Source of the DNA: Fibrobacter sp. UWH6
GTDB lineage: Bacteria > Fibrobacterota > Fibrobacteria > Fibrobacterales > Fibrobacteraceae
Direction of reading: 5' to 3'
NCBI RefSeq assembly: GCF_900142465.1
Contig: NZ_FRAX01000010.1
Span: forward strand, 62,001 to 126,000
Length of the DNA stretch: 64,000 nt
The stretch's first letter is position 1. Every line of letters begins with the position of its first letter. Positions 1 to 64,000 of the stretch are shown in pieces. Below the pieces are notes generated by a model. It was not told where the DNA came from. It made no database searches and saw nothing but the letters and a program-made list of their open reading frames with translations. The translations under genes were made by a program, and so were the position numbers.

Positions 1-1
1 C

Positions 2-649
2 GAAGAAACTGCCCAACTCCGCCCCTACAAAGACGACGCGCCCAAGGATCCTATCCACAATTACGGCAAACACCAGCTGGAAGCAGAAATCGAAATCCAG
101 CGGATCAAGCCCGATGCCGTAATGCTTCGCGTGCCACTGCCTATGGATTACGCCCCCGGCGGTTGCGCTGGAGCCATCGACTGGATCAGCTACCGTTTTA
201 GACCGGGTCGCCCTGCCACCCTCTATACCGACGAATACCGCAGACCCATCTACGGAAACGACATGTGTCGCGTGGTGCAGTACATTCTGGAACACGAATT
301 CCCTGCAGGGATTTACAACTGTGGCGGCCCCCGCCGAGTCACCCTTTATAACGCAGGCCAGTTGGTCAACGCCATCGGAGGTTACCCCGAAGAACTGCTT
401 CATGGTTGTCCCCGAATTGATGCAGGACCCATGCCCCCGCGCGTAGGCGACCTGGACATCGACAGCAGCAAACTTTACAGTCTTCTTCCAGAAGGCTTTA
501 TCCGCCCCTGGCCTTTTGACGACGCCATAGTTCCCACAGGCAGGGATTGGCACAAGACTTTTGGCAGAAACTGCCCCGACAAGCACCGAGTCGGCAGCGA
601 AGAAGCCATTTATAGACTTTTGGTCATTGGTGAAAAATTGGACTTTTAG
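2..649 (+). CDS. RmlD-like / extended SDR sugar-nucleotide reductase, 5'-truncated
   Basis: The gene is open from the left edge, so its NAD(P)-binding Rossmann N-terminus is missing. The visible part, about 215 residues, begins just before an NYGKHQLEAE segment. This matches the catalytic Tyr-x3-Lys of extended short-chain dehydrogenases such as dTDP-4-dehydrorhamnose reductase (RmlD) and NAD-dependent epimerases. Downstream come a YGNDMCRVVQYIL helix and a YNCGGPRRVTLYNAGQLV segment, as in the substrate-binding half of RmlD-like proteins, and the protein ends with a short tail. These enzymes usually make deoxysugar nucleotides for surface polysaccharide in the cytoplasm. The exact substrate cannot be told. 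It is separated from the next gene by about 125 bases with an AT-rich promoter-like stretch, so it is probably not part of the peptide-export operon that follows. Confidence 0.6.
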   Translation, partial: EETAQLRPYKDDAPKDPIHNYGKHQLEAEIEIQRIKPDAVMLRVPLPMDYAPGGCAGAIDWISYRFRPGRPATLYTDEYRRPIYGNDMCRVVQYILEHEFPAGIYNCGGPRRVTLYNAGQLVNAIGGYPEELLHGCPRIDAGPMPPRVGDLDIDSSKLYSLLPEGFIRPWPFDDAIVPTGRDWHKTFGRNCPDKHRVGSEEAIYRLLVIGEKLDF

Positions 650-775
650 GGCATTTTTCGTCAAAAATCAGTTTTTTCGTGCTTTCTAAACCAGTTTGTT
701 TGTTTTTGTTTATATTTCCCTTATAAGACTTCCTGTACCAATACAGTGAAATCAACATTAAGAAGGATGCAAACA

Positions 776-1072
776 ATGGTTATTAATAAGATTCAAAAAG
801 AAGACTCAATCGTTCTTGCACCGGAAGGATTCCTGGATACCGCAAACGCCCCCGCTTTTGAAACCGAAATGGAAGCCGCTTCCAACGAAACCAAGAATCT
901 CATTGTGGATTTTGCCAAAGTCGAATACATTTCCTCTTCCGGTCTCCGCGTCCTGCTCAAGATTCAGAAAAAGATGAATGGTTGCGGCAGCCAGAAACTC
1001 ATCAATGTCAGCGACAACGTTAAGGAAGTGTTTGAACTGACCGGTTTCGTCGACATCCTGGACATTGCCTAA
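776..1072 (+). CDS. STAS-domain anti-sigma factor antagonist (SpoIIAA/RsbV-like)
   Basis: A single STAS domain of 98 residues. STAS proteins of this type bind an RsbW-like kinase in their unphosphorylated form and release its partner; phosphorylation of a Ser in the switch motif turns them off. Here the switch is ISSSGLRVLL at residues 52-61, with the candidate phosphoserine at 54-55. I start at ATG 776 because AGAAGG at 761-766 lies nine bases upstream. The upstream in-frame GTG at 746 and the ATG at 767 lack proper spacing. The next gene encodes the matching ATP-binding partner, and the peptide-export genes follow on the same strand with short gaps, so this looks like the first gene of that operon. 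The family assignment is firm; the target controlled by the pair is unknown, since no sigma factor or PP2C phosphatase lies beside it. Confidence 0.85.
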   Translation: MVINKIQKEDSIVLAPEGFLDTANAPAFETEMEAASNETKNLIVDFAKVEYISSSGLRVLLKIQKKMNGCGSQKLINVSDNVKEVFELTGFVDILDIA

Positions 1073-1109
1073 AGAAAGCTATATCATATAGTCTGAAGGA
1101 AGGCTCAAC

Positions 1110-1511
1110 ATGGCTAGCGAGAAAAAAACGTTTCCTGTTCAAAAGGAAAGTCTTTCTGACGTCCAGGAATTCGTATCCCTTTGGGCAGAAAACAATGACA
1201 TAGGAATGAAGATTTCTACAAAGCTCTCCATTTGTGCAGACGAAGTTGTGAGCAACGTCGTTTTCTATAGCGGCGCAACAGAGCTGGAAATCACTTGCAG
1301 CAAGGAAAATGGCATGGTAACCATGTCTCTCCGCGACAACGGCAAGGCCTTTAATCCTCTTACCGAGGTAAAGGAACCTGACACAACAGCCAGCGCCGAA
1401 GAACGGGAAATTGGAGGCCTTGGAATTTTCATGGTTAAGAAGATGATGAATTCCGTTTCTTACGAAAGGGTTCAGGAGTCAAACGTCTTGACCATGACAA
1501 TCGCCATTTAA
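1110..1511 (+). CDS. RsbW/SpoIIAB-like ATP-binding protein (HATPase_c_2)
   Basis: A stand-alone GHKL ATPase domain of 133 residues, the usual size of anti-sigma serine kinases. The N box is DEVVSNVVFYS (Glu45, Asn49), the G1 box is DNGKAF (Asp76-Gly78), and a glycine-rich GGLGIFMVK lid lies at about 102-110. Such proteins phosphorylate a STAS partner and sequester a sigma factor or another target. The STAS gene directly upstream (37 bases) is the obvious partner. A GGAAGG ribosome-binding site precedes ATG 1110. The next gene, a 58-residue peptide precursor, starts 30 bases downstream, so regulation and peptide export appear co-transcribed. It could also act purely as a protein-binding switch without a sigma factor. 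Confidence 0.85.
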   Translation: MASEKKTFPVQKESLSDVQEFVSLWAENNDIGMKISTKLSICADEVVSNVVFYSGATELEITCSKENGMVTMSLRDNGKAFNPLTEVKEPDTTASAEEREIGGLGIFMVKKMMNSVSYERVQESNVLTMTIAI

Positions 1512-1541
1512 TACAATAGCCAACGTATAAGGAGAAATATT

Positions 1542-1718
1542 ATGAGCACCAACGAAAAAATCAATCAGGAAATCTCCGAAGACGAACTGGATCAGGTTTC
1601 CGGAGGCAACGCAGCAAACACCATCGGCGCAGGAACATTCGTTGATGACGCCGTAAAGGCAGCCAAGGCAGCCATTGACCAGCTAAAGAAAAGCCTTCCT
1701 GGAATTGACAGATTCTAA
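1542..1718 (+). CDS. Double-glycine leader peptide precursor (putative bacteriocin or signalling peptide)
   Basis: A 58-codon gene with a strong site, AAGGAGA, nine bases before ATG 1542. The first 22 residues form a classic double-glycine leader: an acidic helical stretch ending in ISEDELDQVSGG, where C39 peptidases cleave after Gly22. The predicted 36-residue core starts NAANTIGAGTF and continues into an Ala/Lys/Asp helix, AVKAAKAAIDQLKKSLPGI, ending in DRF. It has no Cys, Ser is rare, and net charge is about +1, so no thioether or disulfide chemistry is evident. No modification enzyme is encoded nearby. The stop codon abuts the start codon of the HlyD-like adaptor at 1719, and the C39 transporter follows, which makes this the obvious cargo. 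Whether the product kills, signals or modifies the envelope is not visible. Confidence 0.8.
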   Translation: MSTNEKINQEISEDELDQVSGGNAANTIGAGTFVDDAVKAAKAAIDQLKKSLPGIDRF

Positions 1719-2228
1719 ATGTCTCTTTTTAGAAAAACAGCTCTAGAAAAAATATCCTCCCCCGAACAGCTAGACAAGATGATCGTGGCAATTTCGCCAT
1801 CATCCTGGATAGCGATCGTGGGCGGTTTTGTTATTGTATTCTGCGTGGCCCTCTGGTCATTTTTAGGAACGCTCCCCCAAAGCATTACTGCCGAGGGAGT
1901 CTTTCTTGATTCCGACGAATCTACCCTGGTCTGCTTTATTCCCGTAAACGAAAGCTACGACATCAAGGCCGGTCAAAAGGCGATCATTTCCACCCAGTTA
2001 CAACTGCTGAACGGAACAGTACGTCAAGTCAAGCCCTACACCGCATCAGATGAAGAGCTTGTAGAAAATCTCCGAAAAAAAGTTGAAGGCAACTCCAGCA
2101 CATCCGTCTTCGCACAAGTGGAAATCCAGACCACAGAGGCCAACAAGCTCAAGGGTACTTCCGCAAGAGCCGAAATCATCACTAAGGAAGTGGCCCCCAT
2201 AGAATTTCTTATTTCCGGGGCAAAATAA
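1719..2228 (+). CDS. NHLM-type HlyD-like secretion adaptor, short form
   Basis: A 169-residue protein with a cytoplasmic N-terminus (LFRKTALEKISSPEQLD), one membrane segment at about 29-50 and a small periplasmic domain. The N-terminal SPEQLD followed by SPSSWIA is characteristic of the HlyD-family protein of NHLM bacteriocin export systems. Typical members of this family are much longer and carry a coiled-coil hairpin reaching for an outer-membrane channel; here only a beta-rich lipoyl/barrel-like part can be accommodated. It starts immediately after the precursor stop codon and its own stop overlaps the next start (TAATG), so translation is coupled on both sides. It probably scaffolds the two ABC exporters in the inner membrane. 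The truncation is intact coding sequence, not a frameshift: the neighbouring frame goes straight into the transporter. Confidence 0.75.
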   Translation: MSLFRKTALEKISSPEQLDKMIVAISPSSWIAIVGGFVIVFCVALWSFLGTLPQSITAEGVFLDSDESTLVCFIPVNESYDIKAGQKAIISTQLQLLNGTVRQVKPYTASDEELVENLRKKVEGNSSTSVFAQVEIQTTEANKLKGTSARAEIITKEVAPIEFLISGAK

Positions 2229-4366
2229 TGGCAGTCGCCAAAACGCCCACAGTGCTACAAATGGAGGCCACCGAATGCGGCGCGGCCTCGCTTTGCATGA
2301 TTACCGCCTTTTACGGATTGCACATTCCTCTAGAGCAGATGCGCATCGAGACGGGAGTTTCCCGAGACGGCAGTAAGGCGAGCAACATTCTAAAGGCGGC
2401 CCGCAAATTCAATTTCGAGGCCAAGGGATACAAGCGTAGTTTTGAAGGTCTTCTTCAGACAGAAGGCCCCTGCATTATTCACTGGAACTTCAACCACTTT
2501 GTAGTTTATGAGGGCACCCGCGGAAAGTTCGCATACATAAACGATCCCGCCATGGGCAAGCGCAAGCTCACCTTGCAAGAGTTAGACGAAAGCTACACGG
2601 GAATCGTACTTACCTTTACCCCCACCGAAAATTTTCAGAAGGTCTCCCTCAAAAAAAGTTTCATAGACCTCCTGAAGAAACGTCTGGCAGGCGAAAAAAA
2701 ATCATTGCTTTCCCTCATTGCAGTGGGCCTTCTGCTGATTTTGCCTGGCGCACTGATTCCAGCATTTTCTGCATTCTTTGTGGACCAGGTTCTTGCGGTC
2801 CAGAATAATCAATGGCTTCACTTTTTGCTGGGCGCCATGTTCTGCACTTTGATATTCAGCTCGATACTGAACTATTACAGGGAAAAAATTCTTATTCGTT
2901 TGCGGAACAAAAAGAGCCTCCTGTCCACCTACAGCTTTATAAATCATCTGTTCAGACTGCCCATGGGATTCTTCAGTCAGAGGTACTCGGCAGACATCGC
3001 CAACCGAATAGACAATAACGAATCCGTAAACAGTTTCCTGTACAACCAGTTTGCAGAAACCATCCTGAATGTTTTCGTAGCCCTGTTCTATTTTATCATC
3101 CTCGCAAAGCTTAGCGTGGTGCTGGCCCTGATCGGGCTAGTCAACGTCCTGTTCAATTCCCTGATGATGAAACTGCAGGCAAAATCCGTTTCTAACCTGG
3201 CTCAACGTTACCAGCAGGACTTTGGAAAATTGGCAGGTTCCCTGTCTGCAGGAATTTCACTGACCAGTACATTGAAGGCTTCTGGCGCCGAGGCGCGCTA
3301 CATGGGTATACTGCAAGGCCATTACGCCAAAATGGCCAATGTCGGAAATCAGCTGCAAAAGAAGCAGGAATCCCTTTCTACAATTCCCGAAATTTCAGGA
3401 ATCGTTTCAAGCATTCTCGTATTGATGATTGGCGCTCTATTTGTTATTGACGGATCCATGACTGCAGGCACACTCCTCGCCTCATCAACGCTTCTAGCCT
3501 CATTCATGTCTCCCATGAACGACCTGCTGACTTTCTACAATCAAGTCCAGACCCTTAAGGCCGACTTGAATCGAGTTGACGACATAGAAAGCTACCCCGA
3601 AGACGAGACCTTCAAGGAAACCGAAAAGATCCATATGGAAACAAAACTTTCAGGACGTCTGGAGTTGCGAAACATTTCCTACGGTTACAACACCTTGGAG
3701 CCAGCCCTTGTGGAGGATTTCTGTTTTAAACTGAGCAGTGGGCAGTCCATTGCATTGGTGGGTTCATCGGGCAGCGGAAAGTCAACCGTCTCAAAAATCG
3801 TCAGCGGCCTATTCGCGCCCTGGAATGGCGAAATGCTTTGCGACGACATTCCTGTCAGCAAGATTCCGCAAGACGTTCTTTCGGCAAGTATCTCTACTGT
3901 AAGCCAGCAGATTTCCCTTTTCAACGGAACCATTCGCGACAATTTGACCATGTGGAATTCTACAACGCAGGAAAGCGACATTCTGCAAGCCGCCAAGGAC
4001 GCCTGCATCCACGACATGATTATCTCAAAGCCAGGCGCATACGATTTCAAACTGGCTGAAGGCGGAGCAAATATTTCGGGTGGAGAACGTCAGCGTCTTG
4101 AAATTGCACGAGCCCTGGTAAAGAATCCCACCATCCTTATTCTGGATGAGGCCACCAGCGCTCTCGACCCCATTACCGAAAAGAAGATTCTCGACAATAT
4201 CAAACGACGCGGCTGTACATGTCTAATTGTCGCCCACAGACTTTCCACTATTCGTGATGCCGATGAAATCCTGGTCATGGAGCACGGGAAAATCATTCAA
4301 AGGGGCAACCACGAATCACTAGTAAATGCAGAAGGAACCTATCAAACCCTAGTAAGGAGCATGTAA
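2228..4366 (+). CDS. C39 peptidase-containing ABC exporter (NHLM ABC1 / PCAT)
   Basis: A 712-residue peptidase-containing ABC transporter. Residues 1-135 are a C39 cysteine protease with all catalytic residues visible: Gln11 and Cys17 in VLQMEATECGAASLC, His in HWNFNHFVVYEG, Asp in YINDPAMG. It should cut the double-glycine leader of the peptide at 1542. Residues 160-430 carry about six membrane helices. The ATPase follows, with Walker A GSSGSGKST at 512-520, signature ISGGERQR near 616, Walker B LILDEATSALD and an H-loop AHRLSTI. It works as a dimer in the inner membrane, coupling leader removal with export. One base overlaps the upstream gene; the stop codon is directly followed by the start of the second ABC exporter. 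The pairing of two such exporters with an HlyD-like protein defines NHLM systems. Confidence 0.92.
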   Translation: MAVAKTPTVLQMEATECGAASLCMITAFYGLHIPLEQMRIETGVSRDGSKASNILKAARKFNFEAKGYKRSFEGLLQTEGPCIIHWNFNHFVVYEGTRGKFAYINDPAMGKRKLTLQELDESYTGIVLTFTPTENFQKVSLKKSFIDLLKKRLAGEKKSLLSLIAVGLLLILPGALIPAFSAFFVDQVLAVQNNQWLHFLLGAMFCTLIFSSILNYYREKILIRLRNKKSLLSTYSFINHLFRLPMGFFSQRYSADIANRIDNNESVNSFLYNQFAETILNVFVALFYFIILAKLSVVLALIGLVNVLFNSLMMKLQAKSVSNLAQRYQQDFGKLAGSLSAGISLTSTLKASGAEARYMGILQGHYAKMANVGNQLQKKQESLSTIPEISGIVSSILVLMIGALFVIDGSMTAGTLLASSTLLASFMSPMNDLLTFYNQVQTLKADLNRVDDIESYPEDETFKETEKIHMETKLSGRLELRNISYGYNTLEPALVEDFCFKLSSGQSIALVGSSGSGKSTVSKIVSGLFAPWNGEMLCDDIPVSKIPQDVLSASISTVSQQISLFNGTIRDNLTMWNSTTQESDILQAAKDACIHDMIISKPGAYDFKLAEGGANISGGERQRLEIARALVKNPTILILDEATSALDPITEKKILDNIKRRGCTCLIVAHRLSTIRDADEILVMEHGKIIQRGNHESLVNAEGTYQTLVRSM

Positions 4367-6913
4367 ATGGAAATCTCTTTACAGAGCGGCAAATTGTATT
4401 TGACTAGCGAGCCTACCATTTTTACCGTGGTAGAAGGGTCTGCCCTTATCTACATCGTCCCAATTGAAGAAAATGCCGCAGGGCGACGAATCCTCCTCTG
4501 TGAACTTTCTGCGGGCGAACAGTTCCCATCTTTCTGCATCGATTCCGAATTACTTGGCCACTGGAGTTTTGGCATTTCTACCCTTGAACACGTAAAGCTC
4601 GAAGGTAACTCCGCATCCGCCGAAGACATATCCAATGCCAACGCCACATTCGCAAAAAAAATCGGAATCAGATACTTTGATGAAGATTCCTACAACGAAA
4701 TGGTTGTAGAAAAATACAGGCTGAACCTCATCAAGGAAGAAGGTGCCATTTACGCCACCAGCGAAGAACAGCGCAAGACCACTGCAAAAAGTTTCCAGAT
4801 TATCTATGACTTTTTCGAAAAGCGCGAAAATCAGAAACTCCTGTCGAGCCGCACGGGCAACAACCTTTACGACGCGATTCACAGTTTGGGAATTCACCAA
4901 GGTTTTTCAATTGCTTCTATCGACCGTATTCATGAAAGCTGCGGCAAGCGTTTTGAGCTGAACGACATAACTCGAATAAGCCATGTAACCCTCCGTCCGG
5001 TCATTCTGGAAGCGGACTGGTTCAAAAAGGATTGCGGTTCTTTCCTGGGATATTCCTCTGACGGCGAGCCCTTGGCATTTCTGTGTTACGGCCATGGAGT
5101 CTACAAAGTATGCAACCCGGCAACAGGTGAAATTTCTGCCGTAACGGAATCAAACGCTCAGCAAATCTTACCTAGTGCATTTGTTTTCTATAGACCGTTC
5201 CCCAACAAGAAAATTGGTTTAAGGGACTTGATATTGTTTGGATTGAAAGACATCCAGAAAAGAGACATTTTCACATTCGCATTACTCTCGCTCATATGCA
5301 CATGCATCGGCATGTTCCTGCCGGCATTAAACCAGATTATCTTCGATAAGGTCATCCCCCTGCAGAACAAGAACGAACTCATTCAAATTTGTTTCGTCGT
5401 ACTTGTTTTTGCCGTAGGCAGCGCCGCCTTCGCCCTGGTCAAAAATTTTGCCATGCTTCGTAGCATCAACACGATGAAAATCAGCATACAGAGTGCCGTT
5501 TTCGATCGACTGTTTTCTTTAAGCGAAAGTTTCATTCAAAAATTCCCTAGCGGAGAATTGACCATCAAGGCACTGCAACCAGTTAGAATTTTCAGTCTTC
5601 TTTCTAACGGTTTATTTAGAACGCTCCTTGGCGGAATTTTCTCGGTTTTCTTTTTCTGCCAGATGGTTTCTATATCTTCCTCGCTGGCCCTCATAGGAGT
5701 CGGATTGACAGTCCTTATCGCTGTCGTGGCGGTTATCATTTGCCATCGGCAGATTGATGTCGAGCGCATGATCATCAGAAGCGGAAATCAAGGTTCCAGC
5801 TGGATGATCCAGGCTATCAACGGCATTTCAAACATCAGGATCGCAAACGCCGGCAACCGCTTCATTCTTGAATATCTGAAGTTCTATGCAGAACAGAAGA
5901 AAATGGAACAGAAACAGGAATGGACGCAAAATAAGTTCAACATATTTATTAACGCGCTCCAAATCTTTGAAAGCATCTGCTTTTTCTATCTGGCCAGCCA
6001 CACAGAAACGTTGTCCACCGGTCAGTTCCTGGCATTCGTTTCTGCATTCGGATTGTTCTCCAACGCCATCATCCTCTGCCTTGTAGAGGCATTCTCTGCC
6101 GTAACGGCAATCCCCATGTTTGACGAATGTAAAGTCATTCTAGATGAACTTCCCGAAACTTCTGACGATACCCTACTGCCAGGCAAAATCGCAGGCGACA
6201 TTGATGTAAACAACGTCAGTTTTTCTTACCCGGGTGCCGAAACCCCGACACTAAAAAATATCAACCTCAACATAAGGGAAGGGGAATACATCGGCATCGT
6301 TGGCAGTTCCGGTAGCGGAAAATCTACCCTATTAAAATTACTGCTTGGATTCGAGAAGCCTACCCTTGGAAAAATTTATTACAGCAAGAACGACATCGAC
6401 AAAATTGACAAGAAGGAACTTCGAAAATATTTTGGTGTGGTCTTGCAAGATGACAAGCTGATTTCAGGATCTATTTTTGAAAACATTACTGTAGCCCATC
6501 CAAAGACAACTCTAGATCGAGTTCAAGAAGTAATTAAAAATGTCGGCCTAGAAAAAGACATCCAGGAAATGCCCATGGGCATTCATACTGTTCTTTCGGG
6601 AAGCTGTTCTACGATCTCGGGTGGACAACAGCAAAGAATTCAAATTGCCAGAGCCATTGTCGGCAAACCCAAAGTTCTATTCTTTGACGAAGCGACATCA
6701 GCCCTGGACAACCAAACTCAGGCCATCGTCGGCGAGACCCTTTCAAAAATGAAATGCACCAAGATTGTCGTAGCCCATCGCCTAAGCACGGTCATTCACT
6801 GCGACAGAATCATCGTTGTAAACAAGGGTGAAATTGTTGAATCCGGATCCTACGAAGAGCTTATGGGCAAGAAAGGTTTCTTTTACGATTTATCATCTAG
6901 ACAGAATTTATGA
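4367..6913 (+). CDS. NHLM-type ABC exporter, second subunit (ABC2)
   Basis: An 848-residue ABC exporter. The first 290 residues are an extra cytoplasmic domain with no C39 catalytic triad. Its beginning (LTSEPTIFTVVEGSALIYI) resembles the cupin/cyclic-nucleotide-like domain seen in NHLM ABC2 proteins. Membrane helices occupy about 300-580. The ATPase has Walker A GSSGSGKST at about 646-654, Q-loop GVVLQDD, signature ISGGQQQR near 750, Walker B VLFFDEATSALD and AHRLSTV. It begins right after the stop codon of the peptidase exporter, so the two probably work as a heteromeric or sequential export machine. Its own end overlaps the phosphatase gene by four bases (ATGA). The role of the N-terminal domain, perhaps precursor recognition, is unknown. 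Confidence 0.88.
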   Translation: MEISLQSGKLYLTSEPTIFTVVEGSALIYIVPIEENAAGRRILLCELSAGEQFPSFCIDSELLGHWSFGISTLEHVKLEGNSASAEDISNANATFAKKIGIRYFDEDSYNEMVVEKYRLNLIKEEGAIYATSEEQRKTTAKSFQIIYDFFEKRENQKLLSSRTGNNLYDAIHSLGIHQGFSIASIDRIHESCGKRFELNDITRISHVTLRPVILEADWFKKDCGSFLGYSSDGEPLAFLCYGHGVYKVCNPATGEISAVTESNAQQILPSAFVFYRPFPNKKIGLRDLILFGLKDIQKRDIFTFALLSLICTCIGMFLPALNQIIFDKVIPLQNKNELIQICFVVLVFAVGSAAFALVKNFAMLRSINTMKISIQSAVFDRLFSLSESFIQKFPSGELTIKALQPVRIFSLLSNGLFRTLLGGIFSVFFFCQMVSISSSLALIGVGLTVLIAVVAVIICHRQIDVERMIIRSGNQGSSWMIQAINGISNIRIANAGNRFILEYLKFYAEQKKMEQKQEWTQNKFNIFINALQIFESICFFYLASHTETLSTGQFLAFVSAFGLFSNAIILCLVEAFSAVTAIPMFDECKVILDELPETSDDTLLPGKIAGDIDVNNVSFSYPGAETPTLKNINLNIREGEYIGIVGSSGSGKSTLLKLLLGFEKPTLGKIYYSKNDIDKIDKKELRKYFGVVLQDDKLISGSIFENITVAHPKTTLDRVQEVIKNVGLEKDIQEMPMGIHTVLSGSCSTISGGQQQRIQIARAIVGKPKVLFFDEATSALDNQTQAIVGETLSKMKCTKIVVAHRLSTVIHCDRIIVVNKGEIVESGSYEELMGKKGFFYDLSSRQNL

Positions 6914-7857
6914 TATTGAAAAATATTGCAAAAATGGTTCTTACGACAATGATCGCGGCGAACATTCTCGCCTGCAACAGCGAAGTAGAACACAAGGAAA
7001 CAGCGGTCTTAAAACACACGGAAAGAGTTATGAAACTAGAAAACGTGGCTAACGTAAGAGAGCTGGGAGGAATCAAGACTTCCAACGGAAAGCAGGTAAA
7101 GTCAAACGTTCTTTTCCGGTCGGCCAACCTGGCTAAAGCCAGCGAAAATGACGTCAAGTTTTTGCAAGGTTTGAACCTCAAACTGATTTGCGATCTCCGC
7201 ACGGAACAGGAACGCGAAAATAATCTGGACGTTGAAATTTCTGGCGCGCAGAATATATGGTTTAACGTACTGGGGGCGCTTCCCCAAAAAACATCAAGCG
7301 TCAAGCAAACCGAGGAAGGCGTTAAAATCGGGAAGGCTATGAACCCCAACACATTCAACGAAGAAGCGGCAGCACATCTCGCCGACTTCGTGCAAACGGG
7401 TGTCTTTGACAGCGTCATGGAAAACCTGTACGTAGGTCTAGTCGCCAAGGAGCACGCCCAGCAGGAATACTCAAGAATGTTCGATTCCATTCTCGCCACC
7501 CAGGGCGGCACCATTTTGTGGCACTGTTCCCAAGGCAAGGACCGCGCAGGACTGGCTTCAGTTTTCATTCTTTCGGCCCTTGGCGTAGACAGCACATCTA
7601 TCATGGAAGATTTCGCAAAGTCCAACGAATCCTATCAAACCATGGTTGACGTCGCTCTCAAAGTCGCCCAGGATAAGGGACTTTCCAAGGAGCATCAAGG
7701 TGTTATCCAGGCAATGCTCGGCGTGAACCCCTCTTATATGAAACGCGCCCTGGATTATATCAACGCAAACTTCGGTTCCATGGAAGACTATATGGAGCAG
7801 AAAATCGGCCTAACCGCAGAAAAGAGAGAACTCCTTCGTTCTTTCTATCTAGAATAG
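6910..7857 (+). CDS. Tyrosine-phosphatase-fold lipoprotein (Y_phosphatase3-like)
   Basis: A 315-residue protein with a lipoprotein signal (NILAC, Cys22), hence anchored outside the cytoplasm. The family hallmarks are ENVANVRELGG, FRSANL, CDLRTEQE and the P-loop HCSQGKDRAG at 205-214, with nucleophile Cys206 and Arg212 (CX5R). These belong to bacterial tyrosine/dual-specificity phosphatases of the PF13350 type, some of which also act on phosphoinositides. The start codon overlaps the stop of the ABC2 gene (ATGA), so it is co-translated with the export system. Because it is a lipoprotein, it is unlikely to dephosphorylate the cytoplasmic STAS protein; an envelope or foreign substrate is more plausible. 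Its 3' end overlaps the convergent trmO gene by nine bases. Some of the phosphatase core may tolerate substitutions, but the catalytic loop is complete. Confidence 0.85.
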   Translation: MILKNIAKMVLTTMIAANILACNSEVEHKETAVLKHTERVMKLENVANVRELGGIKTSNGKQVKSNVLFRSANLAKASENDVKFLQGLNLKLICDLRTEQERENNLDVEISGAQNIWFNVLGALPQKTSSVKQTEEGVKIGKAMNPNTFNEEAAAHLADFVQTGVFDSVMENLYVGLVAKEHAQQEYSRMFDSILATQGGTILWHCSQGKDRAGLASVFILSALGVDSTSIMEDFAKSNESYQTMVDVALKVAQDKGLSKEHQGVIQAMLGVNPSYMKRALDYINANFGSMEDYMEQKIGLTAEKRELLRSFYLE

Positions 7858-8679
7858 AGTTCGTTGAACGCAGGAAGCTTCTGCAAAGGCAACAAGAAAG
7901 TCTCGGTGCAGTTGCTTATCGCCATACTTATCAGGCGAACCTGTTTCAAGATCTTCAGCGGAATAACCGCTGGAAATTTTTTCTAGGGTGACACGCTGCG
8001 CAGATTCATCATAGGAAAATGCTATTCGGAATGTGCGGTAGGCAAGCACCCCTGTTTTTGCATTTTCATCCAAAGTCAAACGTCGACGAGTGCCGTCAAA
8101 AACACCATCGCTAAAACCGCCTCGGCCCAACTGCACCTGAGAAAAGCTGTACAGGTCAAAGGTACTGCGTTCAGCAATCCACTCGTTCTGTTTAACAAAA
8201 AAGTCAGACGCACTCACCTGCCATTTTTCCCCATCCTGTTCGTCAACCCAGCCCGCTTTCGCGTTAGGGAACGCATCGGCCATGGGGATGTAGGGTTTAA
8301 TGTCCAGCACGGGAGTTTCGTTTAGCAAATCCGCTTCATCCACGTAAAGGGTCAATCCCTCCACTTTCAGCAAGCGAACACAGCTAAGGCCAATGGAATT
8401 GGGGCGATAGGGGCTTCGGCTTGCAAAGGTTCCTACGCGGTCCTTGCCCTTGGGCGGTACAGGAGGCCTTGTCGTGGGGCGCCAACCTTCATTTTCGTGA
8501 AATTGGAAGATGACCCAGATACGTTCAAAGCCATCCAGGTCCCGCAAGGCCGTTTCAAAATTCTGACCTTTACTCAGTTCAATGCGGCCCGGATGCCCAG
8601 CGAAAAGTCGACCCTGTCGGGGAGCCTCGTACTTGTATACAGCATCGCCAAAAAATGTACCAATGGGAGTCACTTCCAT
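7849..8679 (-). CDS. trmO: tRNA (N6-threonylcarbamoyladenosine(37)-N6)-methyltransferase TrmO
   Basis: A 276-residue member of the TsaA/YaeB (TrmO) family, which methylates N6 of t6A37 in tRNA-Thr with S-adenosylmethionine. Matching segments are TPIGTF at the N-terminus, RLFAGHPGRIEL, LDGFERIWVIFQFHEN, RVGTFASRSPYRPNSIGLS and LDIKPYIP, which cover the beta-barrel SAM-binding domain. The C-terminal 110 residues correspond to the dimer/auxiliary part found in the longer E. coli-like members. The gene stands alone on the - strand, tail to tail with the phosphatase gene, and faces away from the TAXI gene with a 58-base divergent gap. Nothing unusual is seen apart from the small 3' overlap. Confidence 0.88.
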   Translation of the reverse strand: MEVTPIGTFFGDAVYKYEAPRQGRLFAGHPGRIELSKGQNFETALRDLDGFERIWVIFQFHENEGWRPTTRPPVPPKGKDRVGTFASRSPYRPNSIGLSCVRLLKVEGLTLYVDEADLLNETPVLDIKPYIPMADAFPNAKAGWVDEQDGEKWQVSASDFFVKQNEWIAERSTFDLYSFSQVQLGRGGFSDGVFDGTRRRLTLDENAKTGVLAYRTFRIAFSYDESAQRVTLEKISSGYSAEDLETGSPDKYGDKQLHRDFLVAFAEASCVQRTLF

Positions 8680-8737
8680 GAATACAAAGTTAGAATTTCT
8701 ATTATTACCTTAGTCCCTATTCCACTGGAGTTATCCA

Positions 8738-9700
8738 ATGAAACCATCGACTTTCTTATCCAAGGTTTTGGCCACTGCCGTTTTAGCAACAGCCTCAGCA
8801 TTTCTCTTTAACGCCTGCGATTCCGCAAACGCAAATGTTCGTTTTGGTTCAGGCAACAAAGGCGGTCTCTACGACACCTTCGCCACCACCTTCGCCGAAA
8901 AAATCAACGGTGCCGACAAGACTTTCAAAATCCAGCCCAAGAACACTGCTGGTTCCCACGCCAACATCCGCCTCATGGAAGAAGGTTTTATTGACCTGGG
9001 AATTGTCCAGGCAGACATCCTCAAGGATCACCTGATGAGAAGCCGCAAGGTTTCTGCAATTTCTGCGGTGGCGGGTCTTTACACCGAATCCATCCAGATT
9101 GTGGTTTCGGCCGATTCCGAAATCAGGACCGTAGCCGATTTGCAAAACCGTCACGTCTCCGTTGGCGAAGAGGAATCCGGTGTGTTGCGCAATGCAGAAA
9201 TCATCCTGGAAGCCTACGGCATTACCTTTGAAAAAATCCAGAAGGAAAATCTCAATTTCAAGGACGCCGCAGCAGCACTTCGCGAAGGTCGCATTGACGC
9301 CTTCTTCTGCACCGCTGGCATTCCCACGCCCTCTATCAGCGAGCTTTCTGCAAACAAGAACATCCGCATTATTTCTCTGGATTCAGCAGACATGACCCGC
9401 ATCATGAACCTGCACCCAGAACTCACCGTAAGCGAGATTCCCGCCAACACTTACGCGGGCCAGGATTCTGCGGTGCAGACTCTCGGAGCCAAGGCCGTTC
9501 TCGTGGCAAGTCAGCTTTTGGACAGCGCAACCGTCGCAAAAATCACCGAAGAAATTTTCACCGTAGGCGCTCAGCAGACTGTAGGCATTCCTGTGGGATT
9601 TCACCCCGGTGCAGCGGCCGTTTACAAGACCAAGAACATGAACGTGGAAATTGCCGCACCTCTGCCCGGCCGCGGCCCCATTCCTTCTACTGGCGACTAA
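8738..9700 (+). CDS. TAXI-family solute-binding lipoprotein
   Basis: A 320-residue binding protein. The signal peptide ends in a lipobox, AFLFNAC (Cys27). The mature part has the TAXI-type fold: FGSGNKGGLYDTFATTFAE, then NTAGSHANIRLMEEGFIDLGIVQAD, a typical TAXI motif, followed by HVSVGEEESGVLRNAEIILEAYG and AALREGRIDAFFCTAGIPT. TAXI proteins normally deliver substrates, for some members glutamate or other dicarboxylates, to TRAP transporters with fused 4TM-12TM permeases. No such permease is present. Instead the GltS-type symporter starts nine bases after this stop codon, after an AAGGAGA site. The two are surely co-transcribed. A role as substrate-capturing partner for GltS is my inference. 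Confidence 0.85.
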   Translation: MKPSTFLSKVLATAVLATASAFLFNACDSANANVRFGSGNKGGLYDTFATTFAEKINGADKTFKIQPKNTAGSHANIRLMEEGFIDLGIVQADILKDHLMRSRKVSAISAVAGLYTESIQIVVSADSEIRTVADLQNRHVSVGEEESGVLRNAEIILEAYGITFEKIQKENLNFKDAAAALREGRIDAFFCTAGIPTPSISELSANKNIRIISLDSADMTRIMNLHPELTVSEIPANTYAGQDSAVQTLGAKAVLVASQLLDSATVAKITEEIFTVGAQQTVGIPVGFHPGAAAVYKTKNMNVEIAAPLPGRGPIPSTGD

Positions 9701-9709
9701 GGAGACCCG

Positions 9710-10900
9710 ATGTACAAACTTTCTTTAGACATGTATCAGACATTGGCCCTTGCCGTAGTAGTTCTTGTATTCGGCGCCAACCTGAAAAAGCAAATCAAGT
9801 TGCTGGAGAAATTCTGCATTCCCTCACCCGTTGTGGGCGGTATCGTATTCGCCTTCATTTCCTGCATTCTATACAAATTAAACATCTTGGAATTTTCCTT
9901 TGACGAGACTCTTAAATCCATCTGTATGATGGTGTTCTTTACCTCGGTAGGATTTAACGCAAACCTTAAAATCTTAAAAAGTGGAGGCATCAACTTGGTA
10001 TTGCTTCTGGTTTGCGTCTGCGTCTTGATCGTATTCCAGAATTCCCTGGCAGTCGCCTTGGCCAACCTCTTGAACGTCAGCCCGTTGGTAGGACTTTCTG
10101 CTGGATCCATTTCCATGGTTGGCGGCCACGGAACAGCGGGCGCATTCGGCCCCGTTCTCGAGGACTTCGGCATGGAAGGGTCAACAACCCTCTGTACCGC
10201 AGCAGCCACATTTGGCCTTGTGGCAGGTTCCCTGATGGGCGGCCCCATTGGTAGAAAGTTGATTATCAAGCACGACTTGCTCAAAACAGTCAAATCTCAA
10301 AACCAGGCGGAACTGAAAGAGGAACAGAGCAAGTATCGCCGTTCCGCACAGCGCTATTCTACCGCCGCATTCCAGTTGGCAATCGCCATGGGCCTCGGAA
10401 CATTGGTTTCCACGCTCCTTTCAAAGACCGGCATGACGTTCCCCTCTTACATTGGCGCCATGATCATCGCCGCCATCATGAGAAACATCTGCGAGTACAG
10501 CAGCAAGTACGAAGTCCATATGGGTGAAATCCGCGACGTTGGTGGCATTTGCCTTTCCCTGTTCCTGGGAATCGCCATGATTACCCTGAAGCTTTGGCAG
10601 TTGGCCTCCCTGGCATTGCCCCTGGTGATTTTGCTCTGCGCCCAGACACTGCTCATGTTCCTGTTCGCCTATTACGTGGTGTTCAACGTCATGGGTCGCG
10701 ATTACGATGCCGCAGTGCTTTCGGCAGGTGTGTGCGGTTTCGGCATGGGAGCCACCCCCAACGCCATGGCCAATATGCAGGCACTGACACACCGTTACGC
10801 CCCCGCCGTGAAGCCCTACCTGCTTGTGCCCATTATCGGCAGCATGTTCGCCGACTTCATCAACAGCCTCTGCATCACCTTCTTCATCAACCAGTTCTAG
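9710..10900 (+). CDS. gltS: Sodium/glutamate symporter GltS
   Basis: A 396-residue polytopic inner-membrane protein with about ten to twelve hydrophobic helices. Family signatures are the N-terminal LDMYQTLALAVVVLVFG, FCIPSPVVGGIVFA, SAGSISMVGGHGTAGAFGPVLE in the first inverted repeat and GVCGFGMGATPNAMANMQALT in the second. These Gly-rich re-entrant loops form the Na+/glutamate site. GltS imports glutamate with sodium and normally needs no binding protein. Here it sits nine bases after a TAXI-family binding-protein gene. The length equals that of E. coli GltS, about 401. The stop codon is followed by GC-rich hairpins that may end transcription. Confidence 0.9.
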   Translation: MYKLSLDMYQTLALAVVVLVFGANLKKQIKLLEKFCIPSPVVGGIVFAFISCILYKLNILEFSFDETLKSICMMVFFTSVGFNANLKILKSGGINLVLLLVCVCVLIVFQNSLAVALANLLNVSPLVGLSAGSISMVGGHGTAGAFGPVLEDFGMEGSTTLCTAAATFGLVAGSLMGGPIGRKLIIKHDLLKTVKSQNQAELKEEQSKYRRSAQRYSTAAFQLAIAMGLGTLVSTLLSKTGMTFPSYIGAMIIAAIMRNICEYSSKYEVHMGEIRDVGGICLSLFLGIAMITLKLWQLASLALPLVILLCAQTLLMFLFAYYVVFNVMGRDYDAAVLSAGVCGFGMGATPNAMANMQALTHRYAPAVKPYLLVPIIGSMFADFINSLCITFFINQF

Positions 10901-11036
10901 GGTCGGCCTTCGGCCTTTGAGGAATGAGGTCGCTTCGCTCTGAGGTATAAGAGCTTACGATTTTCCAACCTCAAAGGGGCCTTGGGCCCCGACCTCATTA
11001 CCTCACACCTCATACCATTTTCTATCTTTGCTCGCG
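10901..11036. repeat. Palindrome-rich intergenic element between gltS and prfA
   Basis: The gap is packed with short inverted repeats: GGCC-TTC-GGCC just after gltS, AATGAGGTCG at 10923-10932 mirrored by CGACCTCATT at 10990-10999, and GGGGCC-TTG-GGCCCC at 10976-10990. Variants of ACCTCAT recur. A related mix of words (CCTCAAAGGG, CGACCTCAT, GCCTCATTTT) appears at 41670-41723. It may end gltS transcription, carry the prfA promoter, or be a dispersed repeat. Confidence 0.5.
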
Positions 11037-12104
11037 ATGAAAGATAAAGCACGTAAACTCATTGAAAAGTACGAAGAACTGGAATCCGAATTGGGCAATC
11101 CCGATGTTTTGGGCGACCAGGCTCGTTACAACAAGATTCACAAGCAATACAAGGGTATTGAAAAGGCCGTAATCAAGGCTCGCGAATACCTGCAGATGCT
11201 GAATGACCAGGCAGAATGGAAGACTGCTCTTGGCGATTCTGACCCCGAAATGGTGGCCATGGCCAAATCCGAGCTCTCTACCATCGAAAAGACCATGCCC
11301 GGCCTCATTGATGAATTGCAGATTTTGATGGTTCCCAAGGATCCTTGGGACTTCCGTAACGCAACGATTGAAATTCGCGGCGGTACCGGCGGTGACGAAT
11401 CCGCCCTGTTCGCAGGCGACCTTTTCCGCATGTACCGCGCCTATTGCGAAAAGATGGGCTGGAAGCTGACCATCCAGGACCTCAGCGAAGGTACTGTTGG
11501 CGGTTATAAGGAAATCCGTGCCTATATCGAAGGCGATAGCGTTTACGGAACCTTGAAGTTTGAAAGTGGCGTACACCGCGTGCAGCGCGTCCCCGAAACC
11601 GAAACTCAGGGCCGTGTGCATACTTCCGCAGCTACCGTGGCAATCCTCCCCGAAGCTGAAGAAGTGGACGTGGAAATCCGCGAAGCAGACATCCACATGG
11701 ACACCTACCGTTCCAGTGGCGCTGGCGGTCAGTACATCAACAAGACCGACTCCGCCGTCCGCTTGACCCATATTCCCACCGGCGTGGTGGTGAGCTGCCA
11801 GACCGAACGTTCCCAGCTCCAGAACCGCTTGCACGCTATGGAAATGCTCCGTTCCCGCATTCTTGACGAAGTCATCGCCAAGAAGGAACGTGAAGAAGCC
11901 GCCAGCCGTAAGGCCCTCGTGGGTACCGGCGACCGCTCTGCAAAGATCCGTACCTACAACTATCCCCAGAACCGCGTGACCGACCACCGTATCGGCCTCA
12001 CCCTGTACAATCTGGATCAGGTAGTGGCAGGCGACCTGCAGGAAGTGATCAACGGCCTCCAGATGGCAAACGCCCAGGAAAAGTTGGGTAAGTTCAACGC
12101 CTAA
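11037..12104 (+). CDS. prfA: Peptide chain release factor 1
   Basis: A 355-residue class I release factor that terminates translation at UAA and UAG. The GGQ catalytic tripeptide is at 230-232 in SSGAGGQYINKTDSAVR. The codon-recognition motif is of the RF1 type, PET at 186-188 within VPETETQGRVHTSA, not the SPF of RF2. The N-terminal coiled coil with YEELESELGNPDVL is typical. I start at ATG 11037 (MKDKARKL); an upstream TTG at 11028 is in frame but weaker. The gene for the methyltransferase that modifies the GGQ glutamine, prmC, follows 27 bases downstream, the common prfA-prmC arrangement. The length equals the family norm. Confidence 0.97.
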   Translation: MKDKARKLIEKYEELESELGNPDVLGDQARYNKIHKQYKGIEKAVIKAREYLQMLNDQAEWKTALGDSDPEMVAMAKSELSTIEKTMPGLIDELQILMVPKDPWDFRNATIEIRGGTGGDESALFAGDLFRMYRAYCEKMGWKLTIQDLSEGTVGGYKEIRAYIEGDSVYGTLKFESGVHRVQRVPETETQGRVHTSAATVAILPEAEEVDVEIREADIHMDTYRSSGAGGQYINKTDSAVRLTHIPTGVVVSCQTERSQLQNRLHAMEMLRSRILDEVIAKKEREEAASRKALVGTGDRSAKIRTYNYPQNRVTDHRIGLTLYNLDQVVAGDLQEVINGLQMANAQEKLGKFNA

Positions 12105-12131
12105 TTCGGCGAATTCCAGGGCAGGCACAAG

Positions 12132-13049
12132 ATGGCAAACGCACCCGCAAACCAGGGCCCCATGACGGTGCTCGAAATTCTGAACCGCACCAAGGTCTTC
12201 TTCGAAAAGAAGGGCGTTCCCGACGCCTTGCTGGACGCCCAGTACATCATCAGCCATGGGCTGAAGATGAAGAGCCGCATGGACATCTACCTGAACTTCG
12301 AAAAGCCGCTGACCCCTTCCGAACTGGATGTTCTCCGCGAGATGGTAGCCCGCCGTGCCAACCGCGAACCTCTGCAGCACATCATCGGCGACACCAGTTT
12401 CCGCGGTTTCATTATCAAGTGCGACCGTCGTGCCCTGATTCCCCGCCCCGAAACAGAAAGCCTGGTAGACATGGCCCGCGAACGATTGAAAGGCGTTGAA
12501 AACCCCTTCATCGTAGAAATCGGAACCGGTTCCGGCTGCATCTCGATTTCCTGCGCCAAGGAAATCGAAAACGCCAAGGTTCTTGCCTGCGACATTTCTG
12601 AAGATGCACTTTCCCTGGCCCGCGAAAACGCCGAAGCCAATGAACTAGCCGCCCCTCAGCTGACTTTCGCCAAGGGAGACCTGCTGAACGCCGCCACCGC
12701 AGAAGCTCTGACTGCAGCCGGCCAAGATGCCAATGCCAAGATAGATTGTCTCATCGCAAACCTGCCCTACATTCCCGATTCGGAAAAGGGCAAGCTTCAG
12801 CCCGAAGTAGACAAGTTCGACCCGGAACTGGCCCTCTACGGCGGACCCGACGGACTCGACCTGGTTCGCAAGCTTCTGCAGCAGACCCAAGGCCGCCTTA
12901 ATTCTGGCGCCCCCATCCTGCTGGAAATCGGAAGCGAGCAGGCAGAAGTTCTCAAGGACGAAGCCCAGAACTACCCGTGGCTGGAATTTGCAGGAATCCA
13001 CAAGGATTATAACGACAACATCCGCTTTGTCAGCTACAAGGCAAAATAA
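12132..13049 (+). CDS. prmC: Release factor glutamine N5-methyltransferase
   Basis: A 305-residue SAM-dependent methyltransferase that methylates the Gln of the GGQ motif in release factors. The N-terminal helical domain is followed by PRPETESLVDMARE, the SAM-binding VEIGTGSGCISI and the active-site NLPYIP (Asn210-Pro212-Tyr213), the NPPY equivalent. The proximal segment KFDPELALYGGPDGLD is diagnostic of PrmC/HemK. The gene lies 27 bases after prfA and a strong hairpin terminator follows, so the two form a closed operon. The first Pro of the usual NPPY is Leu here; NxPY variants are accepted in the family. A slight N-terminal extension (about ten residues) precedes the usual start, so a later start is possible. 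Confidence 0.95.
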   Translation: MANAPANQGPMTVLEILNRTKVFFEKKGVPDALLDAQYIISHGLKMKSRMDIYLNFEKPLTPSELDVLREMVARRANREPLQHIIGDTSFRGFIIKCDRRALIPRPETESLVDMARERLKGVENPFIVEIGTGSGCISISCAKEIENAKVLACDISEDALSLARENAEANELAAPQLTFAKGDLLNAATAEALTAAGQDANAKIDCLIANLPYIPDSEKGKLQPEVDKFDPELALYGGPDGLDLVRKLLQQTQGRLNSGAPILLEIGSEQAEVLKDEAQNYPWLEFAGIHKDYNDNIRFVSYKAK

Positions 13050-13079
13050 ATAACACCTTCAGCAAAAAAAGACAATTGA

Positions 13080-13106
13080 TGCCGCAACATTGTTGCGGCA
13101 TTTTTC
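13080..13106 (+). terminator. Rho-independent terminator after prmC
   Basis: A near-perfect inverted repeat, TGCCGCAACA / TGTTGCGGCA (13080-13089 and 13091-13100), is followed directly by TTTTTC. It ends the prfA-prmC operon; on the other strand the small gene at 13120 also finishes just beyond it. Confidence 0.85.
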
Positions 13107-13119
13107 ATAGGCCTAAATA

Positions 13120-13374
13120 TTAAAAACAGCCTAACGCACTCAGAACAAAGTTCTCACTTTCGCCCATGCGGTAAAAGGGCAGAAGATCGTCGTCATCGAT
13201 ACATACATCGGCATCCATCAGCTGGAGCTGTTCATCGATGCGACGTTTAAAAGCAACAAATCCCGAATAACGATCGCGATACTCTTCAGATTCCCACATG
13301 CTGTTTTCGGGAATCTCGACAATGCGTTTACGACTAACTTTCTTACTTACCTTTTTTTCGTTTTTCATATTCAT
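13120..13374 (-). CDS. Small hypothetical protein, 84 residues
   Basis: I do not recognise this family. The product has a basic N-terminus (KKVSKKVSRKRIVEIPE), a middle with many charged residues (WESEEYRDRYSGFVAFKRRIDEQL) and an acidic CIDDDDLL stretch near the end. There is no signal peptide or membrane segment, so it is probably cytoplasmic. A clear AAAGGAATG site lies just before the ATG at 13374. The upstream region holds a possible promoter, a palindrome and a leader hairpin (see separate entries), which supports a real, regulated gene. The RlpA gene further upstream on the same strand ends 126 bases away, so this gene probably has its own promoter. It could bind nucleic acid or a partner protein, but that is only a guess from charge. 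Confidence 0.6.
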   Translation of the reverse strand: MNMKNEKKVSKKVSRKRIVEIPENSMWESEEYRDRYSGFVAFKRRIDEQLQLMDADVCIDDDDLLPFYRMGESENFVLSALGCF

Positions 13375-13380
13375 TCCTTT

Positions 13381-13457
13381 AAGGCACTCACAGACGTCTA
13401 ATTCAAAGTGCCTTTACGAGCAGTAAATATAAAAAATAGAGATGTCATATTATGACA
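13381..13457 (-). promoter_or_regulatory. Promoter/leader of the 84-residue gene with operator-like palindrome and leader hairpin
   Basis: TGTCATA-T-TATGACA at 13443-13457 is a perfect odd palindrome in an AT-rich promoter-like stretch. Between it and the gene, AAGGCACT at 13381-13388 pairs with AGTGCCTT at 13407-13414, placing a hairpin just upstream of the ribosome-binding site. This suggests transcriptional and possibly post-transcriptional control of the small gene; no regulator is identified. Confidence 0.4.
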
Positions 13458-13500
13458 CCTCGTACCTTTCTAAAAAAATGAGACGTTTCAATCCCGGCGA

Positions 13501-13947
13501 TTAATTCCCTATAACCTCGGCGTTCACCTTTGCGTGTCCTACCTTGTCCAGGCCGATTTTCTTGCCCGCAGCCACGCTCAGATCCAAAATTCTATCACCC
13601 ACATAGGGGCCACGATCATTCACACGGACAACAACACTTTCGCCGTTATCGATACGAGTCACCTTCAGCACGGTGCCAAAAGGAAATTTTTTGTGCGCGC
13701 AGGTTAGATCGTTCTGGTTAAAAATTTCGCCGCTGGCCGTCTTCTTACCATGAAAACCCGGCCCATAGTAACTGGCCTCTCCCGAGATCGTCGTACCAAT
13801 TTCGGTCTTTTCCTTGGAGGCATAATGTTTACCGGGAAAACGGACATACCCTCTTCGGGCGGCAATACTATCGGAACCGGCACAGCCAACAATAAAGGCA
13901 GACGAACAAACAAGCGCCAAAAGCAAACTCAATCCGCCTAAACGCAT
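13501..13947 (-). CDS. rlpA: RlpA-like septal-ring lipoprotein with DPBB fold
   Basis: A 148-residue lipoprotein (lipobox IVGC, Cys22) with a double-psi beta-barrel. The motif GEASYYGPGFHGKKTASGE followed by LTCAHKKFPFGTVLKVTR and VRVNDRGPYVGDRILDLS is that of RlpA, whose best-studied members are lytic transglycosylases cutting denuded peptidoglycan at the septum. The C-terminal SPOR domain of E. coli RlpA is absent, as in many short homologues, so targeting to denuded glycan would need another route. The catalytic Asp of the DRGPY motif is present. The gene is last in a - strand series; the TPR lipoprotein gene ends nine bases upstream, so they are probably co-transcribed. Confidence 0.88.
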   Translation of the reverse strand: MRLGGLSLLLALVCSSAFIVGCAGSDSIAARRGYVRFPGKHYASKEKTEIGTTISGEASYYGPGFHGKKTASGEIFNQNDLTCAHKKFPFGTVLKVTRIDNGESVVVRVNDRGPYVGDRILDLSVAAGKKIGLDKVGHAKVNAEVIGN

Positions 13948-13956
13948 CCGCCGTTC

Positions 13957-15867
13957 CTATTCAAAGTCATACATACTATTGTATGTATTCTCGAGGATTT
14001 CGTCTTCCTTGCTCTTGACCTCGGCCTTCTTTTCTTCGGGCTTCTGGTTGAGCTGTTCGTAATACTGAGCCGAGAGTTTGTTGATGTGGGCCTCGCTAGT
14101 CTGAACACGCTTGCGGAGACGCTTCAAGTCATCATCAGAAATCGTCAGGCGAGAATTCAACTTCCTAGCGGCTTCCTTACCCCAGGGCGTGTCACCATGC
14201 TTATCGCGAAGGACCTTGTAAATGGCAAAGACGCTGTCAACGCGTTCCGGGTTCATTCGGAAATAGACGGCCTTCATGTACAGGGCCTGAACACCGGACT
14301 GGGTTTCGGGATACTCCTGATAAAGACTGTCAAAGGAATCAAAGGCATGGGCATAAGCAGAATCCACCAGTTCCATCTGATCCAGGGGCATTTCCGATGC
14401 GACAGTCCACAAGCTTTCTGCCACCATATATCGATCCCTGGCCAGATCTTCCTGTGTCTTGAGGGTAACACGCATACCGAGGTTTGCCTGGGCCTGCTTT
14501 CCATATTCCGTATCCGGATATTTTTCTACGATTTCCTTGTAGATTTCTTCGGCGGCATCCGGGTCATGCAAAAATTCATCGTAGATGAAGGCCTTGGCGT
14601 AAGTCGCTTTCAGGACCCTCGCGCTATCCTTGGATTCGTTAATAATGACGTCCAACCTTGCAACAGCGCTATCCGTCTCAGACAGTTTGAAAAGGAACAA
14701 TTCCGCAATCTGGAATTCCGTTCCGAAGAAATTATCCACATTGGGAATGGAGTCGGCCCGGTCATCGTCATTCTGCTTGCGCATGGCCAGCAAACGTTTT
14801 AAAGCATCCCTACGTTCGCGGCTCTTCTGACCCCAATCGCTAATGGTCCTAGAAGTAAAACTGCTATCGTAATAGACAACGGCCTGCTCATAATTCAAGG
14901 TTTTGTGCTGTTCGTAATCGCCCAGGTTATAGTAGCTTCTTGCCGCATGCACGGATCTCGGATATTCGGAATTCACCTTCTGGAAAACAATGAACGCATC
15001 GGGATAACGCTGAGCCATCATGGTGATTTCGCCAATACGGACCAGATAATCCGGCTGCTTGGTTTCAAATTCAGGTTCCTTGTAGAGTGCCTTATACTCG
15101 TCAGCGGCAGGAAGGAACTGTCCAACATTCACCAGACATTCAGCACCCTGTTCTCCGGCGGTCTGACGTTCACGGGAGTTCAGCAGTTTAATCTCTTCGG
15201 CCACATAATGTTCACGAGCCTTTTCCCAATTTTCTTTCTTGAAATAAAGACCTGCTAATCTAAAATGGGCCTTGCCACGCATAAAGGGAGTACCCATGGT
15301 ATCGGCAAGAACTGCTTCTAGAGAGGCGATAGCCTGGTCGGGGAATTCAGCCTGTTCATCAAGAAGCGAAAGAAGGTTCAGCCCCTGGAAGTAATAGGGA
15401 TGGTCCTTGGAAGCGACAACCGGTTCCAGGGCAAAACGGCTAATATTATATTCATGATTCTTGTAGAGACAGTAGGCACGCTGGTATTCTACCGCCGGCA
15501 TTGAATCGTAATCAGAGAAATAACGTTCGTACTCGTCGTACTTGGTAATGGCCTTGTCCCATTCCTGCTTATGTCTAAAAGATTCGCCAATCAGGAAGAC
15601 AGCCTCTGCGGTACGCTTCTTGTTGTTGGGGAAACGTTCCAGCACGCGGGATCCCTTTTCGATCACCTTGTCATACTTCTGACGTTCTTCGGGACTGGGC
15701 CTAGATTCCTCGGCATCGGCAACACTATCCTGGCGGGCAGTGCGCATCTCTCCGGCTTCATCATAAAGACGTTCCGCATTGAACATGTGGTTCAAGTAAG
15801 CACAGCAGGTACACCCTTCAAGAAAGAAGGCGAGCAGGGCAAAAGCTATAATCTTAAACTTGAACAT
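13957..15867 (-). CDS. Tetratricopeptide-repeat lipoprotein, 636 residues
   Basis: The signal peptide ends in a lipobox, FFLEGC (Cys19), so the protein sits in the envelope. Most of the rest is helical repeats with TPR spacing, for example KGSRVLERFPNNKKRTAEAVFLIGESF, YPDTEYGKQAQANLGM and LYQEYPETQSGVQALYMKAVYF. These resemble the TPRs of outer-membrane assembly and division lipoproteins (BamD/YbgF-like), although the protein is far longer. The C-terminus is charged and Lys/Glu-rich. It is flanked in the same direction by another TPR protein and RlpA, which suggests a shared role in envelope or wall assembly, but no specific function can be assigned. Confidence 0.75.
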   Translation of the reverse strand: MFKFKIIAFALLAFFLEGCTCCAYLNHMFNAERLYDEAGEMRTARQDSVADAEESRPSPEERQKYDKVIEKGSRVLERFPNNKKRTAEAVFLIGESFRHKQEWDKAITKYDEYERYFSDYDSMPAVEYQRAYCLYKNHEYNISRFALEPVVASKDHPYYFQGLNLLSLLDEQAEFPDQAIASLEAVLADTMGTPFMRGKAHFRLAGLYFKKENWEKAREHYVAEEIKLLNSRERQTAGEQGAECLVNVGQFLPAADEYKALYKEPEFETKQPDYLVRIGEITMMAQRYPDAFIVFQKVNSEYPRSVHAARSYYNLGDYEQHKTLNYEQAVVYYDSSFTSRTISDWGQKSRERRDALKRLLAMRKQNDDDRADSIPNVDNFFGTEFQIAELFLFKLSETDSAVARLDVIINESKDSARVLKATYAKAFIYDEFLHDPDAAEEIYKEIVEKYPDTEYGKQAQANLGMRVTLKTQEDLARDRYMVAESLWTVASEMPLDQMELVDSAYAHAFDSFDSLYQEYPETQSGVQALYMKAVYFRMNPERVDSVFAIYKVLRDKHGDTPWGKEAARKLNSRLTISDDDLKRLRKRVQTSEAHINKLSAQYYEQLNQKPEEKKAEVKSKEDEILENTYNSMYDFE

Positions 15868-15913
15868 ATCAGGTCAAAAATACAAAAAAGGCAATGGTAC
15901 TCAATCGCAAATT

Positions 15914-17641
15914 CTAGTAGCGGTTCAAATAGGAGGCATAATCACAAAGTTTAAGACCTGGCGGCAGGGCAGACTTGTCAAAACGCACCATACGAACCTC
16001 GGCAGGTTTACCAACTACACGGGCCAGCATTTCAAAATTATCCTGCGTTTCCCATACAGCGGCATCCAAGACAAGGCCATCGCCACAATCCGTTTCGCCG
16101 GTACTGTTTCCAATACCTGAAATTCGGGAATTCTGCTTCAACAGACGCGTAAACACCTCGGGAGCAACCCCCAGGTGGTTAGAGTTTGAAGAAGAATCCA
16201 CAACAACCACATGAACCTGTCGGAAATGATTCAGGGAATCAAACACAACCGTATAGGTATGCATATAGGGGGCGATGTAGAAAGATTCCTGCCAAACGTT
16301 ATTTGCAACCGGGCGGAAATTGGAAATCGAATACTTCTTGAAAAATTCACGGGGAGTCGCGCCATAGCGAACAAGATAATGGCCCAACATTGAAGAGAAG
16401 TCATGGGTCGTCGCAGGGCCAGATGTTCCGCGGAGGCTGTCGATAGCACGGTTCAAGTTGGCGGCCAGACCGTCGGTCTTCGAAATGGGAGCAGGACGCG
16501 TGATACTTGCTTCCTGGATACGAAGCTGGATTTCAGGATATTCGGGATCGGCTTTCTTGATTTCCTGGAACTGCATACGAGCCAGGTCAAACTGACGACC
16601 CTTCAGATAGGCACGGCCAAGAGCCTCCCGCAAAGGCAGGTTTTCGGGATACTTTTCTACCAAGGGCAGCAGAATATCGCAGGCAATCTGGGCTCGATCC
16701 TGGGGAGACAGAGCAACACCAGTTCCAGAACCCGGAGGAGATTTTTCACCTAGAGTCGCTGCGGCGGCACGAGCCTCGGCGTAATCCGGCTGGAAGGCAA
16801 GAATGCGCTGATAGATTTTTTCGGCAGCATCAAAGTGTCCCTGGTATTCCTTCAGGTATCCCTGAAGCAGAAGAAGTTTAGCATCAACCGGGAACTGGGA
16901 AAGGGCATATTCCACAACGGCGGAGCAGCTATCCAGCAAGCCACTGTCGTGGTAAACTTCAGCCAACAGTTCATAGGCTCGGGGGGAATCTCCGTTAGAA
17001 AGGCTAATGGCGGTTTTCAGTTCGCCGGCCGCCTGGATGCTGCGGGAATTCTTAAGGAGCAATTCACCAAACCAGAGTCGAGCCTGAGTCAGGGAGGGAG
17101 CCTTTTCTGTAGCGACACGAGCCAGTTCAAGGGAAGCCGATTCGTTACCGGCCATATACACCACTCGGCTTTCCAGGTAGGCAGCCAGACCCGTTCCAGG
17201 ATAACGCCCCTGCAACTTACCAGTCAACAGGGCAAGACGGTCCTTCTGATTTTCAGTCAGGGCAACCCCATTGGTCGCCATATCAAAGAGGATGTTCACC
17301 CCACCCCAGATAGCATTCAGCAAATCAGGGTAGAGAACAACAACGCCATCGTAGATGTCGTAAGCCGAAGAAAGGGCTCCGGCGCGAGAAAGTTCAGCGG
17401 CACGACGCAGTTCAGTCTGAACCTGAACAGGCAGCTTTGTTACCGAGGAGTTAAAATCGGGAGCATCGCCCAACAGAACCGCCGAACCGACAGGCAATCC
17501 GTAGGGGACGGCCGGAACAGAAACCTTAGACGGGCCGTAGATCTCGTACACGCGAAAGCCCACAAAAGCAAGAAGGGCTCCACAACACAATGTCAAAAAG
17601 AGATAGGCAGCCTTGCGGGCAGCATTATTGGAATTGGACAT
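15914..17641 (-). CDS. Membrane-anchored TPR protein, 575 residues
   Basis: The N-terminus has one membrane segment (AAYLFLTLCCGALLAFVGFRVYEIY), then a periplasmic region of TPR-like helices from about 60 to 370, with recurring patterns such as AEKIYQRILAFQPDYAEARAAAATLGE. The last 190 residues form a separate beta-rich domain of unknown type (YNVWQESFYIAPYMHTYTV region). No catalytic motif was seen. The gene starts 17 bases after the sigma factor stop and ends 46 bases before the TPR lipoprotein gene, so it belongs to the same - strand series. A scaffold role in the periplasm is likely; more cannot be said. Confidence 0.65.
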   Translation of the reverse strand: MSNSNNAARKAAYLFLTLCCGALLAFVGFRVYEIYGPSKVSVPAVPYGLPVGSAVLLGDAPDFNSSVTKLPVQVQTELRRAAELSRAGALSSAYDIYDGVVVLYPDLLNAIWGGVNILFDMATNGVALTENQKDRLALLTGKLQGRYPGTGLAAYLESRVVYMAGNESASLELARVATEKAPSLTQARLWFGELLLKNSRSIQAAGELKTAISLSNGDSPRAYELLAEVYHDSGLLDSCSAVVEYALSQFPVDAKLLLLQGYLKEYQGHFDAAEKIYQRILAFQPDYAEARAAAATLGEKSPPGSGTGVALSPQDRAQIACDILLPLVEKYPENLPLREALGRAYLKGRQFDLARMQFQEIKKADPEYPEIQLRIQEASITRPAPISKTDGLAANLNRAIDSLRGTSGPATTHDFSSMLGHYLVRYGATPREFFKKYSISNFRPVANNVWQESFYIAPYMHTYTVVFDSLNHFRQVHVVVVDSSSNSNHLGVAPEVFTRLLKQNSRISGIGNSTGETDCGDGLVLDAAVWETQDNFEMLARVVGKPAEVRMVRFDKSALPPGLKLCDYASYLNRY

Positions 17642-17658
17642 CTGATTCCAAGCCTCGG

Positions 17659-18510
17659 TTAGAGTTCCAGGAAGTCAGCCAGCTTTTCCTTATGCTCCTT
17701 GCTCTTCTGAAGGCGACGGAGCGTCTTGTTCTTGATCTGGCGGACACGTTCACGAGAGAGTTTCAGGTCTTCGCCAATATCCTTCAAGGTCGTATCTTCT
17801 ACGGTATCGAGACCGTAGAACATGCGAAGAATTTCTTCTTCACGCTGAGGCAGACTAGACAAGGTTTCCTGGATGAGCTTGCGGCGTTCATCCTTTTCCA
17901 TGTCCTCATCCTGGTTACCATCGGTACCCAGAACATCCATCAGGGTGCTTACAGATTCGCTAGAACTGGAAACAGTGGAACTGTCACCAATGGGAGCATC
18001 CAGAGAGATGTCCACAATCTTTTCCATGACTTCGACAATGTCTTTTTCGAAGGGGGAAAATTCTTCCATGGCGATGGTGCGATCGTAGTCGCCATCGTTC
18101 TGCATAAGGGCACGCTTGAAGCGGTTTACAAGAGCGAGCTTGTTAGGCGGAATTCGGACCGCGCCCACCTGTTCAAACAAAGCCTTCTGGATTGACTGGC
18201 GAATCCACCACACGGCGTAGCTGATGAACTTGACATCCTTGTCCATATCAAAACGCTTAGCCGCCTTGAAAAGGCCCAGATTGCCTTCGTTAATAAGATC
18301 GAGCAGAGAAAGACCACGGCCCTGGTACTTACGGGCCACACTGACCACAAAGCGAAGGTTGCCGCGAATCAGGCGCTGCAGAGCGGACTTGCGAATTTCC
18401 TCTGTAGCCCCGGTCTTGATAATCGAAAGCAGAGCCGACTCCTCCTGCGGGGTAAGAGTCGGGAAACGATTCAAGTCCCGGAAATATAGTGCTTCGTTTG
18501 CATCACTCAT
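17659..18510 (-). CDS. RNA polymerase sigma-70 family factor, short RpoD/RpoS type
   Basis: A 283-residue sigma factor without region 1.1. Region 1.2 is YFRDLNRFPTLTPQEE, region 2 is LIRGNLRFVVSVARKYQ plus LLDLINEGNLGLFKAAKRFD and FISYAVWWIRQSI, region 3 follows, and region 4 has SLPQREEEILRMFYGLD with a helix-turn-helix LKDIGEDLKLSRERVRQIK. Primary sigma factors of the related Bacteroidota are similarly short, so this may be the housekeeping factor. A paralogous group 2 factor cannot be excluded. I start at ATG 18510 because AGGTGA lies five bases upstream; in-frame ATG 18540 and TTG 18549 are alternatives. A Ser-rich linker (DSSTVSSSSESVSTL) separates regions 3 and 4, which is unusual. Confidence 0.9.
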   Translation of the reverse strand: MSDANEALYFRDLNRFPTLTPQEESALLSIIKTGATEEIRKSALQRLIRGNLRFVVSVARKYQGRGLSLLDLINEGNLGLFKAAKRFDMDKDVKFISYAVWWIRQSIQKALFEQVGAVRIPPNKLALVNRFKRALMQNDGDYDRTIAMEEFSPFEKDIVEVMEKIVDISLDAPIGDSSTVSSSSESVSTLMDVLGTDGNQDEDMEKDERRKLIQETLSSLPQREEEILRMFYGLDTVEDTTLKDIGEDLKLSRERVRQIKNKTLRRLQKSKEHKEKLADFLEL

Positions 18511-18579
18511 AAGATCACCTATCAATCCATTTTTATTCATCGCGGGCAAAAGCCCTTGAAGTTGAACAAATATGTTTTT

Positions 18580-18891
18580 TTATACGGATTCTGTCAATTT
18601 ACCCAAGGTCAAATTACGCAATTTGTCGTACGGATAAATTCCCGAATTATGTCCATCGCTAAAAGTAAGGCTAGCCGCATAGCGTCCTACGGACTGTACC
18701 TTCAAAAGAGCGATATCAGCAGGGACAGAAGCGTCATCCAGCGTCTTTACACCCGTATGTTCATCCACACACAGGGCGCAGGGGCAGGCACAACGCAAAT
18801 CACGGGCAGAGCAAGCCCCACGGGTACCATCATTCCATTCCACGCCCAGTTTTCCATCTGCAGTTCTAAAGAATTTTTTCGGTTGCAACAT
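18580..18891 (-). CDS. DUF971-domain protein next to Mrp
   Basis: A 103-residue DUF971 protein (the N-terminal domain of gamma-butyrobetaine hydroxylases). Family signatures are the WNDGTRGACSARDLRCACPCALCVDE block with five closely spaced cysteines and the C-terminal SDGHNSGIYPYDKLR. The domain often occurs beside or fused to Mrp/NBP35 Fe-S carriers, and here the Mrp gene ends ten bases upstream, so the pair is likely co-transcribed. The Cys cluster could bind a metal or Fe-S cluster, which fits a helper role in Fe-S assembly; this is inference. The full length fits the single-domain form. Confidence 0.8.
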   Translation of the reverse strand: MLQPKKFFRTADGKLGVEWNDGTRGACSARDLRCACPCALCVDEHTGVKTLDDASVPADIALLKVQSVGRYAASLTFSDGHNSGIYPYDKLRNLTLGKLTESV

Positions 18892-18901
18892 TTAGCACTC
18901 C

Positions 18902-20026
18902 TTAGACCATCTCTACCGGCAGCTGGTCAAATTCGTAGTTATAGGACTTAAGAGTTCCCTCATCTTCATGGTCAAATACAGAAATCGTACGGACCATGGC
19001 ATCGGCCACCTGCATAAAGACCTTTGCCGATTCCGAATTAGGGTTACTCAACACGGCAGGAGTTCCCCCATCGCCACAATCGGCAACGGCCGGTTCCAGA
19101 GGCACCTTCCCGATCAGGGGGACACCCCACTTCTTAGCGATGGATTCACCACCACCCTGGCGGAAGATGTAGTGAGGCTTATTGCACTGGTCGCAAATAA
19201 AGTAACTCATATTTTCTACAACGCCGACCACAGGAACGCCAACATTATCGAACATGGCGATACCCTTGCGGCAGTCAGCCAGGGCCACTTCCTGGGGAGT
19301 AGTCACCACGACCGCACCAGACATGGGGCAGTTCTGGGTCAAGGTCAGCTGGATATCGCCTGTTCCCGGAGGAAAGTCCACCAGCAGGTAATCCAACTTA
19401 CCCCAGCGCACATGGTGAATAAAATGCTGAATCATCTGACTTACCATAGGTCCACGCCAAATGGTAGCCTTATCGGAATCAGCGAACATACACATAGACA
19501 CAATGCTTACGCCGCCCTTTGCTTCAACAGGGGCGATGGTGTTGTCGTCAAAAACTTCGGGAGCCTTGTCGATACCGAACATAAGACCCATGCTAGGGCC
19601 GTAAATGTCAGCATCAAGAATACCCACACGGGCACCGGAAAGGCTCAAGGCCATGGCCAGGTTAGCAGTCACCGTAGACTTACCCACACCGCCCTTGCCA
19701 CTAGCCACGGCCACCACATGGGCCACTTCGCCAATATGGGAATCCTTAGGAGCCTGGGCAGCGGAATTACCGGCAGAGCCACCTTCCTTCGCGGTAAAGG
19801 TCACATTCACTTCGCTTGCGCCAAGAGACTTCACGATGGCAATGCACTGATCCTTGAACTGATCACGGATAGGACAAGTGGGAGTTGTCAAGCGAAGATC
19901 AAAGCTAACCTTATCGCCTTCAATCTTAAGATTCTGCACGAAATCCAGTTCCACAATATTCTTGTGAAGGTCCGGATCCTGCACGGCGCTAAGCGCCTTC
20001 AAAATGGTCTTTTCGTTTAGAGTCAT
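18902..20026 (-). CDS. mrp: Mrp/ApbC-type Fe-S cluster carrier ATPase
   Basis: A 374-residue P-loop protein. Residues 1-85 are a DUF59/MIP18-like domain (VQDPDLHKNIVELDFVQ, TTPTCPIRDQF). The nucleotide-binding domain starts with the deviant Walker A SGKGGVGKST at 109-118 and continues DADIYGPSMGLMFG, WRGPMVSQMIQHFIHHVRW and DYLLVDFPPGTGDIQLT. The CxxC of FICDQCNK near residue 275 is the cluster ligand at the dimer interface. These proteins bind and hand on [4Fe-4S] clusters in the cytoplasm. The gene overlaps nothing; its start lies one base after the end of the ModF-like gene and it is followed by DUF971. Confidence 0.93.
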   Translation of the reverse strand: MTLNEKTILKALSAVQDPDLHKNIVELDFVQNLKIEGDKVSFDLRLTTPTCPIRDQFKDQCIAIVKSLGASEVNVTFTAKEGGSAGNSAAQAPKDSHIGEVAHVVAVASGKGGVGKSTVTANLAMALSLSGARVGILDADIYGPSMGLMFGIDKAPEVFDDNTIAPVEAKGGVSIVSMCMFADSDKATIWRGPMVSQMIQHFIHHVRWGKLDYLLVDFPPGTGDIQLTLTQNCPMSGAVVVTTPQEVALADCRKGIAMFDNVGVPVVGVVENMSYFICDQCNKPHYIFRQGGGESIAKKWGVPLIGKVPLEPAVADCGDGGTPAVLSNPNSESAKVFMQVADAMVRTISVFDHEDEGTLKSYNYEFDQLPVEMV

Positions 20027-20027
20027 A

Positions 20028-21425
20028 TTAACCTAGCGAGAATTTCGGCATGCGCAACAAGTGAGTCATGCAAGGAGGCCATTCTTCTTCGTAATGGCTA
20101 ACCAAAATAAGAGTGGTTTCTGTGGACAGGAGCTGCAACAGATGGAACAGCTTTTCGCGATATTCACCCTTCAACCCCTGGGAAGGTTCATCTAACAGAA
20201 GAACCTCGGGAGGGCGAATTGCGGCACGAGCCATGAGCACCAGACGCTTGTCGATGGGCGACAGGGAACGGATATTCTGGTTCACGTCTTCAAATCCCAG
20301 ATAAGTCAACCATTCACGAGCTTTCGCCTTTTCTTCCCAAGTGGGATTGGCGGCGCGACAAAGGTTAGGGGTAAAGCCGGTGCAGAGCACCTCCAGGAGC
20401 GTCAAATCTTCACGGTACTGCAAGGCCAGTTCAGGAGAGAAAAATCCCAGTTTGGCCTTGTGGTCCCAAATGTTGAGACCATGGCCCGGGCGTTCCCCCA
20501 ACAGTGTAATGTCATTATTGTAAATCTGGGGATGGTCCGCAGTAAGCATGCCCAGCAACGTACTCTTGCCGGCACCATTCTCGCCCATCACGGCCCAGTG
20601 TTCACCCTTGCGAACAGTCCAGTTCAAATTCTTCAGGACATCGGTTTCACCAAAGCGGACATTGATATTTTTCAAGTCGAAGAGAATTTCAGCATCCTCG
20701 GACTTGGAGTCTGAAGCTTCGGACCTCAATTCCACGATTTCATAATCTTTCAGTTCTGCCTTGGTATACTTGGGCTTCGCCGCTTCCTTGGGCAATTCAC
20801 CCTCGTACTGCACAAAAGTCTTGTCGGCATAAACAAAGGCGGGAATTTCCGGGAGCAGTTCGTCTTCTCGAGCAAGACGGACAGCGATTTTCAAGCCGGT
20901 GCCGCGACTACGGGCAAGTTCTGCCACACAGCCTGCCAGATGGGCGCGATACTCAGGATCCAGCCCGCCAAACAGATCGTTGAAGTAAATCCACTCCGGA
21001 TTTTCCATCCACATGCGAGCCAGCAAGACTCGACGCAGTTCCCCGTTAGAAAGGCTCAGAAGCTTTCTATCCAGAATACCTTCTGCAAGGTCCGCAATTT
21101 TTAACGCTTCATCAAGTTTTTCGGGATCCGTTTCTGGCCAGGCCATGTCCTCGATATAGCGATCCGTCTGCAAGAAGAACTTCTTGTTCAAAAGCAGATT
21201 ACGCACCAACAGAGCCTCATCATCATGGAGGCTAATAAAGCGCTGCTGAAAGAACGGGGCAAGAGCCTGTTGAATCTTTCGCTGAATAGTTTCCGACATA
21301 GTGGAAACCTTTTCTCGCTGACTCAAAAAATGAGTAATGACCCGGTCAAGATCAGCACCTTCGGTACTAAAAATCTGCACCTGCGGGAACTTCTCTATCA
21401 AGGCTTCAAAACGTTTGAATTCCAT
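20028..21425 (-). CDS. ModF-like tandem ABC ATPase
   Basis: A 465-residue protein with two ABC ATPase halves and no membrane part. The N-terminal half lacks a clear Walker A but has SLSNGELRRVLLARMW and WIYFNDLFGG in place of signature and Walker B. The C-terminal half is complete: MGENGAGKSTLLGML, a divergent signature LSPIDKRLVLMARA and EVLLLDEPSQGL. This layout resembles E. coli ModF, whose role is poorly defined. I start at ATG 21425 (MEFKRFEAL); the longer frame back to 21509 adds non-family residues and no ribosome site. The Mrp gene follows one base later, so an operon is likely. A molybdate link is only from the ModF name; no Mod genes are nearby. Confidence 0.75.
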   Translation of the reverse strand: MEFKRFEALIEKFPQVQIFSTEGADLDRVITHFLSQREKVSTMSETIQRKIQQALAPFFQQRFISLHDDEALLVRNLLLNKKFFLQTDRYIEDMAWPETDPEKLDEALKIADLAEGILDRKLLSLSNGELRRVLLARMWMENPEWIYFNDLFGGLDPEYRAHLAGCVAELARSRGTGLKIAVRLAREDELLPEIPAFVYADKTFVQYEGELPKEAAKPKYTKAELKDYEIVELRSEASDSKSEDAEILFDLKNINVRFGETDVLKNLNWTVRKGEHWAVMGENGAGKSTLLGMLTADHPQIYNNDITLLGERPGHGLNIWDHKAKLGFFSPELALQYREDLTLLEVLCTGFTPNLCRAANPTWEEKAKAREWLTYLGFEDVNQNIRSLSPIDKRLVLMARAAIRPPEVLLLDEPSQGLKGEYREKLFHLLQLLSTETTLILVSHYEEEWPPCMTHLLRMPKFSLG

Positions 21426-21524
21426 GAGGCCAAAGATAGTATTTAATGGATAAATCGGCCGAAACGGCTCTAGCAAACACGAAGTGTGACGGCCGTCGCA
21501 CAAAAACAAGATTAAGCGTGATTT

Positions 21525-21550
21525 AAATCAGACAGCACCTGATTTTTTAT
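21525..21550 (+). terminator. Terminator-like hairpin in the leader of the collagen-like lipoprotein gene
   Basis: AAATCAG (21525-21531) pairs with CTGATTT (21539-21545) and is followed by a T-run to 21548. It lies about 100 bases before the start at 21652 with no + strand gene upstream, so it could attenuate the downstream gene. The stem is short and may be fortuitous. Confidence 0.3.
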
Positions 21551-21651
21551 TCCAAGACAAAACATCCGTTTCGCACTTTTTTCTCCTCTATTTTCAAGGC
21601 AAGCGTATTTTATTAATTGGGAAATTTTAATTCGCTTTTGCGGAGGTTTTT

Positions 21652-23283
21652 ATGAAAAAGTCAGTAGCATTCGTTGCATGTTCGGCATTCCTGCTGGGAG
21701 GCTGTCTTGAAGCAGGTACAGAAGCCGTAACATCAGAAACTGGAGCAACTAGCGAAACTGTTTCTGCAGAAATCTCCGGATCTATTGAAGTATCTGGATC
21801 AGCCAGCGTTTCTACCACTGCACCTTCGTTGCGTGCAATGGTTCAGTCCATTTATGGACTGGGCCCCTGCAACACAAGCAACGAGGGAGACGCCACCTAC
21901 GTCATTGACGAAGAAGCCTACTTCCAGTGCACAGGAGGACTGTGGTCGGAACAGAAGCAAGCAACCTCCGTCGGAAATACATGTACCATTTCCGGAAACG
22001 GCAACAACAACGTAGTGTTCTGCGGTAATGCCACCATTGGCACTCTGGTCATTGGAGGAAACAGCGCATTGGACACTTCCGTCGCAGCAATTGTCGGTAA
22101 AGACGGCAAGGACGGTGTCGATGGTAAAGACGGCGTCGACGGCAAGGACGGCGTTGACGGTAAGGATGGAACATCCTGCACTGTTGCAATTCTTGCAGAC
22201 AACTCCGGCTATAAAATCCTCTGCGGTGGTGATTCCGTCGGAGTCCTGCTCCACGGTCTAAACGGCGTCGATGGAAAGGACGGCCGCGATGGTGTTGACG
22301 GCAAGGACGGTATCGATGGTAAGGACGGCCGCGATGGCGTTGACGGCAAGGATGGCATCGATGGCAAGGATGGCCGCGATGGCGTTGACGGCAAGGATGG
22401 CATCGATGGTAAGGATGGCCGCGATGGCGTTGACGGCAAGGATGGTATCGATGGTAAGGATGGCCGCGATGGCGTTGACGGCAAGGATGGCATCGATGGT
22501 AAGGATGGCCGCGATGGCGTTGACGGCAAGGATGGCATCGATGGTAAGGACGGCCGCGATGGCGTTGACGGCAAGGATGGTATCGATGGTAAGGACGGCC
22601 GCGACGGCGTCGATGGCAAGGACGGCAAAGACTGCAACTGCTGTGACACTGTCGAAATCACCAAGAAGACTTGGGCCAATCTGAACCCCGACATTGACTA
22701 CTGTCAGTTCCAGGACACCCGCGATGGACAGTGGTACAAGTGCGTTGTCATCGGCAATCAGACCTGGATGGCTGAAAACCTGAACTACGCCGGTACCGCC
22801 AGCAAGAGCTGGTGCTATAAGAACCAGGAAGCCAACTGCGATATCTACGGAAGACTGTATTCATGGGCCGCAGCAGCCGACGTTTCTGAAAGCTACAACA
22901 GAAGCAGCGCAAGAATCTCCAAAAAACACCAGGGTGCATGCCCCATTGGCTGGCATCTCCCCACAAATTCCGAATGGGACTCTCTCGCTTACGTCGTCAG
23001 CAAGAAGAACAGCTATATCGGCAAGGCTCTCCTTGCAAAGACATACGGCGGCACTGATGATTTAGGCTTCTCCGCCATGCTGGCAGGAAACTGGAAAACC
23101 GACCTCATCGACCGTTCCGATTACTTCGACAACGTTGATTGGGTCGCAGACTTCTGGAGCGCTACTGAATCTTCTGACTCTGCAATTCGCAGAAACATCG
23201 GCTATTACGACAACACCAGTCTCAATACCGAATACGAAGAAAAGTATGAATGGGGCTACTCCGTTCGCTGCGTCAAGGACTAA
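21652..23283 (+). CDS. Collagen-like repeat lipoprotein with C-terminal FISUMP domain
   Basis: A 543-residue secreted lipoprotein (lipobox LLGGC, Cys18). A Ser/Thr-rich region and a small beta domain (residues 60-145) precede two collagen-like Gly-X-Y blocks: a short one (GKDGVDGKDG) at about 148-172 and a long one at about 205-325 made of 15-residue units GRDGVDGKDGIDGKD. The last 200 residues are a FISUMP domain: IGNQTWMAENLNYAG, YGRLYSWAAA, CPIGWHLPTNSEWD, ending YSVRCVKD. This domain is abundant in Fibrobacter surface proteins. The charged, hydroxyproline-free Gly-X-Asp repeats could form a triple-helical stalk presenting the FISUMP domain, perhaps for substrate or cell adhesion; this is inference. 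A GGAGG site precedes the ATG and a strong terminator follows. The repeat can expand or contract without breaking the frame. Confidence 0.9.
   Translation: MKKSVAFVACSAFLLGGCLEAGTEAVTSETGATSETVSAEISGSIEVSGSASVSTTAPSLRAMVQSIYGLGPCNTSNEGDATYVIDEEAYFQCTGGLWSEQKQATSVGNTCTISGNGNNNVVFCGNATIGTLVIGGNSALDTSVAAIVGKDGKDGVDGKDGVDGKDGVDGKDGTSCTVAILADNSGYKILCGGDSVGVLLHGLNGVDGKDGRDGVDGKDGIDGKDGRDGVDGKDGIDGKDGRDGVDGKDGIDGKDGRDGVDGKDGIDGKDGRDGVDGKDGIDGKDGRDGVDGKDGIDGKDGRDGVDGKDGIDGKDGRDGVDGKDGKDCNCCDTVEITKKTWANLNPDIDYCQFQDTRDGQWYKCVVIGNQTWMAENLNYAGTASKSWCYKNQEANCDIYGRLYSWAAAADVSESYNRSSARISKKHQGACPIGWHLPTNSEWDSLAYVVSKKNSYIGKALLAKTYGGTDDLGFSAMLAGNWKTDLIDRSDYFDNVDWVADFWSATESSDSAIRRNIGYYDNTSLNTEYEEKYEWGYSVRCVKD
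22282..22626 (+). repeat. 45-bp tandem repeat encoding Gly-X-Asp collagen-like units
   Basis: Eight starts of the GRD unit occur at exact 45-base spacing (22282, 22327, 22372, 22417, 22462, 22507, 22552, 22597): seven full copies and a partial eighth. Copies differ only at third codon positions, mainly GGT/GGC, GAT/GAC and AAG choices. The repeats keep frame, so copy-number changes would alter stalk length only. Confidence 0.95.
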
Positions 23284-23303
23284 CCATTCTATCATAGAAA
23301 CAA

Positions 23304-23340
23304 AAAACGCTCTGGCACATCACAGCCAGGGCGTTTTTTA
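23304..23340 (+). terminator. Rho-independent terminator after the collagen-like gene
   Basis: A 13-bp stem (AAAACGCTCTGGC / GCCAGGGCGTTTT, one G-T pair) with an 8-base loop runs into a six-T tract. It lies 20 bases after the stop codon and may also serve the convergent esterase gene. Confidence 0.88.
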
Positions 23341-23361
23341 TTAGGCTTTTTTAGACCTTTT

Positions 23362-24801
23362 CTAGAACTGGGTGAAGAATTCCCAAGTTGTTTCGGGAAC
23401 CCAGGATTTTGTCGATCCCGGATCCTTATGATCCCAGATGTGCCCGCCGTTCTGAGTACACCACTTTACCGGGAAGCGTTCATCCACAGTCTTGTAGTCA
23501 TAGCAGAGATGAGGACCAGAGCCCTTGTATTCTTCGGCCTGTTCGCCACTAGCATCCGTAAAGTTAGGTCCATTGTGCTTTAAGGCTGTATTACGGGCTG
23601 CACGACCAAGGTCCGGACGGCACAGGTCGTCCTGCAGGCCAAGCACACCCATCCAGGCGATGGACTTGCCGGAATGAGGCGGAACATAGATGTTGATTTC
23701 AGCCGTTTCGTAAGCTGCTACACCACGAAGCACATGCTGGTGATTACGGGAAAGCCCATTAGTAAACATGGAACCATAGCTAAATCCTGCAGAGAATACG
23801 CGGGAAGAGTCAATGCAGAGATTTCCCTGAAGATCTGCCAGAAGTTCATCAAACAGAGTGTAGTCATCTTGTGCCCAGGGAGCCTGATTGCCGTTTCCTT
23901 CGGGAGCCACAAAGATGGTAGTCTTTTCGGTGTCCAGAGGTTTCATGCCATAGTAGCCTTCTTGCTGGACGCCACCAGCCCAACCACCCATGCAGTGCAT
24001 ACCGAAAACAAGGCGATAAGGTTTGGTATTATCGTAGTTGTCAGGGATATCGATTCTGATGGTACGCTTGCCCTTGCTCCACTGGAATTCATAGCTGCCC
24101 GACTTTACGCGGCTCCAGGTTTTGCCACAACCACGAGTAGGCACGGGTGCGTTCCCCTTGGCCCATCCAAAGTCATAAACTTCCTCTGCACCCACGGCCT
24201 TTTCCAGGGTCAGATCCAAGTTGGTATCGAGATTCGCGAGAGCTACTTTAAGTGTATCAAAACCGTCTGCGGTAACCTGTAGAGTTCCCCCCTCCCCTTC
24301 CTTTTTCAGGGTATTTACAGGAGCCACTCCATAAGATGAACCATAGGAACCTCGGGCCGTAAACTTCACACCTTGCAAGGCGTTCCCCATCTTCACTCGG
24401 GCATAGTACGTTCCTTCGCTCTTTACAAAGCTACGCATATCAACGGAACCCGAGCCGTTCAATTCCTGATTCACAACTCTAAAACCCATGGCATCAAAAA
24501 CCTGTACCTGCACAGGAGCCGATGCAGCCTGAGAATAAGAAAGTATTCCGTTATCGACTCTTACGAAGCCAGGATTCACAACAGGCTTAATCGCCGTAGT
24601 ATTAATCGGCGTATCGCGAATGGTAAAGGAGCCCACCCCGTCCGAAACAGCAGAATACTCTGTGCCGATCAAAGATAGTTCAGCCCCCTTCACCGCCTTT
24701 CCCTTGGCATCATGAACGGAACCTGTCAAAACAAAGGCATTTGCCGAAGATACAGACAGCGCTGTGGCCAAACCCAAAGCCAGAACATTCCTGTTTTTCA
24801 T
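23362..24801 (-). CDS. Secreted CE1-type (feruloyl/acetylxylan) esterase with N-terminal carboxypeptidase-regulatory-like domain
   Basis: A 479-residue secreted protein with signal peptide (cleavage near SANA-FV, residue 22). Residues 25-85 look like a carboxypeptidase-regulatory beta domain (LTGSVHDAKGKAVKGAELSLIG). A middle module with VQVFDAMGFRVVNQELNGSG and STYYARVK-type beta strands resembles the repeated module of Fibrobacter secreted enzymes. The catalytic part, about 220-479, is a polyhydroxybutyrate-depolymerase/feruloyl-esterase-like alpha/beta hydrolase. The nucleophile is Ser in AGFSYGSMF (about 342), the oxyanion region is FGMHCMGGWAGG, and a His in QNGGHIWDH (about 452) fits the triad. 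Such CE1 enzymes remove ferulate or acetyl groups from hemicellulose. I start at ATG 24801, with AAAGGA upstream; a start 30 bases earlier would spoil the signal. Confidence 0.82.
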   Translation of the reverse strand: MKNRNVLALGLATALSVSSANAFVLTGSVHDAKGKAVKGAELSLIGTEYSAVSDGVGSFTIRDTPINTTAIKPVVNPGFVRVDNGILSYSQAASAPVQVQVFDAMGFRVVNQELNGSGSVDMRSFVKSEGTYYARVKMGNALQGVKFTARGSYGSSYGVAPVNTLKKEGEGGTLQVTADGFDTLKVALANLDTNLDLTLEKAVGAEEVYDFGWAKGNAPVPTRGCGKTWSRVKSGSYEFQWSKGKRTIRIDIPDNYDNTKPYRLVFGMHCMGGWAGGVQQEGYYGMKPLDTEKTTIFVAPEGNGNQAPWAQDDYTLFDELLADLQGNLCIDSSRVFSAGFSYGSMFTNGLSRNHQHVLRGVAAYETAEINIYVPPHSGKSIAWMGVLGLQDDLCRPDLGRAARNTALKHNGPNFTDASGEQAEEYKGSGPHLCYDYKTVDERFPVKWCTQNGGHIWDHKDPGSTKSWVPETTWEFFTQF

Positions 24802-24938
24802 CTCATTTTTCCTTTTTTTGATAAAAACCACAAGGTAAATTTACCCTTATTTACGATAAACGGCTTATGAACAAAGTGGATTTCCGTGGACGATATATCC
24901 ATACACAACCGGCATAGACTTTTCTATTTTAGGGGACA

Positions 24939-26012
24939 ATGAATAAGATCCTGCAAAAAGCGATTCTAGGGGCAGAAAACCCGACAAATAATGATTTCCG
25001 CCTGACCCCTGCGGAAGGGCTGGAACTCCTGACAGAAACACCCTGGACACAGGTGGTAGAAGCCGCCAACACGGTACGTCAAAAACGCCTTCCCGGCAAC
25101 CGTGTGGGCTACACCGCATTCCGCATCGTGAACTACACCAACGTATGCGAAGTGACCTGCAGTTTCTGCAGTTTTTGCAGGCCCTACAAGAGCCCCGAAG
25201 CCTATGTATTGACTCTCGACGAAATCCGTCAGAAGACCATCGAGGCCAAGGCCAAGGGCGCCGACCACATCTTTTTGCAGGGCGGAGTCAACAAGGAAAT
25301 CCCCCTGTCCTATTACACCGACGTACTGAAAATGCTGACCCAGGAAATGGGAGTACGAGTCCGCGGATTTTCGCCCGTAGAACTCAAGCGCATGGCCGAG
25401 TTCAACAACATGCCTCTCGAAAGTCTGCTGGACATTCTTAAGGATGCAGGTCTTAGTTCTGTTCCGGGTGCAGGCGCAGAAATTCTCAGCGACCGCATGC
25501 GTCAAATGCTCAGCCCCAAGAAACTGCAAGCACAGGAATGGTGCGACGTTCTGGCAGCCTGCCACAAGAAGGGTCTCCCCGGCAGCGCCAATATCGTATT
25601 CGGCAGTGTCGAAACCCCCGAAGAGATTATCGAGCACCTGGAGTACGTCCGAAAGACCCAGGACCAGGCAGTCACCGCAAACGTCGCCGGATTTAACAGT
25701 TTCGTCGTATGGACTTTCCAACCCCAGACAGACAAGTTCCCCATCCGCCATGTTCGCGGAGACGAATACCTAAAGCTTCTGGCCCTCAGCCGCCTCTACC
25801 TGGATAACATCCCCCATATCGAAGTTTCTTTGCTGGGGATGGGACTTTCGCTGGGTGAATTGGGACTGCACGCCGGTGCCGACGACATCAACAGCATTGT
25901 CATCGAAGAAAACGTCCTTACCAACCACGGATTGACCAGCATCGAAGCCGCAGAAGACTTTATCCGTAAGGCAGGATTCACTCCTTACCGCCGCAGTCTG
26001 AATTTCGACTGA
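24939..26012 (+). CDS. mqnC: Cyclic dehypoxanthinyl futalosine synthase (MqnC-type radical SAM enzyme)
   Basis: A 357-residue radical SAM protein of the MqnC/MqnE/CofH group. The cluster motif CEVTCSFCSFC (Cys-x3-Cys-x2-Cys) is followed by FLQGGVNKEIPLSYY, GAGAEILSDR and the C-terminal LALSRLYLDNIPHIEVSLL with GADDINSIVIEENV. The GAGAEIL and LDNIPHI features favour MqnC, which cyclises dehypoxanthinyl futalosine in menaquinone synthesis by the futalosine route, over aminofutalosine synthase MqnE. An AGGGGA site lies seven bases before ATG 24939. It stands alone on the + strand between two unrelated genes; other mqn genes are not in this window. Menaquinone is needed for the fumarate reduction typical of succinate producers, a physiological inference. 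Confidence 0.78.
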   Translation: MNKILQKAILGAENPTNNDFRLTPAEGLELLTETPWTQVVEAANTVRQKRLPGNRVGYTAFRIVNYTNVCEVTCSFCSFCRPYKSPEAYVLTLDEIRQKTIEAKAKGADHIFLQGGVNKEIPLSYYTDVLKMLTQEMGVRVRGFSPVELKRMAEFNNMPLESLLDILKDAGLSSVPGAGAEILSDRMRQMLSPKKLQAQEWCDVLAACHKKGLPGSANIVFGSVETPEEIIEHLEYVRKTQDQAVTANVAGFNSFVVWTFQPQTDKFPIRHVRGDEYLKLLALSRLYLDNIPHIEVSLLGMGLSLGELGLHAGADDINSIVIEENVLTNHGLTSIEAAEDFIRKAGFTPYRRSLNFD

Positions 26013-26085
26013 TATCTTCGTTTTCTGTTCACGAAATCCAGCCGTTTTATACATCTCGCAACCTAAAATTTGGTATTTTTAGGCC

Positions 26086-27909
26086 ATGAAAAAATTGACG
26101 CTAGCATGTATGGCCCTTACAGCCATGGCTTTTGCCCGCCCGTCCCTCCAATTTGACAGGGACCGTATTGAGGCTGGCAACACTTTTGGAATTCAGCTTG
26201 TGTTCCCCCTGCAGGATTTGCCCGACAACCGAAGCGACCTGCATTTTGAAGCCCAGAATGGATTCAACCTTGTAAAGTTGGACAGTGCCGACCAGGTCAT
26301 GCGTCCAGAAATGGACCCCTTTGAATCCTTCTTTGGCGGTGGCGGCCGAGCCCGCAGCTACAAGGCACGCGTCTACACCTTTACCTTGAAGGCCCCAAAG
26401 AAAACCGGACGGATCAGCGCCGGTGGCATCTTCATGAACATCGATGGCCAGAAACATGGCATCACAGGCGATATTCCAGTCAACATTCAGCGGGCCTTTA
26501 CCGACGATGCCCTTGCCGTTAGCCTGACCCCCAGCAAGAAATCCGTTTACGAAGGCGAACAGTTCTCTGTTACGTTGGGTTTCCACACCTACGAACATTT
26601 CCAGGGGAACCTGCAGGCCACCGACATGAGCACCGGTAACGACTTTATCGTCCACCGCAGTGATCTCGCCAACATGAAATTCGAACCGGTTGAAAACGCC
26701 CGCCGAGAACTTCAGGCCAGCGCCAAGTTTGCATGGCTCAGCCCCACCAAGAGCGGCAACTTGCAAATTCCGGCATTCAAGTTCAAATACACCAAGCTGG
26801 GTGAACCCAAGGTCGTCGAAGAAAAGAAACAGATGGGCGGCATGTCCTTCTCGAGCAGAAGCGTCAAGCAGGAATCGATCGAGGCCGAAGCCACCTCCCC
26901 CACCGTCAACATAACCGTTAAGCCCCTCCCCACCGAAGGCAAGCCCGAAAACTTTAGCGGTATGGTAGGCAACTACAGCTTTAGCGCAGACTTTGACCGC
27001 ACCAACCTCAAGGTGGGCGAAGCCATGACCCTGTCCATCAACATCAAGGGTGACGGCCTTCCCGGATCCATTACCGATCCCAAGCTTCCCGACTTTAGCG
27101 ATTTCCGCTCGGTGCCTCCCGAAAATGACATCTCCAAGAAAATCGTCGGAAACAAGGTGGTCACCAGCAAGAGCATAAAAGTCTTCCTTTACCCCAAGAA
27201 GAAGGGCGAATTCACCATCCCCGAAATCAAGTACAGCTGGTTCAATCCAAGCAAGAAGAAATACGAAACCGCAGTGGCTGGCCCCTGGAATATCGAAGTA
27301 GAAAAGGGCGACGCTTCTGCAGAAGCCATGTTCCAGGCACCTGTAGCCAACGTATCGAACGGTCCCGCCCCAGTTCAGAAGAAAGAGATCGAGGCACTGG
27401 GCAGCGACATCCGTTTCATTCATAAAATTAGCGGTACCGCTTCGAGTCAAGCCCCTTACAAGAACGTCCTCTACTGGATTCTCTTTGCAACGGCCCTTCC
27501 CTTCTACTTCATTGTCACCTTGGCCATCAAGCGTAAGCGCAAACTCAGCAGCAACCAGGCCCTGGTTCGCAAGGGCAAGGCTAGCAAGCAGCTGAAGGCC
27601 CGCTTTGCCAACGCCAATGCCGCACTGCAAAAGGGCGACGCCAAGGCTCTCTACGCCGCTCTAGAAAACGGTCTGGTAGATTACCTTAGCGACTTGACCA
27701 ACGCAGAATTCAGGGGCATGACCCGTCCCCAGATGAAGCAGGAACTGGAAAGCCGCGGCGTCTCTGCCGAAACCATTTCCGCCATTGACAGTTGGCTTGA
27801 AAAATGCGCCTTCGCACGTTTCGCCCCGGTCAGTCCCTCCGCCGAAGAACAGAAGAAAATGCTCGCGGACGTGGAAAAACTTTGCGAAAGTCTGAACGGG
27901 CTGAAGTAA
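26086..27909 (+). CDS. batD: BatD family protein
   Basis: A 607-residue membrane protein with an N-terminal signal, a long periplasmic stretch of beta-sandwich domains (residues 20-450) and one C-terminal membrane helix at about 465-485 (NVLYWILFATALPFYFIVT), then a cytoplasmic tail with helical segments. Hallmarks of BatD are FDRDRIEAGNTFGIQLVF, VYEGEQFSVTLGFH and PKKKGEFTIPEIKYSWFNP. Bat proteins (Bacteroides aerotolerance) usually form a complex with MoxR and VWA proteins (BatA/B). Here only batD and batE are together; batA, batB and moxR are not in the window. The next gene starts 21 bases downstream with AAGAGG as ribosome site. Confidence 0.88.
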   Translation: MKKLTLACMALTAMAFARPSLQFDRDRIEAGNTFGIQLVFPLQDLPDNRSDLHFEAQNGFNLVKLDSADQVMRPEMDPFESFFGGGGRARSYKARVYTFTLKAPKKTGRISAGGIFMNIDGQKHGITGDIPVNIQRAFTDDALAVSLTPSKKSVYEGEQFSVTLGFHTYEHFQGNLQATDMSTGNDFIVHRSDLANMKFEPVENARRELQASAKFAWLSPTKSGNLQIPAFKFKYTKLGEPKVVEEKKQMGGMSFSSRSVKQESIEAEATSPTVNITVKPLPTEGKPENFSGMVGNYSFSADFDRTNLKVGEAMTLSINIKGDGLPGSITDPKLPDFSDFRSVPPENDISKKIVGNKVVTSKSIKVFLYPKKKGEFTIPEIKYSWFNPSKKKYETAVAGPWNIEVEKGDASAEAMFQAPVANVSNGPAPVQKKEIEALGSDIRFIHKISGTASSQAPYKNVLYWILFATALPFYFIVTLAIKRKRKLSSNQALVRKGKASKQLKARFANANAALQKGDAKALYAALENGLVDYLSDLTNAEFRGMTRPQMKQELESRGVSAETISAIDSWLEKCAFARFAPVSPSAEEQKKMLADVEKLCESLNGLK

Positions 27910-27930
27910 GGCCAAAAGAGGTTTTATAAA

Positions 27931-28719
27931 ATGAAGAATATTTTTAAAGTCTGGTTTTTAGCAGCCCTCTGTATCGCAAGTCTGGGAATAGCTAGTGCAG
28001 CACCTACCGCCTGCGCCGGCATCGAGGCCGGAACAAAAGCCTACAACGAAGGCGATTTCGAACGAGCCATCGACGAATGGCGCACCTGCAACGACAGCTA
28101 CGAAGAACAAGGCATCCAGGACGCCGACTTGTTGTACAATCTGGGAAACGCCTATTTCCGTAGCGCAAAGTTGGGTTATGCCATCTATTACTTTAAAAGC
28201 GCCCTACGCCTACGTCCCAACGATGCCGACGTCCAGCACAATCTGGCCTATGCCCAGGCTATGACCAAGGACAAGGTTGATGAAGACGACGAAGAGAACC
28301 CGCTGTTGGCAGGTCTCTTCAAGGCCCACCATGCCCTTTCCCTGAAAGCTCAGATGTTCGCCCTGTTAGGTATTTTCTGGCTCATTATGCTGGCAGCCAT
28401 CGTCCGCAAGGTTTCCACCAGCGAAAAGACCAAGAATATCTTTATCGGGTTCATTTTCGTGCTCACCGCCATTTTCAGCATCATCGGAGCAAGCGCTGGC
28501 TACAAGATCATTGTTGCCGAAACCGAAATTACCGGAGTCGTTACCGCAGCCGATGCCGACGTCACCAGCGCACCTAACGACAAGGCCCAAACCTTGAATA
28601 CCCTTTCTGAAGGAACCTCCTTCGAAGTTCTTTCGGAACAAGGCCGTTTCGTAGAAATCCGCCTCGGCGAAAAGGTCAAGGGGTTTGTAAAGCGTAGCGA
28701 AATAGGTATCGTCCGCTAG
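27931..28719 (+). CDS. batE: BatE-like TPR/SH3 membrane protein
   Basis: A 262-residue protein: signal peptide, a TPR-containing periplasmic domain (residues 30-110, DLLYNLGNAYFRSAKLGYAIYYFKSALRL), two membrane helices at about 138-158 and 167-190, and a C-terminal SH3-like domain (LNTLSEGTSFEVLSEQGRFVEIRLGEKVKGFV). This is the arrangement of BatE. It directly follows batD and is likely translated from the same mRNA. The TPR may hold partners of the BatA/B complex. The organisation is normal for the family; nothing broken was seen. Confidence 0.85.
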   Translation: MKNIFKVWFLAALCIASLGIASAAPTACAGIEAGTKAYNEGDFERAIDEWRTCNDSYEEQGIQDADLLYNLGNAYFRSAKLGYAIYYFKSALRLRPNDADVQHNLAYAQAMTKDKVDEDDEENPLLAGLFKAHHALSLKAQMFALLGIFWLIMLAAIVRKVSTSEKTKNIFIGFIFVLTAIFSIIGASAGYKIIVAETEITGVVTAADADVTSAPNDKAQTLNTLSEGTSFEVLSEQGRFVEIRLGEKVKGFVKRSEIGIVR

Positions 28720-28749
28720 GCATTCGATTCACAAAAAATATCTAAACAG

Positions 28750-28777
28750 AAAACGCGGGGCATCTCCCGCGTTTTTT
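28750..28777. terminator. Bidirectional terminator between batE and mnmA
   Basis: AAAACGCGGG (28750-28759) pairs with CCCGCGTTTT (28766-28775) around a six-base loop. T6 follows on the + strand and TTTTCTGTTT on the - strand, so it can end both convergent genes. Confidence 0.85.
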
Positions 28778-28779
28778 AG

Positions 28780-29856
28780 TTATACGATCCAGCCGCCACC
28801 GACGACCATGTCGCCATCATAGAATACGGCACACTGCCCCGGAGTCACGGCAAATAGCGGTTCCATAAAGCGAGCGATAGCTTTCCCGTCTTCAAGGATG
28901 CTTACCTCGCAAGACACAGGACGTTGCCTATAACGCACCATGCCCTCGCAGCGGAATACATCACCGGGCTTTACCGCCCCTCCATGCCACACGCAGTTTT
29001 CAATCTGCACCATGTCGGCACTTACGGCAGCCTTGTCGGCAGTCACCACAATGTTCCCTGTTTCCGGATTCACGTTCCGCACAAAGGCAGGCACGCCCAA
29101 AGCGACTCCAAGCCCTTTACGCTGACCGACCGTATAACGATGGAAACCGTCATGTTTGCGAAGCACCTTGCCCTCTTCCGTAACAAAGTTCCCGCCACGG
29201 GTCATTTGGCCATAACGGCCCGTCAAGAAGTTTGTATAGTCCTCGCCATAAATATCAAAGCAGATATCCTGGCTATCGCTGGCACTGGCATTTACGAAAC
29301 CATGTTGGGAGGCAATTTCACGAACCTGGGACTTAACAAAACCTCCGAGAGGAGTAAGCACACGGGCACGCGACTCGTCGGGAACACCGAAAAGGAAATA
29401 GCTTTGGTCCTTACCTACGTCAAGTCCCTTAAAAAGTCTGCGGGCTCCGTCAACGTCCTTCATCTGGACATAATGACCGGTCGCCAAAAAATCAGCACCA
29501 TGTTCCAGGGCGAAATCCATCATCCAGCCAAACTTGATGTAACGATTGCAATAGCAGCAGGGGTTTGGCGTACGGGCCCTAGAAAAATCATTGTGGCAAC
29601 GTTTTAACACACGTTCCGTAAAGGCGTCATCACAAACAGCCACATGATGTTCAATTCCCAATCTATCAGCCACGGAGCGAGCCTTCAAAACGCTCTCATC
29701 TTTTTCGGGATCATAGGCGCGAGAAGCCTCGGCCAAGGGAGGCAACACTCGCAAGGTCACACCAAAAACTTCGTACCCCTGTTCCTGCAACAAAAGCGCC
29801 GCCACCGAGGAATCCACACCTCCGCTCATTCCAACAGCTACTCTTTGCTTTGCCAT
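28780..29856 (-). CDS. mnmA: tRNA-uridine 2-sulfurtransferase MnmA
   Basis: A 358-residue PP-loop enzyme that forms 2-thiouridine at the wobble position of tRNA Lys, Glu and Gln. The ATP-binding loop is GMSGGVDSS (residues 9-17). Catalytic cysteines lie in NPCCYCN (about 100) and DICFD (about 197), and the signature KDQSYFLFG and VGQRKGLGV are present. The last domain ends with AVFYDGDMVVGGGWI. It is a cytoplasmic housekeeping enzyme. The gene lies on the - strand 52 bases downstream of the sprA-like gene, with a hairpin between, so it may have its own promoter. The length is standard. Confidence 0.95.
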   Translation of the reverse strand: MAKQRVAVGMSGGVDSSVAALLLQEQGYEVFGVTLRVLPPLAEASRAYDPEKDESVLKARSVADRLGIEHHVAVCDDAFTERVLKRCHNDFSRARTPNPCCYCNRYIKFGWMMDFALEHGADFLATGHYVQMKDVDGARRLFKGLDVGKDQSYFLFGVPDESRARVLTPLGGFVKSQVREIASQHGFVNASASDSQDICFDIYGEDYTNFLTGRYGQMTRGGNFVTEEGKVLRKHDGFHRYTVGQRKGLGVALGVPAFVRNVNPETGNIVVTADKAAVSADMVQIENCVWHGGAVKPGDVFRCEGMVRYRQRPVSCEVSILEDGKAIARFMEPLFAVTPGQCAVFYDGDMVVGGGWIV

Positions 29857-29879
29857 AATTACATCCTTTAAAACAATGT

Positions 29880-29897
29880 GCGCCCCCGAAGAGGCGC
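29880..29897 (-). terminator. Possible terminator of the sprA-like gene
   Basis: On the - strand GCGCCTC-TTCG-GGGGCGC folds into a seven-pair hairpin with one wobble, ten bases after the stop codon, followed by ACATTGTTTT. The T-tract is imperfect, so read-through to mnmA is possible. Confidence 0.35.
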
Positions 29898-29907
29898 CTC
29901 ATATTTT

Positions 29908-32900
29908 TTAATTGAATCGCAGCATCAGCGCAATTTCAAACTGCAGAATCTGACGCAGGTGAGGAGTTTCGTCATCCAGCTTTTCATGAATCTGGCGGTA
30001 CTCGACGTAAGAACTCATAGAGGCCATCTTATTGAACTGATAGCTGGCTGCAGGACGCAGGAACCATTCGTGTGTTCTTGAGGGAACCCTACGTTCTTCC
30101 AGATGAAGCTTCGGATTATACACCGTCAGAGTCTCTTCAGTTCCTGTCGTGGGAGCCACATAAGACCACTGTCTAAAGACACCATCAGAAGTACCGCTTT
30201 CGGGAGCCCACATGTCATAACCTTCGTTGGGAACGTATTCCTTACGAATAGTCTTCTTGTAGTCGTAACCTGCGGTGAACTTCAAGTCGATAGAATTCTT
30301 GAACTTGTAGAACCACTTCCAGATCTTAAGAACCTTGTCTAGCTTAAGAGGATAGGTAACGGTAAAGTCATCACCAATATTGAAGGCGAAGTCGTTATAC
30401 AGGGCCGTATGAATCCAGGGCGTTTCCCAGAAATAGTCCGTCGTATCGCGAGAGCTCCCACCACTGCAATCCTGATTTTCAGGAGCCCAGCTGGTACAGC
30501 TGACCACTTCTTCCTTGGGGCGACGATCCGTGCTCTCAATCTTCATGCGGACCGCATTTTCGATACGCATATTGTTCTGGAGCAAGAAGGTAATCTTGAC
30601 CAGCGGATTGAAGTTAAGCGTCTGACTCCAGGAATCTTCTGCACTCTGGAACGGATGAACCGTCGTTGTGTAGGAGTAGTCGAAACGATGAGATGTAGAA
30701 ACACTCTTGAAATCATTCAGGAACGAAACTCTCTGGGCGAAGTTGGGAACAGTCACACCGACACCAATCTTCGGCCACAACGTGGTGGTATCGATATACA
30801 GCGGGTATTCACGAGACTGGGAGAAATCTTCCTTCCACTGCAAATCGCCCGTCACACCGATATCCCAAATCGGCAAGGTAATTCCCGTACCCACCTGGAA
30901 CTGGCGGGAAACGGCATGTCTAAAGTTCCCCTGATAAACCAGAGTATCCACTTCATGGTTACGATACTGGGCAAACCTGCGGAAATCATCGCGATGGTCA
31001 AGTCCCATGTCGCCAGTTACGATATTGTAGAGTCCGCGGTTCCTATAGCCATTGCCAAGACCGAGACCGTACAGATAATACTGCAGCGGAGTCACACCCT
31101 GATCTTCATAAAGCTGAGACAAGGTGAAGTTTTCACCCACGGTGTTTGTGCTTGCAGTCCAGTTGAAACGAATTTCACGCCACTTGATCTTTTCCAGGGC
31201 GCTGGCCACGGCATTTTCCTTGCCAAAGCTCTGAGCCAAATCCAAAATCCTGAAGGTGGGAGAAAATTCGAATCGGTTGGTCTGAGAAATAGTCCAGTAG
31301 TTCTTTTCGATCATGGTTTCATCCCTAAAGGAGAAATCATCGGGAATCGTTTTCTGCTGGCTAAAGTCAGAGGTGAAATTCGTGGTAAACGGAATGAAGG
31401 GAATCAGCCTGGGGTTAAAGCCGATTCTAAACTGCTGACTACGAGCACGTTCGTTACGAAGAATACCATAGGAACGGCCATATTCCCTGTGGCCCACACT
31501 ATCCACCTTGTAGAAGCGGGTGCTATCATACAGGATTTCATAGGAGTCGGGATTCTGCATATCGACCACCCAGTCCTCACCCAAGGTATCGCCATCGGCA
31601 GAAAGCTTCGGTCTAGGAATGGTGTCGTAAGGAATGACAAGCACACTATCAGAAGAAATGTAGACCTTGCGATCAGTATGATCGAAATCAAAGACATAAT
31701 CGCTGGCAAAGAGGCCGCCGTCTCTTGAAGTAAAGAAGTTCTTCTTTACAAAGGCTTCACGGTCGCCACCACCATACATATCACGCTTGATGTTCAAGGA
31801 ATAGCTGGTAGTCAAGAACGAGAAAATATTCCAGCGCATGTTCAGCTTGTGGTTCAATTCCGTGGTATAGGTAACCACCTTGTCTACCTGGGGATCCACA
31901 TAATCCGGATCACGAGCCTGGTTCACATAACGCACATAGTTCAAGTCGAACAGGGTCAAGTCGAAAGTCTGCGGCCAAGGTTCAAATTCAGTCTTGGAAA
32001 GTTCCTTGAGCCAGGAGATGTCAGACAGGCCTTCCATCGGCTTAAACTTAAAGAGGCTAAACGTACCCAACTTATATTCAAGAATCGTATGGTACGAATA
32101 AGTGGAGTCGGCACTGGTTGTGGAACGGCCTTCAGATTCAGTATAGGAATAACTGAACGCAGGGCGGTCCAGGAAAATCTGGGACATCACTTCACCGAAC
32201 TTGGATTCGTGAGCCTTGTAGTCCTTGCGGTAGCTGATACCGATGGTCTTTTCGCGAACGTAAGACTGGTAGCCCTTTGATTCACCTTCGTCACGAAGCT
32301 GCTGTTCATCACTGGGATCCACTTCGAGCTGCTGCTGGAACATATCGCCTGTCATTTCGACAAAGCTGCTGTGGTTCAGCATCATGTCATCAGTAGGCTT
32401 CATGTAGGGGCGCTTCGTAGTGCTATGGTATCCCAAAGAAAGCGGAATATGGAAGCCGGCGCTATCATCCAGGAACTTGTTCAAATTCATGGTAAAGTCA
32501 CTGGCCACATCCAGCTGAGAAGCGGCTTCAGAAACCTTGGGCTTAGGAGAGCCATTAGAAGTAGAAAGGGTAGCAAAGTTTCCATCCTGATAACGGACCG
32601 TTCCAGAAAGGGAGATGAAGTCAGAGAAGTTCACCTGACCGCCAACACGGCCTGCATAACCCCAATCCGTATCCATATCGGAAAGGCGCAAGTCGTCTAC
32701 CCAGAAGGTACCTTCAAAACTAGAGGCGTCGCTGCTGGAATCCGCAATAATCACAAAGCGCATCCAGTCAATGCTGGTAATAGACGGATTACCCACCAGG
32801 CGGATTTTTTCTTCGCGGTCTCTTTCGCCACTCTTCGGCTTCAGCTTCTTTTCGACAGCGGTTACAAACGGCGGAGTACGGCCACGCTTCAAGTCAGAGA

Positions 32901-35900
32901 AATCAGCCACATTCATAGAGAAGGCGTTGTCGAGCCAGTTGTCATCGTGGCATACGGTAGAGCTACATTCCAGCTTAACCGGCTTGAAGCTCCATTCGTA
33001 GTAATCGCTTGAACCTTCCAGCGAGCCTTCACCGAACTGAATGGCAAATCGGACGTCACCCGTATTGTCCTTCGCGGCATAATGGATTTCCATCTTCACC
33101 GACTTATAGCTGGAGAAGTCCTTCTTGTCCGTCTCGAAGATGCGGGTCACGCCCACTTCCTGACCCGGCTGCATATTATGGTAATCCAGGACAAGTGCCG
33201 TTTCCTTCAAGGGAGCGTTTGTATCGGAATCACGTTCCGTCGCCGTATTGGGAGACTTGGAATACTTGTCGGAGTTTTCGCGGTTATTGATTGTAGAAAC
33301 CTTGATGTAGGTGGTATCCCTTGCAGAGGTCACTTCGCTCACCTGAGTTTCAACGCCATTGATTTCTACAATCTGGGAATTTTCGTTAGTCGAAGTGCGA
33401 TACAGGTCGGCAACGGTTGTTTCTTCCCAGGCATTACCCACAACGGCAAGATGAACAATCTGGACCTTGGCTTCGGCCACACCCTTGTTCAAGGAACCCA
33501 TCCAGAGTCGAGAATACTGAGCGCCCGACAAGATCGACAGATAATCGCTACCTGTAGAAGACACGATGGTATCATACTGGTTCAGCGGGATGCGCCACTT
33601 GCGCCAGCCGTTCTTCAATTCCTCGAAATGAGCCTTCAGCGTATCAGAAAGGTCGATACGATAACGAACAAAGCTAATGTCCGTATCCAGGGCGCCGTTC
33701 TTGTTAATGTCTTCGGTATCGTAGCTGCGTTCACCGGAGTTGTTTTCGGTACCGTTAATGTTTACCGGAGGATCGCTAAGATCTTCCAGGTCATCATCGT
33801 AATCATCGCGAGCGATATCCGTAGAACCGGCATCCGCCTTCACTTCCCTGGATTCACAGCCGGCATTACTGCACTTCCACACATAGCGGACTTCATCGGC
33901 GCCAGTAGCGTTGTCCAGACCCTTGTCGTGCAGGGCCGTAGTCGTACCCAGGTCATTTTCACCATCATACTTTTCGTTAGGACGATCACCGTTAATAGAC
34001 AAGTCTTCGCTAACAAGACCAAGGTCCAGGTAAATAGATCCCACGTTACCACGAGCCACCACTTCGACATACTTCAGGTCACTCATATCCTGATAGTAGG
34101 CGCTGTTGGGGCGCATGACACCACCCCAGGAATTTCCCATCAGGTTGTCATTGGGGCGAAGCGTCATCTTCAGCACGGTCAAGTGCTGATTGTCCACATC
34201 GGAATTACCCACAGCCGGGTAGATGTTCTTGTACAGTTCCGTATTGTTGCTATGCCAGATGAATTCACCCTGATGTCTGTAATCCAGCTCCGGGATGTAT
34301 GTAAAGATGGAGCGGTCCGTACCACCAGGAGGAGAAGCCTGATACCAGGAAAGCCTAGACAGCGGGTAAGTCAAGCCAGAGGTGGTGGCTTCAAAGTCTT
34401 CCACCAAGGCAGACTGGTTCTCGCTAGTATTTGCATTATGATGGCTTGCGGCAATTTCAGCTTCAAAGCGCCAGGAAGACGGAGCAGTAGCATTGATTCC
34501 CGGAATGGCGTCCACCAGTTCAGTCAAGGCGTTTACGGTATCCTGCAAGCGCAGGTTCATACCCAGCAATACGCTGGAGTAAGGTTCGTTACCCAAGGTC
34601 GGCACTTCAGCCGTGGTGCTCTGACTCTTGTACAGGGCGGTAATACCCAAAACAGATCCTGCACCCAGGCCATACAAGTCCAAAGGCAGTTCAGCACGGG
34701 CACCCAGCAACAGCTTGTTGTCGATTTCAAAGAGCGGTTCGCATTCGTAGCTGACCTTGATTTCCTTATTCGGGTCAAGAGCGCGTTCACTCAAAAGTTC
34801 AATCTGCCCCAGTTCGTAGTTTACCTCGTAGTCGGTACCACGGATAAGAGTCGTAGAACCTGCGGTCACCTTTTCGGAGCCCGGAGAAATATCCATACAG
34901 GAACTACCATTCACAGAATAGCTGGAGCTGGGATCACGAACGCTAAGCGTTGAACTGCGGCGCTTGCCCACAGTTTCGAAATAGAACTTGCTGGTGTAGC
35001 GGGAAAGGTTGTAGACCGGCAAGGAATACATCTGGGCCATAGCCGCCGAGGAGTCCACCCAGCGGAGAGGTTCAAGACAGTTATCCATCAATCTGGATTC
35101 AGACTTTACCGTCGTATCAGAAGTGGTCTTACAGGGAAGCCACATTTCACCGGTGTAGGTACCGGATTCATTCTTCTTGAAGATGGTTGCGTCGTTAACC
35201 AGAGGGCTTCCGGTCTTATCATCCACAAGGCCCAGGGTCTTAAGATAGTTGCCGGCAATGCCAGACTTATTCTTCATGCGCAGCACATAGCTGGAGGCAC
35301 TGGCGTCAGAAATACCCACAGAGTACACGTTACGGAGCATCAACTTGTCGATGTCCGTCAGTTCCGGCAGAGCCGCATCCCACTGCACCAAGATTACCTT
35401 GGATCCGTTCTTGACGTCAGACGTATTTCCACGGCCAGAACTATCGTCGCTCCAGCTTGCGGCAATCAAGGTATTGCGGCTGACACCGTTAACCTTCAAG
35501 ATACCGGTCTTGCTATCGTAGGTAAAGTCCGTCTTGGGGTCCAGGGCGATCAGGCGGTCCACCTTCTTCTCGATAACCTTGCCATCGGGAGTCCTATAGA
35601 CCGCCGTTACATTATCGATTACATCCTTTGTAGAATTGCTGAAAGTGGTGATGTTTCCGCGCTTATAGAGCTGCAAGTTCTTTGCGGCAGGATAGTCAGA
35701 CGTAGTCTTACCATGAATGGCGTTCTTAACGTAAGCCTTCCTGGCACCATGGTTCAAGAAATAATAACGGTAGGCAATGAACTGCTTATCCAGAATCTGG
35801 AATTCAGACGTAGACTCGCTAGCCTTCAAGGTATATTCTTCCTGTTCACCACCATCCTGGGATGCAATGGTAGTCAGGCGCCAGTCGCCCAGCTTCCAGT

Positions 35901-36798
35901 CCGCCTTGATACCAAAGAGGCCCTGATGGTTTTCCGAATAACCCGTCAGTTCCGTACCGGTCAGGGCCAGGTTCGTGGTACCCGCTTCCACACGCTGCAA
36001 GATGTAGTCCTCGAATTCATCCTTATAGGATTCTTCGTACACCACGCGCACCTGGTTCTTGGTACCAAGGCCTTCTTCAACGTTATTGATTTCGACGGTA
36101 ATGTAAGGGCCGATCTTGCCCTTCACCATAAAGTTGGGAGTATAGTTCAGCGTGGGGCTGGGCCAGAGGCTGGTATAAGTACTACCTTCGGCATCATCCT
36201 TTTCACCGTATCCCTTCAGTCGGATATCCATGGTACCCTGAAGCATCAGCTTAGGCTTATCCAGACCAAAATCGCGCATCCAGGCCGGCATAGTCACCGG
36301 GACCGTAATGTCGAAAACGGAACCCGTCTCCGGAGTCTCGTACCCTTCGTTAGCTTGCCCCACCAGACCGTTCAACCATAAATTCTTACGGCCTGCCAAA
36401 TACATGTCGTTCACGTAATCCGTCAATTCCGGATAATGTGCCGACCAGAGCACGGTGGTATCTCGGGAAGCGGCATTCACATGCTTCTCGGAAATGTCCA
36501 TTTCACGGGTTGCCACATCCACATCGTGGGTGAACACCTGCCCCTTCATGGTATTCATCAAACGGGGAGAAGAACCGATTCCGCCAAAAGGCGTCATACC
36601 GCTCAAAGGTGTCACGGACGGGGGCAACTCCATATACTGCATGGTAGGCTGCCACTCGGTTTCTGCAGGATCAACCTCGCCAACCTCGGCATCCGCCGCA
36701 GAAACAACAGACATGGAATCACTCTGAGACCAGGCAAAACCCGCCGTCAGAGCAACACCTAAAGCATAAAACCAGTATTTCAAATCAGAAATAGACAC
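29908..36798 (-). CDS. sprA: SprA/Sov-family outer-membrane protein (type IX secretion translocon)
   Basis: A giant beta-rich protein of about 2,300 residues with a signal peptide (DLKYWFYALGVALTAGFAWSQ). Landmarks of SprA are WMRDFGLDKPKLMLQGTMDI and VKGKIGPYITVEINNVEEGL early, the EYEVNYELGQIELLSERALDP-type segments, PLSRLSWYQASPPGGTDRSI, WGGVMRPNSAYYQDMSDL, and SIYLDLGLVSEDLSINGD, followed by many amphipathic strands to the C-terminal FEIALMLRFN. SprA forms the large beta-barrel channel of the type IX system, through which surface enzymes and adhesins leave. The start is uncertain: GTG 36798 is used, with TTG at 36804 and 36852 also in frame and no good ribosome site. Its size matches known homologues. 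Other type IX genes are not in this window. Confidence 0.85.
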   Translation of the reverse strand: MSISDLKYWFYALGVALTAGFAWSQSDSMSVVSAADAEVGEVDPAETEWQPTMQYMELPPSVTPLSGMTPFGGIGSSPRLMNTMKGQVFTHDVDVATREMDISEKHVNAASRDTTVLWSAHYPELTDYVNDMYLAGRKNLWLNGLVGQANEGYETPETGSVFDITVPVTMPAWMRDFGLDKPKLMLQGTMDIRLKGYGEKDDAEGSTYTSLWPSPTLNYTPNFMVKGKIGPYITVEINNVEEGLGTKNQVRVVYEESYKDEFEDYILQRVEAGTTNLALTGTELTGYSENHQGLFGIKADWKLGDWRLTTIASQDGGEQEEYTLKASESTSEFQILDKQFIAYRYYFLNHGARKAYVKNAIHGKTTSDYPAAKNLQLYKRGNITTFSNSTKDVIDNVTAVYRTPDGKVIEKKVDRLIALDPKTDFTYDSKTGILKVNGVSRNTLIAASWSDDSSGRGNTSDVKNGSKVILVQWDAALPELTDIDKLMLRNVYSVGISDASASSYVLRMKNKSGIAGNYLKTLGLVDDKTGSPLVNDATIFKKNESGTYTGEMWLPCKTTSDTTVKSESRLMDNCLEPLRWVDSSAAMAQMYSLPVYNLSRYTSKFYFETVGKRRSSTLSVRDPSSSYSVNGSSCMDISPGSEKVTAGSTTLIRGTDYEVNYELGQIELLSERALDPNKEIKVSYECEPLFEIDNKLLLGARAELPLDLYGLGAGSVLGITALYKSQSTTAEVPTLGNEPYSSVLLGMNLRLQDTVNALTELVDAIPGINATAPSSWRFEAEIAASHHNANTSENQSALVEDFEATTSGLTYPLSRLSWYQASPPGGTDRSIFTYIPELDYRHQGEFIWHSNNTELYKNIYPAVGNSDVDNQHLTVLKMTLRPNDNLMGNSWGGVMRPNSAYYQDMSDLKYVEVVARGNVGSIYLDLGLVSEDLSINGDRPNEKYDGENDLGTTTALHDKGLDNATGADEVRYVWKCSNAGCESREVKADAGSTDIARDDYDDDLEDLSDPPVNINGTENNSGERSYDTEDINKNGALDTDISFVRYRIDLSDTLKAHFEELKNGWRKWRIPLNQYDTIVSSTGSDYLSILSGAQYSRLWMGSLNKGVAEAKVQIVHLAVVGNAWEETTVADLYRTSTNENSQIVEINGVETQVSEVTSARDTTYIKVSTINNRENSDKYSKSPNTATERDSDTNAPLKETALVLDYHNMQPGQEVGVTRIFETDKKDFSSYKSVKMEIHYAAKDNTGDVRFAIQFGEGSLEGSSDYYEWSFKPVKLECSSTVCHDDNWLDNAFSMNVADFSDLKRGRTPPFVTAVEKKLKPKSGERDREEKIRLVGNPSITSIDWMRFVIIADSSSDASSFEGTFWVDDLRLSDMDTDWGYAGRVGGQVNFSDFISLSGTVRYQDGNFATLSTSNGSPKPKVSEAASQLDVASDFTMNLNKFLDDSAGFHIPLSLGYHSTTKRPYMKPTDDMMLNHSSFVEMTGDMFQQQLEVDPSDEQQLRDEGESKGYQSYVREKTIGISYRKDYKAHESKFGEVMSQIFLDRPAFSYSYTESEGRSTTSADSTYSYHTILEYKLGTFSLFKFKPMEGLSDISWLKELSKTEFEPWPQTFDLTLFDLNYVRYVNQARDPDYVDPQVDKVVTYTTELNHKLNMRWNIFSFLTTSYSLNIKRDMYGGGDREAFVKKNFFTSRDGGLFASDYVFDFDHTDRKVYISSDSVLVIPYDTIPRPKLSADGDTLGEDWVVDMQNPDSYEILYDSTRFYKVDSVGHREYGRSYGILRNERARSQQFRIGFNPRLIPFIPFTTNFTSDFSQQKTIPDDFSFRDETMIEKNYWTISQTNRFEFSPTFRILDLAQSFGKENAVASALEKIKWREIRFNWTASTNTVGENFTLSQLYEDQGVTPLQYYLYGLGLGNGYRNRGLYNIVTGDMGLDHRDDFRRFAQYRNHEVDTLVYQGNFRHAVSRQFQVGTGITLPIWDIGVTGDLQWKEDFSQSREYPLYIDTTTLWPKIGVGVTVPNFAQRVSFLNDFKSVSTSHRFDYSYTTTVHPFQSAEDSWSQTLNFNPLVKITFLLQNNMRIENAVRMKIESTDRRPKEEVVSCTSWAPENQDCSGGSSRDTTDYFWETPWIHTALYNDFAFNIGDDFTVTYPLKLDKVLKIWKWFYKFKNSIDLKFTAGYDYKKTIRKEYVPNEGYDMWAPESGTSDGVFRQWSYVAPTTGTEETLTVYNPKLHLEERRVPSRTHEWFLRPAASYQFNKMASMSSYVEYRQIHEKLDDETPHLRQILQFEIALMLRFN

Positions 36799-37104
36799 AA
36801 ACAATAAGCCGCGAAAAAATCCTTGTAAGCAACCCCTCGGCCACCCTACCAAAAAAATACTGAATTCCGCCCTGCGGAGACCATTACTTTTATGGACAAA
36901 GCACCGAAATTTTTTGGGAAATTAGCATTTTTTTTCGCAGTAGAAGCCGCAAACTTTACAACAAGAGCCCCTAAACCGCATAATCCGCCGAAACAGCCTC
37001 AAAACAGCAGATTAGTTTATACAAAAAAAAGTTCCCGGTCATTAACCAGGAACCTTTTAAAAACAGTGAGCATCAAGGACCGATCTTTATCGGCCTTATT
37101 TCAC
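36799..37104. other. Intergenic region between the sprA-like gene and the carboxylase gene
   Basis: About 300 bases, AT-rich. It holds the presumed sprA promoter at its left side and the carboxylase terminator (37023-37056). No gene was found. A short frame at 36892 on the + strand runs on as antisense of the carboxylase and is not credible. Confidence 0.5.
37023..37056 (-). terminator. Rho-independent terminator of the acyl-CoA carboxylase gene
   Basis: On the - strand AAGGTTCCTGGT pairs with ACCGGGAACTTT (12 pairs, two G-T) around a five-base loop and is followed by eight T. It lies 49 bases downstream of the stop codon. Confidence 0.85.
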
Positions 37105-38727
37105 TTACAGCGGAATATTAGCGTGCTTCTTCCACAAACGCTTCTGATCCTTAGTCTTCAGAGCGTCGAAGGCACCCACAAGGCGCTTACGTACGTCTTC
37201 CGGCTTGATGACTTCGTCAACCACGCCCATGGCAGCGGCAACGTAGGGGTTCATCAATTCGTCTTCGTACTTGGCGATGCAAGCGGCACGTGCGGCAACC
37301 GGATCCGGAGCAGCAGTGATTTCCTTCTTGTTGATGATTTCAACAGCACCTTCTGCACCCATCACAGCCACCTGAGCAATAGGCAGAGCGAAGACATAGT
37401 CTGCACCCACGTCCTTGGAGTTCATGGCGATGTAAGCACCACCGAAGGCCTTACGGAGAATGAGGGTAACCTTAGGAACGGTTGCTTCGGCAAAGGCGTA
37501 CAGGAGCTTTGCACCGTGGCGGATAATGCCAGAGTATTCCTGCTTGCTACCAGGCATGTAACCCGGAACGTCTACGAGAGCCAGCAGAGGAATGTTGAAA
37601 GCGTCGCAGAAGCGAACGAAGCGGCCAGCCTTGGAGGAGCCGTCAACATCAAGAGAACCAGCGAGAACCTTGGGCTGGTTAGCCACGATACCGATAACTT
37701 CACCGTTCAGGCGAGCGAAACCGATCACAACGTTCTTGCCCCAGTCCTTCTGGACTTCGAAGAAGCTGTCAGCGTCAGCGAAAGCGGCAATCACGGCGCT
37801 AACGTCGTAAGCCTGCTTGTAGTTATCCGGAACGATGTCCTGGATAGTTGCGCTCTTATCTTCTGCAGTTTCGCAGGTAGCTTCCTGCTTGTTCAGGAAC
37901 TTCTTGAAGAGCTTCTTGATGCCCTTTTCGTCAGCCTTTTCTTCCAGCTGTTCTGCAGCAGGAACAGGCTTGCACTTGTTGCCCTGAGGCAGGTAAGAAA
38001 GGAGCTTGCGAACGCCTTCCAAAGTCTTTACGTCATCTTCGAACATGAAGTGAGCCACACCGGACTTTGCGGTATGCACCGGAGCGCCACCCAGTTCGGC
38101 AGCGGTGATGTTTTCGCCCATGACCTGCTTAACCACAGCGGGGCCAGTGAGGAACATCTGGGAAGTGGACTGAGTCATGAAGATGAAGTCAGACAGAGCC
38201 GGAGAATAGCAGGCACCACCAGCACAGGGGCCCATAATCACGGCGATCTGGGGAATAACACCAGAAGCCCAAACGTTACGAGCCATGATAGCGCTATAGC
38301 CAGCCAGGGAGAACACGCCTTCGTCAATACGAGCTCCACCAGAGTCGTTCATAGCAACGAACGGGCAACCGGCTTCAACAGCCATGTCCATGACGCGGCA
38401 AATCTTTTCGGCATGGCACTGACCGAGAGCGCCACCACCAACGGTAAAGTCCTGAGAAGAAGCGAACACCAGACGGCCATTCACCTTGCCGTAACCGGTA
38501 ACGACGCCATCACCCAGGATGACCTTGCTTTCCTTGAGAACGCGGTTGCTGGACTTGCGGAGAGCGCCAACTTCCACGAAAGTGCCTGCATCGAACAGCA
38601 TTTCCATGCGTTCGCGAGCAGTATACTTGCCGGACTGGTGCTGCTTATCGATACGGGCAGCGCCACCAGCAGCCTGAGCCTGGCTCAGGTACTCATTCAG
38701 TCTGTTAAGATGTTTTTCGTTCCACAT
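37105..38727 (-). CDS. Acyl-CoA carboxylase / methylmalonyl-CoA decarboxylase carboxyltransferase subunit
   Basis: A 540-residue carboxyltransferase with two crotonase-like halves. Signatures are QHQSGKYTARERMEMLFDAGTF, VVTGYGKVNGRLVFASSQDFTVGGGALG, GGARIDEGVFSLAGY, MGPCAGGACYSPALSDF in the N half and GYMPGSKQEYSGIIRHGAKLLYAFAEATVPKVTLILRKAFGGAYIAMNS in the C half. It could be the beta subunit of propionyl-CoA carboxylase or the alpha subunit of methylmalonyl-CoA decarboxylase (MmdA); both act on biotin and CoA esters in the succinate-propionate pathway. Start ATG 38727 is chosen from the AGGAG upstream; longer frames lack a site. An inserted stretch rich in Lys, Glu and Ala (EQLEEKADEKGIKKLFKKFL) in the middle is unusual. 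No biotin carrier gene lies nearby. Confidence 0.85.
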   Translation of the reverse strand: MWNEKHLNRLNEYLSQAQAAGGAARIDKQHQSGKYTARERMEMLFDAGTFVEVGALRKSSNRVLKESKVILGDGVVTGYGKVNGRLVFASSQDFTVGGGALGQCHAEKICRVMDMAVEAGCPFVAMNDSGGARIDEGVFSLAGYSAIMARNVWASGVIPQIAVIMGPCAGGACYSPALSDFIFMTQSTSQMFLTGPAVVKQVMGENITAAELGGAPVHTAKSGVAHFMFEDDVKTLEGVRKLLSYLPQGNKCKPVPAAEQLEEKADEKGIKKLFKKFLNKQEATCETAEDKSATIQDIVPDNYKQAYDVSAVIAAFADADSFFEVQKDWGKNVVIGFARLNGEVIGIVANQPKVLAGSLDVDGSSKAGRFVRFCDAFNIPLLALVDVPGYMPGSKQEYSGIIRHGAKLLYAFAEATVPKVTLILRKAFGGAYIAMNSKDVGADYVFALPIAQVAVMGAEGAVEIINKKEITAAPDPVAARAACIAKYEDELMNPYVAAAMGVVDEVIKPEDVRKRLVGAFDALKTKDQKRLWKKHANIPL

Positions 38728-39030
38728 ATTGTAAGAACTCCTCGTGTAAAATTTTCGCAAACAAAGATAAAAAACGCTGTAAAAGCGGTCAACAAAAAAC
38801 GCCATCTTTAGAGTATTTTACTATATTCAGCCTATTCTCATCCGGCATTCGTGCGCGGCCATTAACTCTCTGCTTGCTGCTCGCGGCACTTCGCCTTCAA
38901 CTTGACCGAAGGAAGGACGCCGCAGGGTACCTGGGAAAGCGCTTCCTGAGTGTGTAACGTAGGGCCCCCGATTTCAACGAAAAATTGAGGTCGGCACCAT
39001 ATTGTTAAACTTTTTCTCAAGAGGTATCCC
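38728..39030. other. Intergenic region before the Rpn-family gene
   Basis: About 300 bases between divergent genes. It holds the carboxylase promoter at the left, a GC-richer stretch with a CCTTC-GAAGG hairpin near 38890, and near the right edge a possible promoter (TTGAGG, then TATTGTTAAACT) plus AAGAGG before ATG 39031. No gene was found. Confidence 0.45.
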
Positions 39031-40086
39031 ATGATAGCATTGGGATCACGCGCCGACTTCGGCGTCATTTTGAACCAGGACCTTCCGGAACAGGAAATTC
39101 CGGAGCTGCTGCGTCAATCCACTTTCCTTTCCGCGAAGGAGAACACCGCCTTCGTCAGGCTTTTCGAGGACAAGGAAATCCTGATGGACTTCCTGAACGC
39201 AGTCCTCCGCCGCAACGACGAGGATGCCATTACAGAGGTTGAGCACATGAACCGCGACCTGGCGGTCATCTACCCCAGCGACGACATCGTCGGTGTCGAT
39301 GTTCACGCCAAGACCAAGAAGGGCGAATACATCGACGTAGAGATGCAGAGATACGGTCACACTCACTTTAAGGATCGCGTCGTTCTGTACGGAGCCGTCA
39401 TGGCCGCCGAGGCCCACCGCGAAGAACTTCTTTCCCTTCAGAAGCGCCGCCGCGAACTCTCCCTCGCAGAACGTTATCGCATGCCCAAGATATACAGCAT
39501 CTGGATCTGCGAGAACGCCACCGACGGCAACAAGGACTACCGCGACACCTGGGCAATCTACCGCAAGAGCGACCTGGGAAACAAGGACGCCTTGCCCGTA
39601 AGCGATGTTTTGAACTATATTTTCATTAAGTTGCCGAAGCTGGAAGCCGCCAAGGACGTTCCCGAAAGGGAGCGGGAATGGATGGACTTCATCAACAACT
39701 GTGGCAGCCGCGACGAAATTCCCAGCACCGCCCAGGGCGCCATCCGCGACGCCTACGAGCGGTTGCGCATCCGTAGAACCCCCAAGGAAGTTCTAGAAAG
39801 GCAGGCTTTTTCCATGACTACTCAGTACGACATCGACTGTTGCATCGACGACGCCATCAACGAAGGGCATGCAAAAGGCTTTGAAAAGGGACTTGCCGAA
39901 GGACACGCAGAAGGTCGTGCTGAAGGTCGTGCTGAAGGCCGTGCTGAAGGTAAGGACGAAGCTCGGACCGAGGCGGTCATCAAGGCTTTAAAGCGAGGCA
40001 AGCTCACCCTGGATGAAATCGCAGAAGACAACGATGTTTCGATTGATCGGGTGCTGGAGATTCAGAAAAACTTATTCCAACAGTAA
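39031..40086 (+). CDS. Rpn-family PD-(D/E)XK nuclease / putative transposase
   Basis: A 351-residue protein of the Rpn/PDDEXK_2 group. The core motif is SDDIVGVDVHAKTKKGEYID followed by VEMQRYGH, giving the Asp-x(n)-Glu-x-Gln variant of the nuclease site, and FKDRVVLYGAVM. The N-terminal part FLSAKENTAFVRLFEDKEILMDFLNAVL is also typical of the family. The C-terminus has GHAEGRAEGRAEGRAEGKDEAR, a charged repeat linker, then a small helix-turn-helix-like end (KLTLDEIAEDNDVSIDRVL). Rpn proteins cleave DNA and promote RecA-independent recombination; the family is mobile and many copies per genome are common. A terminator follows. Copies elsewhere in the genome are likely. Confidence 0.85.
   Translation: MIALGSRADFGVILNQDLPEQEIPELLRQSTFLSAKENTAFVRLFEDKEILMDFLNAVLRRNDEDAITEVEHMNRDLAVIYPSDDIVGVDVHAKTKKGEYIDVEMQRYGHTHFKDRVVLYGAVMAAEAHREELLSLQKRRRELSLAERYRMPKIYSIWICENATDGNKDYRDTWAIYRKSDLGNKDALPVSDVLNYIFIKLPKLEAAKDVPEREREWMDFINNCGSRDEIPSTAQGAIRDAYERLRIRRTPKEVLERQAFSMTTQYDIDCCIDDAINEGHAKGFEKGLAEGHAEGRAEGRAEGRAEGKDEARTEAVIKALKRGKLTLDEIAEDNDVSIDRVLEIQKNLFQQ
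39901..39952 (+). repeat. 12-bp tandem repeat in the Rpn C-terminal linker
   Basis: Three to four copies of GCTGAAGGTCGT-like units, encoding Ala-Glu-Gly-Arg, at 39906-39952. Such Ala/Glu/Gly/Arg linkers often vary in length among Rpn copies by slippage. Confidence 0.8.
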
Positions 40087-40110
40087 AATCACAGATAAAG
40101 TAACAATCAA

Positions 40111-40145
40111 AACACCATTCAAAAAAATGCAATGGTGTTTTTTTT
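40111..40145 (+). terminator. Rho-independent terminator after the Rpn-family gene
   Basis: AACACCATT (40111-40119) pairs with AATGGTGTT (40131-40139) around an 11-base loop; nine T follow. It ends the + strand Rpn gene. Confidence 0.85.
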
Positions 40146-40149
40146 GTAA

Positions 40150-40250
40150 AAAGGGCAATCCTTTGTCGCTTTGATTGTCCTACATTAGCCAACCGCTAGT
40201 CCGACTTACGTCGGTCTAGTTAGAGGGCGCTGAAGCGCCTACGCTCAGGT
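40150..40250. repeat. Cluster of short hairpins between the Rpn gene and a FISUMP gene
   Basis: Three more inverted repeats follow the terminator within 100 bases: AGGGCAATC / GATTGTCCT (one wobble), CTAG-CCGAC-TTAC-GTCGG-CTAG with one mismatch on each arm at about 40196-40219, and GGCGC-TGAA-GCGCC at about 40226-40239. No gene is visible. Origin is unknown; transposon ends or a folded RNA are possible. Confidence 0.4.
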
Positions 40251-40253
40251 TCG

Positions 40254-40280
40254 ACAAAAAAAGTAAGCAAGCTTACTTTT
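40254..40280 (-). terminator. Rho-independent terminator of the 40.3-kb FISUMP gene
   Basis: AAAGTAAG-CAAG-CTTACTTT is followed on the - strand by a run of seven T. It lies about 20 bases after the stop of the FISUMP gene. Confidence 0.85.
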
Positions 40281-40298
40281 GCTGTACTCACCATCGCT

Positions 40299-41489
40299 TT
40301 AGTCCCGAAGACAGCGAACAGAGAACGCGCTGCCCTTGTTGCTCCAATAGCTGTTCACGCCGTCGTAGTTGTAGCGGAAGCTCCAACGGCTCGCGTCGTC
40401 GCTATCGTCCTCAGTAGAACTCCAGAAGCGCGCGCCGTAGCCCTCGTCGTAGAAATAGCCATTGTCGCCGCGGTAGCCCGCCGGCAGAACAGCGAAGCCA
40501 AAGGAATCGTCATTAGTCACACCACTATAGGTGGTCCAAAGGCTGGTGTTGGCCTTCAGCTTCTGACCGGCGATGCCAGTCCCACCCACATAGGTGAACA
40601 GAGTGTTCCATTCATCGTAGCTAGGCAAATGCCAGCCGCTTGGGCAAACGCCTTGAACTATGCCACTAGGATTGCAACTATTACCATAAGCGCAGCTTGC
40701 GTCACTCATGGCGACCTCCCAAGTGTACAGGCGACCGTACTTGGTGCAGTTTACACTTTTATTATCATAGCAGCCGCTCCATGCGTAACTACCCATACTG
40801 GAAACATCGCCCGGGTCGTAGTTCAGGTTCTCAGCCATCCAGGTCTGAGTGCCGATGGTGACGGTCTTGTACACCTGGCCGTCGCGAGTGTCGGTCATGG
40901 TGCCGTAGTCAATGTTCGGATTCAAGTAGGCACAGTTTGCCTTGTCAGCAACAGAGCTGCTACTCTTTGCGGAGGAACTACTTGCAACTGACGACGAGGA
41001 CTTCGCGGAACTTGACGATGCAACGGAGCTGCCAGATTCCGGGGCGGTGCCCGGGATGACACTTGAAGAAGAACTCGGGAAGACAGAAGAAGACGAGCCA
41101 GCCGCTTCGCCAACAGCCCCCCAGACACCTTCTACACATTTCAGTTCGCGGTTTTCTTCATAAAGGTAGGCAGTCAGGCCTTCTCTTGACCCCGTGCAGC
41201 CAGGCAAGTTTTCATCAACGTCAACAATCATATCGTAATGAAGCCACTTACGGTCCTTACAAACAAAGCCTTCCTTAGTCCCGTCAACAAAGCTAACAGA
41301 ACCATCCCTACTTTCTGTACAGTTAGGCAAATCATCTTCAGACTCAACGAACGAAGCACTCGAGTCATTATGGCCATTAGACGGTCCATTTGTAGAACCA
41401 TCATCGCCACAGGCCACAAGACCCATGGCCAGAGCAAAGGCAACAAAGCCGGCCTTAACCGCAACCATTTCAAAAAAATTTATGTTCAT
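40299..41489 (-). CDS. FISUMP-domain lipoprotein with Ser-rich linker
   Basis: A 396-residue secreted lipoprotein (AMGLVACGDD, lipobox Cys). After a region with two small Cys-containing repeats (LPNCTESRDGSVSFVDGT, LPGCTGSREGLTAYLY), a Ser/Ala linker of about 40 residues (AKSSSSVASSSSAKSSSS) leads to a FISUMP domain: DTRDGQVYKTVTIGTQTWMAE, NLNYDPGD, YGRLYTWEVAM, CPSGWHLPSYDEW, SFGFAVLPAGYRG and final VRCLRD. The domain is highly expanded in Fibrobacter; functions are mostly unknown. I start at ATG 41489, with a GGGGG site eight bases upstream; the earlier frame start lacks one. The Ser linkers resemble those separating modules in Fibrobacter fibre-degrading enzymes. Confidence 0.88.
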   Translation of the reverse strand: MNINFFEMVAVKAGFVAFALAMGLVACGDDGSTNGPSNGHNDSSASFVESEDDLPNCTESRDGSVSFVDGTKEGFVCKDRKWLHYDMIVDVDENLPGCTGSREGLTAYLYEENRELKCVEGVWGAVGEAAGSSSSVFPSSSSSVIPGTAPESGSSVASSSSAKSSSSVASSSSAKSSSSVADKANCAYLNPNIDYGTMTDTRDGQVYKTVTIGTQTWMAENLNYDPGDVSSMGSYAWSGCYDNKSVNCTKYGRLYTWEVAMSDASCAYGNSCNPSGIVQGVCPSGWHLPSYDEWNTLFTYVGGTGIAGQKLKANTSLWTTYSGVTNDDSFGFAVLPAGYRGDNGYFYDEGYGARFWSSTEDDSDDASRWSFRYNYDGVNSYWSNKGSAFSVRCLRD

Positions 41490-41623
41490 CGAATCTACCC
41501 CCGAGAACAAGTTTGCATACTCGCTCCATGCGTTAAGTATAACTTAATTTACAGGCCCTTGCCAGAGCCCCTCTCCCCAAACAAGTATTAACGGACTGTA
41601 CGTCCAAAACCAATCCCACAAAC

Positions 41624-41656
41624 ACAAAAAGCCCCCGGCAATCGCCAGGAGCCTTT
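41624..41656 (-). terminator. Rho-independent terminator of the AIPR gene
   Basis: On the - strand AAAGGCTCCTGGC pairs with GCCGGGGGCTTT and a T-run follows. It lies about 75 bases after the AIPR stop codon and is followed by no - strand gene until 41489. Confidence 0.75.
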
Positions 41657-41725
41657 TACCTAAAAGCACCGAAGGTGCGACCTCATCCCTCAAAGGGACC
41701 CTGCAAGGGGACCGGCCTCATTTTC
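41657..41725. repeat. Degenerate ACCTCAT/CCTCAAAGGG intergenic repeat, second copy
   Basis: This stretch has GCACC-GAA-GGTGC, CGACCTCAT, CCTCAAAGGG and GCCTCATTTT. The same words occur at 10921-11000, which suggests a dispersed intergenic repeat. It sits in the 3' region of the AIPR gene. Confidence 0.4.
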
Positions 41726-43618
41726 CTAAATAAATGCTTCAATACCTTCGCGGCACTTTTCCCACTGGGGGTTCTTCTTGCACAACAGATCCATCATCTT
41801 TTCGTAGGTGGCCGTGTTGGAGAAGCCCTTCCACAGGCGACGTTCCACAGATTCACCGCTATCCTTGTCGATGGTGGTGATGGTGTCGTAGTAGTTGGAG
41901 TTATCCTTGAATTCGCTGATGAGGATGCCCTTCAGATCGTCGGTGTAGATCTTGGCGGCATACTTCAGGATAGAATCGTTGAAGTTCAGTTCGTTTTCGA
42001 CCAGCCATTCGAAGTCCTGGATCGGATCACCGTAGATGAGCCAGTGCTTGAGGGCCAGAGCCACGACCAGGTCCTTGACGGCGCTACGGAAGATGAACTT
42101 GTCTTCAAGACGGCCGTTCCAGGTAATGCGGGTCAGCGGATTATCGTCGTTAGCTTCGATAGACACGCCCTTACCCGGGGTCACCTTACGGATCTTGATG
42201 GGCAGACGGCTCAGGAGCTGCCATGCCTTGGTGAAGGCGATAGTCTTGCGAACGAAATCGCGTTCCTTTTCGGGAGCCACGCGGACGAAGGCGCCGAAGC
42301 AACGCTGGTAAAGAGTTTCCTTGTCGAAGATGCAATCAGAAGAACGGCATTCAGAAAGCTTGCCATCCATCATGAACAGGGTCTTTGCAAGTTCCGGACG
42401 CATACGGACTTCCAGCTTACGGGTACGAGCCTTCAGGCGGACGCCATCCTTATAGACATAGGTAAAGCCTTCTTCCTGGTAACGCTGCCAGATGAAGAAC
42501 TGCAGATCGTCTGCAGCGCGCAGGTGGTAGCTGAATACCGGGTTCTGACGGTTGTTAGCCATGGTCACCTGGTTCAGGAAGCTATCGGCACCGGGATACG
42601 GAACCACAACCTTCACGAGAACGTAGGGGTTCACCGGCTTCTTGCTCTTCTTGGCGTACTGTTCGTAGGTGAACAGGGACTGAGCACCGTTAATAATCTT
42701 GGGGCGTTCAATGAACAGCACCTTCTTGCCGTCACGATCCTTCAGGCGCAGGTCATCGCCGGTAAGGGTCATACCGTTGTGCAGGAACGGGAAGTCGTCC
42801 ACGTTCACATTCTGGTCGTCGGCGCGTTCCATGGTCTGGAAGGCATCGATAAGGGCTGCGTTGGTATGAGTGAGGTTACCAAGATAGGTACGGATATTGG
42901 AGCTGACGATAGCCATGTTGTGCTTTGTCTTGAGGCGCTTGCCCAATGCAACATGGTAGTCGAAAATGGTACGGATGGGGCAGAAACCGAGGAAGAGTTC
43001 ACCGTGATCGCTGGTGAGGTGCAGCGGTTCGGATTCCATGACGATTTCGAGCTTGTCGTCGGCGGAGCGGAAGTCGCGGGTCAGGTCATCGTGTTCGGCA
43101 ACGATTTCCAGCTTGGCCTTGATTTCGTCCTTCCAGAGGGTAAGCTTACGGCGCATGTCCTTAAGGGTACGTTCCAGTTCGGAGTCGGTAATATCGCGGC
43201 TGGCGCGGGTGCGGAGCACGGTGATTTCCAGAGTTTCCATGTAGGGGCGGCTTGCCGGTGCATCGGAATCTTCTTCTTCGGCATCATCGGAAATCTTGTT
43301 GACAGCCCAGGGGTCGGCTTCTTCACGGAGAGACATGAAGAACGGATTGGAAGGATCGCTGGTACGGAACACGGCGATCTGCAACTGCTTCAGGTCGGCA
43401 TTCAGGTGAGCCACAACCTTTTCGAGGGGAGTATCTTCATCCAGGAAGATGAAGAATTCCATAAAGCCCTGGGAGTATTGGAATCCATGGAAGCAACCAT
43501 TTTCATCCAGGTTTAGGTGCCGAAGTGCCTTGATTCGATCAGTAGGATCGTTAGGGTTAAGACTCAAAAGGCTAGCTACAAATGCTAGACGGCGTTCCTG
43601 TGATTTGGTCAATTCCAT
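41726..43618 (-). CDS. AIPR-family protein (putative abortive infection/phage resistance)
   Basis: A 630-residue protein. The central region fits the AIPR family (PF10592): FPFLHNGMTLTGDD, FIERPKIINGAQSLFTYEQ, VLVKVVVPYPGADSFLNQVTMANNRQNPV and FSYHLRAADDLQFFIWQRY, which contain the Asn-Gly and Ala-Asn-Asn-Arg-Gln features of that family. The N-terminal 130 residues have no known domain and contain an acidic run (DDAEEEDSD). AIPR proteins are associated with restriction-modification and abortive infection against phages; their biochemistry is poorly known. The gene is solitary, with its own promoter-like region upstream and a GAGG site before ATG 43618. No methylase or nuclease partner lies alongside. 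A defence role is by family, not proven. Confidence 0.75.
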   Translation of the reverse strand: MELTKSQERRLAFVASLLSLNPNDPTDRIKALRHLNLDENGCFHGFQYSQGFMEFFIFLDEDTPLEKVVAHLNADLKQLQIAVFRTSDPSNPFFMSLREEADPWAVNKISDDAEEEDSDAPASRPYMETLEITVLRTRASRDITDSELERTLKDMRRKLTLWKDEIKAKLEIVAEHDDLTRDFRSADDKLEIVMESEPLHLTSDHGELFLGFCPIRTIFDYHVALGKRLKTKHNMAIVSSNIRTYLGNLTHTNAALIDAFQTMERADDQNVNVDDFPFLHNGMTLTGDDLRLKDRDGKKVLFIERPKIINGAQSLFTYEQYAKKSKKPVNPYVLVKVVVPYPGADSFLNQVTMANNRQNPVFSYHLRAADDLQFFIWQRYQEEGFTYVYKDGVRLKARTRKLEVRMRPELAKTLFMMDGKLSECRSSDCIFDKETLYQRCFGAFVRVAPEKERDFVRKTIAFTKAWQLLSRLPIKIRKVTPGKGVSIEANDDNPLTRITWNGRLEDKFIFRSAVKDLVVALALKHWLIYGDPIQDFEWLVENELNFNDSILKYAAKIYTDDLKGILISEFKDNSNYYDTITTIDKDSGESVERRLWKGFSNTATYEKMMDLLCKKNPQWEKCREGIEAFI

Positions 43619-43920
43619 TTTTTTCCTCAGTATGATACACTAAAAAGTCCGGTACTAATGATGTACCTTCCAATTTGTCATATTTATATATAAAAAATAG
43701 CTTCAAATCCCCCCCTTTGAGCACAATTTTCAAAAAACTTTTAATTTTTTTTGAAAAAAATTGACGTTTTCATAAACATTTGAGCACTAATTATAGAAAA
43801 ACACTCAAATCATTACCTCTAACCGTACGAAAAATGTAAGATGGATTTTAGCATTTTTTCGGCCGATGTCGCTCCAACGCAACTTAAAAATACTATGATT
43901 AAAGCTATAGGAGATACGTT
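43619..43920. promoter_or_regulatory. AT-rich divergent promoter region with repeated TTTGAGCAC boxes
   Basis: This 302-base gap separates the divergent AIPR and LRR genes. TTTGAGCAC occurs at 43716-43724 and 43779-43787, 63 bases apart (six helical turns), and a reversed ACTCAAA lies at about 43803-43809. A TATATATAAAT box faces AIPR and a TACTAT box at about 43891 faces the LRR gene. No gene was found. The repeated boxes look like binding sites for a regulator of the AIPR gene. Confidence 0.45.
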
Positions 43921-44673
43921 ATGAATTTGCTCGATGTTATTGCCAAGGCCAAAGCCGACAAGTCCAAATCACTGGATCTGTCGCAGCAGAATATTCGTCT
44001 GCTCCCTCCGGAACTGTTCGAACTGGATTCCCTCGAGGAACTGGTTCTAGACCGTAATATGCTGGTAGAACTGCCCGATGACATCGGCAAGCTCAAGAAC
44101 CTTAAAAAGCTTTCCGTCAGCGAAAACGACCTGATGGAACTTCCCGAAACCATTGGCGAATTGACCCAGCTGGAACACCTGTACCTGGGTTACAACAGCC
44201 TGTCTGAACTGCCGGATTCCGTAGGTAACCTCAAGAACCTGCAGCAGGTGAACATCGCCAAGAACCAGCTGCTGGACCTGACCGACAAAATCGGCTCCTG
44301 GACCAAGGTGACCAAGCTGAGTCTCCACGACAACATGCTGGCCGAAATTCCCGCATCTCTGGGCAAGCTCTCCAAGCTGAAAAAACTCTATCTTGACAAT
44401 AACGATCTCACCAGCATCCCCGCCACCCTGGGCAAGCTGGAATCCCTGGAAATTCTCATGATCTCCGGCAACAGCCTGGGAGCAATTCCTTCTGAATTCG
44501 GCAACCTCAAGAACCTGAAGGAACTGGTCCTGGACGCAAACCAGCTGGAATCCCTGCCCGAAAGCCTGGCCGAATGCGAAAAGCTGGAAACCATCTCCGT
44601 CATGGAAAACCCCATGGAAGGCGGCGTTCCTCGCATCCTGTTGGACAAGAAGAACCTGAAAATCGACCAGTAA
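43921..44673 (+). CDS. Leucine-rich repeat protein, 250 residues
   Basis: Nearly the whole protein consists of about nine to ten 23-residue leucine-rich repeats of the bacterial LxxLxLxxNxLxxLPxxIGxLxxL type, such as LKKLSVSENDLMELPETIGEL and LEHLYLGYNSLSELPDSVGNL. There is no signal peptide or membrane helix, so it appears cytoplasmic. A GGAG site lies before ATG 43921. Such proteins usually bind partner proteins; function here is unknown. It lies 39 bases before an S41 protease lipoprotein gene on the same strand, but the two are unlikely to act together, being in different compartments. Confidence 0.88.
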   Translation: MNLLDVIAKAKADKSKSLDLSQQNIRLLPPELFELDSLEELVLDRNMLVELPDDIGKLKNLKKLSVSENDLMELPETIGELTQLEHLYLGYNSLSELPDSVGNLKNLQQVNIAKNQLLDLTDKIGSWTKVTKLSLHDNMLAEIPASLGKLSKLKKLYLDNNDLTSIPATLGKLESLEILMISGNSLGAIPSEFGNLKNLKELVLDANQLESLPESLAECEKLETISVMENPMEGGVPRILLDKKNLKIDQ

Positions 44674-44712
44674 TCATTAGCTTAGCGATTAAAGGTTAAA
44701 GACTAAAGGGTT

Positions 44713-46044
44713 ATGCAGAAGCTTTCTACAGAAACCGGTGTGAAGAACATTCCATCGGTTTTTTCTTTTTTTATCGGTATGCTTATTATCGCCAACCTCT
44801 GGGGTTGCGGTGATTTTATGCACCCCGTAGAAAGCACCCCCGCCCCCACAGAGTACACCTACAATTACTGGCTCCTGGAACGGACCTACCTCTTCGAAGA
44901 GGAACTGGAAAAACTGGAACCGGAAGGGGATTCCGTTCAAACCCTGTATGAAGTCCTGGACGACCCATTCACCCGATACGTGGCCCCGTCCAAGAGCGAG
45001 CAGACTTCCATCTCCATCAACACCAGCATCGTCCCCGGTTCTCTAGGCATGGAATACGTGCTCTACGCTAACCAGCCATACCCCTTGCGCATTAAGCGGG
45101 TCTACCCCAATGGTCCTGCAGGGCGCGCAGGAATTCGCCGCTGGGGTTACATCATGGAAGTCAACGGCAAGAGCCTTCTGCAAACCGAGACATTTTCTTA
45201 TAGCGCCGCCTACAACACCTACGATTCCGTCCTGAATTACAACAAGTCCATTGAATTGAAGGTCGCCTACGAAGACGACACCCTTTCTTACAAGATGGAA
45301 AAGGAAGACGTTTACGCCCCCACCGTTTTCGTAGATACCACAATCGACGGAACCATCGTGGTTACCATCACCGAGTTCAAACAAACTACCGCCGACAAGG
45401 AAAAGGGATCGTATGGCGAACTGAAAGCCTATCTTGATTCCACGCGGAATTACAGCAAGCCCAGAATACTGGACCTGAGAAACAACCCGGGCGGACATGT
45501 AACCCAGTGCGTCAACATGGCGGATCTATTCATAAAGTCCGGACCCATTTCTACCCGAAGCTGGAGAACTTTTAACGGCGACGGGACTCCTGTCAAAAAG
45601 TCAAATACATCTAACGCCATTTCCGGAGACGCAGGCGAAGAAGGAAAGTTCCTGGCCCTGGTCAACGGAGGAAGCGCCAGCTGCGCGGAAATCTTTACTG
45701 CAGCCATCGCCGAGGGCGCTGGCATCCCTGTTGCCGGCGACACTACCTACGGCAAGGGCATCGGGCAGACCACCTGGAACACCATGGCAGGCGGCCTCGC
45801 CATTATCACCAACCTGGAATTTTTGACACCCAAGGGGAACTCCTACCACAGAATCGGAATCATTCCCGACTACCCCTGTCAAAGCGTCGACTTGAATTGC
45901 GGCATGAAAGCCCTAGAAAAATATTACGGGAAAAAGTTCTCCGATTCCGAAGACGATAAAGTTTCGAAGAAGGCCATTAGCCCCAGCAAACCATCTATCG
46001 GTGGTGCTTTCATAGAAAGTGAAGAACCTTTTCTTATATTTTGA
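44713..46044 (+). CDS. S41-family C-terminal processing protease, lipoprotein
   Basis: A 443-residue lipoprotein (NLWGC, Cys32). A N-terminal helical segment is followed by LDDPFTRYVAP, a PDZ domain (YPLRIKRVYPNGPAGRAGIRRWG to about residue 165) and the S41 core. The catalytic Ser is in NGGSASCAEIFTAA and the Lys is in GDTTYGKGIGQT, matching the Ser-Lys dyad of CtpA/Prc. LDLRNNPGGHV is also typical. Such proteases trim or degrade periplasmic proteins. The next gene, 41 bases downstream, encodes a second enzyme of the same type with its own lipobox. This copy likely arose by tandem duplication followed by divergence, as the two are only distantly similar. Confidence 0.88.
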   Translation: MQKLSTETGVKNIPSVFSFFIGMLIIANLWGCGDFMHPVESTPAPTEYTYNYWLLERTYLFEEELEKLEPEGDSVQTLYEVLDDPFTRYVAPSKSEQTSISINTSIVPGSLGMEYVLYANQPYPLRIKRVYPNGPAGRAGIRRWGYIMEVNGKSLLQTETFSYSAAYNTYDSVLNYNKSIELKVAYEDDTLSYKMEKEDVYAPTVFVDTTIDGTIVVTITEFKQTTADKEKGSYGELKAYLDSTRNYSKPRILDLRNNPGGHVTQCVNMADLFIKSGPISTRSWRTFNGDGTPVKKSNTSNAISGDAGEEGKFLALVNGGSASCAEIFTAAIAEGAGIPVAGDTTYGKGIGQTTWNTMAGGLAIITNLEFLTPKGNSYHRIGIIPDYPCQSVDLNCGMKALEKYYGKKFSDSEDDKVSKKAISPSKPSIGGAFIESEEPFLIF

Positions 46045-46085
46045 ACGTTGGGTTAGAAAGTCTGGGTTAGTTTTTTGAGGATGAA

Positions 46086-47504
46086 ATGAAGAACAAAAGT
46101 TTATCTATAGCAAGCATTGCTGCGTTGACCATGGGTTTCCTGATGTGGGGCTGTACCGAAAACAGCAGCAGCGCCACAAAGGAAATCACGGACCAGGACA
46201 GGGAATCCATCTATTACCAGGAACTCCTGCACAATCATTTTCTGTTAAGCGCCTATTATTACGACGCCCACCTCAAAAATGAACTGAACAGCGATCCCGA
46301 CGTCTACTTCAAGGTACTCTTTACCGCCGACTTCTCCAAGGGTGCCTGCACATCTCGTTATGCAGACGTCTGCGGCATGTACAACCAGATGAGCGACAGG
46401 TACACCCGCTATTACGACCCCGAGTTCTCTGACGGCATCATGAAGGCCCTGACCGAATCTCCAGAAAGCGTGGGTATCGGCGCCGAGGTTGACGTTATCG
46501 ACAACGCACTGGTATTTACCGAAATCTTCCGCAATTCCCCCGCCTATTTCGCAGGGCTGCAGGAAGGCGACATCATCACCGCGGTAAACTACCGAACCAT
46601 CACAAGCCAGGCCGATTACGAAGAGGCAATTCAGGGGCAAAAGCTGGACATCATCAAGATTGCATACATCCGCGACGGAGAATCCCACACCGCCGTGATC
46701 CAGCTGGACTCATTTAACGCCCCTACAGTCCATCTGGCATACAAAAGCGGCATCCCTGTCATTACCATCGATGAATTTACCGACATTACCGCAAACGAAT
46801 ACGGAACCTATGGAGAATTCCATGAACGCCTCCAGAAGATTGTAGACAACGGCGACAAATCCCTCATCATCGACTTGCGCGACAATGGTGGCGGCACAAT
46901 CGAACACTGTGAAAATGCATCGGCAGACCTGCTTTCCAAGGGAGAAAAACTGGCCACATTCGTTGAAGCCACCTGGGATTCCGTTCAAAGCGGAATTCAG
47001 AACAAGATTGTTCAAAAATTCGACACCACCACGGATTACGCAGAAGTCGACGGCATCGGCAAGGACCTGTATGTGGTATTCCTGGCCAACGAGAATACCG
47101 CCAGCTGCTCTGAAATCATGTTGATGAACATTACCAGCAACAAGGCCTCCCCCATTGTAGGAACCACCACCTACGGCAAGGGCATCGGCCAGGGTTATAG
47201 CGAAACCTTCGCAGGAGGAATCTTCGGTATTACCGACGCCCACATCTTTGACAAGAACGGGGAAACATACCACTCCTTCGGAATCGAGCCCGACCACCTC
47301 ATCTACGACCCCGACAAGCAAATGGCCAAGGCTGTAGAAATTGCCACCCTACGCACAGAAAAAAGAACAGCCGGTTACGGCAAGGTCTCTACAGGAAACT
47401 TCGACAAGGAAGCAGCCGGAGAAAGCAGCGAGGCAAAGGTTCTTGACCGCGACTATATCCGCCGCGGCGCAGGAAGCTTCAGATTCAAGAAAGTAGCGAA
47501 TTAG
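46086..47504 (+). CDS. Second S41-family protease lipoprotein
   Basis: A 472-residue lipoprotein (LMWGC, Cys23). After a helical start come MYNQMSDRYTRYYDPE, a PDZ domain (VFTEIFRNSPAYFAGLQEGDIITAV) and the protease core. The Ser is in NENTASCSEIMLM, the Lys in GTTTYGKGIGQG, and DLRDNGGGTIEHC precedes them. The C-terminus carries an extra 90 residues with a charged tail. A GAGGATG site precedes the ATG. It forms a tandem pair with the preceding S41 gene; the pair may process different envelope substrates. Its end lies six bases before the convergent M23 gene. Confidence 0.88.
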   Translation: MKNKSLSIASIAALTMGFLMWGCTENSSSATKEITDQDRESIYYQELLHNHFLLSAYYYDAHLKNELNSDPDVYFKVLFTADFSKGACTSRYADVCGMYNQMSDRYTRYYDPEFSDGIMKALTESPESVGIGAEVDVIDNALVFTEIFRNSPAYFAGLQEGDIITAVNYRTITSQADYEEAIQGQKLDIIKIAYIRDGESHTAVIQLDSFNAPTVHLAYKSGIPVITIDEFTDITANEYGTYGEFHERLQKIVDNGDKSLIIDLRDNGGGTIEHCENASADLLSKGEKLATFVEATWDSVQSGIQNKIVQKFDTTTDYAEVDGIGKDLYVVFLANENTASCSEIMLMNITSNKASPIVGTTTYGKGIGQGYSETFAGGIFGITDAHIFDKNGETYHSFGIEPDHLIYDPDKQMAKAVEIATLRTEKRTAGYGKVSTGNFDKEAAGESSEAKVLDRDYIRRGAGSFRFKKVAN

Positions 47505-47510
47505 CACCTG

Positions 47511-48824
47511 TTACAGGTTTCGCATACGGACCATGACATCCGTCGTATCATTGGCCTTGACCGCAGGAGCGGCCAGGGTCTTTTCAATTTCTCCACGGAT
47601 TTCGGCAACCTGTTTTTGCAGGCGGCCCAGGCGTTCCCCTTCCAGTTTGGGAGTCGCAATCATGGTCTTGCTGGTGGGATTGATCCAGGCGCCCTTCTCG
47701 TTCTTGAAACCGAAGTGCAGATGGGGGCCGGTGCTACGACCGGTGTTACCCACGCGGCCGATAACCTGACGGGGAGCCACCTTGGCACCGACACCTACAC
47801 CGCGAACAGACAGGTGCATGTACCAGCTCTGGGAATTGTCGCGATGGCGGATTGCAATCTTGTTACCGCTTAAATCATCATAACCCGAAACCACGACCAC
47901 ACCTTCGGCCACGGCATAAACCGGAGTGCCCGTGGGGTTACCATAGTCAATACCGTGATGGCTCTTGCGCTGGCCTGTAATGGGGTGAATTCGGGAGCCA
48001 TAGGGGCTTGTTACGTGGAGACGGTCCAAGGGGTAACGCAGACCGTCATAGACCAGGGCTTCGCCCTTTTCGGTATAGTGGGCGTTAAAGGAACTCTTGG
48101 GATCCGGATCCTCGTAGCGGAAGGCTTCGTGATGGCCCACAATGCGACCGTCGAATTCGGCATAGACCACCTTGCCGCTAATCCAGATAGAATCCTGATA
48201 GAACGTCTCTTCCAGAAGGATACGGAACTTGTCGCCGGCACGGGCCAGAGGGAAGGCCACCTTGCACTGGAGCACGCCACTGACGATACCCACCATGCGG
48301 CCAGGAATGCCCACCTTGAACAGGGTGCCGTTCAGGGTGCTGCCTTCGGTAAGAGCACCCTCGAAAATAGACATGCGGCGGGTCACCGGCTTTTCGATAC
48401 GGCTATAGACGTAGCCCGTATCCGTCTTGCTCATCATGTGGATGGTGGCGGGAGAAGTGGCATAGCGGAATCGCTGAACGCTGCCTGTAGAATCCAGGGC
48501 GGCAAAGAAGACCTGCCCCACACGCATCTTGGAAAGTTCCACGCTATCCTGCATGCCAAGCACCAGCTTGCCGCGTTCCTTTTCGTTAATATGCATGCGG
48601 GAAAGCACCTGGAACAAGCCATCGCCAGCACGGACCGTATCATTTTCTACAATCCAGTTTCCGGGAAGCATCTGGGACTGTTCTATAGCCTGATTCAGGG
48701 AATCGATTTTGGCCTGAAGGGCGACACCCTCTGCCTGCAACTGCAGGATCTTTTCCTGTTCGTTACAACCCCAAAGGGTGATGACGCAAATGACTACCGC
48801 AAATTTTATAAAGAAACGGAACAC
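47511..48824 (-). CDS. M23-family murein endopeptidase lipoprotein
   Basis: A 437-residue lipoprotein (VITLWGC, Cys20). A short coiled coil (ILQLQAEGVALQAKIDSLNQ) leads to a LysM/OapA-like domain (ENDTVRAGDGLFQVLSRM) and then the LytM domain: SPYGSRIHPITGQRKSHHGIDYG with zinc ligands His and Asp, and GRVGNTGRSTGPHLHFGFK with HLHFG. These peptidases cut peptide cross-links in murein or activate amidases. I start at GTG 48824, with GAGG six bases upstream; it gives a clean lipoprotein signal, while earlier starts add a non-signal sequence. The gene is alone between the S41 pair and the FKBP gene. Confidence 0.88.
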   Translation of the reverse strand: MFRFFIKFAVVICVITLWGCNEQEKILQLQAEGVALQAKIDSLNQAIEQSQMLPGNWIVENDTVRAGDGLFQVLSRMHINEKERGKLVLGMQDSVELSKMRVGQVFFAALDSTGSVQRFRYATSPATIHMMSKTDTGYVYSRIEKPVTRRMSIFEGALTEGSTLNGTLFKVGIPGRMVGIVSGVLQCKVAFPLARAGDKFRILLEETFYQDSIWISGKVVYAEFDGRIVGHHEAFRYEDPDPKSSFNAHYTEKGEALVYDGLRYPLDRLHVTSPYGSRIHPITGQRKSHHGIDYGNPTGTPVYAVAEGVVVVSGYDDLSGNKIAIRHRDNSQSWYMHLSVRGVGVGAKVAPRQVIGRVGNTGRSTGPHLHFGFKNEKGAWINPTSKTMIATPKLEGERLGRLQKQVAEIRGEIEKTLAAPAVKANDTTDVMVRMRNL

Positions 48825-48918
48825 AAACACCTCGACTATACAAGCTGCATTGTCAAATCTGCGAACCCTCAAAAAGCATCACATAAAATGCAGCTATTTC
48901 AGTTAACAAGCGCAAGAT

Positions 48919-48951
48919 AAAAAAAGACCTCTCCCTTTGTTTGGAGAGGTC
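48919..48951 (-). terminator. Rho-independent terminator of the FKBP gene
   Basis: GACCTCTCC (48926-48934) pairs with GGAGAGGTC (48943-48951) and on the - strand is followed by a seven-T run. It lies 29 bases after the FKBP stop codon. Confidence 0.85.
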
Positions 48952-48979
48952 CTCAAATCATAAAAGATTTCAGCGCAAA

Positions 48980-49921
48980 TTACTGTGCAGCGGCCGGAGC
49001 TTCTGCAGCAGCGGCGGGAGCAGCAGCCGGTGCAGCGGCAGCGGGTGCTTCTGCAGCGGGCTTAGCTTCAGCCTTGGGAGCTGCGGGCTTTGCAGCCTTA
49101 GCGGCGGGAGCCTTCTTTTCAGCCTTAGCGGGCTTCACTTCAGCCTTTGCTTCTTCCTTTGCGGGTTCAGCCTTGGGTTCGTCAGCAGAGTGGGTGTCGA
49201 TCAATTCCATTTCGAACACGAGAGTGCTGTTACCCGGAATCTGCGGGCCACGACCACGGGGACCGTAAGCGATATCGCTGGGGATCCATGCGGTAACCTT
49301 TTCGCCAACCTTCATGAGCTTCAGCATTTCGGTCCAACCCGGAATCACTGCGCCAATGGGGAATTCCAGAGGTTCGCCACGATCGACGGAGCTATCGAAC
49401 TTGGTGCCATCCAGGAGAGTACCGGTATAGTGAACCTTGACGATGTGGCCATCGGCAGGAGTTGCACCAGTACCTTCGGTAATTACCTTGTACTGAAGGC
49501 CGCTTTCGGTGGTAACGACACCTTCAGCAGTCTTGTTCTGAGCGAGGAAAGCTTCACCAGCAGCCTTGTTGTTGGCGGCAGCGATGCTATCCTTCATTTC
49601 CTTTTCCTTCTGACGGGACTGAGAAAGGTCGGTCAGGGTCTGGAAAATAACGGAATCGTTCATCAGGAAGCTTGCGGAATCTTCATTATAGCGTTCCTTG
49701 AAAGCCTGGATAAACACGTCGATGTCCAGATCGATGGAGTCGCGAGTCACCAGCTGGAAGTGAGCCTGGTTACCAAAGTGAGCACCGAGAGCGTAGCTAT
49801 ACTTATCCTTTTCAGTAACGAGAGCAGTCTTTTTTGCGGGAGCGGAACCCTGGCACAGCTGATCACAACCAGTCATAGCAAGAGCAATTGCACCTGCAGC
49901 AAGAAGCATTTTTTTGTTCAT
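48980..49921 (-). CDS. FKBP-type peptidyl-prolyl isomerase lipoprotein with Ala/Pro/Lys-rich tail
   Basis: A 313-residue lipoprotein (LAMTGC, Cys19). An N-terminal dimerisation-type helical domain (KDKYSYALGAHFG to about 130) precedes a full FKBP domain: SGLQYKVITEGTGATPADGH, VHYTGTLLDGTKFDSSVDRG, IPGWTEMLKLMKVGEK, IPGNSTLVFEMELI. This is the layout of FkpA/Mip foldases that assist periplasmic proteins. After about residue 245 a 65-residue tail of Ala, Pro, Lys and Glu (EPAKEEAKAEVKPAKAEKK) ends in Gln. Such tails are flexible and may tether or span the periplasm. An AGAGGAA site precedes the ATG. Confidence 0.93.
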   Translation of the reverse strand: MNKKMLLAAGAIALAMTGCDQLCQGSAPAKKTALVTEKDKYSYALGAHFGNQAHFQLVTRDSIDLDIDVFIQAFKERYNEDSASFLMNDSVIFQTLTDLSQSRQKEKEMKDSIAAANNKAAGEAFLAQNKTAEGVVTTESGLQYKVITEGTGATPADGHIVKVHYTGTLLDGTKFDSSVDRGEPLEFPIGAVIPGWTEMLKLMKVGEKVTAWIPSDIAYGPRGRGPQIPGNSTLVFEMELIDTHSADEPKAEPAKEEAKAEVKPAKAEKKAPAAKAAKPAAPKAEAKPAAEAPAAAAPAAAPAAAAEAPAAAQ

Positions 49922-50048
49922 TTCATTCCTCTTTTTTTGTTAGACGAGTGGAAAAATAACAAAATGCGGCTTCAAAAGACAATCTGTAACGCATTTTTAC
50001 CAAAAGATTTTCATATATTGCACTTTATTAAAAAAGTAAGGAATTTAT

Positions 50049-51875
50049 ATGTGTGGAATTGTCGCGTATATTGGGCAAAGTGAGGCTTTACCGATTCTAG
50101 TTGGCGGTCTAAAGAAGCTAGAATACCGTGGTTACGACAGTTCGGGCGTCGCCCTCATCGACAATGATGAAATCAGCACTGTCCGCGCATCGGGCAAAAT
50201 TTCGGCATTGGAAGCTAAGCTCAAGGCCACCCCTGTAAGCGGAAGCATCGGTATCGCCCACACACGCTGGGCCACCCACGGCGCCCCCACCGAACAGAAC
50301 GCCCACCCCCACCAGAGCTTTGACGGCAAGATTTCCATTGTCCATAACGGCATTATCGAAAACTATGCCTCCCTGAAGAAGCGTCTCCAGGCAGACGGCA
50401 TCCTGTTCAAGTCCGAAACAGACACCGAAGTGGTGACTCACCTGATTGCAAAGTTCTACAAGGGCAACCTGAAGGAAGCGGTTCTCAAGGCCCTCTCCCT
50501 CATCGAAGGAACTTTCGGCCTGGCCGTCATCTGCAAGGATGAGCCCAATACTCTGATTGGCGCACGTCGCGGTAGCCCCCTGATTCTCGGTATCGGTCAG
50601 AACGAATTCTTCCTGGCCAGTGACGTTTCCGCCATCATCAGCCACACCCAGAAGGTGGTCTATCTGGACGACAACGACGTGGTGGAAATCCATCGTGAAA
50701 AGTACAACCTGCTGAACACCCAGAGCCAGCCGGTTCAGCACGAAGTCCAGGATGTGGAATTCGATGCGGACTCCATCGCCAAGGGCGGCTTCGCCCACTT
50801 CATGCTGAAGGAAATTTTTGAACAGCCCGAAGTGCTCCGCAACACCATGCGCGGACGCCTCCTGTGCGCCGAAGGCAACGCAAAGCTTGCAGGCCTCGAC
50901 ACCAACATCCGCGAGCTCCGCAACATCAACCGCATTATCATTACCGCCTGCGGTACCAGCTATTATGCCGGCATGGTTGGCGAATACATGATCGAAGATC
51001 TGGCAGGCGTTCCTGTTGAAGTGGAATACGCTTCCGAGTTCCGCTACCGCAACCCCATCATTAAGCCGGGCACCCTGGTGCTGGCCATTTCACAGTCCGG
51101 TGAAACCGCCGATACCTTGGCCGCATTGAAGGAAGCCCAGCAGAAGGGAGCCACCGCTCTTGCCATCTGTAACGGCGTTGGTTCTACCATCGCCCGTACA
51201 AGCGACGGTGGCGTTTATCTGCACGCCGGTCCCGAAATCGGTGTGGCAAGTACCAAGGCATTTACTTCCCAGGTGACCGTTCTTGCCATGATTGCATTGC
51301 TGTTGGGCCGTCAGCGTCGCCTCAGCTTTGAAAGCGGTGCAGACATCGTCAAGGCCATGCAGGAATTGCCGGAACAGGTGGAACAGACCCTCAAGCTTTC
51401 GGACCAGATTGCAGGCATCGCCCAGAAGTATGTAAAGGCCAACAACTTCCTTTATCTGGGACGCCACTACAACTACCCTGTTGCTATGGAAGGCGCTCTG
51501 AAGTTGAAGGAAATCAGCTACATCCATGCCGAAGGCTACCCCGCTGCAGAAATGAAGCACGGCCCCATCGCCCTGATCGACGAAAACATGCCCGTGGTGG
51601 TCATCGCCCCCAAGGACGCCCTCTTTGACAAGGTTATCAGTAACGTCCGTGAAATCAAGGCCCGAGGCGGTAAGGTTATCGCCATCACGACCGACGATTG
51701 TCACCCGCTGGATGAAATCGCCGACCATCTGATCAAGGTTCCCAAGACCATCAGCATGCTGATGCCGATCCTCACCTGCATTCCCCTGCAGCTCATGGCT
51801 TACCACATTGCCGTGCTCCGCGGAAACGACGTGGACCAGCCCCGCAACCTGGCCAAGAGCGTGACTGTGGAATAA
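50049..51875 (+). CDS. glmS: Glutamine-fructose-6-phosphate aminotransferase
   Basis: A 608-residue GlmS, which makes glucosamine-6-phosphate for peptidoglycan and lipopolysaccharide. After the initiator Met, Cys2 (MCGIVAYIG) is the glutaminase nucleophile. Motifs LEYRGYDSSGVA, HTRWATHGAP, GSPLILG follow, then two SIS isomerase domains with ACGTSYYAGMVGEYMIE, AISQSGETADT, and EISYIHAEGYPAAEMKHGPIALID, ending AKSVTVE. Length equals E. coli GlmS (609). An AAGGA site precedes the ATG and a strong terminator follows, so it is a single-gene unit. I saw no glmS ribozyme-like leader in the 127-base divergent gap, although I could not fold it. Confidence 0.97.
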   Translation: MCGIVAYIGQSEALPILVGGLKKLEYRGYDSSGVALIDNDEISTVRASGKISALEAKLKATPVSGSIGIAHTRWATHGAPTEQNAHPHQSFDGKISIVHNGIIENYASLKKRLQADGILFKSETDTEVVTHLIAKFYKGNLKEAVLKALSLIEGTFGLAVICKDEPNTLIGARRGSPLILGIGQNEFFLASDVSAIISHTQKVVYLDDNDVVEIHREKYNLLNTQSQPVQHEVQDVEFDADSIAKGGFAHFMLKEIFEQPEVLRNTMRGRLLCAEGNAKLAGLDTNIRELRNINRIIITACGTSYYAGMVGEYMIEDLAGVPVEVEYASEFRYRNPIIKPGTLVLAISQSGETADTLAALKEAQQKGATALAICNGVGSTIARTSDGGVYLHAGPEIGVASTKAFTSQVTVLAMIALLLGRQRRLSFESGADIVKAMQELPEQVEQTLKLSDQIAGIAQKYVKANNFLYLGRHYNYPVAMEGALKLKEISYIHAEGYPAAEMKHGPIALIDENMPVVVIAPKDALFDKVISNVREIKARGGKVIAITTDDCHPLDEIADHLIKVPKTISMLMPILTCIPLQLMAYHIAVLRGNDVDQPRNLAKSVTVE

Positions 51876-51902
51876 TCCGCAGGGTCTCAAAAGTTTGCAA
51901 AG

Positions 51903-51934
51903 AAGCCTCCAGGATTTTTCCTGGAGGCTTTTTC
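51903..51934 (+). terminator. Rho-independent terminator after glmS
   Basis: AAGCCTCCAGG (51903-51913) pairs with CCTGGAGGCTT (51920-51930) and is followed by TTTTT. It lies about 27 bases after the stop codon. Confidence 0.88.
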
Positions 51935-51948
51935 ATTTGACGTCCAAA

Positions 51949-52521
51949 CTAATCCTTGACACACCGTACCGAATAGAGCACATCCGCATCAAAGAATTCT
52001 TCCACGATGGAAATTCCGAAATGGGAATTCCTGAGGACGTAGGTGTAGGAACAGTCGATGATGCCTTCGTCACCTTCACCGCACTCGTCTACAAAGGTAT
52101 CACTCCAGATAAAGGAATTATCGGCATTGTAGACGACATCGTCCTGTCCCCCAAAGCTACCCGTGACTTCCAGGTTGAATCCATTTGCGGACTGGAGGTT
52201 CTTGGGACCAAGCTTCAGAAGGGCATCCAGTTCCCCCTTTACCGGAAGGTGCCAGCCGTCGGGGCAAATTTCACGAGCTTCTTTCCAGCGGTAGAAGCGT
52301 CCATAGGTGGCGCAGTCGTCGCCATTAAAGCACTTGCTTCCCGGAGTCTTGAAGTTCAGATTCTCCGCCATCCAAACTTGTTTCCCCAGTTTGACGGTCT
52401 TGTATGACGTCCCGTCCCTTTCATCTACAAGGGCGCCCGCAAAGCACAGGGCCGTCAGCAACGAAACCCCGGCCATGACGCGGGGCAGAGACTTCAAAAT
52501 CCGAGATGGTTTCCAGGTCAT
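51949..52521 (-). CDS. Small FISUMP-domain secreted protein
   Basis: A 190-residue protein whose mature part is essentially one FISUMP domain. The N-terminal signal-like stretch MAGVSLLTALCFAGALV has no lipobox match of the usual form, so a cleaved or membrane-anchored form is likely. FISUMP motifs are RDGTSYKTVKLGKQVWMAE, NLNFKTPG, YGRFYRWKEA, CPDGWHLPVKGELD, and final YSVRCVKD. It lacks the long stalks of the other two family members in this window. A GGAG site lies nine bases before ATG 52521. It lies back to back with scpA with a 90-base divergent gap and ends just after the glmS terminator. Confidence 0.85.
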   Translation of the reverse strand: MTWKPSRILKSLPRVMAGVSLLTALCFAGALVDERDGTSYKTVKLGKQVWMAENLNFKTPGSKCFNGDDCATYGRFYRWKEAREICPDGWHLPVKGELDALLKLGPKNLQSANGFNLEVTGSFGGQDDVVYNADNSFIWSDTFVDECGEGDEGIIDCSYTYVLRNSHFGISIVEEFFDADVLYSVRCVKD

Positions 52522-52611
52522 GGAGCAGCTCCTTTTCTTTGAATAAATCTAGATTCCATCCACCCCATAAAGCAAGACGTTCCATTCTGATTTTTCTACA
52601 TTTTTCGCTCC

Positions 52612-54372
52612 ATGGAACAGGAATTTTTGGAACAGGAAGATTACGAAGTCCGCATTGGAGCCTTCAACGGCCCCATGGACCTTCTGGTGTACCTTGTCCA
52701 GAAGAAGGAAGTTCCCCTGGAACAGATTTCCATTGCGGAAATTGCCGACCAGTTCTTGAAATGGGTGAACGTCTATAGCGAATCCACCAGCATGGACCTT
52801 TCCAAGGCAGGCGACTTTTTGTCGATGGCCAGCCGACTGATGGCGCTGAAGGTGCAGGAACTTTTGCCTGCCGAAGAACGCGACCCCGAAATGGAAGCGG
52901 AATACAACGAAGACCGCGAAGCCCTCATGAAGGAAATGCTGGAATACCAGCGATTCAAGCAGGTGGCCAGCGGCCTCCAGGAAATGGAAGGCAACAACTT
53001 CGGTACTTATTCCCGCGGCCGTCTCGAAAAGACCCAGTCCGACGAAGACACCCTGGCCGACGCCAACATCTGGCAGCTTTTCCGCGCCTATCAGAAGAGT
53101 CTGAAGACCAAGATTTCCGAGACTATCCACCACATCGAACTGGATTACGTCACCATTCAGGACCGTCAGCAGGCAATCAACAATTACCTGAGCGTCAATG
53201 GTCGCGCCCTGTTCGAAGACCTGCTGGACAACGACTCCCACCCCATCGTGGCAGCCGTTACCTTCATGGCTATGCTGGAGATGATCAAGACCGACGAAAT
53301 CGTCTTTAGACAGAGCGAACTTTTTGGACCGATCTGGATTTACCGCAAGAAGAACAATGCTGATTATGCCGACGAAATGGCTCGCGAGACCGTGTTCTTC
53401 AGCAAGGATCCCGACGTCAAGCCCGGCCTTGTGGAAGCCATCCGTAACCAGGCATTGGCCCGCTCCCAGGAACAGTCTGTGGGAGACTTGGCCGCTGTCA
53501 TGCGCGAAGCGGTGCAGTGGACCAACAACGGCCGCAGCGTTTCTGACGAAGACTTGACCGCCATGCTGGAAGGCAAGGTGGATATGTCCGACGTGCAGGA
53601 AAATCCCTTCGCCGAAATGATGAAGGCAGACGAAGCCGCCGAACAGGCCATGAACGGCACGCCGCAGGAAGGTACAGCACAGGCTGCAGAAGCCGCAGAA
53701 AATGCACAGGCTGCGGAAATGGTTAGCGAGCCCGCAGAACCGGCACAAGCCGCCAACGAGTCCATCGAAGAACCGGTCGTTGAACGTCTCGCAGAATTCG
53801 CAGACGACGAGTCCACCGAAACTGCCGCAAGCGAAGACCTTGGCGACGAGTTTGAAGATGGCGAGCTTGAAGATGATTTTGAAGACGGCGATGAATTCGA
53901 AACCGCAGAAGATGAAGAGGATGACGCCCCCGTCGTCGTAGTCACTTCCGCCGACGATGACGAAGAAGAGCCTGCAGAAGAGCCTGTTGTCGCCAGTGCA
54001 GCGGAACAACCCGACGCAACCATCGCAATGACAGAACAGCCTGCCGCAAGCAGCGATCCGTCCCAGATGTCCGACGAGGAATTCGCCGAGTTCATGCGCA
54101 AGGCCCAGGAATTCTACAACAACGGCGGTCAGGGCGAAGCCCCGGCAATGCCCATGCCAAAGCCTACCCAGGCCCCCGCCGAACCCGCCGTCAAGCCTGT
54201 CGAGGAGCGCCCGGTTTCTGAGACGCCCGCAGCACCTGTCGCACCGGCCCCGGCACCCGCAGACGAAAAAGAAGATGAGGACGAGGGCCCCATCTTCGCT
54301 GGCAACGAAATGACCGATGCTGAATATATCGCCTACCTTACCCGCAGTGCCAAGAACTTCGGCAAGAAATAA
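52612..54372 (+). CDS. scpA: Segregation and condensation protein A with long acidic C-terminal extension
   Basis: A 586-residue protein whose first 260 residues are ScpA, the kleisin subunit of the Smc-ScpAB condensin: YEVRIGAFNGPMDLLVYLVQKKEVPLEQISIAEIADQFL and SKAGDFLSMASRLMALKVQELLP at the N-terminus, and VAAVTFMAMLEMIKTDEIVFRQSELFGPIWI winged-helix end. ScpA is usually about 250 residues. Here another 320 residues follow, rich in Glu, Asp, Ala and Pro, with runs such as EDGELEDDFEDGDEFE, ending in a short folded-looking piece MTDAEYIAYLTRSAKNFG. The acidic part could regulate DNA or Smc contacts. The frame is continuous with normal codon use, so it is not a sequencing error. scpB is not adjacent here. 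Confidence 0.9.
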   Translation: MEQEFLEQEDYEVRIGAFNGPMDLLVYLVQKKEVPLEQISIAEIADQFLKWVNVYSESTSMDLSKAGDFLSMASRLMALKVQELLPAEERDPEMEAEYNEDREALMKEMLEYQRFKQVASGLQEMEGNNFGTYSRGRLEKTQSDEDTLADANIWQLFRAYQKSLKTKISETIHHIELDYVTIQDRQQAINNYLSVNGRALFEDLLDNDSHPIVAAVTFMAMLEMIKTDEIVFRQSELFGPIWIYRKKNNADYADEMARETVFFSKDPDVKPGLVEAIRNQALARSQEQSVGDLAAVMREAVQWTNNGRSVSDEDLTAMLEGKVDMSDVQENPFAEMMKADEAAEQAMNGTPQEGTAQAAEAAENAQAAEMVSEPAEPAQAANESIEEPVVERLAEFADDESTETAASEDLGDEFEDGELEDDFEDGDEFETAEDEEDDAPVVVVTSADDDEEEPAEEPVVASAAEQPDATIAMTEQPAASSDPSQMSDEEFAEFMRKAQEFYNNGGQGEAPAMPMPKPTQAPAEPAVKPVEERPVSETPAAPVAPAPAPADEKEDEDEGPIFAGNEMTDAEYIAYLTRSAKNFGKK

Positions 54373-54692
54373 TCCTCAAATTCACGAAATTTGAAAAACT
54401 ACTAACCAAGCGAACAAATTCTCCGGCATCGGTAAGTAGTTATTTAGTTTATACACAATAAAATTCCGTATTTTGGGACAAAATTTCATTTTAAATTTGA
54501 GAATTAGAGAATTTCACAATCCTTTTTCATTCCCAAATGCGATTTTTCGACATTCTTCCGCCCAATTTCAATTACTTTATACAAAACAATACGAACCAAA
54601 CAGCGATATATATGCCATTTGGTTCGTAAGAATCGCATTTTTCAGCATTTTTGACTGAATGCAGCCAACAATCGTCGCGGCAGTATGCCGAG
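54373..54692. other. AT-rich intergenic region with 11-bp inverted repeat
   Basis: This 320-base gap, between the ends of scpA (+) and the zinc peptidase gene (-), has no credible gene. TACGAACCAAA (54590-54600) and TTTGGTTCGTA (54618-54628) form a perfect 11-bp stem with a 17-base loop, followed on the - strand by TTGTTTTGT, so it may terminate the zinc peptidase gene. The remainder is AT-rich without further structure I could see. Confidence 0.5.
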
Positions 54693-55409
54693 CTAATCGT
54701 CGCTACGGCCGCCCAGCAGCCCGGCGCGGTAAGCCCAGTACAGCAACTGCATAATGGAACCGATAGCGGCCGCCACATAGGTAAGGCCTGCGGCAAAGAG
54801 CACTCCGCTTACCGTATTGTATTCGCGACCCTGGGCCACGATGTCCATGCGGGCAAGAGCCTTCTTGGCGCGGGCAGAGGCGTCAAATTCAACCGGAACA
54901 GTCACCAGCGTAAAGAGGGTGGCGATGGCAAACAGCAGAACGCCAACGATAGCCAGGGAGTACCCTAGGGCGCGACCGGCACCCATCAGGATGATACCGA
55001 TAATCACAAGCCACGGTCCCAGATTGGAACCGATGTTGGCGGCGGGCACGATGAAGCTGCGGAGCCACAGGGGGAAATACCCCTGTGCATGCTGAATAGC
55101 ATGGCCCACTTCGTGGGCGGCTACGCCAGCAGCGCTTGCATTCCTGCCGTAAAAAACTTCCTTTGAAAGGTTGAGGGTCTTGTTCAGCGGATTATAGTGA
55201 TCCGAAAGAAAACCTTGATGCACATGTACAGTCACATCGGTAATGCCAGCATCCATAAGGATCGCCTTGGCCACATCGGCACCGGTCAGGCCGCTGGAAA
55301 TATTCACTTTCTGCCCTGCGTTAAAGCGGGACTTCACCATCCACGAAACAATGCCGGAAAGGGCAAGGGTTACCACCAGGATGGACATATATAGGGGATC
55401 AAACATCAT
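54693..55409 (-). CDS. Membrane zinc metallopeptidase (YugP-type)
   Basis: A 238-residue member of the YugP/Zn-peptidase_2 family. The zinc motif HEVGHAIQHAQG (HExxH) lies near residue 98, after YNPLNKTLNLSKEVFYGRN; FDASARAKKALA with a later Glu/Asp-containing helix follows. Membrane segments occur near residues 4-20, 125-160, 165-185 and 205-225. The family is widespread, but its substrates are unknown. An AGAGG site precedes the ATG. It is alone, with the ABC permease gene upstream ending 77 bases away on the same strand. Confidence 0.88.
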   Translation of the reverse strand: MMFDPLYMSILVVTLALSGIVSWMVKSRFNAGQKVNISSGLTGADVAKAILMDAGITDVTVHVHQGFLSDHYNPLNKTLNLSKEVFYGRNASAAGVAAHEVGHAIQHAQGYFPLWLRSFIVPAANIGSNLGPWLVIIGIILMGAGRALGYSLAIVGVLLFAIATLFTLVTVPVEFDASARAKKALARMDIVAQGREYNTVSGVLFAAGLTYVAAAIGSIMQLLYWAYRAGLLGGRSDD

Positions 55410-55486
55410 ATTTTATACCTCTACCCTAAATGTACAAAACGGGGACTCCATAAACACGGCCCGCGTCATTATTTTTTCGTAAGTGG

Positions 55487-56677
55487 CTACATGTCACCAG
55501 TCTTCAGCGGAGTCTTGTCGCGAATGCGGGTAAGCACCAGCCCCAGCAGCATATAGAACACTGCCTGCAGCGCCAGGGGGTACAGCAAGGCCGAAGCCTC
55601 GTAAATGTCGGCACCACGCTGTTGAATGCTAAGCCAGGCCGGTACCGCAAAAGTGGAAGGCAGCAAGGCCGACAGTCCCACCATCCAACTGGGAACAAGG
55701 TAACTGGGCCAGCTGAAATTCGCCAGGAACAGAATGGGAATACTCATGTAGAGGAAAATCTGCATACTGGTTTCACGACGGAGGAACACCTGGGAAAGCA
55801 CCATGCCGAAATTGATGGTGCTAAACAGAAACACCACGGCAAAGGCAATCATAGGTAGGAGTTGACCGCGACGGGGGAAGTCAAACAGATTATAGACCAC
55901 GAAATGGTAGAACAGGATAAAGCTACAATAGTGCAAGAAGTACGCCAGGGAACGACCAAAATAGCGGTAGGGCAACTTCTCATTTTCTACGGCGGCTACG
56001 CGATATTTCTTGCGGAACTTGCGGTGGGCGCGGGCACCACCCAGAACACAGATACCGATCACCAGAGTCTGCTGCAAGATCAACACCAATACACTGGGAA
56101 CCACATAATTGGAATAGCTACCCGTGTTGTTATACAACGTCTGGATGCTCAGGGGCGTAGGGTCGCGCATGGCCATGGCCTTGGCGGCAGGCACCTTCTT
56201 TCCCAAGGCAATACGTTTCACCTTGGTGGTAGCGCCAACAGTCAAGGCACAAGTGGTAAAGGCGGTTCCGATATTTCCGTGGAGCATCACGTAGGCGCCA
56301 TGGGTGAACACATTCACGTTCACACTGCCGCCGTTGCGCAAGGTCTTTTCCATATCCTTGGGAATAACCATGAAGCCATAAATCTTCTCGTTGGCCAAGG
56401 CCTCTTCCGCCTCACGCATATCAGAGAAGATATAGCGCACGTCGATCTGCTGGGCCGATGCCGACATCTGTGTCAGCTGGCGAGACATAACCGTATGGTC
56501 CATATCCACCACGGCCACAGGCACCTTGGACACCGTCTGGTTCATGTAAGGCGTGGGATAATAAAAAGCATACAGGATACCGGCCACCACCAACAGCAAG
56601 ACAGCGGCAGCATCCGTGTAGAAAAGTTTCCATTCAGCAAAGGCTACCTTGATGAGTCGGGCAAACAATTCAAACAT
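55487..56677 (-). CDS. ABC-2 type permease (YhhJ/YbhR-like), second of pair
   Basis: A 396-residue permease: one N-terminal membrane helix (DAAAVLLLVVAGILYAFYYPTP), a periplasmic domain of about 130 residues (VPVAVVDMDHTVMSRQLTQM) and five C-terminal helices from about 190 to 385. It starts directly after the stop codon of the first permease (56678), so the pair form the membrane part of one drug/lipid exporter with the upstream HlyD and TolC genes. No ABC ATPase gene lies in this operon. Similar E. coli pairs (YbhS/YbhR) work with YbhF and YbhG. Substrate unknown. Confidence 0.88.
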   Translation of the reverse strand: MFELFARLIKVAFAEWKLFYTDAAAVLLLVVAGILYAFYYPTPYMNQTVSKVPVAVVDMDHTVMSRQLTQMSASAQQIDVRYIFSDMREAEEALANEKIYGFMVIPKDMEKTLRNGGSVNVNVFTHGAYVMLHGNIGTAFTTCALTVGATTKVKRIALGKKVPAAKAMAMRDPTPLSIQTLYNNTGSYSNYVVPSVLVLILQQTLVIGICVLGGARAHRKFRKKYRVAAVENEKLPYRYFGRSLAYFLHYCSFILFYHFVVYNLFDFPRRGQLLPMIAFAVVFLFSTINFGMVLSQVFLRRETSMQIFLYMSIPILFLANFSWPSYLVPSWMVGLSALLPSTFAVPAWLSIQQRGADIYEASALLYPLALQAVFYMLLGLVLTRIRDKTPLKTGDM

Positions 56678-57856
56678 TTATTTAGCCTCCTCCATCTCGT
56701 CGCCCATAATGCTTACGGAGCGCAGGTTAAGTTCCCGTTCACGTTCAGCCCTCTTTTTCCAGCGAGTAGACAGCATGAAAACTGCAAGCAGATGCCAGAA
56801 GAGAGCCATCCCCAAAAGAATCTCGATGGAATTCCAGGCGTGAGCCTTACCTACGGAACCCAGCAGCATGCAAGACTGGACCTTAAGTACATGGGTCAGC
56901 GGTAAAAGAAAAGCGAAGCAACGAACCGCAAAAGGCATGGCCATAATGGGGAACGTCTGACCGGCAAAGGCAAAGGCAGGGCCCGCAATCACGCCAGCCG
57001 CACTGGTAGACATGCGCATGTTTCCGGTAAGGCCAACAAACGCCGCACCGACACCATTACAGGCAAACACCATGGCCACCTGGCCACCGGCAGTCATAAT
57101 GAACTCGTCCAAGGTCATAGGCGCCATAAAGCGGTGGGTATAGGCATAGACACCGATCATGGCCAAAGACTGGACAACACCCAGCGGAAGCATTGTTGCA
57201 AGCCACAAGATGGTGCGGGAATTACCGGCAGCAGCCAAATATTCACGTACGCGATGGTCACGGAAAGTCAAGCTGAACAAGTACACGGCTGCAAGAATAC
57301 CTGCCAAATGGAAAATGGCCGTCACAAGCCCCATTCCCAGAAAGCCCTGATAGTTTCCGCTGGTATTTCCTACGGACTGTAACTGCACCTTAACCGGGTC
57401 GTCCATGGACTTGGTAAAGACGCCAGCCCCCACAGAAGAAACCACCGTACGGATTTCCTTGGTGGCAAAGGAATTGGTCAGGTAATTCTGGCCGCTGGAA
57501 TAAACGGGAACCACCGGTGTTTCCAGGCGCAGCGCACGACGTTCCATGTCATAGGGCAGCACCACGAAAGCCTGAAGGTCACCCTTTACAACGGCATGTT
57601 CACATTCGCTAAAGTCATGGCATTCCAAGGCCACATCCAACACCGGGTTGGCCTTGAATCCGGCCTCGATCTTATCGGCCAGCTGACTACGGTCCTGCTT
57701 GATAATTCCAATGGGAATGTGCTGCAGGATTTCCGCCGAGAACACATCCACCATAAAGACAGAGGTTCCTACAGGCAAAATCAGAAGCACCAGCCACAAC
57801 ACCAGATTGTGGCCGAAGTAAACTTTGCGAACCGCTCTAAAGAAATTCCGAAACAC
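56678..57856 (-). CDS. ABC-2 type permease, first of pair
   Basis: A 392-residue permease of the same type as the following gene: N-terminal helix (LVLWLVLLILPVGTSVFMVDVF), periplasmic domain with IPIGIIKQDRSQLADKIEAGF, then helices from about 185 to 365 (GLVTAIFHLAGILAAVYLFSL and MPFAVRCFAFLLPLTHVLK). The C-terminus has a charged cytoplasmic tail. It is 18 bases downstream of the HlyD-like gene and directly followed by the second permease. The two are homologous but diverged, implying an old duplication and a heterodimer. Confidence 0.88.
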   Translation of the reverse strand: MFRNFFRAVRKVYFGHNLVLWLVLLILPVGTSVFMVDVFSAEILQHIPIGIIKQDRSQLADKIEAGFKANPVLDVALECHDFSECEHAVVKGDLQAFVVLPYDMERRALRLETPVVPVYSSGQNYLTNSFATKEIRTVVSSVGAGVFTKSMDDPVKVQLQSVGNTSGNYQGFLGMGLVTAIFHLAGILAAVYLFSLTFRDHRVREYLAAAGNSRTILWLATMLPLGVVQSLAMIGVYAYTHRFMAPMTLDEFIMTAGGQVAMVFACNGVGAAFVGLTGNMRMSTSAAGVIAGPAFAFAGQTFPIMAMPFAVRCFAFLLPLTHVLKVQSCMLLGSVGKAHAWNSIEILLGMALFWHLLAVFMLSTRWKKRAERERELNLRSVSIMGDEMEEAK

Positions 57857-57874
57857 TAGAACCGTCCAGCCGAA

Positions 57875-58873
57875 TTACTGAATCTGATCCACGGGGAAAA
57901 GGACACTCATGCCCGGGCGGAGATTTTCAATCTTCTTGGTGGGGCGCATGCGGACTTCGAAAGACTTCAAGTCGAAACCGCCACTTTCCTTGGAGCTGCG
58001 CCAGGTGGCATAGTCACCCACAGAAGCGATATAGCTGACTTCCATATCGATATGAGCCGCCAGTGCAGGAATATACATCATGAAGACCTTTCCCTTGGAG
58101 ACATTCTTCAACATGTCTTCGCGAAGGTGGAATACTGCCCAGGAATCTTCCAGGTCGGTTACGGCCACCACCGGCATACCGGAGCCAACCACTTCGCCTT
58201 CTTCCACCAGCTTCACAGAAACTTCACCTGCAATGGGAGCGCGGATCTTGGTTTCTTCCAGGTAGGCATCCACTTCGGCATTGGCGCCCTTAGCCTGAAG
58301 CACCAGGGCGTTGGCGGCAGCCTTATCTTCGGAGCGGGCACCGGCAAGAGCCTGGTCATACTGAGCCTTGGCGGCATCGGCGGCAGACTGGGAAGCCTTC
58401 ATCTGAGTTTCGGCCTCGTCACGTTTCTGCAGCGGGAGAACGCCTTCGTTATAAAGTTTCTGAACGCGGTCGTAAGTGCTCTTTGCCAAGTTGGCGGCAT
58501 CCTGAGCGCGATCGGCCATGGCCTTCAAGGCGGTAATATCTTCGGAGCGGGCACCATTCTTGGCCTTGGAAGCCTGGGCGCGGGCAGCACCGAGAGCACC
58601 CTGGGCCTGCATCTTCTTGGCCTCGATTTCAGGGCTGCTGATAATGGCCACAATGGCATTCTTTTCGACCATATCCCCTTCGCGGAAGAACAGACGTTCC
58701 ACACGGCCAGGAACCTTACCGGCCACCAGAACGCGACGGGCTTCCATCTGGCCCTGCAAATAGGCATCGCGAGGTTCGGTAGCGAACTTCTGCAAAGTCG
58801 TTACGCCCAGGACAATCAGAGCGATGAGGGCGGCAACAACAAAAAACTTTCCTAAGAACTTGATAGCCTTCAT
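57875..58873 (-). CDS. HlyD/YbhG-like membrane fusion protein
   Basis: A 332-residue periplasmic adaptor. The N-terminal anchor (FFVVAALIALIVLGVTTL) is followed by a beta part (VAGKVPGRVERLFFREGDMVEKNAIVAII), a long alpha-hairpin with many Ala/Lys/Arg/Glu residues (AQASKAKNGARSEDITALKA and later AQYDQALAGARSEDKAAAN, a repeated ARSED motif), then IRAPIAGEVSVKLVEEGEVVGSG and a barrel. It links the inner-membrane permeases with the TolC-type channel encoded 37 bases upstream. Family assignment is firm; the transported substrate is not visible. Confidence 0.92.
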   Translation of the reverse strand: MKAIKFLGKFFVVAALIALIVLGVTTLQKFATEPRDAYLQGQMEARRVLVAGKVPGRVERLFFREGDMVEKNAIVAIISSPEIEAKKMQAQGALGAARAQASKAKNGARSEDITALKAMADRAQDAANLAKSTYDRVQKLYNEGVLPLQKRDEAETQMKASQSAADAAKAQYDQALAGARSEDKAAANALVLQAKGANAEVDAYLEETKIRAPIAGEVSVKLVEEGEVVGSGMPVVAVTDLEDSWAVFHLREDMLKNVSKGKVFMMYIPALAAHIDMEVSYIASVGDYATWRSSKESGGFDLKSFEVRMRPTKKIENLRPGMSVLFPVDQIQ

Positions 58874-58910
58874 TTGTCATTCTCCATTTCTAAAATCTTC
58901 GTGGTAAAAC

Positions 58911-60734
58911 TTACTGTGCAGAGGATTCTGCAGCAGGTTCAGCAGACGGGGGTACAGGTGCAGCGGTTTCTGCAGCAGGTTCTGCAGCCGGGGCTACAGG
59001 TGCAGCGGTTTCTGCAGCAGGTTCTGCAGCCGGAACAGAGGGTTCAGCAACCGGAGCCGCAGTCTGAGCGGCGGGCTGAACTACAGGCAATACAGGCTGA
59101 GCCGGGGCTGCCACAGGTTCAGAAACCTTGGCCGGTTCAACAGGAGCCTGAACGTTAGCCATCATCTCTCCGGCGTTACCCACTTCACCACTGGCTTCCA
59201 GCAAGCCAAGCCATGCAATCACGGCATCGTAATGAGCCTTCAAATCGGCCACCTGCAAACGGGAAAGTGAAAGTTCTGCATCCACCACATCGAGGCCCGT
59301 AGCAAGGCCAGCCTCGTAAGCCAAGGTCTGGCTACGATGAGCTTCTTCTGCAAGTTCGCGGGTCTTCTTCAAGCTTTCCAGGCGGCTCTTGGCATGTTCC
59401 ATTTCACGCCAGCGCTTTTCTACCAGCAGCTTGATATTATCCATGGTCTGTTCTTCCATGCTGGCCAGGGAGCGATCCAGAGCCTTGGCGTTTGCCACCT
59501 TGGAACGGGTTTCGCCACCCTTGAACAAATCCCACTGGAGCTTGGCGCCTACAGCCCATTCCGGCTCCAGAATGGTCAAATCCTTGGTATAAAGTTCCTT
59601 GTAGGCGAACAAGGCGATCATAGGGTAATAATCACCCTGGGCAGCGCTAACCGCATCCTGTGAGCGCTTACGTTCGGTACGCAGCTGACGGAGACCGGGA
59701 TGCTTATCCAAAGCCAAAGCCTTGAACTCTTCCATGGAATGGATATTCTCGGGAGCAAGAACCGGAGTTGTTGCAGTCAGGCTGGTATCGGTATGCAAAA
59801 GGCTTGCAAGAGCCATGCGGGCCAGAGTCTGATCGCGGTAGGAATCTTCAACAGCATTCTGGGCTTCGGCCAAAGCCACTTCGGCACGGAGGCGTTCCGC
59901 CTTGCTAATCTGGCCGCCCTCTTCCAATTTTTTTGACCGCTCCAGATGTTCTTCCAGATTCTTCTTTGTATCCTCTCGCATGATGGTCAATTCTTCGGCC
60001 AGACGCAAGGTGAAATACTTCGTAGCCACGTCCATCAGGACCGTATTCTGAGCCATGTCGAAGGCAGCCTTCTTGGCGGTCACATTTTCCTTGGCGGCGT
60101 CGTAGGCGGCGGTGCGCTTGAAACCGGTAAACAAGGGCCAAATGGCAGTCAGACGAGCGTTAAAGAAAACGTCGTCCTGAACCTTCATCTCGAAATCCCT
60201 GGATTCCTTGATCTGGTCGGAAGTGGCCTTCTGGTAAGTTTCGGCCTGCTGAACGGCGGCGTTGTGAGCATCCCTGCTAGAAACCACGCCACTCCAAATA
60301 TCTCCAGCCTTTTCATCAATAATGGTCTTAGCTTGAGCCTTGGCCTGAGTCTCCGTCAAACCGGCAGCCATCATCTGTTTGACAGCCCCATCATACAGTT
60401 CCCCATATTTCTTTTCGTAGGCGGCACTGTATGTAGAAATATAAGCCTTGGAATAAGCGGCAGTCCCTGCGATATCGGCCAAGGGTCCCTGCAAGGAACT
60501 CAAGTCAATGGTAATGGGATCGTTAATCTTGGTAACGCTGGCGGTCAAAGTCAACTGGGGCAAGAAGCGGGAACGAGCCTCGGTCTGACCACTTTCGGCC
60601 ATTTCCACCTTGGCCTTTTCGGCCTTGATCTGGGAGTTACAGGATTTTGCCATGGCAATGGCATCAGCAAGAGAAATAGGCGTTGCAAAGGCAACGGCGC
60701 AAGACGACAATGCAATAAACAAGCTCTTATTCAT
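58911..60734 (-). CDS. TolC-family outer-membrane efflux protein with Pro/Ala-rich tail
   Basis: A 607-residue TolC-like protein with signal peptide (AVAFATPISLADAIAMAKSCN). Two OEP halves with helical hairpins span residues 20-500 (EARSRFLPQLTLTASVTKI, DVATKYFTLRLAEE, AQGDYYPMIALFAYKELYTKDL, AEEAHRSQTLAYEAGLATGLDVVDAELSLSRLQ). The last 85 residues are a low-complexity Pro/Ala/Glu/Val tail with a 14-residue repeat (AAPVAPAAEPAAET). I use ATG 60734 because it begins a normal signal peptide; the preceding in-frame ATG adds a non-signal part. It is the first gene of the efflux operon with HlyD and two ABC-2 permeases. Confidence 0.92.
   Translation of the reverse strand: MNKSLFIALSSCAVAFATPISLADAIAMAKSCNSQIKAEKAKVEMAESGQTEARSRFLPQLTLTASVTKINDPITIDLSSLQGPLADIAGTAAYSKAYISTYSAAYEKKYGELYDGAVKQMMAAGLTETQAKAQAKTIIDEKAGDIWSGVVSSRDAHNAAVQQAETYQKATSDQIKESRDFEMKVQDDVFFNARLTAIWPLFTGFKRTAAYDAAKENVTAKKAAFDMAQNTVLMDVATKYFTLRLAEELTIMREDTKKNLEEHLERSKKLEEGGQISKAERLRAEVALAEAQNAVEDSYRDQTLARMALASLLHTDTSLTATTPVLAPENIHSMEEFKALALDKHPGLRQLRTERKRSQDAVSAAQGDYYPMIALFAYKELYTKDLTILEPEWAVGAKLQWDLFKGGETRSKVANAKALDRSLASMEEQTMDNIKLLVEKRWREMEHAKSRLESLKKTRELAEEAHRSQTLAYEAGLATGLDVVDAELSLSRLQVADLKAHYDAVIAWLGLLEASGEVGNAGEMMANVQAPVEPAKVSEPVAAPAQPVLPVVQPAAQTAAPVAEPSVPAAEPAAETAAPVAPAAEPAAETAAPVPPSAEPAAESSAQ
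58957..59040 (-). repeat. 42-bp tandem repeat in the TolC tail
   Basis: Two almost identical 42-base units start at 58957 and 58999, encoding 14-residue Ala-Pro-Glu-Ala segments. Shorter variants extend beyond on both sides. Confidence 0.75.
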
Positions 60735-60840
60735 ACCACGTAAAAAATAATAAACTGGACTATGGTAAACCACATAGGTAAGCAAAACTTACGATATTTA
60801 CGTTTTTACTACACAAAACTTACAACCTATGTAATAAATA

Positions 60841-60875
60841 AAAAAAGAAACCCAGCGTTTACCGCACTAGGTTTC
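60841..60875 (-). terminator. Rho-independent terminator of the lamin-tail lipoprotein gene
   Basis: On the - strand GAAACC with TAGTG pairs with CGCTG and GGTTTC (11 pairs, two G-T) and is followed by a T7 run. It lies about 35 bases after the stop codon. Confidence 0.75.
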
Positions 60876-60909
60876 CGCAAACTTTTAATGAAAAGTTAGA
60901 TGGAGAACG

Positions 60910-62559
60910 CTACTTACCCAGGGTCGGTTCCGCTGCAGTCCAAGCAGAGGGGCCATAACCCATGGTGGTCAAATCCTTACGCTGCAAGCTATAACCCATG
61001 CCGTCAGCACTGGTAAGACCAGCCCATGCATCGGAATAGAGGGTTGCGTCATGCCAAGTGTAGAAGAACTTCGCATCGACACCAACACCTTCCTTGGAGA
61101 AGGGTTCCTTGACAGCGATAGTTTCACCGCGGTTAGAAAGCTTACCGGTATAGGTGAAAATCTGAACGTCTGCAGGGACTCCATAGCTGGTACGAACAAG
61201 TTCCGGACCCCAGTTATCGATAGAGATATCTTCCAAATTTTCAGGAATCAACAGGATCCTGCCATGGGCAGGAATGACACTACTGGAAGTGAATTCGAAA
61301 CCGATACCTTCAATCTTCCAGCCCTTATTCACCGTAGTGCTGAAAAGAGAAATGTCAGCGTCAGTAGCATTTACCAGTTCCATATATTCAAAGGGCAAAG
61401 CACCCTTATCATCGGGATGGTAATGGATTTCATCAATATAGACGGAACCCAGCTTCAGAGCGGCATTCTTTTCACCCGGAGTGGCGCTAGCCAGGGGACC
61501 CTGGGCAATGGAACCGTCAGCAACATCGATCGTACCGCTGACACCTTCACTTGCGGGAATCCAGATGCTGGATTCCTGACCGGTAACAGTACCGTCTAAA
61601 TAAATTTCACCACCAGTCTTTGCAACCACAAGTTCCTTATCAAAATCGTCAACACCATCCAGAACAAGATAACCGCCAGCAGGCACCACGCCAGATTTAA
61701 TGGTCAAGGTATCGTTGCGACGTTTTACACGAACCCTCCATCCAGTCACATCTACAGCTTCAGAGCCAGAATTGTAAAGTTCCATCCAGGAATGATCAGC
61801 ATCGCTGTCATAAGGCTTGACTTCGTTAATGCGAACCGTATTCACGGCATCGACACAGGCATCGTTGCCTACACCAGGAACGCCATAGTCAACAGCGCTG
61901 GCGCACCAGGAAACAGACTGGGCGGCAATGCCACCGGTATAGACCAGGGAACGGCCCTTACCATCGGCCAGGCTGGGCCAAGGAGGTTCGCTGCTGAAGG
62001 CGCAGGTAACGTCACCTTCACCACGGACCTTCACATTCACCACGCCACCTTCGTTAACCATCTTGCCGGTCATGTTACCAAAGACACGACCCGTAAAGGT
62101 GGGGTAAGTTTCCTTGAACTTGTCAATATCGTTGGTCACCACCACATACTCACCCTTCTTCAAGGGTTCAGCAGGGAAGTCGAAAGACACGTCGCCGCTC
62201 AGGTGCAGCAAGAAGTCCTGCATGTTGTCCATGTCCATACCGCCAGCGATATAGACTTCCACCCATTCCAGGGAAGAGCTATCCGGAGCGTTGTACATGA
62301 TTTCGGAGCAGGCCATTTGAGGTTCATCCTTGTCGCTCAATGCGGAGCTAGACACCAGGACATCGGAACCAGCTGAAGTAGGAGCACTTGCGGAAGATGC
62401 AGGCACCAGGACTTCGTTTCCGTTATCGTCTACGGAAGTGATCATCTGAACGCTGGAACTGGATTCCGGTTCAGCGGAAGCACTATCATCGGAACAGGCG
62501 CTGAACATGCCCATGGCAGCCACGCAGGAACCGGTCAAAATAAGTTTCTTGATATCCAT
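60910..62559 (-). CDS. Lamin-tail-domain lipoprotein, 549 residues
   Basis: A lipoprotein (GMFSAC, Cys22) with an acidic Ser-rich start (SSSSVQMITSV, SSASAPTSAGS) followed by three lamin-tail (LTD) beta-sandwich domains: residues about 80-210 (SSSLEWVEVYIAGG), 245-345 (INEVKPYDSDADHSWMELYNSGSEAVDVTGWRVRV) and 370-500 (VYIDEIHYHPDDKGALPFEYMELVNATDADISL). LTD domains occur in secreted bacterial nucleases and phosphatases, but I see no catalytic domain here, so a binding or display role is likely. I start at ATG 62559, nine bases after AGAGG. It lies 38 bases downstream of the VTC-domain gene, possibly co-transcribed. Confidence 0.82.
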   Translation of the reverse strand: MDIKKLILTGSCVAAMGMFSACSDDSASAEPESSSSVQMITSVDDNGNEVLVPASSASAPTSAGSDVLVSSSALSDKDEPQMACSEIMYNAPDSSSLEWVEVYIAGGMDMDNMQDFLLHLSGDVSFDFPAEPLKKGEYVVVTNDIDKFKETYPTFTGRVFGNMTGKMVNEGGVVNVKVRGEGDVTCAFSSEPPWPSLADGKGRSLVYTGGIAAQSVSWCASAVDYGVPGVGNDACVDAVNTVRINEVKPYDSDADHSWMELYNSGSEAVDVTGWRVRVKRRNDTLTIKSGVVPAGGYLVLDGVDDFDKELVVAKTGGEIYLDGTVTGQESSIWIPASEGVSGTIDVADGSIAQGPLASATPGEKNAALKLGSVYIDEIHYHPDDKGALPFEYMELVNATDADISLFSTTVNKGWKIEGIGFEFTSSSVIPAHGRILLIPENLEDISIDNWGPELVRTSYGVPADVQIFTYTGKLSNRGETIAVKEPFSKEGVGVDAKFFYTWHDATLYSDAWAGLTSADGMGYSLQRKDLTTMGYGPSAWTAAEPTLGK

Positions 62560-62597
62560 AGGAGACATCCTCTTTTTATAAAGCCTTAAGGTTTATA

Positions 62598-63428
62598 TTA
62601 CAAATTTTCTTCTAGGGTCTGACCCAGCTTGGTCCAATAAGGGGTCTTGAAACGGCGGGGATTTTCATAAAGTCTCTGCCATTCAGCCGCAGCATTTCCA
62701 AACTTGGAGAATCCACCCTGTTTAAGGTTCAGGAACCGAATCAAATCGATCATCCAGTAAGGCACCTGGGAACAGGGGCACTTCAACTCCAGAACCGCAT
62801 CACAGCCCGGCAAGAAGAACCTGGGAATTCCCGTGGTCTGCATATAATGGGGGTCCACCGTATAGTCAAAACCATTCTCTTCGCGGAAACGCATGCCGGT
62901 ATCGATGGTCACGCGGGAATATTCCTCGCGAAGGCCGAACCAGGCGCGACGCTTGTACTGGGTCAACAGACGGGGGTGAGCGCCATGCAGTTCTGTCTTA
63001 TACAGAAAGTCCTTCAGATACTTACGATCCTTGTCGGTCTTGCAGGGCCATTCTTCCGGCTTCAGATGCCAAACTTCGCCTGGATTGATTCCCTTGATGG
63101 TGGCGCGACTCTTATAGCAGATACTCTTGATCTTGCGCTTTACCTCAAAGTGGAACGTCCCATCCTGAGCAGGGTGTTCACCATAAGTGCGAATACGCAT
63201 GTTGAAGCGGTCCAGCAACTGTTTCTTCTTCCAACCCAGGAAAGTCCACGTGGGAGAATCCAGGTACAGGTTGGTAATCCAGTAAAATCCACCGGGCGTA
63301 ATCTTGGAGTAATAGTCTTCTTCGCAATAGGGAGCAATGAAGGCGCCGATCTTGTCGGCCCATTCCACAGGAATGTGGTACTTCAGTTCGAAGCGTTCGA
63401 GAAGGCTAAAACCGCGGGCTTCTGCCAT
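62598..63428 (-). CDS. VTC-domain polyphosphate polymerase-like protein
   Basis: A 276-residue VTC domain, the catalytic part of eukaryotic polyphosphate polymerases. Signatures are LERFELKYHIPVEWADKI, TNLYLDSPTW, RFNMRIRTYGEHP, FEVKRKIKS, KSRATI and later DYTVDPHYMQTTGIPR with ELKCP near the C-terminus: rows of Lys, Arg and Glu lining a tunnel. Bacterial VTC proteins are cytoplasmic and are often paired with CotH-like kinases and other surface genes. The upstream neighbour encodes a TolC-like protein and ends one base before this start, so they are co-transcribed. Polyphosphate synthesis has not been shown for most bacterial members, so activity is inference. Confidence 0.85.
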   Translation of the reverse strand: MAEARGFSLLERFELKYHIPVEWADKIGAFIAPYCEEDYYSKITPGGFYWITNLYLDSPTWTFLGWKKKQLLDRFNMRIRTYGEHPAQDGTFHFEVKRKIKSICYKSRATIKGINPGEVWHLKPEEWPCKTDKDRKYLKDFLYKTELHGAHPRLLTQYKRRAWFGLREEYSRVTIDTGMRFREENGFDYTVDPHYMQTTGIPRFFLPGCDAVLELKCPCSQVPYWMIDLIRFLNLKQGGFSKFGNAAAEWQRLYENPRRFKTPYWTKLGQTLEENL

Positions 63429-63429
63429 A

Positions 63430-64000
63430 TTACTTCAGGCCCTTCTGCAGATGGTTCATGGTTCCTTCCTGGGAAAGCACACCGGCATACATCAGCAATT
63501 CAAGATAACGGTTCAGCACTTCGGTTTCAAGCTTGATGGCGCGCATATCGCTTTCGATACCGCTTTCACGGGCACGCAGCAACAGCAGCGGGTCGGAACC
63601 GGCATTCTTTGCAAACTGTTCAAAGATAGAGCCGGCATTCACCTGTTCCACAAATTCCTTCTGGACCTTCCACTGGGCAATGAGAGCGTTAATTTCTTCT
63701 ACAATCTTGGTCACCTTCTGGTTCACGGAACGGACCACATCCATGTAGTCCCCTTCGGCATCCAGTTCAGCCACCTGGTAGCGAAGCTCGCTATCCTTGT
63801 TGCTGTCGAAGAACGGCAGACGGACACCCACATTCAAGAAGAACTTGTCTGCAGTCTTGCGGTTGTCATAATCGGGAACAAGAACGCTAGCCGTAGAAGT
63901 ACAGTTCAACTGAGAGGTACAGCCTGTCTGGCTTGTAAATTCGTCCCTGTAATCTGCATAGGAACCTGTCGAGAATACATCATAGGCATCAAGATCCTTA
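63430..64000 (-). CDS. TolC-like outer-membrane protein, 5'-truncated by window
   Basis: The C-terminal 189 residues of a gene running off the right edge; the frame stays open to 64000. Long helices with heptad spacing (SVNQKVTKIVEEINALIAQWK, AKNAGSDPLLLLRARESGIESDMRAIKLETEVLNRYLELLMYAGVL) and the NVGVRLPFFDSNKDSELRYQ strand resemble the second half of TolC-type channel proteins. The end lies one base before the VTC-domain start, so they form one transcription unit. The true start and complete domain content are outside the window. Confidence 0.6.
   Translation of the reverse strand, partial: KDLDAYDVFSTGSYADYRDEFTSQTGCTSQLNCTSTASVLVPDYDNRKTADKFFLNVGVRLPFFDSNKDSELRYQVAELDAEGDYMDVVRSVNQKVTKIVEEINALIAQWKVQKEFVEQVNAGSIFEQFAKNAGSDPLLLLRARESGIESDMRAIKLETEVLNRYLELLMYAGVLSQEGTMNHLQKGLK

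What the first reader, a model, noticed from the sequence alone, without database searches (positions are those of the whole stretch)
776..7857. NHLM-type peptide export operon with a small unmodified double-glycine precursor
In 7 kb and one direction lie a STAS protein, an RsbW-like ATPase, a 58-residue precursor ending its leader in DQVSGG, a HlyD-like adaptor, a C39-ABC exporter, a second NHLM-type ABC exporter and a lipoprotein phosphatase. From the precursor on, every gene abuts or overlaps the next. Seen directly: the precursor (1542-1718), its ribosome site, the C39 triad and the gene couplings. Known: the HlyD/ABC1/ABC2 trio defines NHLM systems, whose usual cargo has long nitrile-hydratase-like or Nif11-like leaders and modification enzymes. 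Here the leader is only 22 residues and no modification enzyme is seen. Inference: an unmodified 36-residue helical peptide, bacteriocin-like or signalling, is exported under partner-switch control. The precursor is short enough to be missed by gene callers.
Basis: partly seen in the sequence, partly recalled or inferred. Interest (0 to 1): 0.85.

Follow-up and report, generated by a model that had tools for sequence, protein, structure and literature searches.

The report
Peptide exporter with a trimmed adaptor
A seven-gene block, found in only one of 80 related species, appears to cut and export a tiny unmodified peptide through an unusually trimmed version of a known bacterial peptide exporter, with its own on/off switch proteins; short peptides, the trimmed adaptor and the switch genes each recur beside this kind of exporter in unrelated bacteria.

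Summary
Confirmed: 776-7857 holds STAS, RsbW-like ATPase, a 58-aa double-glycine precursor, a HlyD-like adaptor, a C39-ABC exporter, a second ABC exporter and a lipoprotein phosphatase, with the couplings described. Both ABC proteins pass the NHLM cut-offs. (1) The adaptor is trimmed: 169 aa, keeping the transmembrane helix and membrane-proximal beta-barrel but lacking the lipoyl/alpha-hairpin part. Such short adaptors recur in eight other NHLM loci (same phylum and Bacillota), never with the periplasmic binding protein that accompanies 50 of 59 longer-adaptor loci. (2) The block is one unit: in relatives the two flanking genes touch; here seven genes lie between them; a close relative keeps a broken copy of the STAS gene there. 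The 22-residue leader is not unique: short-leader peptides accompany NHLM exporters in G009 (same position), G547, G861 and a Bradyrhizobium plasmid. STAS/HATPase genes sit beside other NHLM loci, and this genome's only SpoIIE phosphatase lies elsewhere. Most likely: a switch-controlled export system for an unmodified 36-residue helical peptide. Its activity, its route across an outer membrane and the target of the switch are unknown. New variant of a known kind.

The parts
776..1072 (+). Single-domain STAS protein (98 aa), RsbV/SpoIIAA-like; serine before Gly in ISSSG (Ser55) intact
   Evidence: Pfam STAS 56.3 bits (cut-off 22.6); TIGR00377 63.9 bits (cut-off 53.45); one of four STAS hits in the genome, the others lying in open frames of 222-641 aa
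1110..1511 (+). HATPase_c_2 kinase/anti-sigma-like protein (133 aa), RsbW-like
   Evidence: Pfam HATPase_c_2 72.7 bits (cut-off 27.4); 48% identical to the HATPase of a STAS-SpoIIE-HATPase cluster in G090
1531..1534 (+). Ribosome-binding site GGAG of the precursor gene, 7 nt before ATG
   Evidence: sequence
1542..1718 (+). 58-aa double-glycine precursor: 22-aa leader ending DQVSGG, 36-aa core NAANTIGAGTFVDDAVKAAKAAIDQLKKSLPGIDRF
   Evidence: TIGR01847 over cut-off; none in 60 simulated windows; same position and leader type in G009 (L040 5097-5312)
1719..2228 (+). Hairpin-less NHLM HlyD (169 aa): N-terminal helix, TM helix about 29-49, membrane-proximal beta-barrel
   Evidence: TIGR03794 matches model positions 1-56 only; profile alignment to full-length NHLM HlyD, P 99.9%, E 1e-32, with one large gap; model pLDDT 71, BesA Z 11.9, MacA Z about 10.7, HlyD of 7sgr aligned over 140 residues
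2228..4366 (+). C39 peptidase-ABC exporter (712 aa), NHLM ABC1; C17, H90, D106
   Evidence: TIGR03796 949 bits (cut-off 853); closest solved full-length C39-ABC proteins 4ry2 (PCAT1) and ComA 8hf7
4367..6913 (+). Peptidase-less ABC exporter (848 aa), NHLM ABC2
   Evidence: TIGR03797 741 bits (cut-off 709)
6910..7857 (+). Probable lipoprotein, Y_phosphatase3 family (315 aa), CX5R motif HCSQGKDRAG, lipobox ILAC; last gene of the block
   Evidence: Pfam Y_phosphatase3 209.6 bits; no relative seen at the other NHLM loci examined
650..7848 (.). Inserted block between the RmlD-like gene (ends 649) and TrmO (7849-8679, minus strand; overlaps the end of the phosphatase gene)
   Evidence: empty site in L128, L129, L147; G+C 46.4% versus 51.5% downstream

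Best explanation
A seven-gene export unit that was inserted as one block. The C39 domain of ABC1 cuts the precursor after GG (residue 22) and the ABC1/ABC2 pair moves the 36-residue, cysteine-free, probably helical and unmodified peptide across the inner membrane. The trimmed HlyD keeps the membrane anchor and the barrel that sits on the ABC transporter but has lost the hairpin that docks to a TolC channel, so the peptide is most likely released into the periplasm or leaves by another route. The STAS and HATPase proteins, first in the operon, act as a dedicated partner switch (kinase plus phosphorylatable antagonist), probably reset by the single SpoIIE-type phosphatase encoded elsewhere. Shown by sequence: gene content, couplings, family assignments, loss of the hairpin region, presence as one block between two genes that touch in relatives. 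Inferred: cleavage, export, periplasmic release, control by the switch, lack of modification. The peptide's activity is unknown; toxin-like or signalling are both open.
For: Both ABC proteins pass NHLM cut-offs. Precursor leader passes the bacteriocin_sig cut-off, is beyond chance, and G009 has a short-leader precursor directly before its short HlyD. HlyD trimming; recurrence in G547, G685, G569, G861, G793, G008, G009, G011. One unit: flanking genes touch in G060, G088, G086; a STAS copy with 47 residues missing remains in G090 at this site. STAS/HATPase/SpoIIE beside other NHLM loci: G861 (precursor-STAS-...-MatE::HATPase-SpoIIE), G534, G537, and near G009's. One SpoIIE in this genome, 52% identical to that of G090's STAS-SpoIIE-HATPase cluster; the operon's STAS and HATPase are 52% and 48% identical to the same cluster.
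Against: No transcript, peptide or cleavage data. One genome of 80 in the genus has the locus, so the precursor core cannot be tested for conservation. SpoIIE is common in the genus (63 of 80), so its presence is weak evidence. Longer HlyD proteins also occur in Bacillota loci without an outer-membrane channel gene nearby, so hairpin loss need not change the route. No sigma factor or other switch target was identified. Modification enzymes encoded far away were not searched for.
Confidence: 0.62

Rival explanations
1. Ordinary NHLM RiPP exporter: the core is modified by an enzyme encoded elsewhere, and the trimmed HlyD works together with a full adaptor and TolC from another locus.
For: Both ABC proteins are canonical NHLM. 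Related NHLM loci carry Nif11-type precursors, and a LanM protein is annotated beside the NHLM genes of Spirosoma.
Against: The core has no Cys and few Ser/Thr; no modification enzyme among the nearest genes.
Confidence: 0.2
2. The STAS/HATPase pair has nothing to do with export; it is a neighbour that happens to sit upstream.
For: STAS genes are frequent in some relatives (11-13 per genome in G008, G009 and G011), so nearness there can be chance. The STAS relic in G090 stands without any exporter gene, so STAS may have been at this site before the exporter.
Against: Here they are co-directional, within 40 bases of each other and of the precursor, and this is the only small stand-alone STAS of the genome. 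They are absent together with the exporter from the empty sites. A like arrangement occurs in G861 and G534.
Confidence: 0.2
3. The STAS protein controls the exporter directly after translation, as MlaB does for the MlaF ATPase, rather than controlling transcription.
For: MlaB is a STAS protein that binds an ABC transporter (PMC7367683 abstract); no DNA-binding domain is present in either protein; no sigma factor lies in the operon.
Against: No interaction data; classical partner switches act through sigma factors, and CapK/CapS act through a DNA-binding STAS protein (PMC13373217).
Confidence: 0.15
4. The precursor frame is a chance frame and the exporter serves a peptide encoded elsewhere.
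For: Core not found elsewhere; single genome. The only other hit in the genome is weak (E 0.11).
Against: RBS, exact abutment with the next gene, TIGR01847 over cut-off, none in 60 simulated windows, equal position in G009.
Confidence: 0.05

Closest known systems
NHLM/NHLP-type export system (TIGR03794/03796/03797; Haft, Basu and Mitchell 2010, PMC2887384)
   Same: HlyD, C39-ABC1 and ABC2 genes in this order, double-glycine precursor next to them
   Different: HlyD lacks the lipoyl/hairpin region and scores below cut-off; leader 22 aa and not NHLP or Nif11; no modification enzyme nearby; STAS, HATPase and phosphatase in the same block
Peptidase-containing ABC transporters PCAT1 and ComA with class II bacteriocin-type precursors
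   Same: C39 domain fused to an ABC exporter; GG leader of about 20 residues
   Different: here a two-ABC NHLM pair with a trimmed HlyD adaptor
Partner-switch modules RsbV/RsbW/RsbU (SpoIIAA/AB/E)
   Same: STAS with conserved serine, HATPase_c_2; a SpoIIE phosphatase in the genome
   Different: no phosphatase of that kind and no sigma factor in the operon; linked to a peptide exporter
CapK/CapS controllers of immune operons (PMC13373217)
   Same: a kinase of this fold and a STAS protein encoded upstream of the operon they control
   Different: CapK and CapS carry HTH domains; the proteins here do not

Membership tests
NHLM/NHLP export system | ABC1 with C39 domain over the TIGR03796 cut-off | tested here: met
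   949.4 vs 853.3 bits
NHLM/NHLP export system | ABC2 over the TIGR03797 cut-off | tested here: met
   741.2 vs 709.4 bits
NHLM/NHLP export system | HlyD over the TIGR03794 cut-off (full-length adaptor) | tested here: not met
   45.8 vs 156.2 bits, model positions 1-56 only; homologous but with the middle of the protein missing
NHLM/NHLP export system | precursor with nitrile-hydratase-like or Nif11-like leader | tested here: not met
   no such hit for the precursor in NCBIfam or Pfam
NHLM/NHLP export system | modification enzyme in the cluster (usual, not strictly defining) | tested here: not met
   none within the seven genes or among the nine nearest genes examined; rest of genome not searched
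Double-glycine (class II bacteriocin-type) precursor | short acidic leader ending GG | tested here: met
   TIGR01847 17.0 vs 15.7 bits
Double-glycine (class II bacteriocin-type) precursor | cleavage after GG by a C39 protease | not testable with these tools
   C39 domain with intact C17, H90, D106 is in the operon; cleavage needs a bench test
Bacteriocin_IIc (PF10439) | gathering score | tested here: not met
   17.1 vs 27.1 bits
RsbV/RsbW-type partner switch | STAS antagonist with phosphorylatable serine | tested here: met
   TIGR00377 over cut-off; ISSSG motif read in the sequence, phosphorylation not tested
RsbV/RsbW-type partner switch | HATPase_c_2 serine kinase | tested here: met
   72.7 vs 27.4 bits; kinase activity not tested
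RsbV/RsbW-type partner switch | SpoIIE/PP2C phosphatase | tested here: inconclusive
   none in the operon; one in the genome on contig C29; pairing not shown
RsbV/RsbW-type partner switch | cognate sigma factor or other target | not tested
   no target sought genome-wide
TolC-dependent membrane fusion proteins (HlyD/MacA) | alpha-helical hairpin and lipoyl domain | tested here: not met
   absent in alignment and in the predicted model

The most novel reading that the evidence does not exclude
A distinct branch of NHLM exporters, found in at least two phyla, has shed the periplasmic binding protein and the TolC-docking half of its adaptor, handles short-leader unmodified peptides, and is repeatedly put under STAS/HATPase partner-switch control, possibly acting directly on the transporter.
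Probability: 0.3. Interest if true: 0.7.

Novelty: new variant of a known kind. Interest (0 to 1): 0.52.

Why it matters
NHLM exporters are widely taken as markers of modified peptides with long leaders. This locus and its relatives show a trimmed form that handles short-leader peptides, which genome miners that look for NHLP or Nif11 leaders or modification enzymes would pass over. The repeated coupling to a partner switch makes it testable how such export is turned on, and the missing hairpin asks where the peptide goes in a cell with an outer membrane.

Tried and rejected
Chance precursor: rejected by simulation and by position. Short leader as unique to this locus: rejected, found elsewhere, including a Bradyrhizobium plasmid with a full-length HlyD. 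A single origin of the trimmed adaptor including the window: neither shown nor rejected (AU p 0.08, window on a long branch). SpoIIE as a specific companion of the operon: weak, since 63 of 80 genus genomes have one. Defence-system link: no PADLOC hit. The phosphatase as a general NHLM part: no relative at the other loci. The HATPase hit at L153 is a 359-aa ABC ATPase, so HATPase near short-adaptor loci counts 3, not 4. The Bacillota locus L004 held no NHLM pair, but its genome served as a centre for the search. A search of rumen papers for a Fibrobacter bacteriocin gave nothing on this system.
Full report
OBSERVATION. The seven frames, their couplings, the RBS and the C39 residues are as described. 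With a strict leader pattern the precursor is the only frame of its kind on both strands of the 64-kb window, and none arose in 60 simulated windows. Its leader passes the curated cut-off of the generic bacteriocin leader model TIGR01847 (17.0 vs 15.7 bits) but no bacteriocin family model. No modification enzyme is among the seven genes or the nine nearest neighbours examined, which include RNA-methyltransferase-like, MFS, metallo-beta-lactamase, NUDIX, RmlD-like, TrmO, NMT1-like, sodium/glutamate symporter and peptide release factor genes.

THE EXPORTER. ABC1 (949 bits) and ABC2 (741 bits) pass the NHLM equivalog cut-offs of 853 and 709. The HlyD-like protein does not (45.8 vs 156.2) and matches only positions 1-56 of a 421-position model. 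Compared as a profile with full-length NHLM HlyD proteins it aligns from end to end at 99.9% probability, with one large gap where the lipoyl domain and helical hairpin should be. The predicted model (pLDDT 71) has an N-terminal helix, a transmembrane helix and a beta-barrel, and the closest solved folds are membrane fusion proteins: BesA Z 11.9, MacA and EmrA about 10-11, and HlyD from the HlyB/D complex 7sgr, aligned over 140 residues including the membrane part.

THE TRIMMED ADAPTOR RECURS. Adaptors of 165-200 aa stand before ABC1 in G008, G009 and G011 (same phylum) and in G547, G685, G569, G861 and G793 (Bacillota). None of the nine trimmed loci has the periplasmic binding protein that lies beside 50 of 59 loci with adaptors of 260 aa or more (Fisher p 1e-6, uncorrected for relatedness). 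On the ABC1 trees the other trimmed loci cluster together (support 100; in the first tree with L191, whose adaptor is a 297-aa protein further upstream), while the window sits on a long branch; one origin including the window is not rejected (AU p 0.08). Intermediate adaptors of 260-311 aa also exist.

SHORT LEADERS RECUR. G009 has a 71-aa precursor with a 26-aa leader directly before its trimmed HlyD, the same place as here. G547 has five with 21-24-aa leaders, G861 one with a 28-aa leader, and a Bradyrhizobium plasmid several with 16-aa leaders beside a full-length HlyD. Diverse precursors outside the NHLP and Nif11 families beside such exporters are also known in cyanobacteria (PMC3140520). 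The short leader is therefore not a defining novelty.

THE BLOCK IS ONE UNIT. In 80 genomes of the genus only this one has the exporter (two further hits are 28% identical general ABC proteins). In G060, G088 and G086 the RmlD-like gene and TrmO are direct neighbours; here the block lies exactly between them, with lower G+C than the downstream sequence (46.4% vs 51.5%). In G090 a 51-aa copy of the STAS gene, identical to the window's at 35 of the 46 residues of its two ends and missing 47 residues including the likely phosphorylation site, remains at this place with no exporter. So the block was either gained before these two species split and lost in G090, or built behind a STAS gene already there.

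THE SWITCH. The genome has four STAS hits; only the window's is a small stand-alone protein. It has one SpoIIE phosphatase, on contig C29, without STAS or HATPase neighbours. In G090 the three types form one cluster, and the window's STAS, its HATPase and the C29 SpoIIE are 52%, 48% and 52% identical to those three, which fits a split module; but SpoIIE is common in the genus. STAS, HATPase and SpoIIE genes adjoin NHLM genes in G861, G534 and G537 and lie near them in G009. STAS lies within 8 kb of 4 of 9 trimmed-adaptor loci and 6 of 59 others (p 0.02, uncorrected); in G008 and G009, which have 11-13 STAS genes each, nearness may be chance. A published precedent for a STAS/kinase pair controlling its own operon is CapK/CapS; for a STAS protein acting on an ABC transporter, MlaB.

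MECHANISM AND LIMITS. Cutting by C39, export by the ABC pair and control by the switch follow from family knowledge and are not shown here. The core (net charge +1, no Cys, peak helical moment about 0.6; helix predicted from residue 16 to 51 of the precursor at low confidence) is compatible with a membrane-active or a signalling peptide. No paper found in the searches describes hairpin-less NHLM adaptors or STAS-linked NHLM loci, but the library is partial.

VERDICT. A real, coherent export unit; a new variant of the NHLM kind rather than a strict member, because the adaptor and leader criteria fail. Interest 0.52.

Noticed in passing
L062-L118 (Treponemataceae and a Bacillota class): A periplasmic branched-chain-amino-acid-type binding protein (Peripla_BP_6) lies in almost every NHLM operon with a full-length HlyD, though it is not part of the published three-gene definition.
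   Followed up: partly
L153 6063-8429 (G547): Five short-leader precursors whose cores carry Cys pairs followed by spaced His residues, like small zinc-binding modules; possibly an exported zinc-finger-like peptide family.
   Followed up: no
L040 5097-5312 (G009): Precursor core with CxxC...CxxC resembling a zinc ribbon (weak Pfam hit), directly before a trimmed HlyD.
   Followed up: no
L219 1191-5570 (G090) and L220 596-5886 (G861): A transporter-HATPase protein (MatE-HATPase fusion in G861, likely the same in G090) next to STAS and SpoIIE genes and, in G090, a separate HATPase; in G861 it adjoins an NHLM exporter and its precursor.
   Followed up: partly
L041, L042, L044 (G055, G014, G025): Four-gene sisters (binding protein, HlyD of 289-311 aa, two ABC proteins of about 580 and 660 aa) in which the ABC1 relative is too short to hold the C39 domain.
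   Followed up: no
L043 1810-2575 (G001): Tiny precursor-like frames of 28-32 aa with 19-23-aa GG leaders near an NHLM ABC2 gene.
   Followed up: no
Junction of the RmlD-like gene and TrmO in the genus (L152, L154, L155, L156): An insertion hot spot: the genes touch in some species and are separated by different inserts of 1.5-3.4 kb in others.
   Followed up: partly
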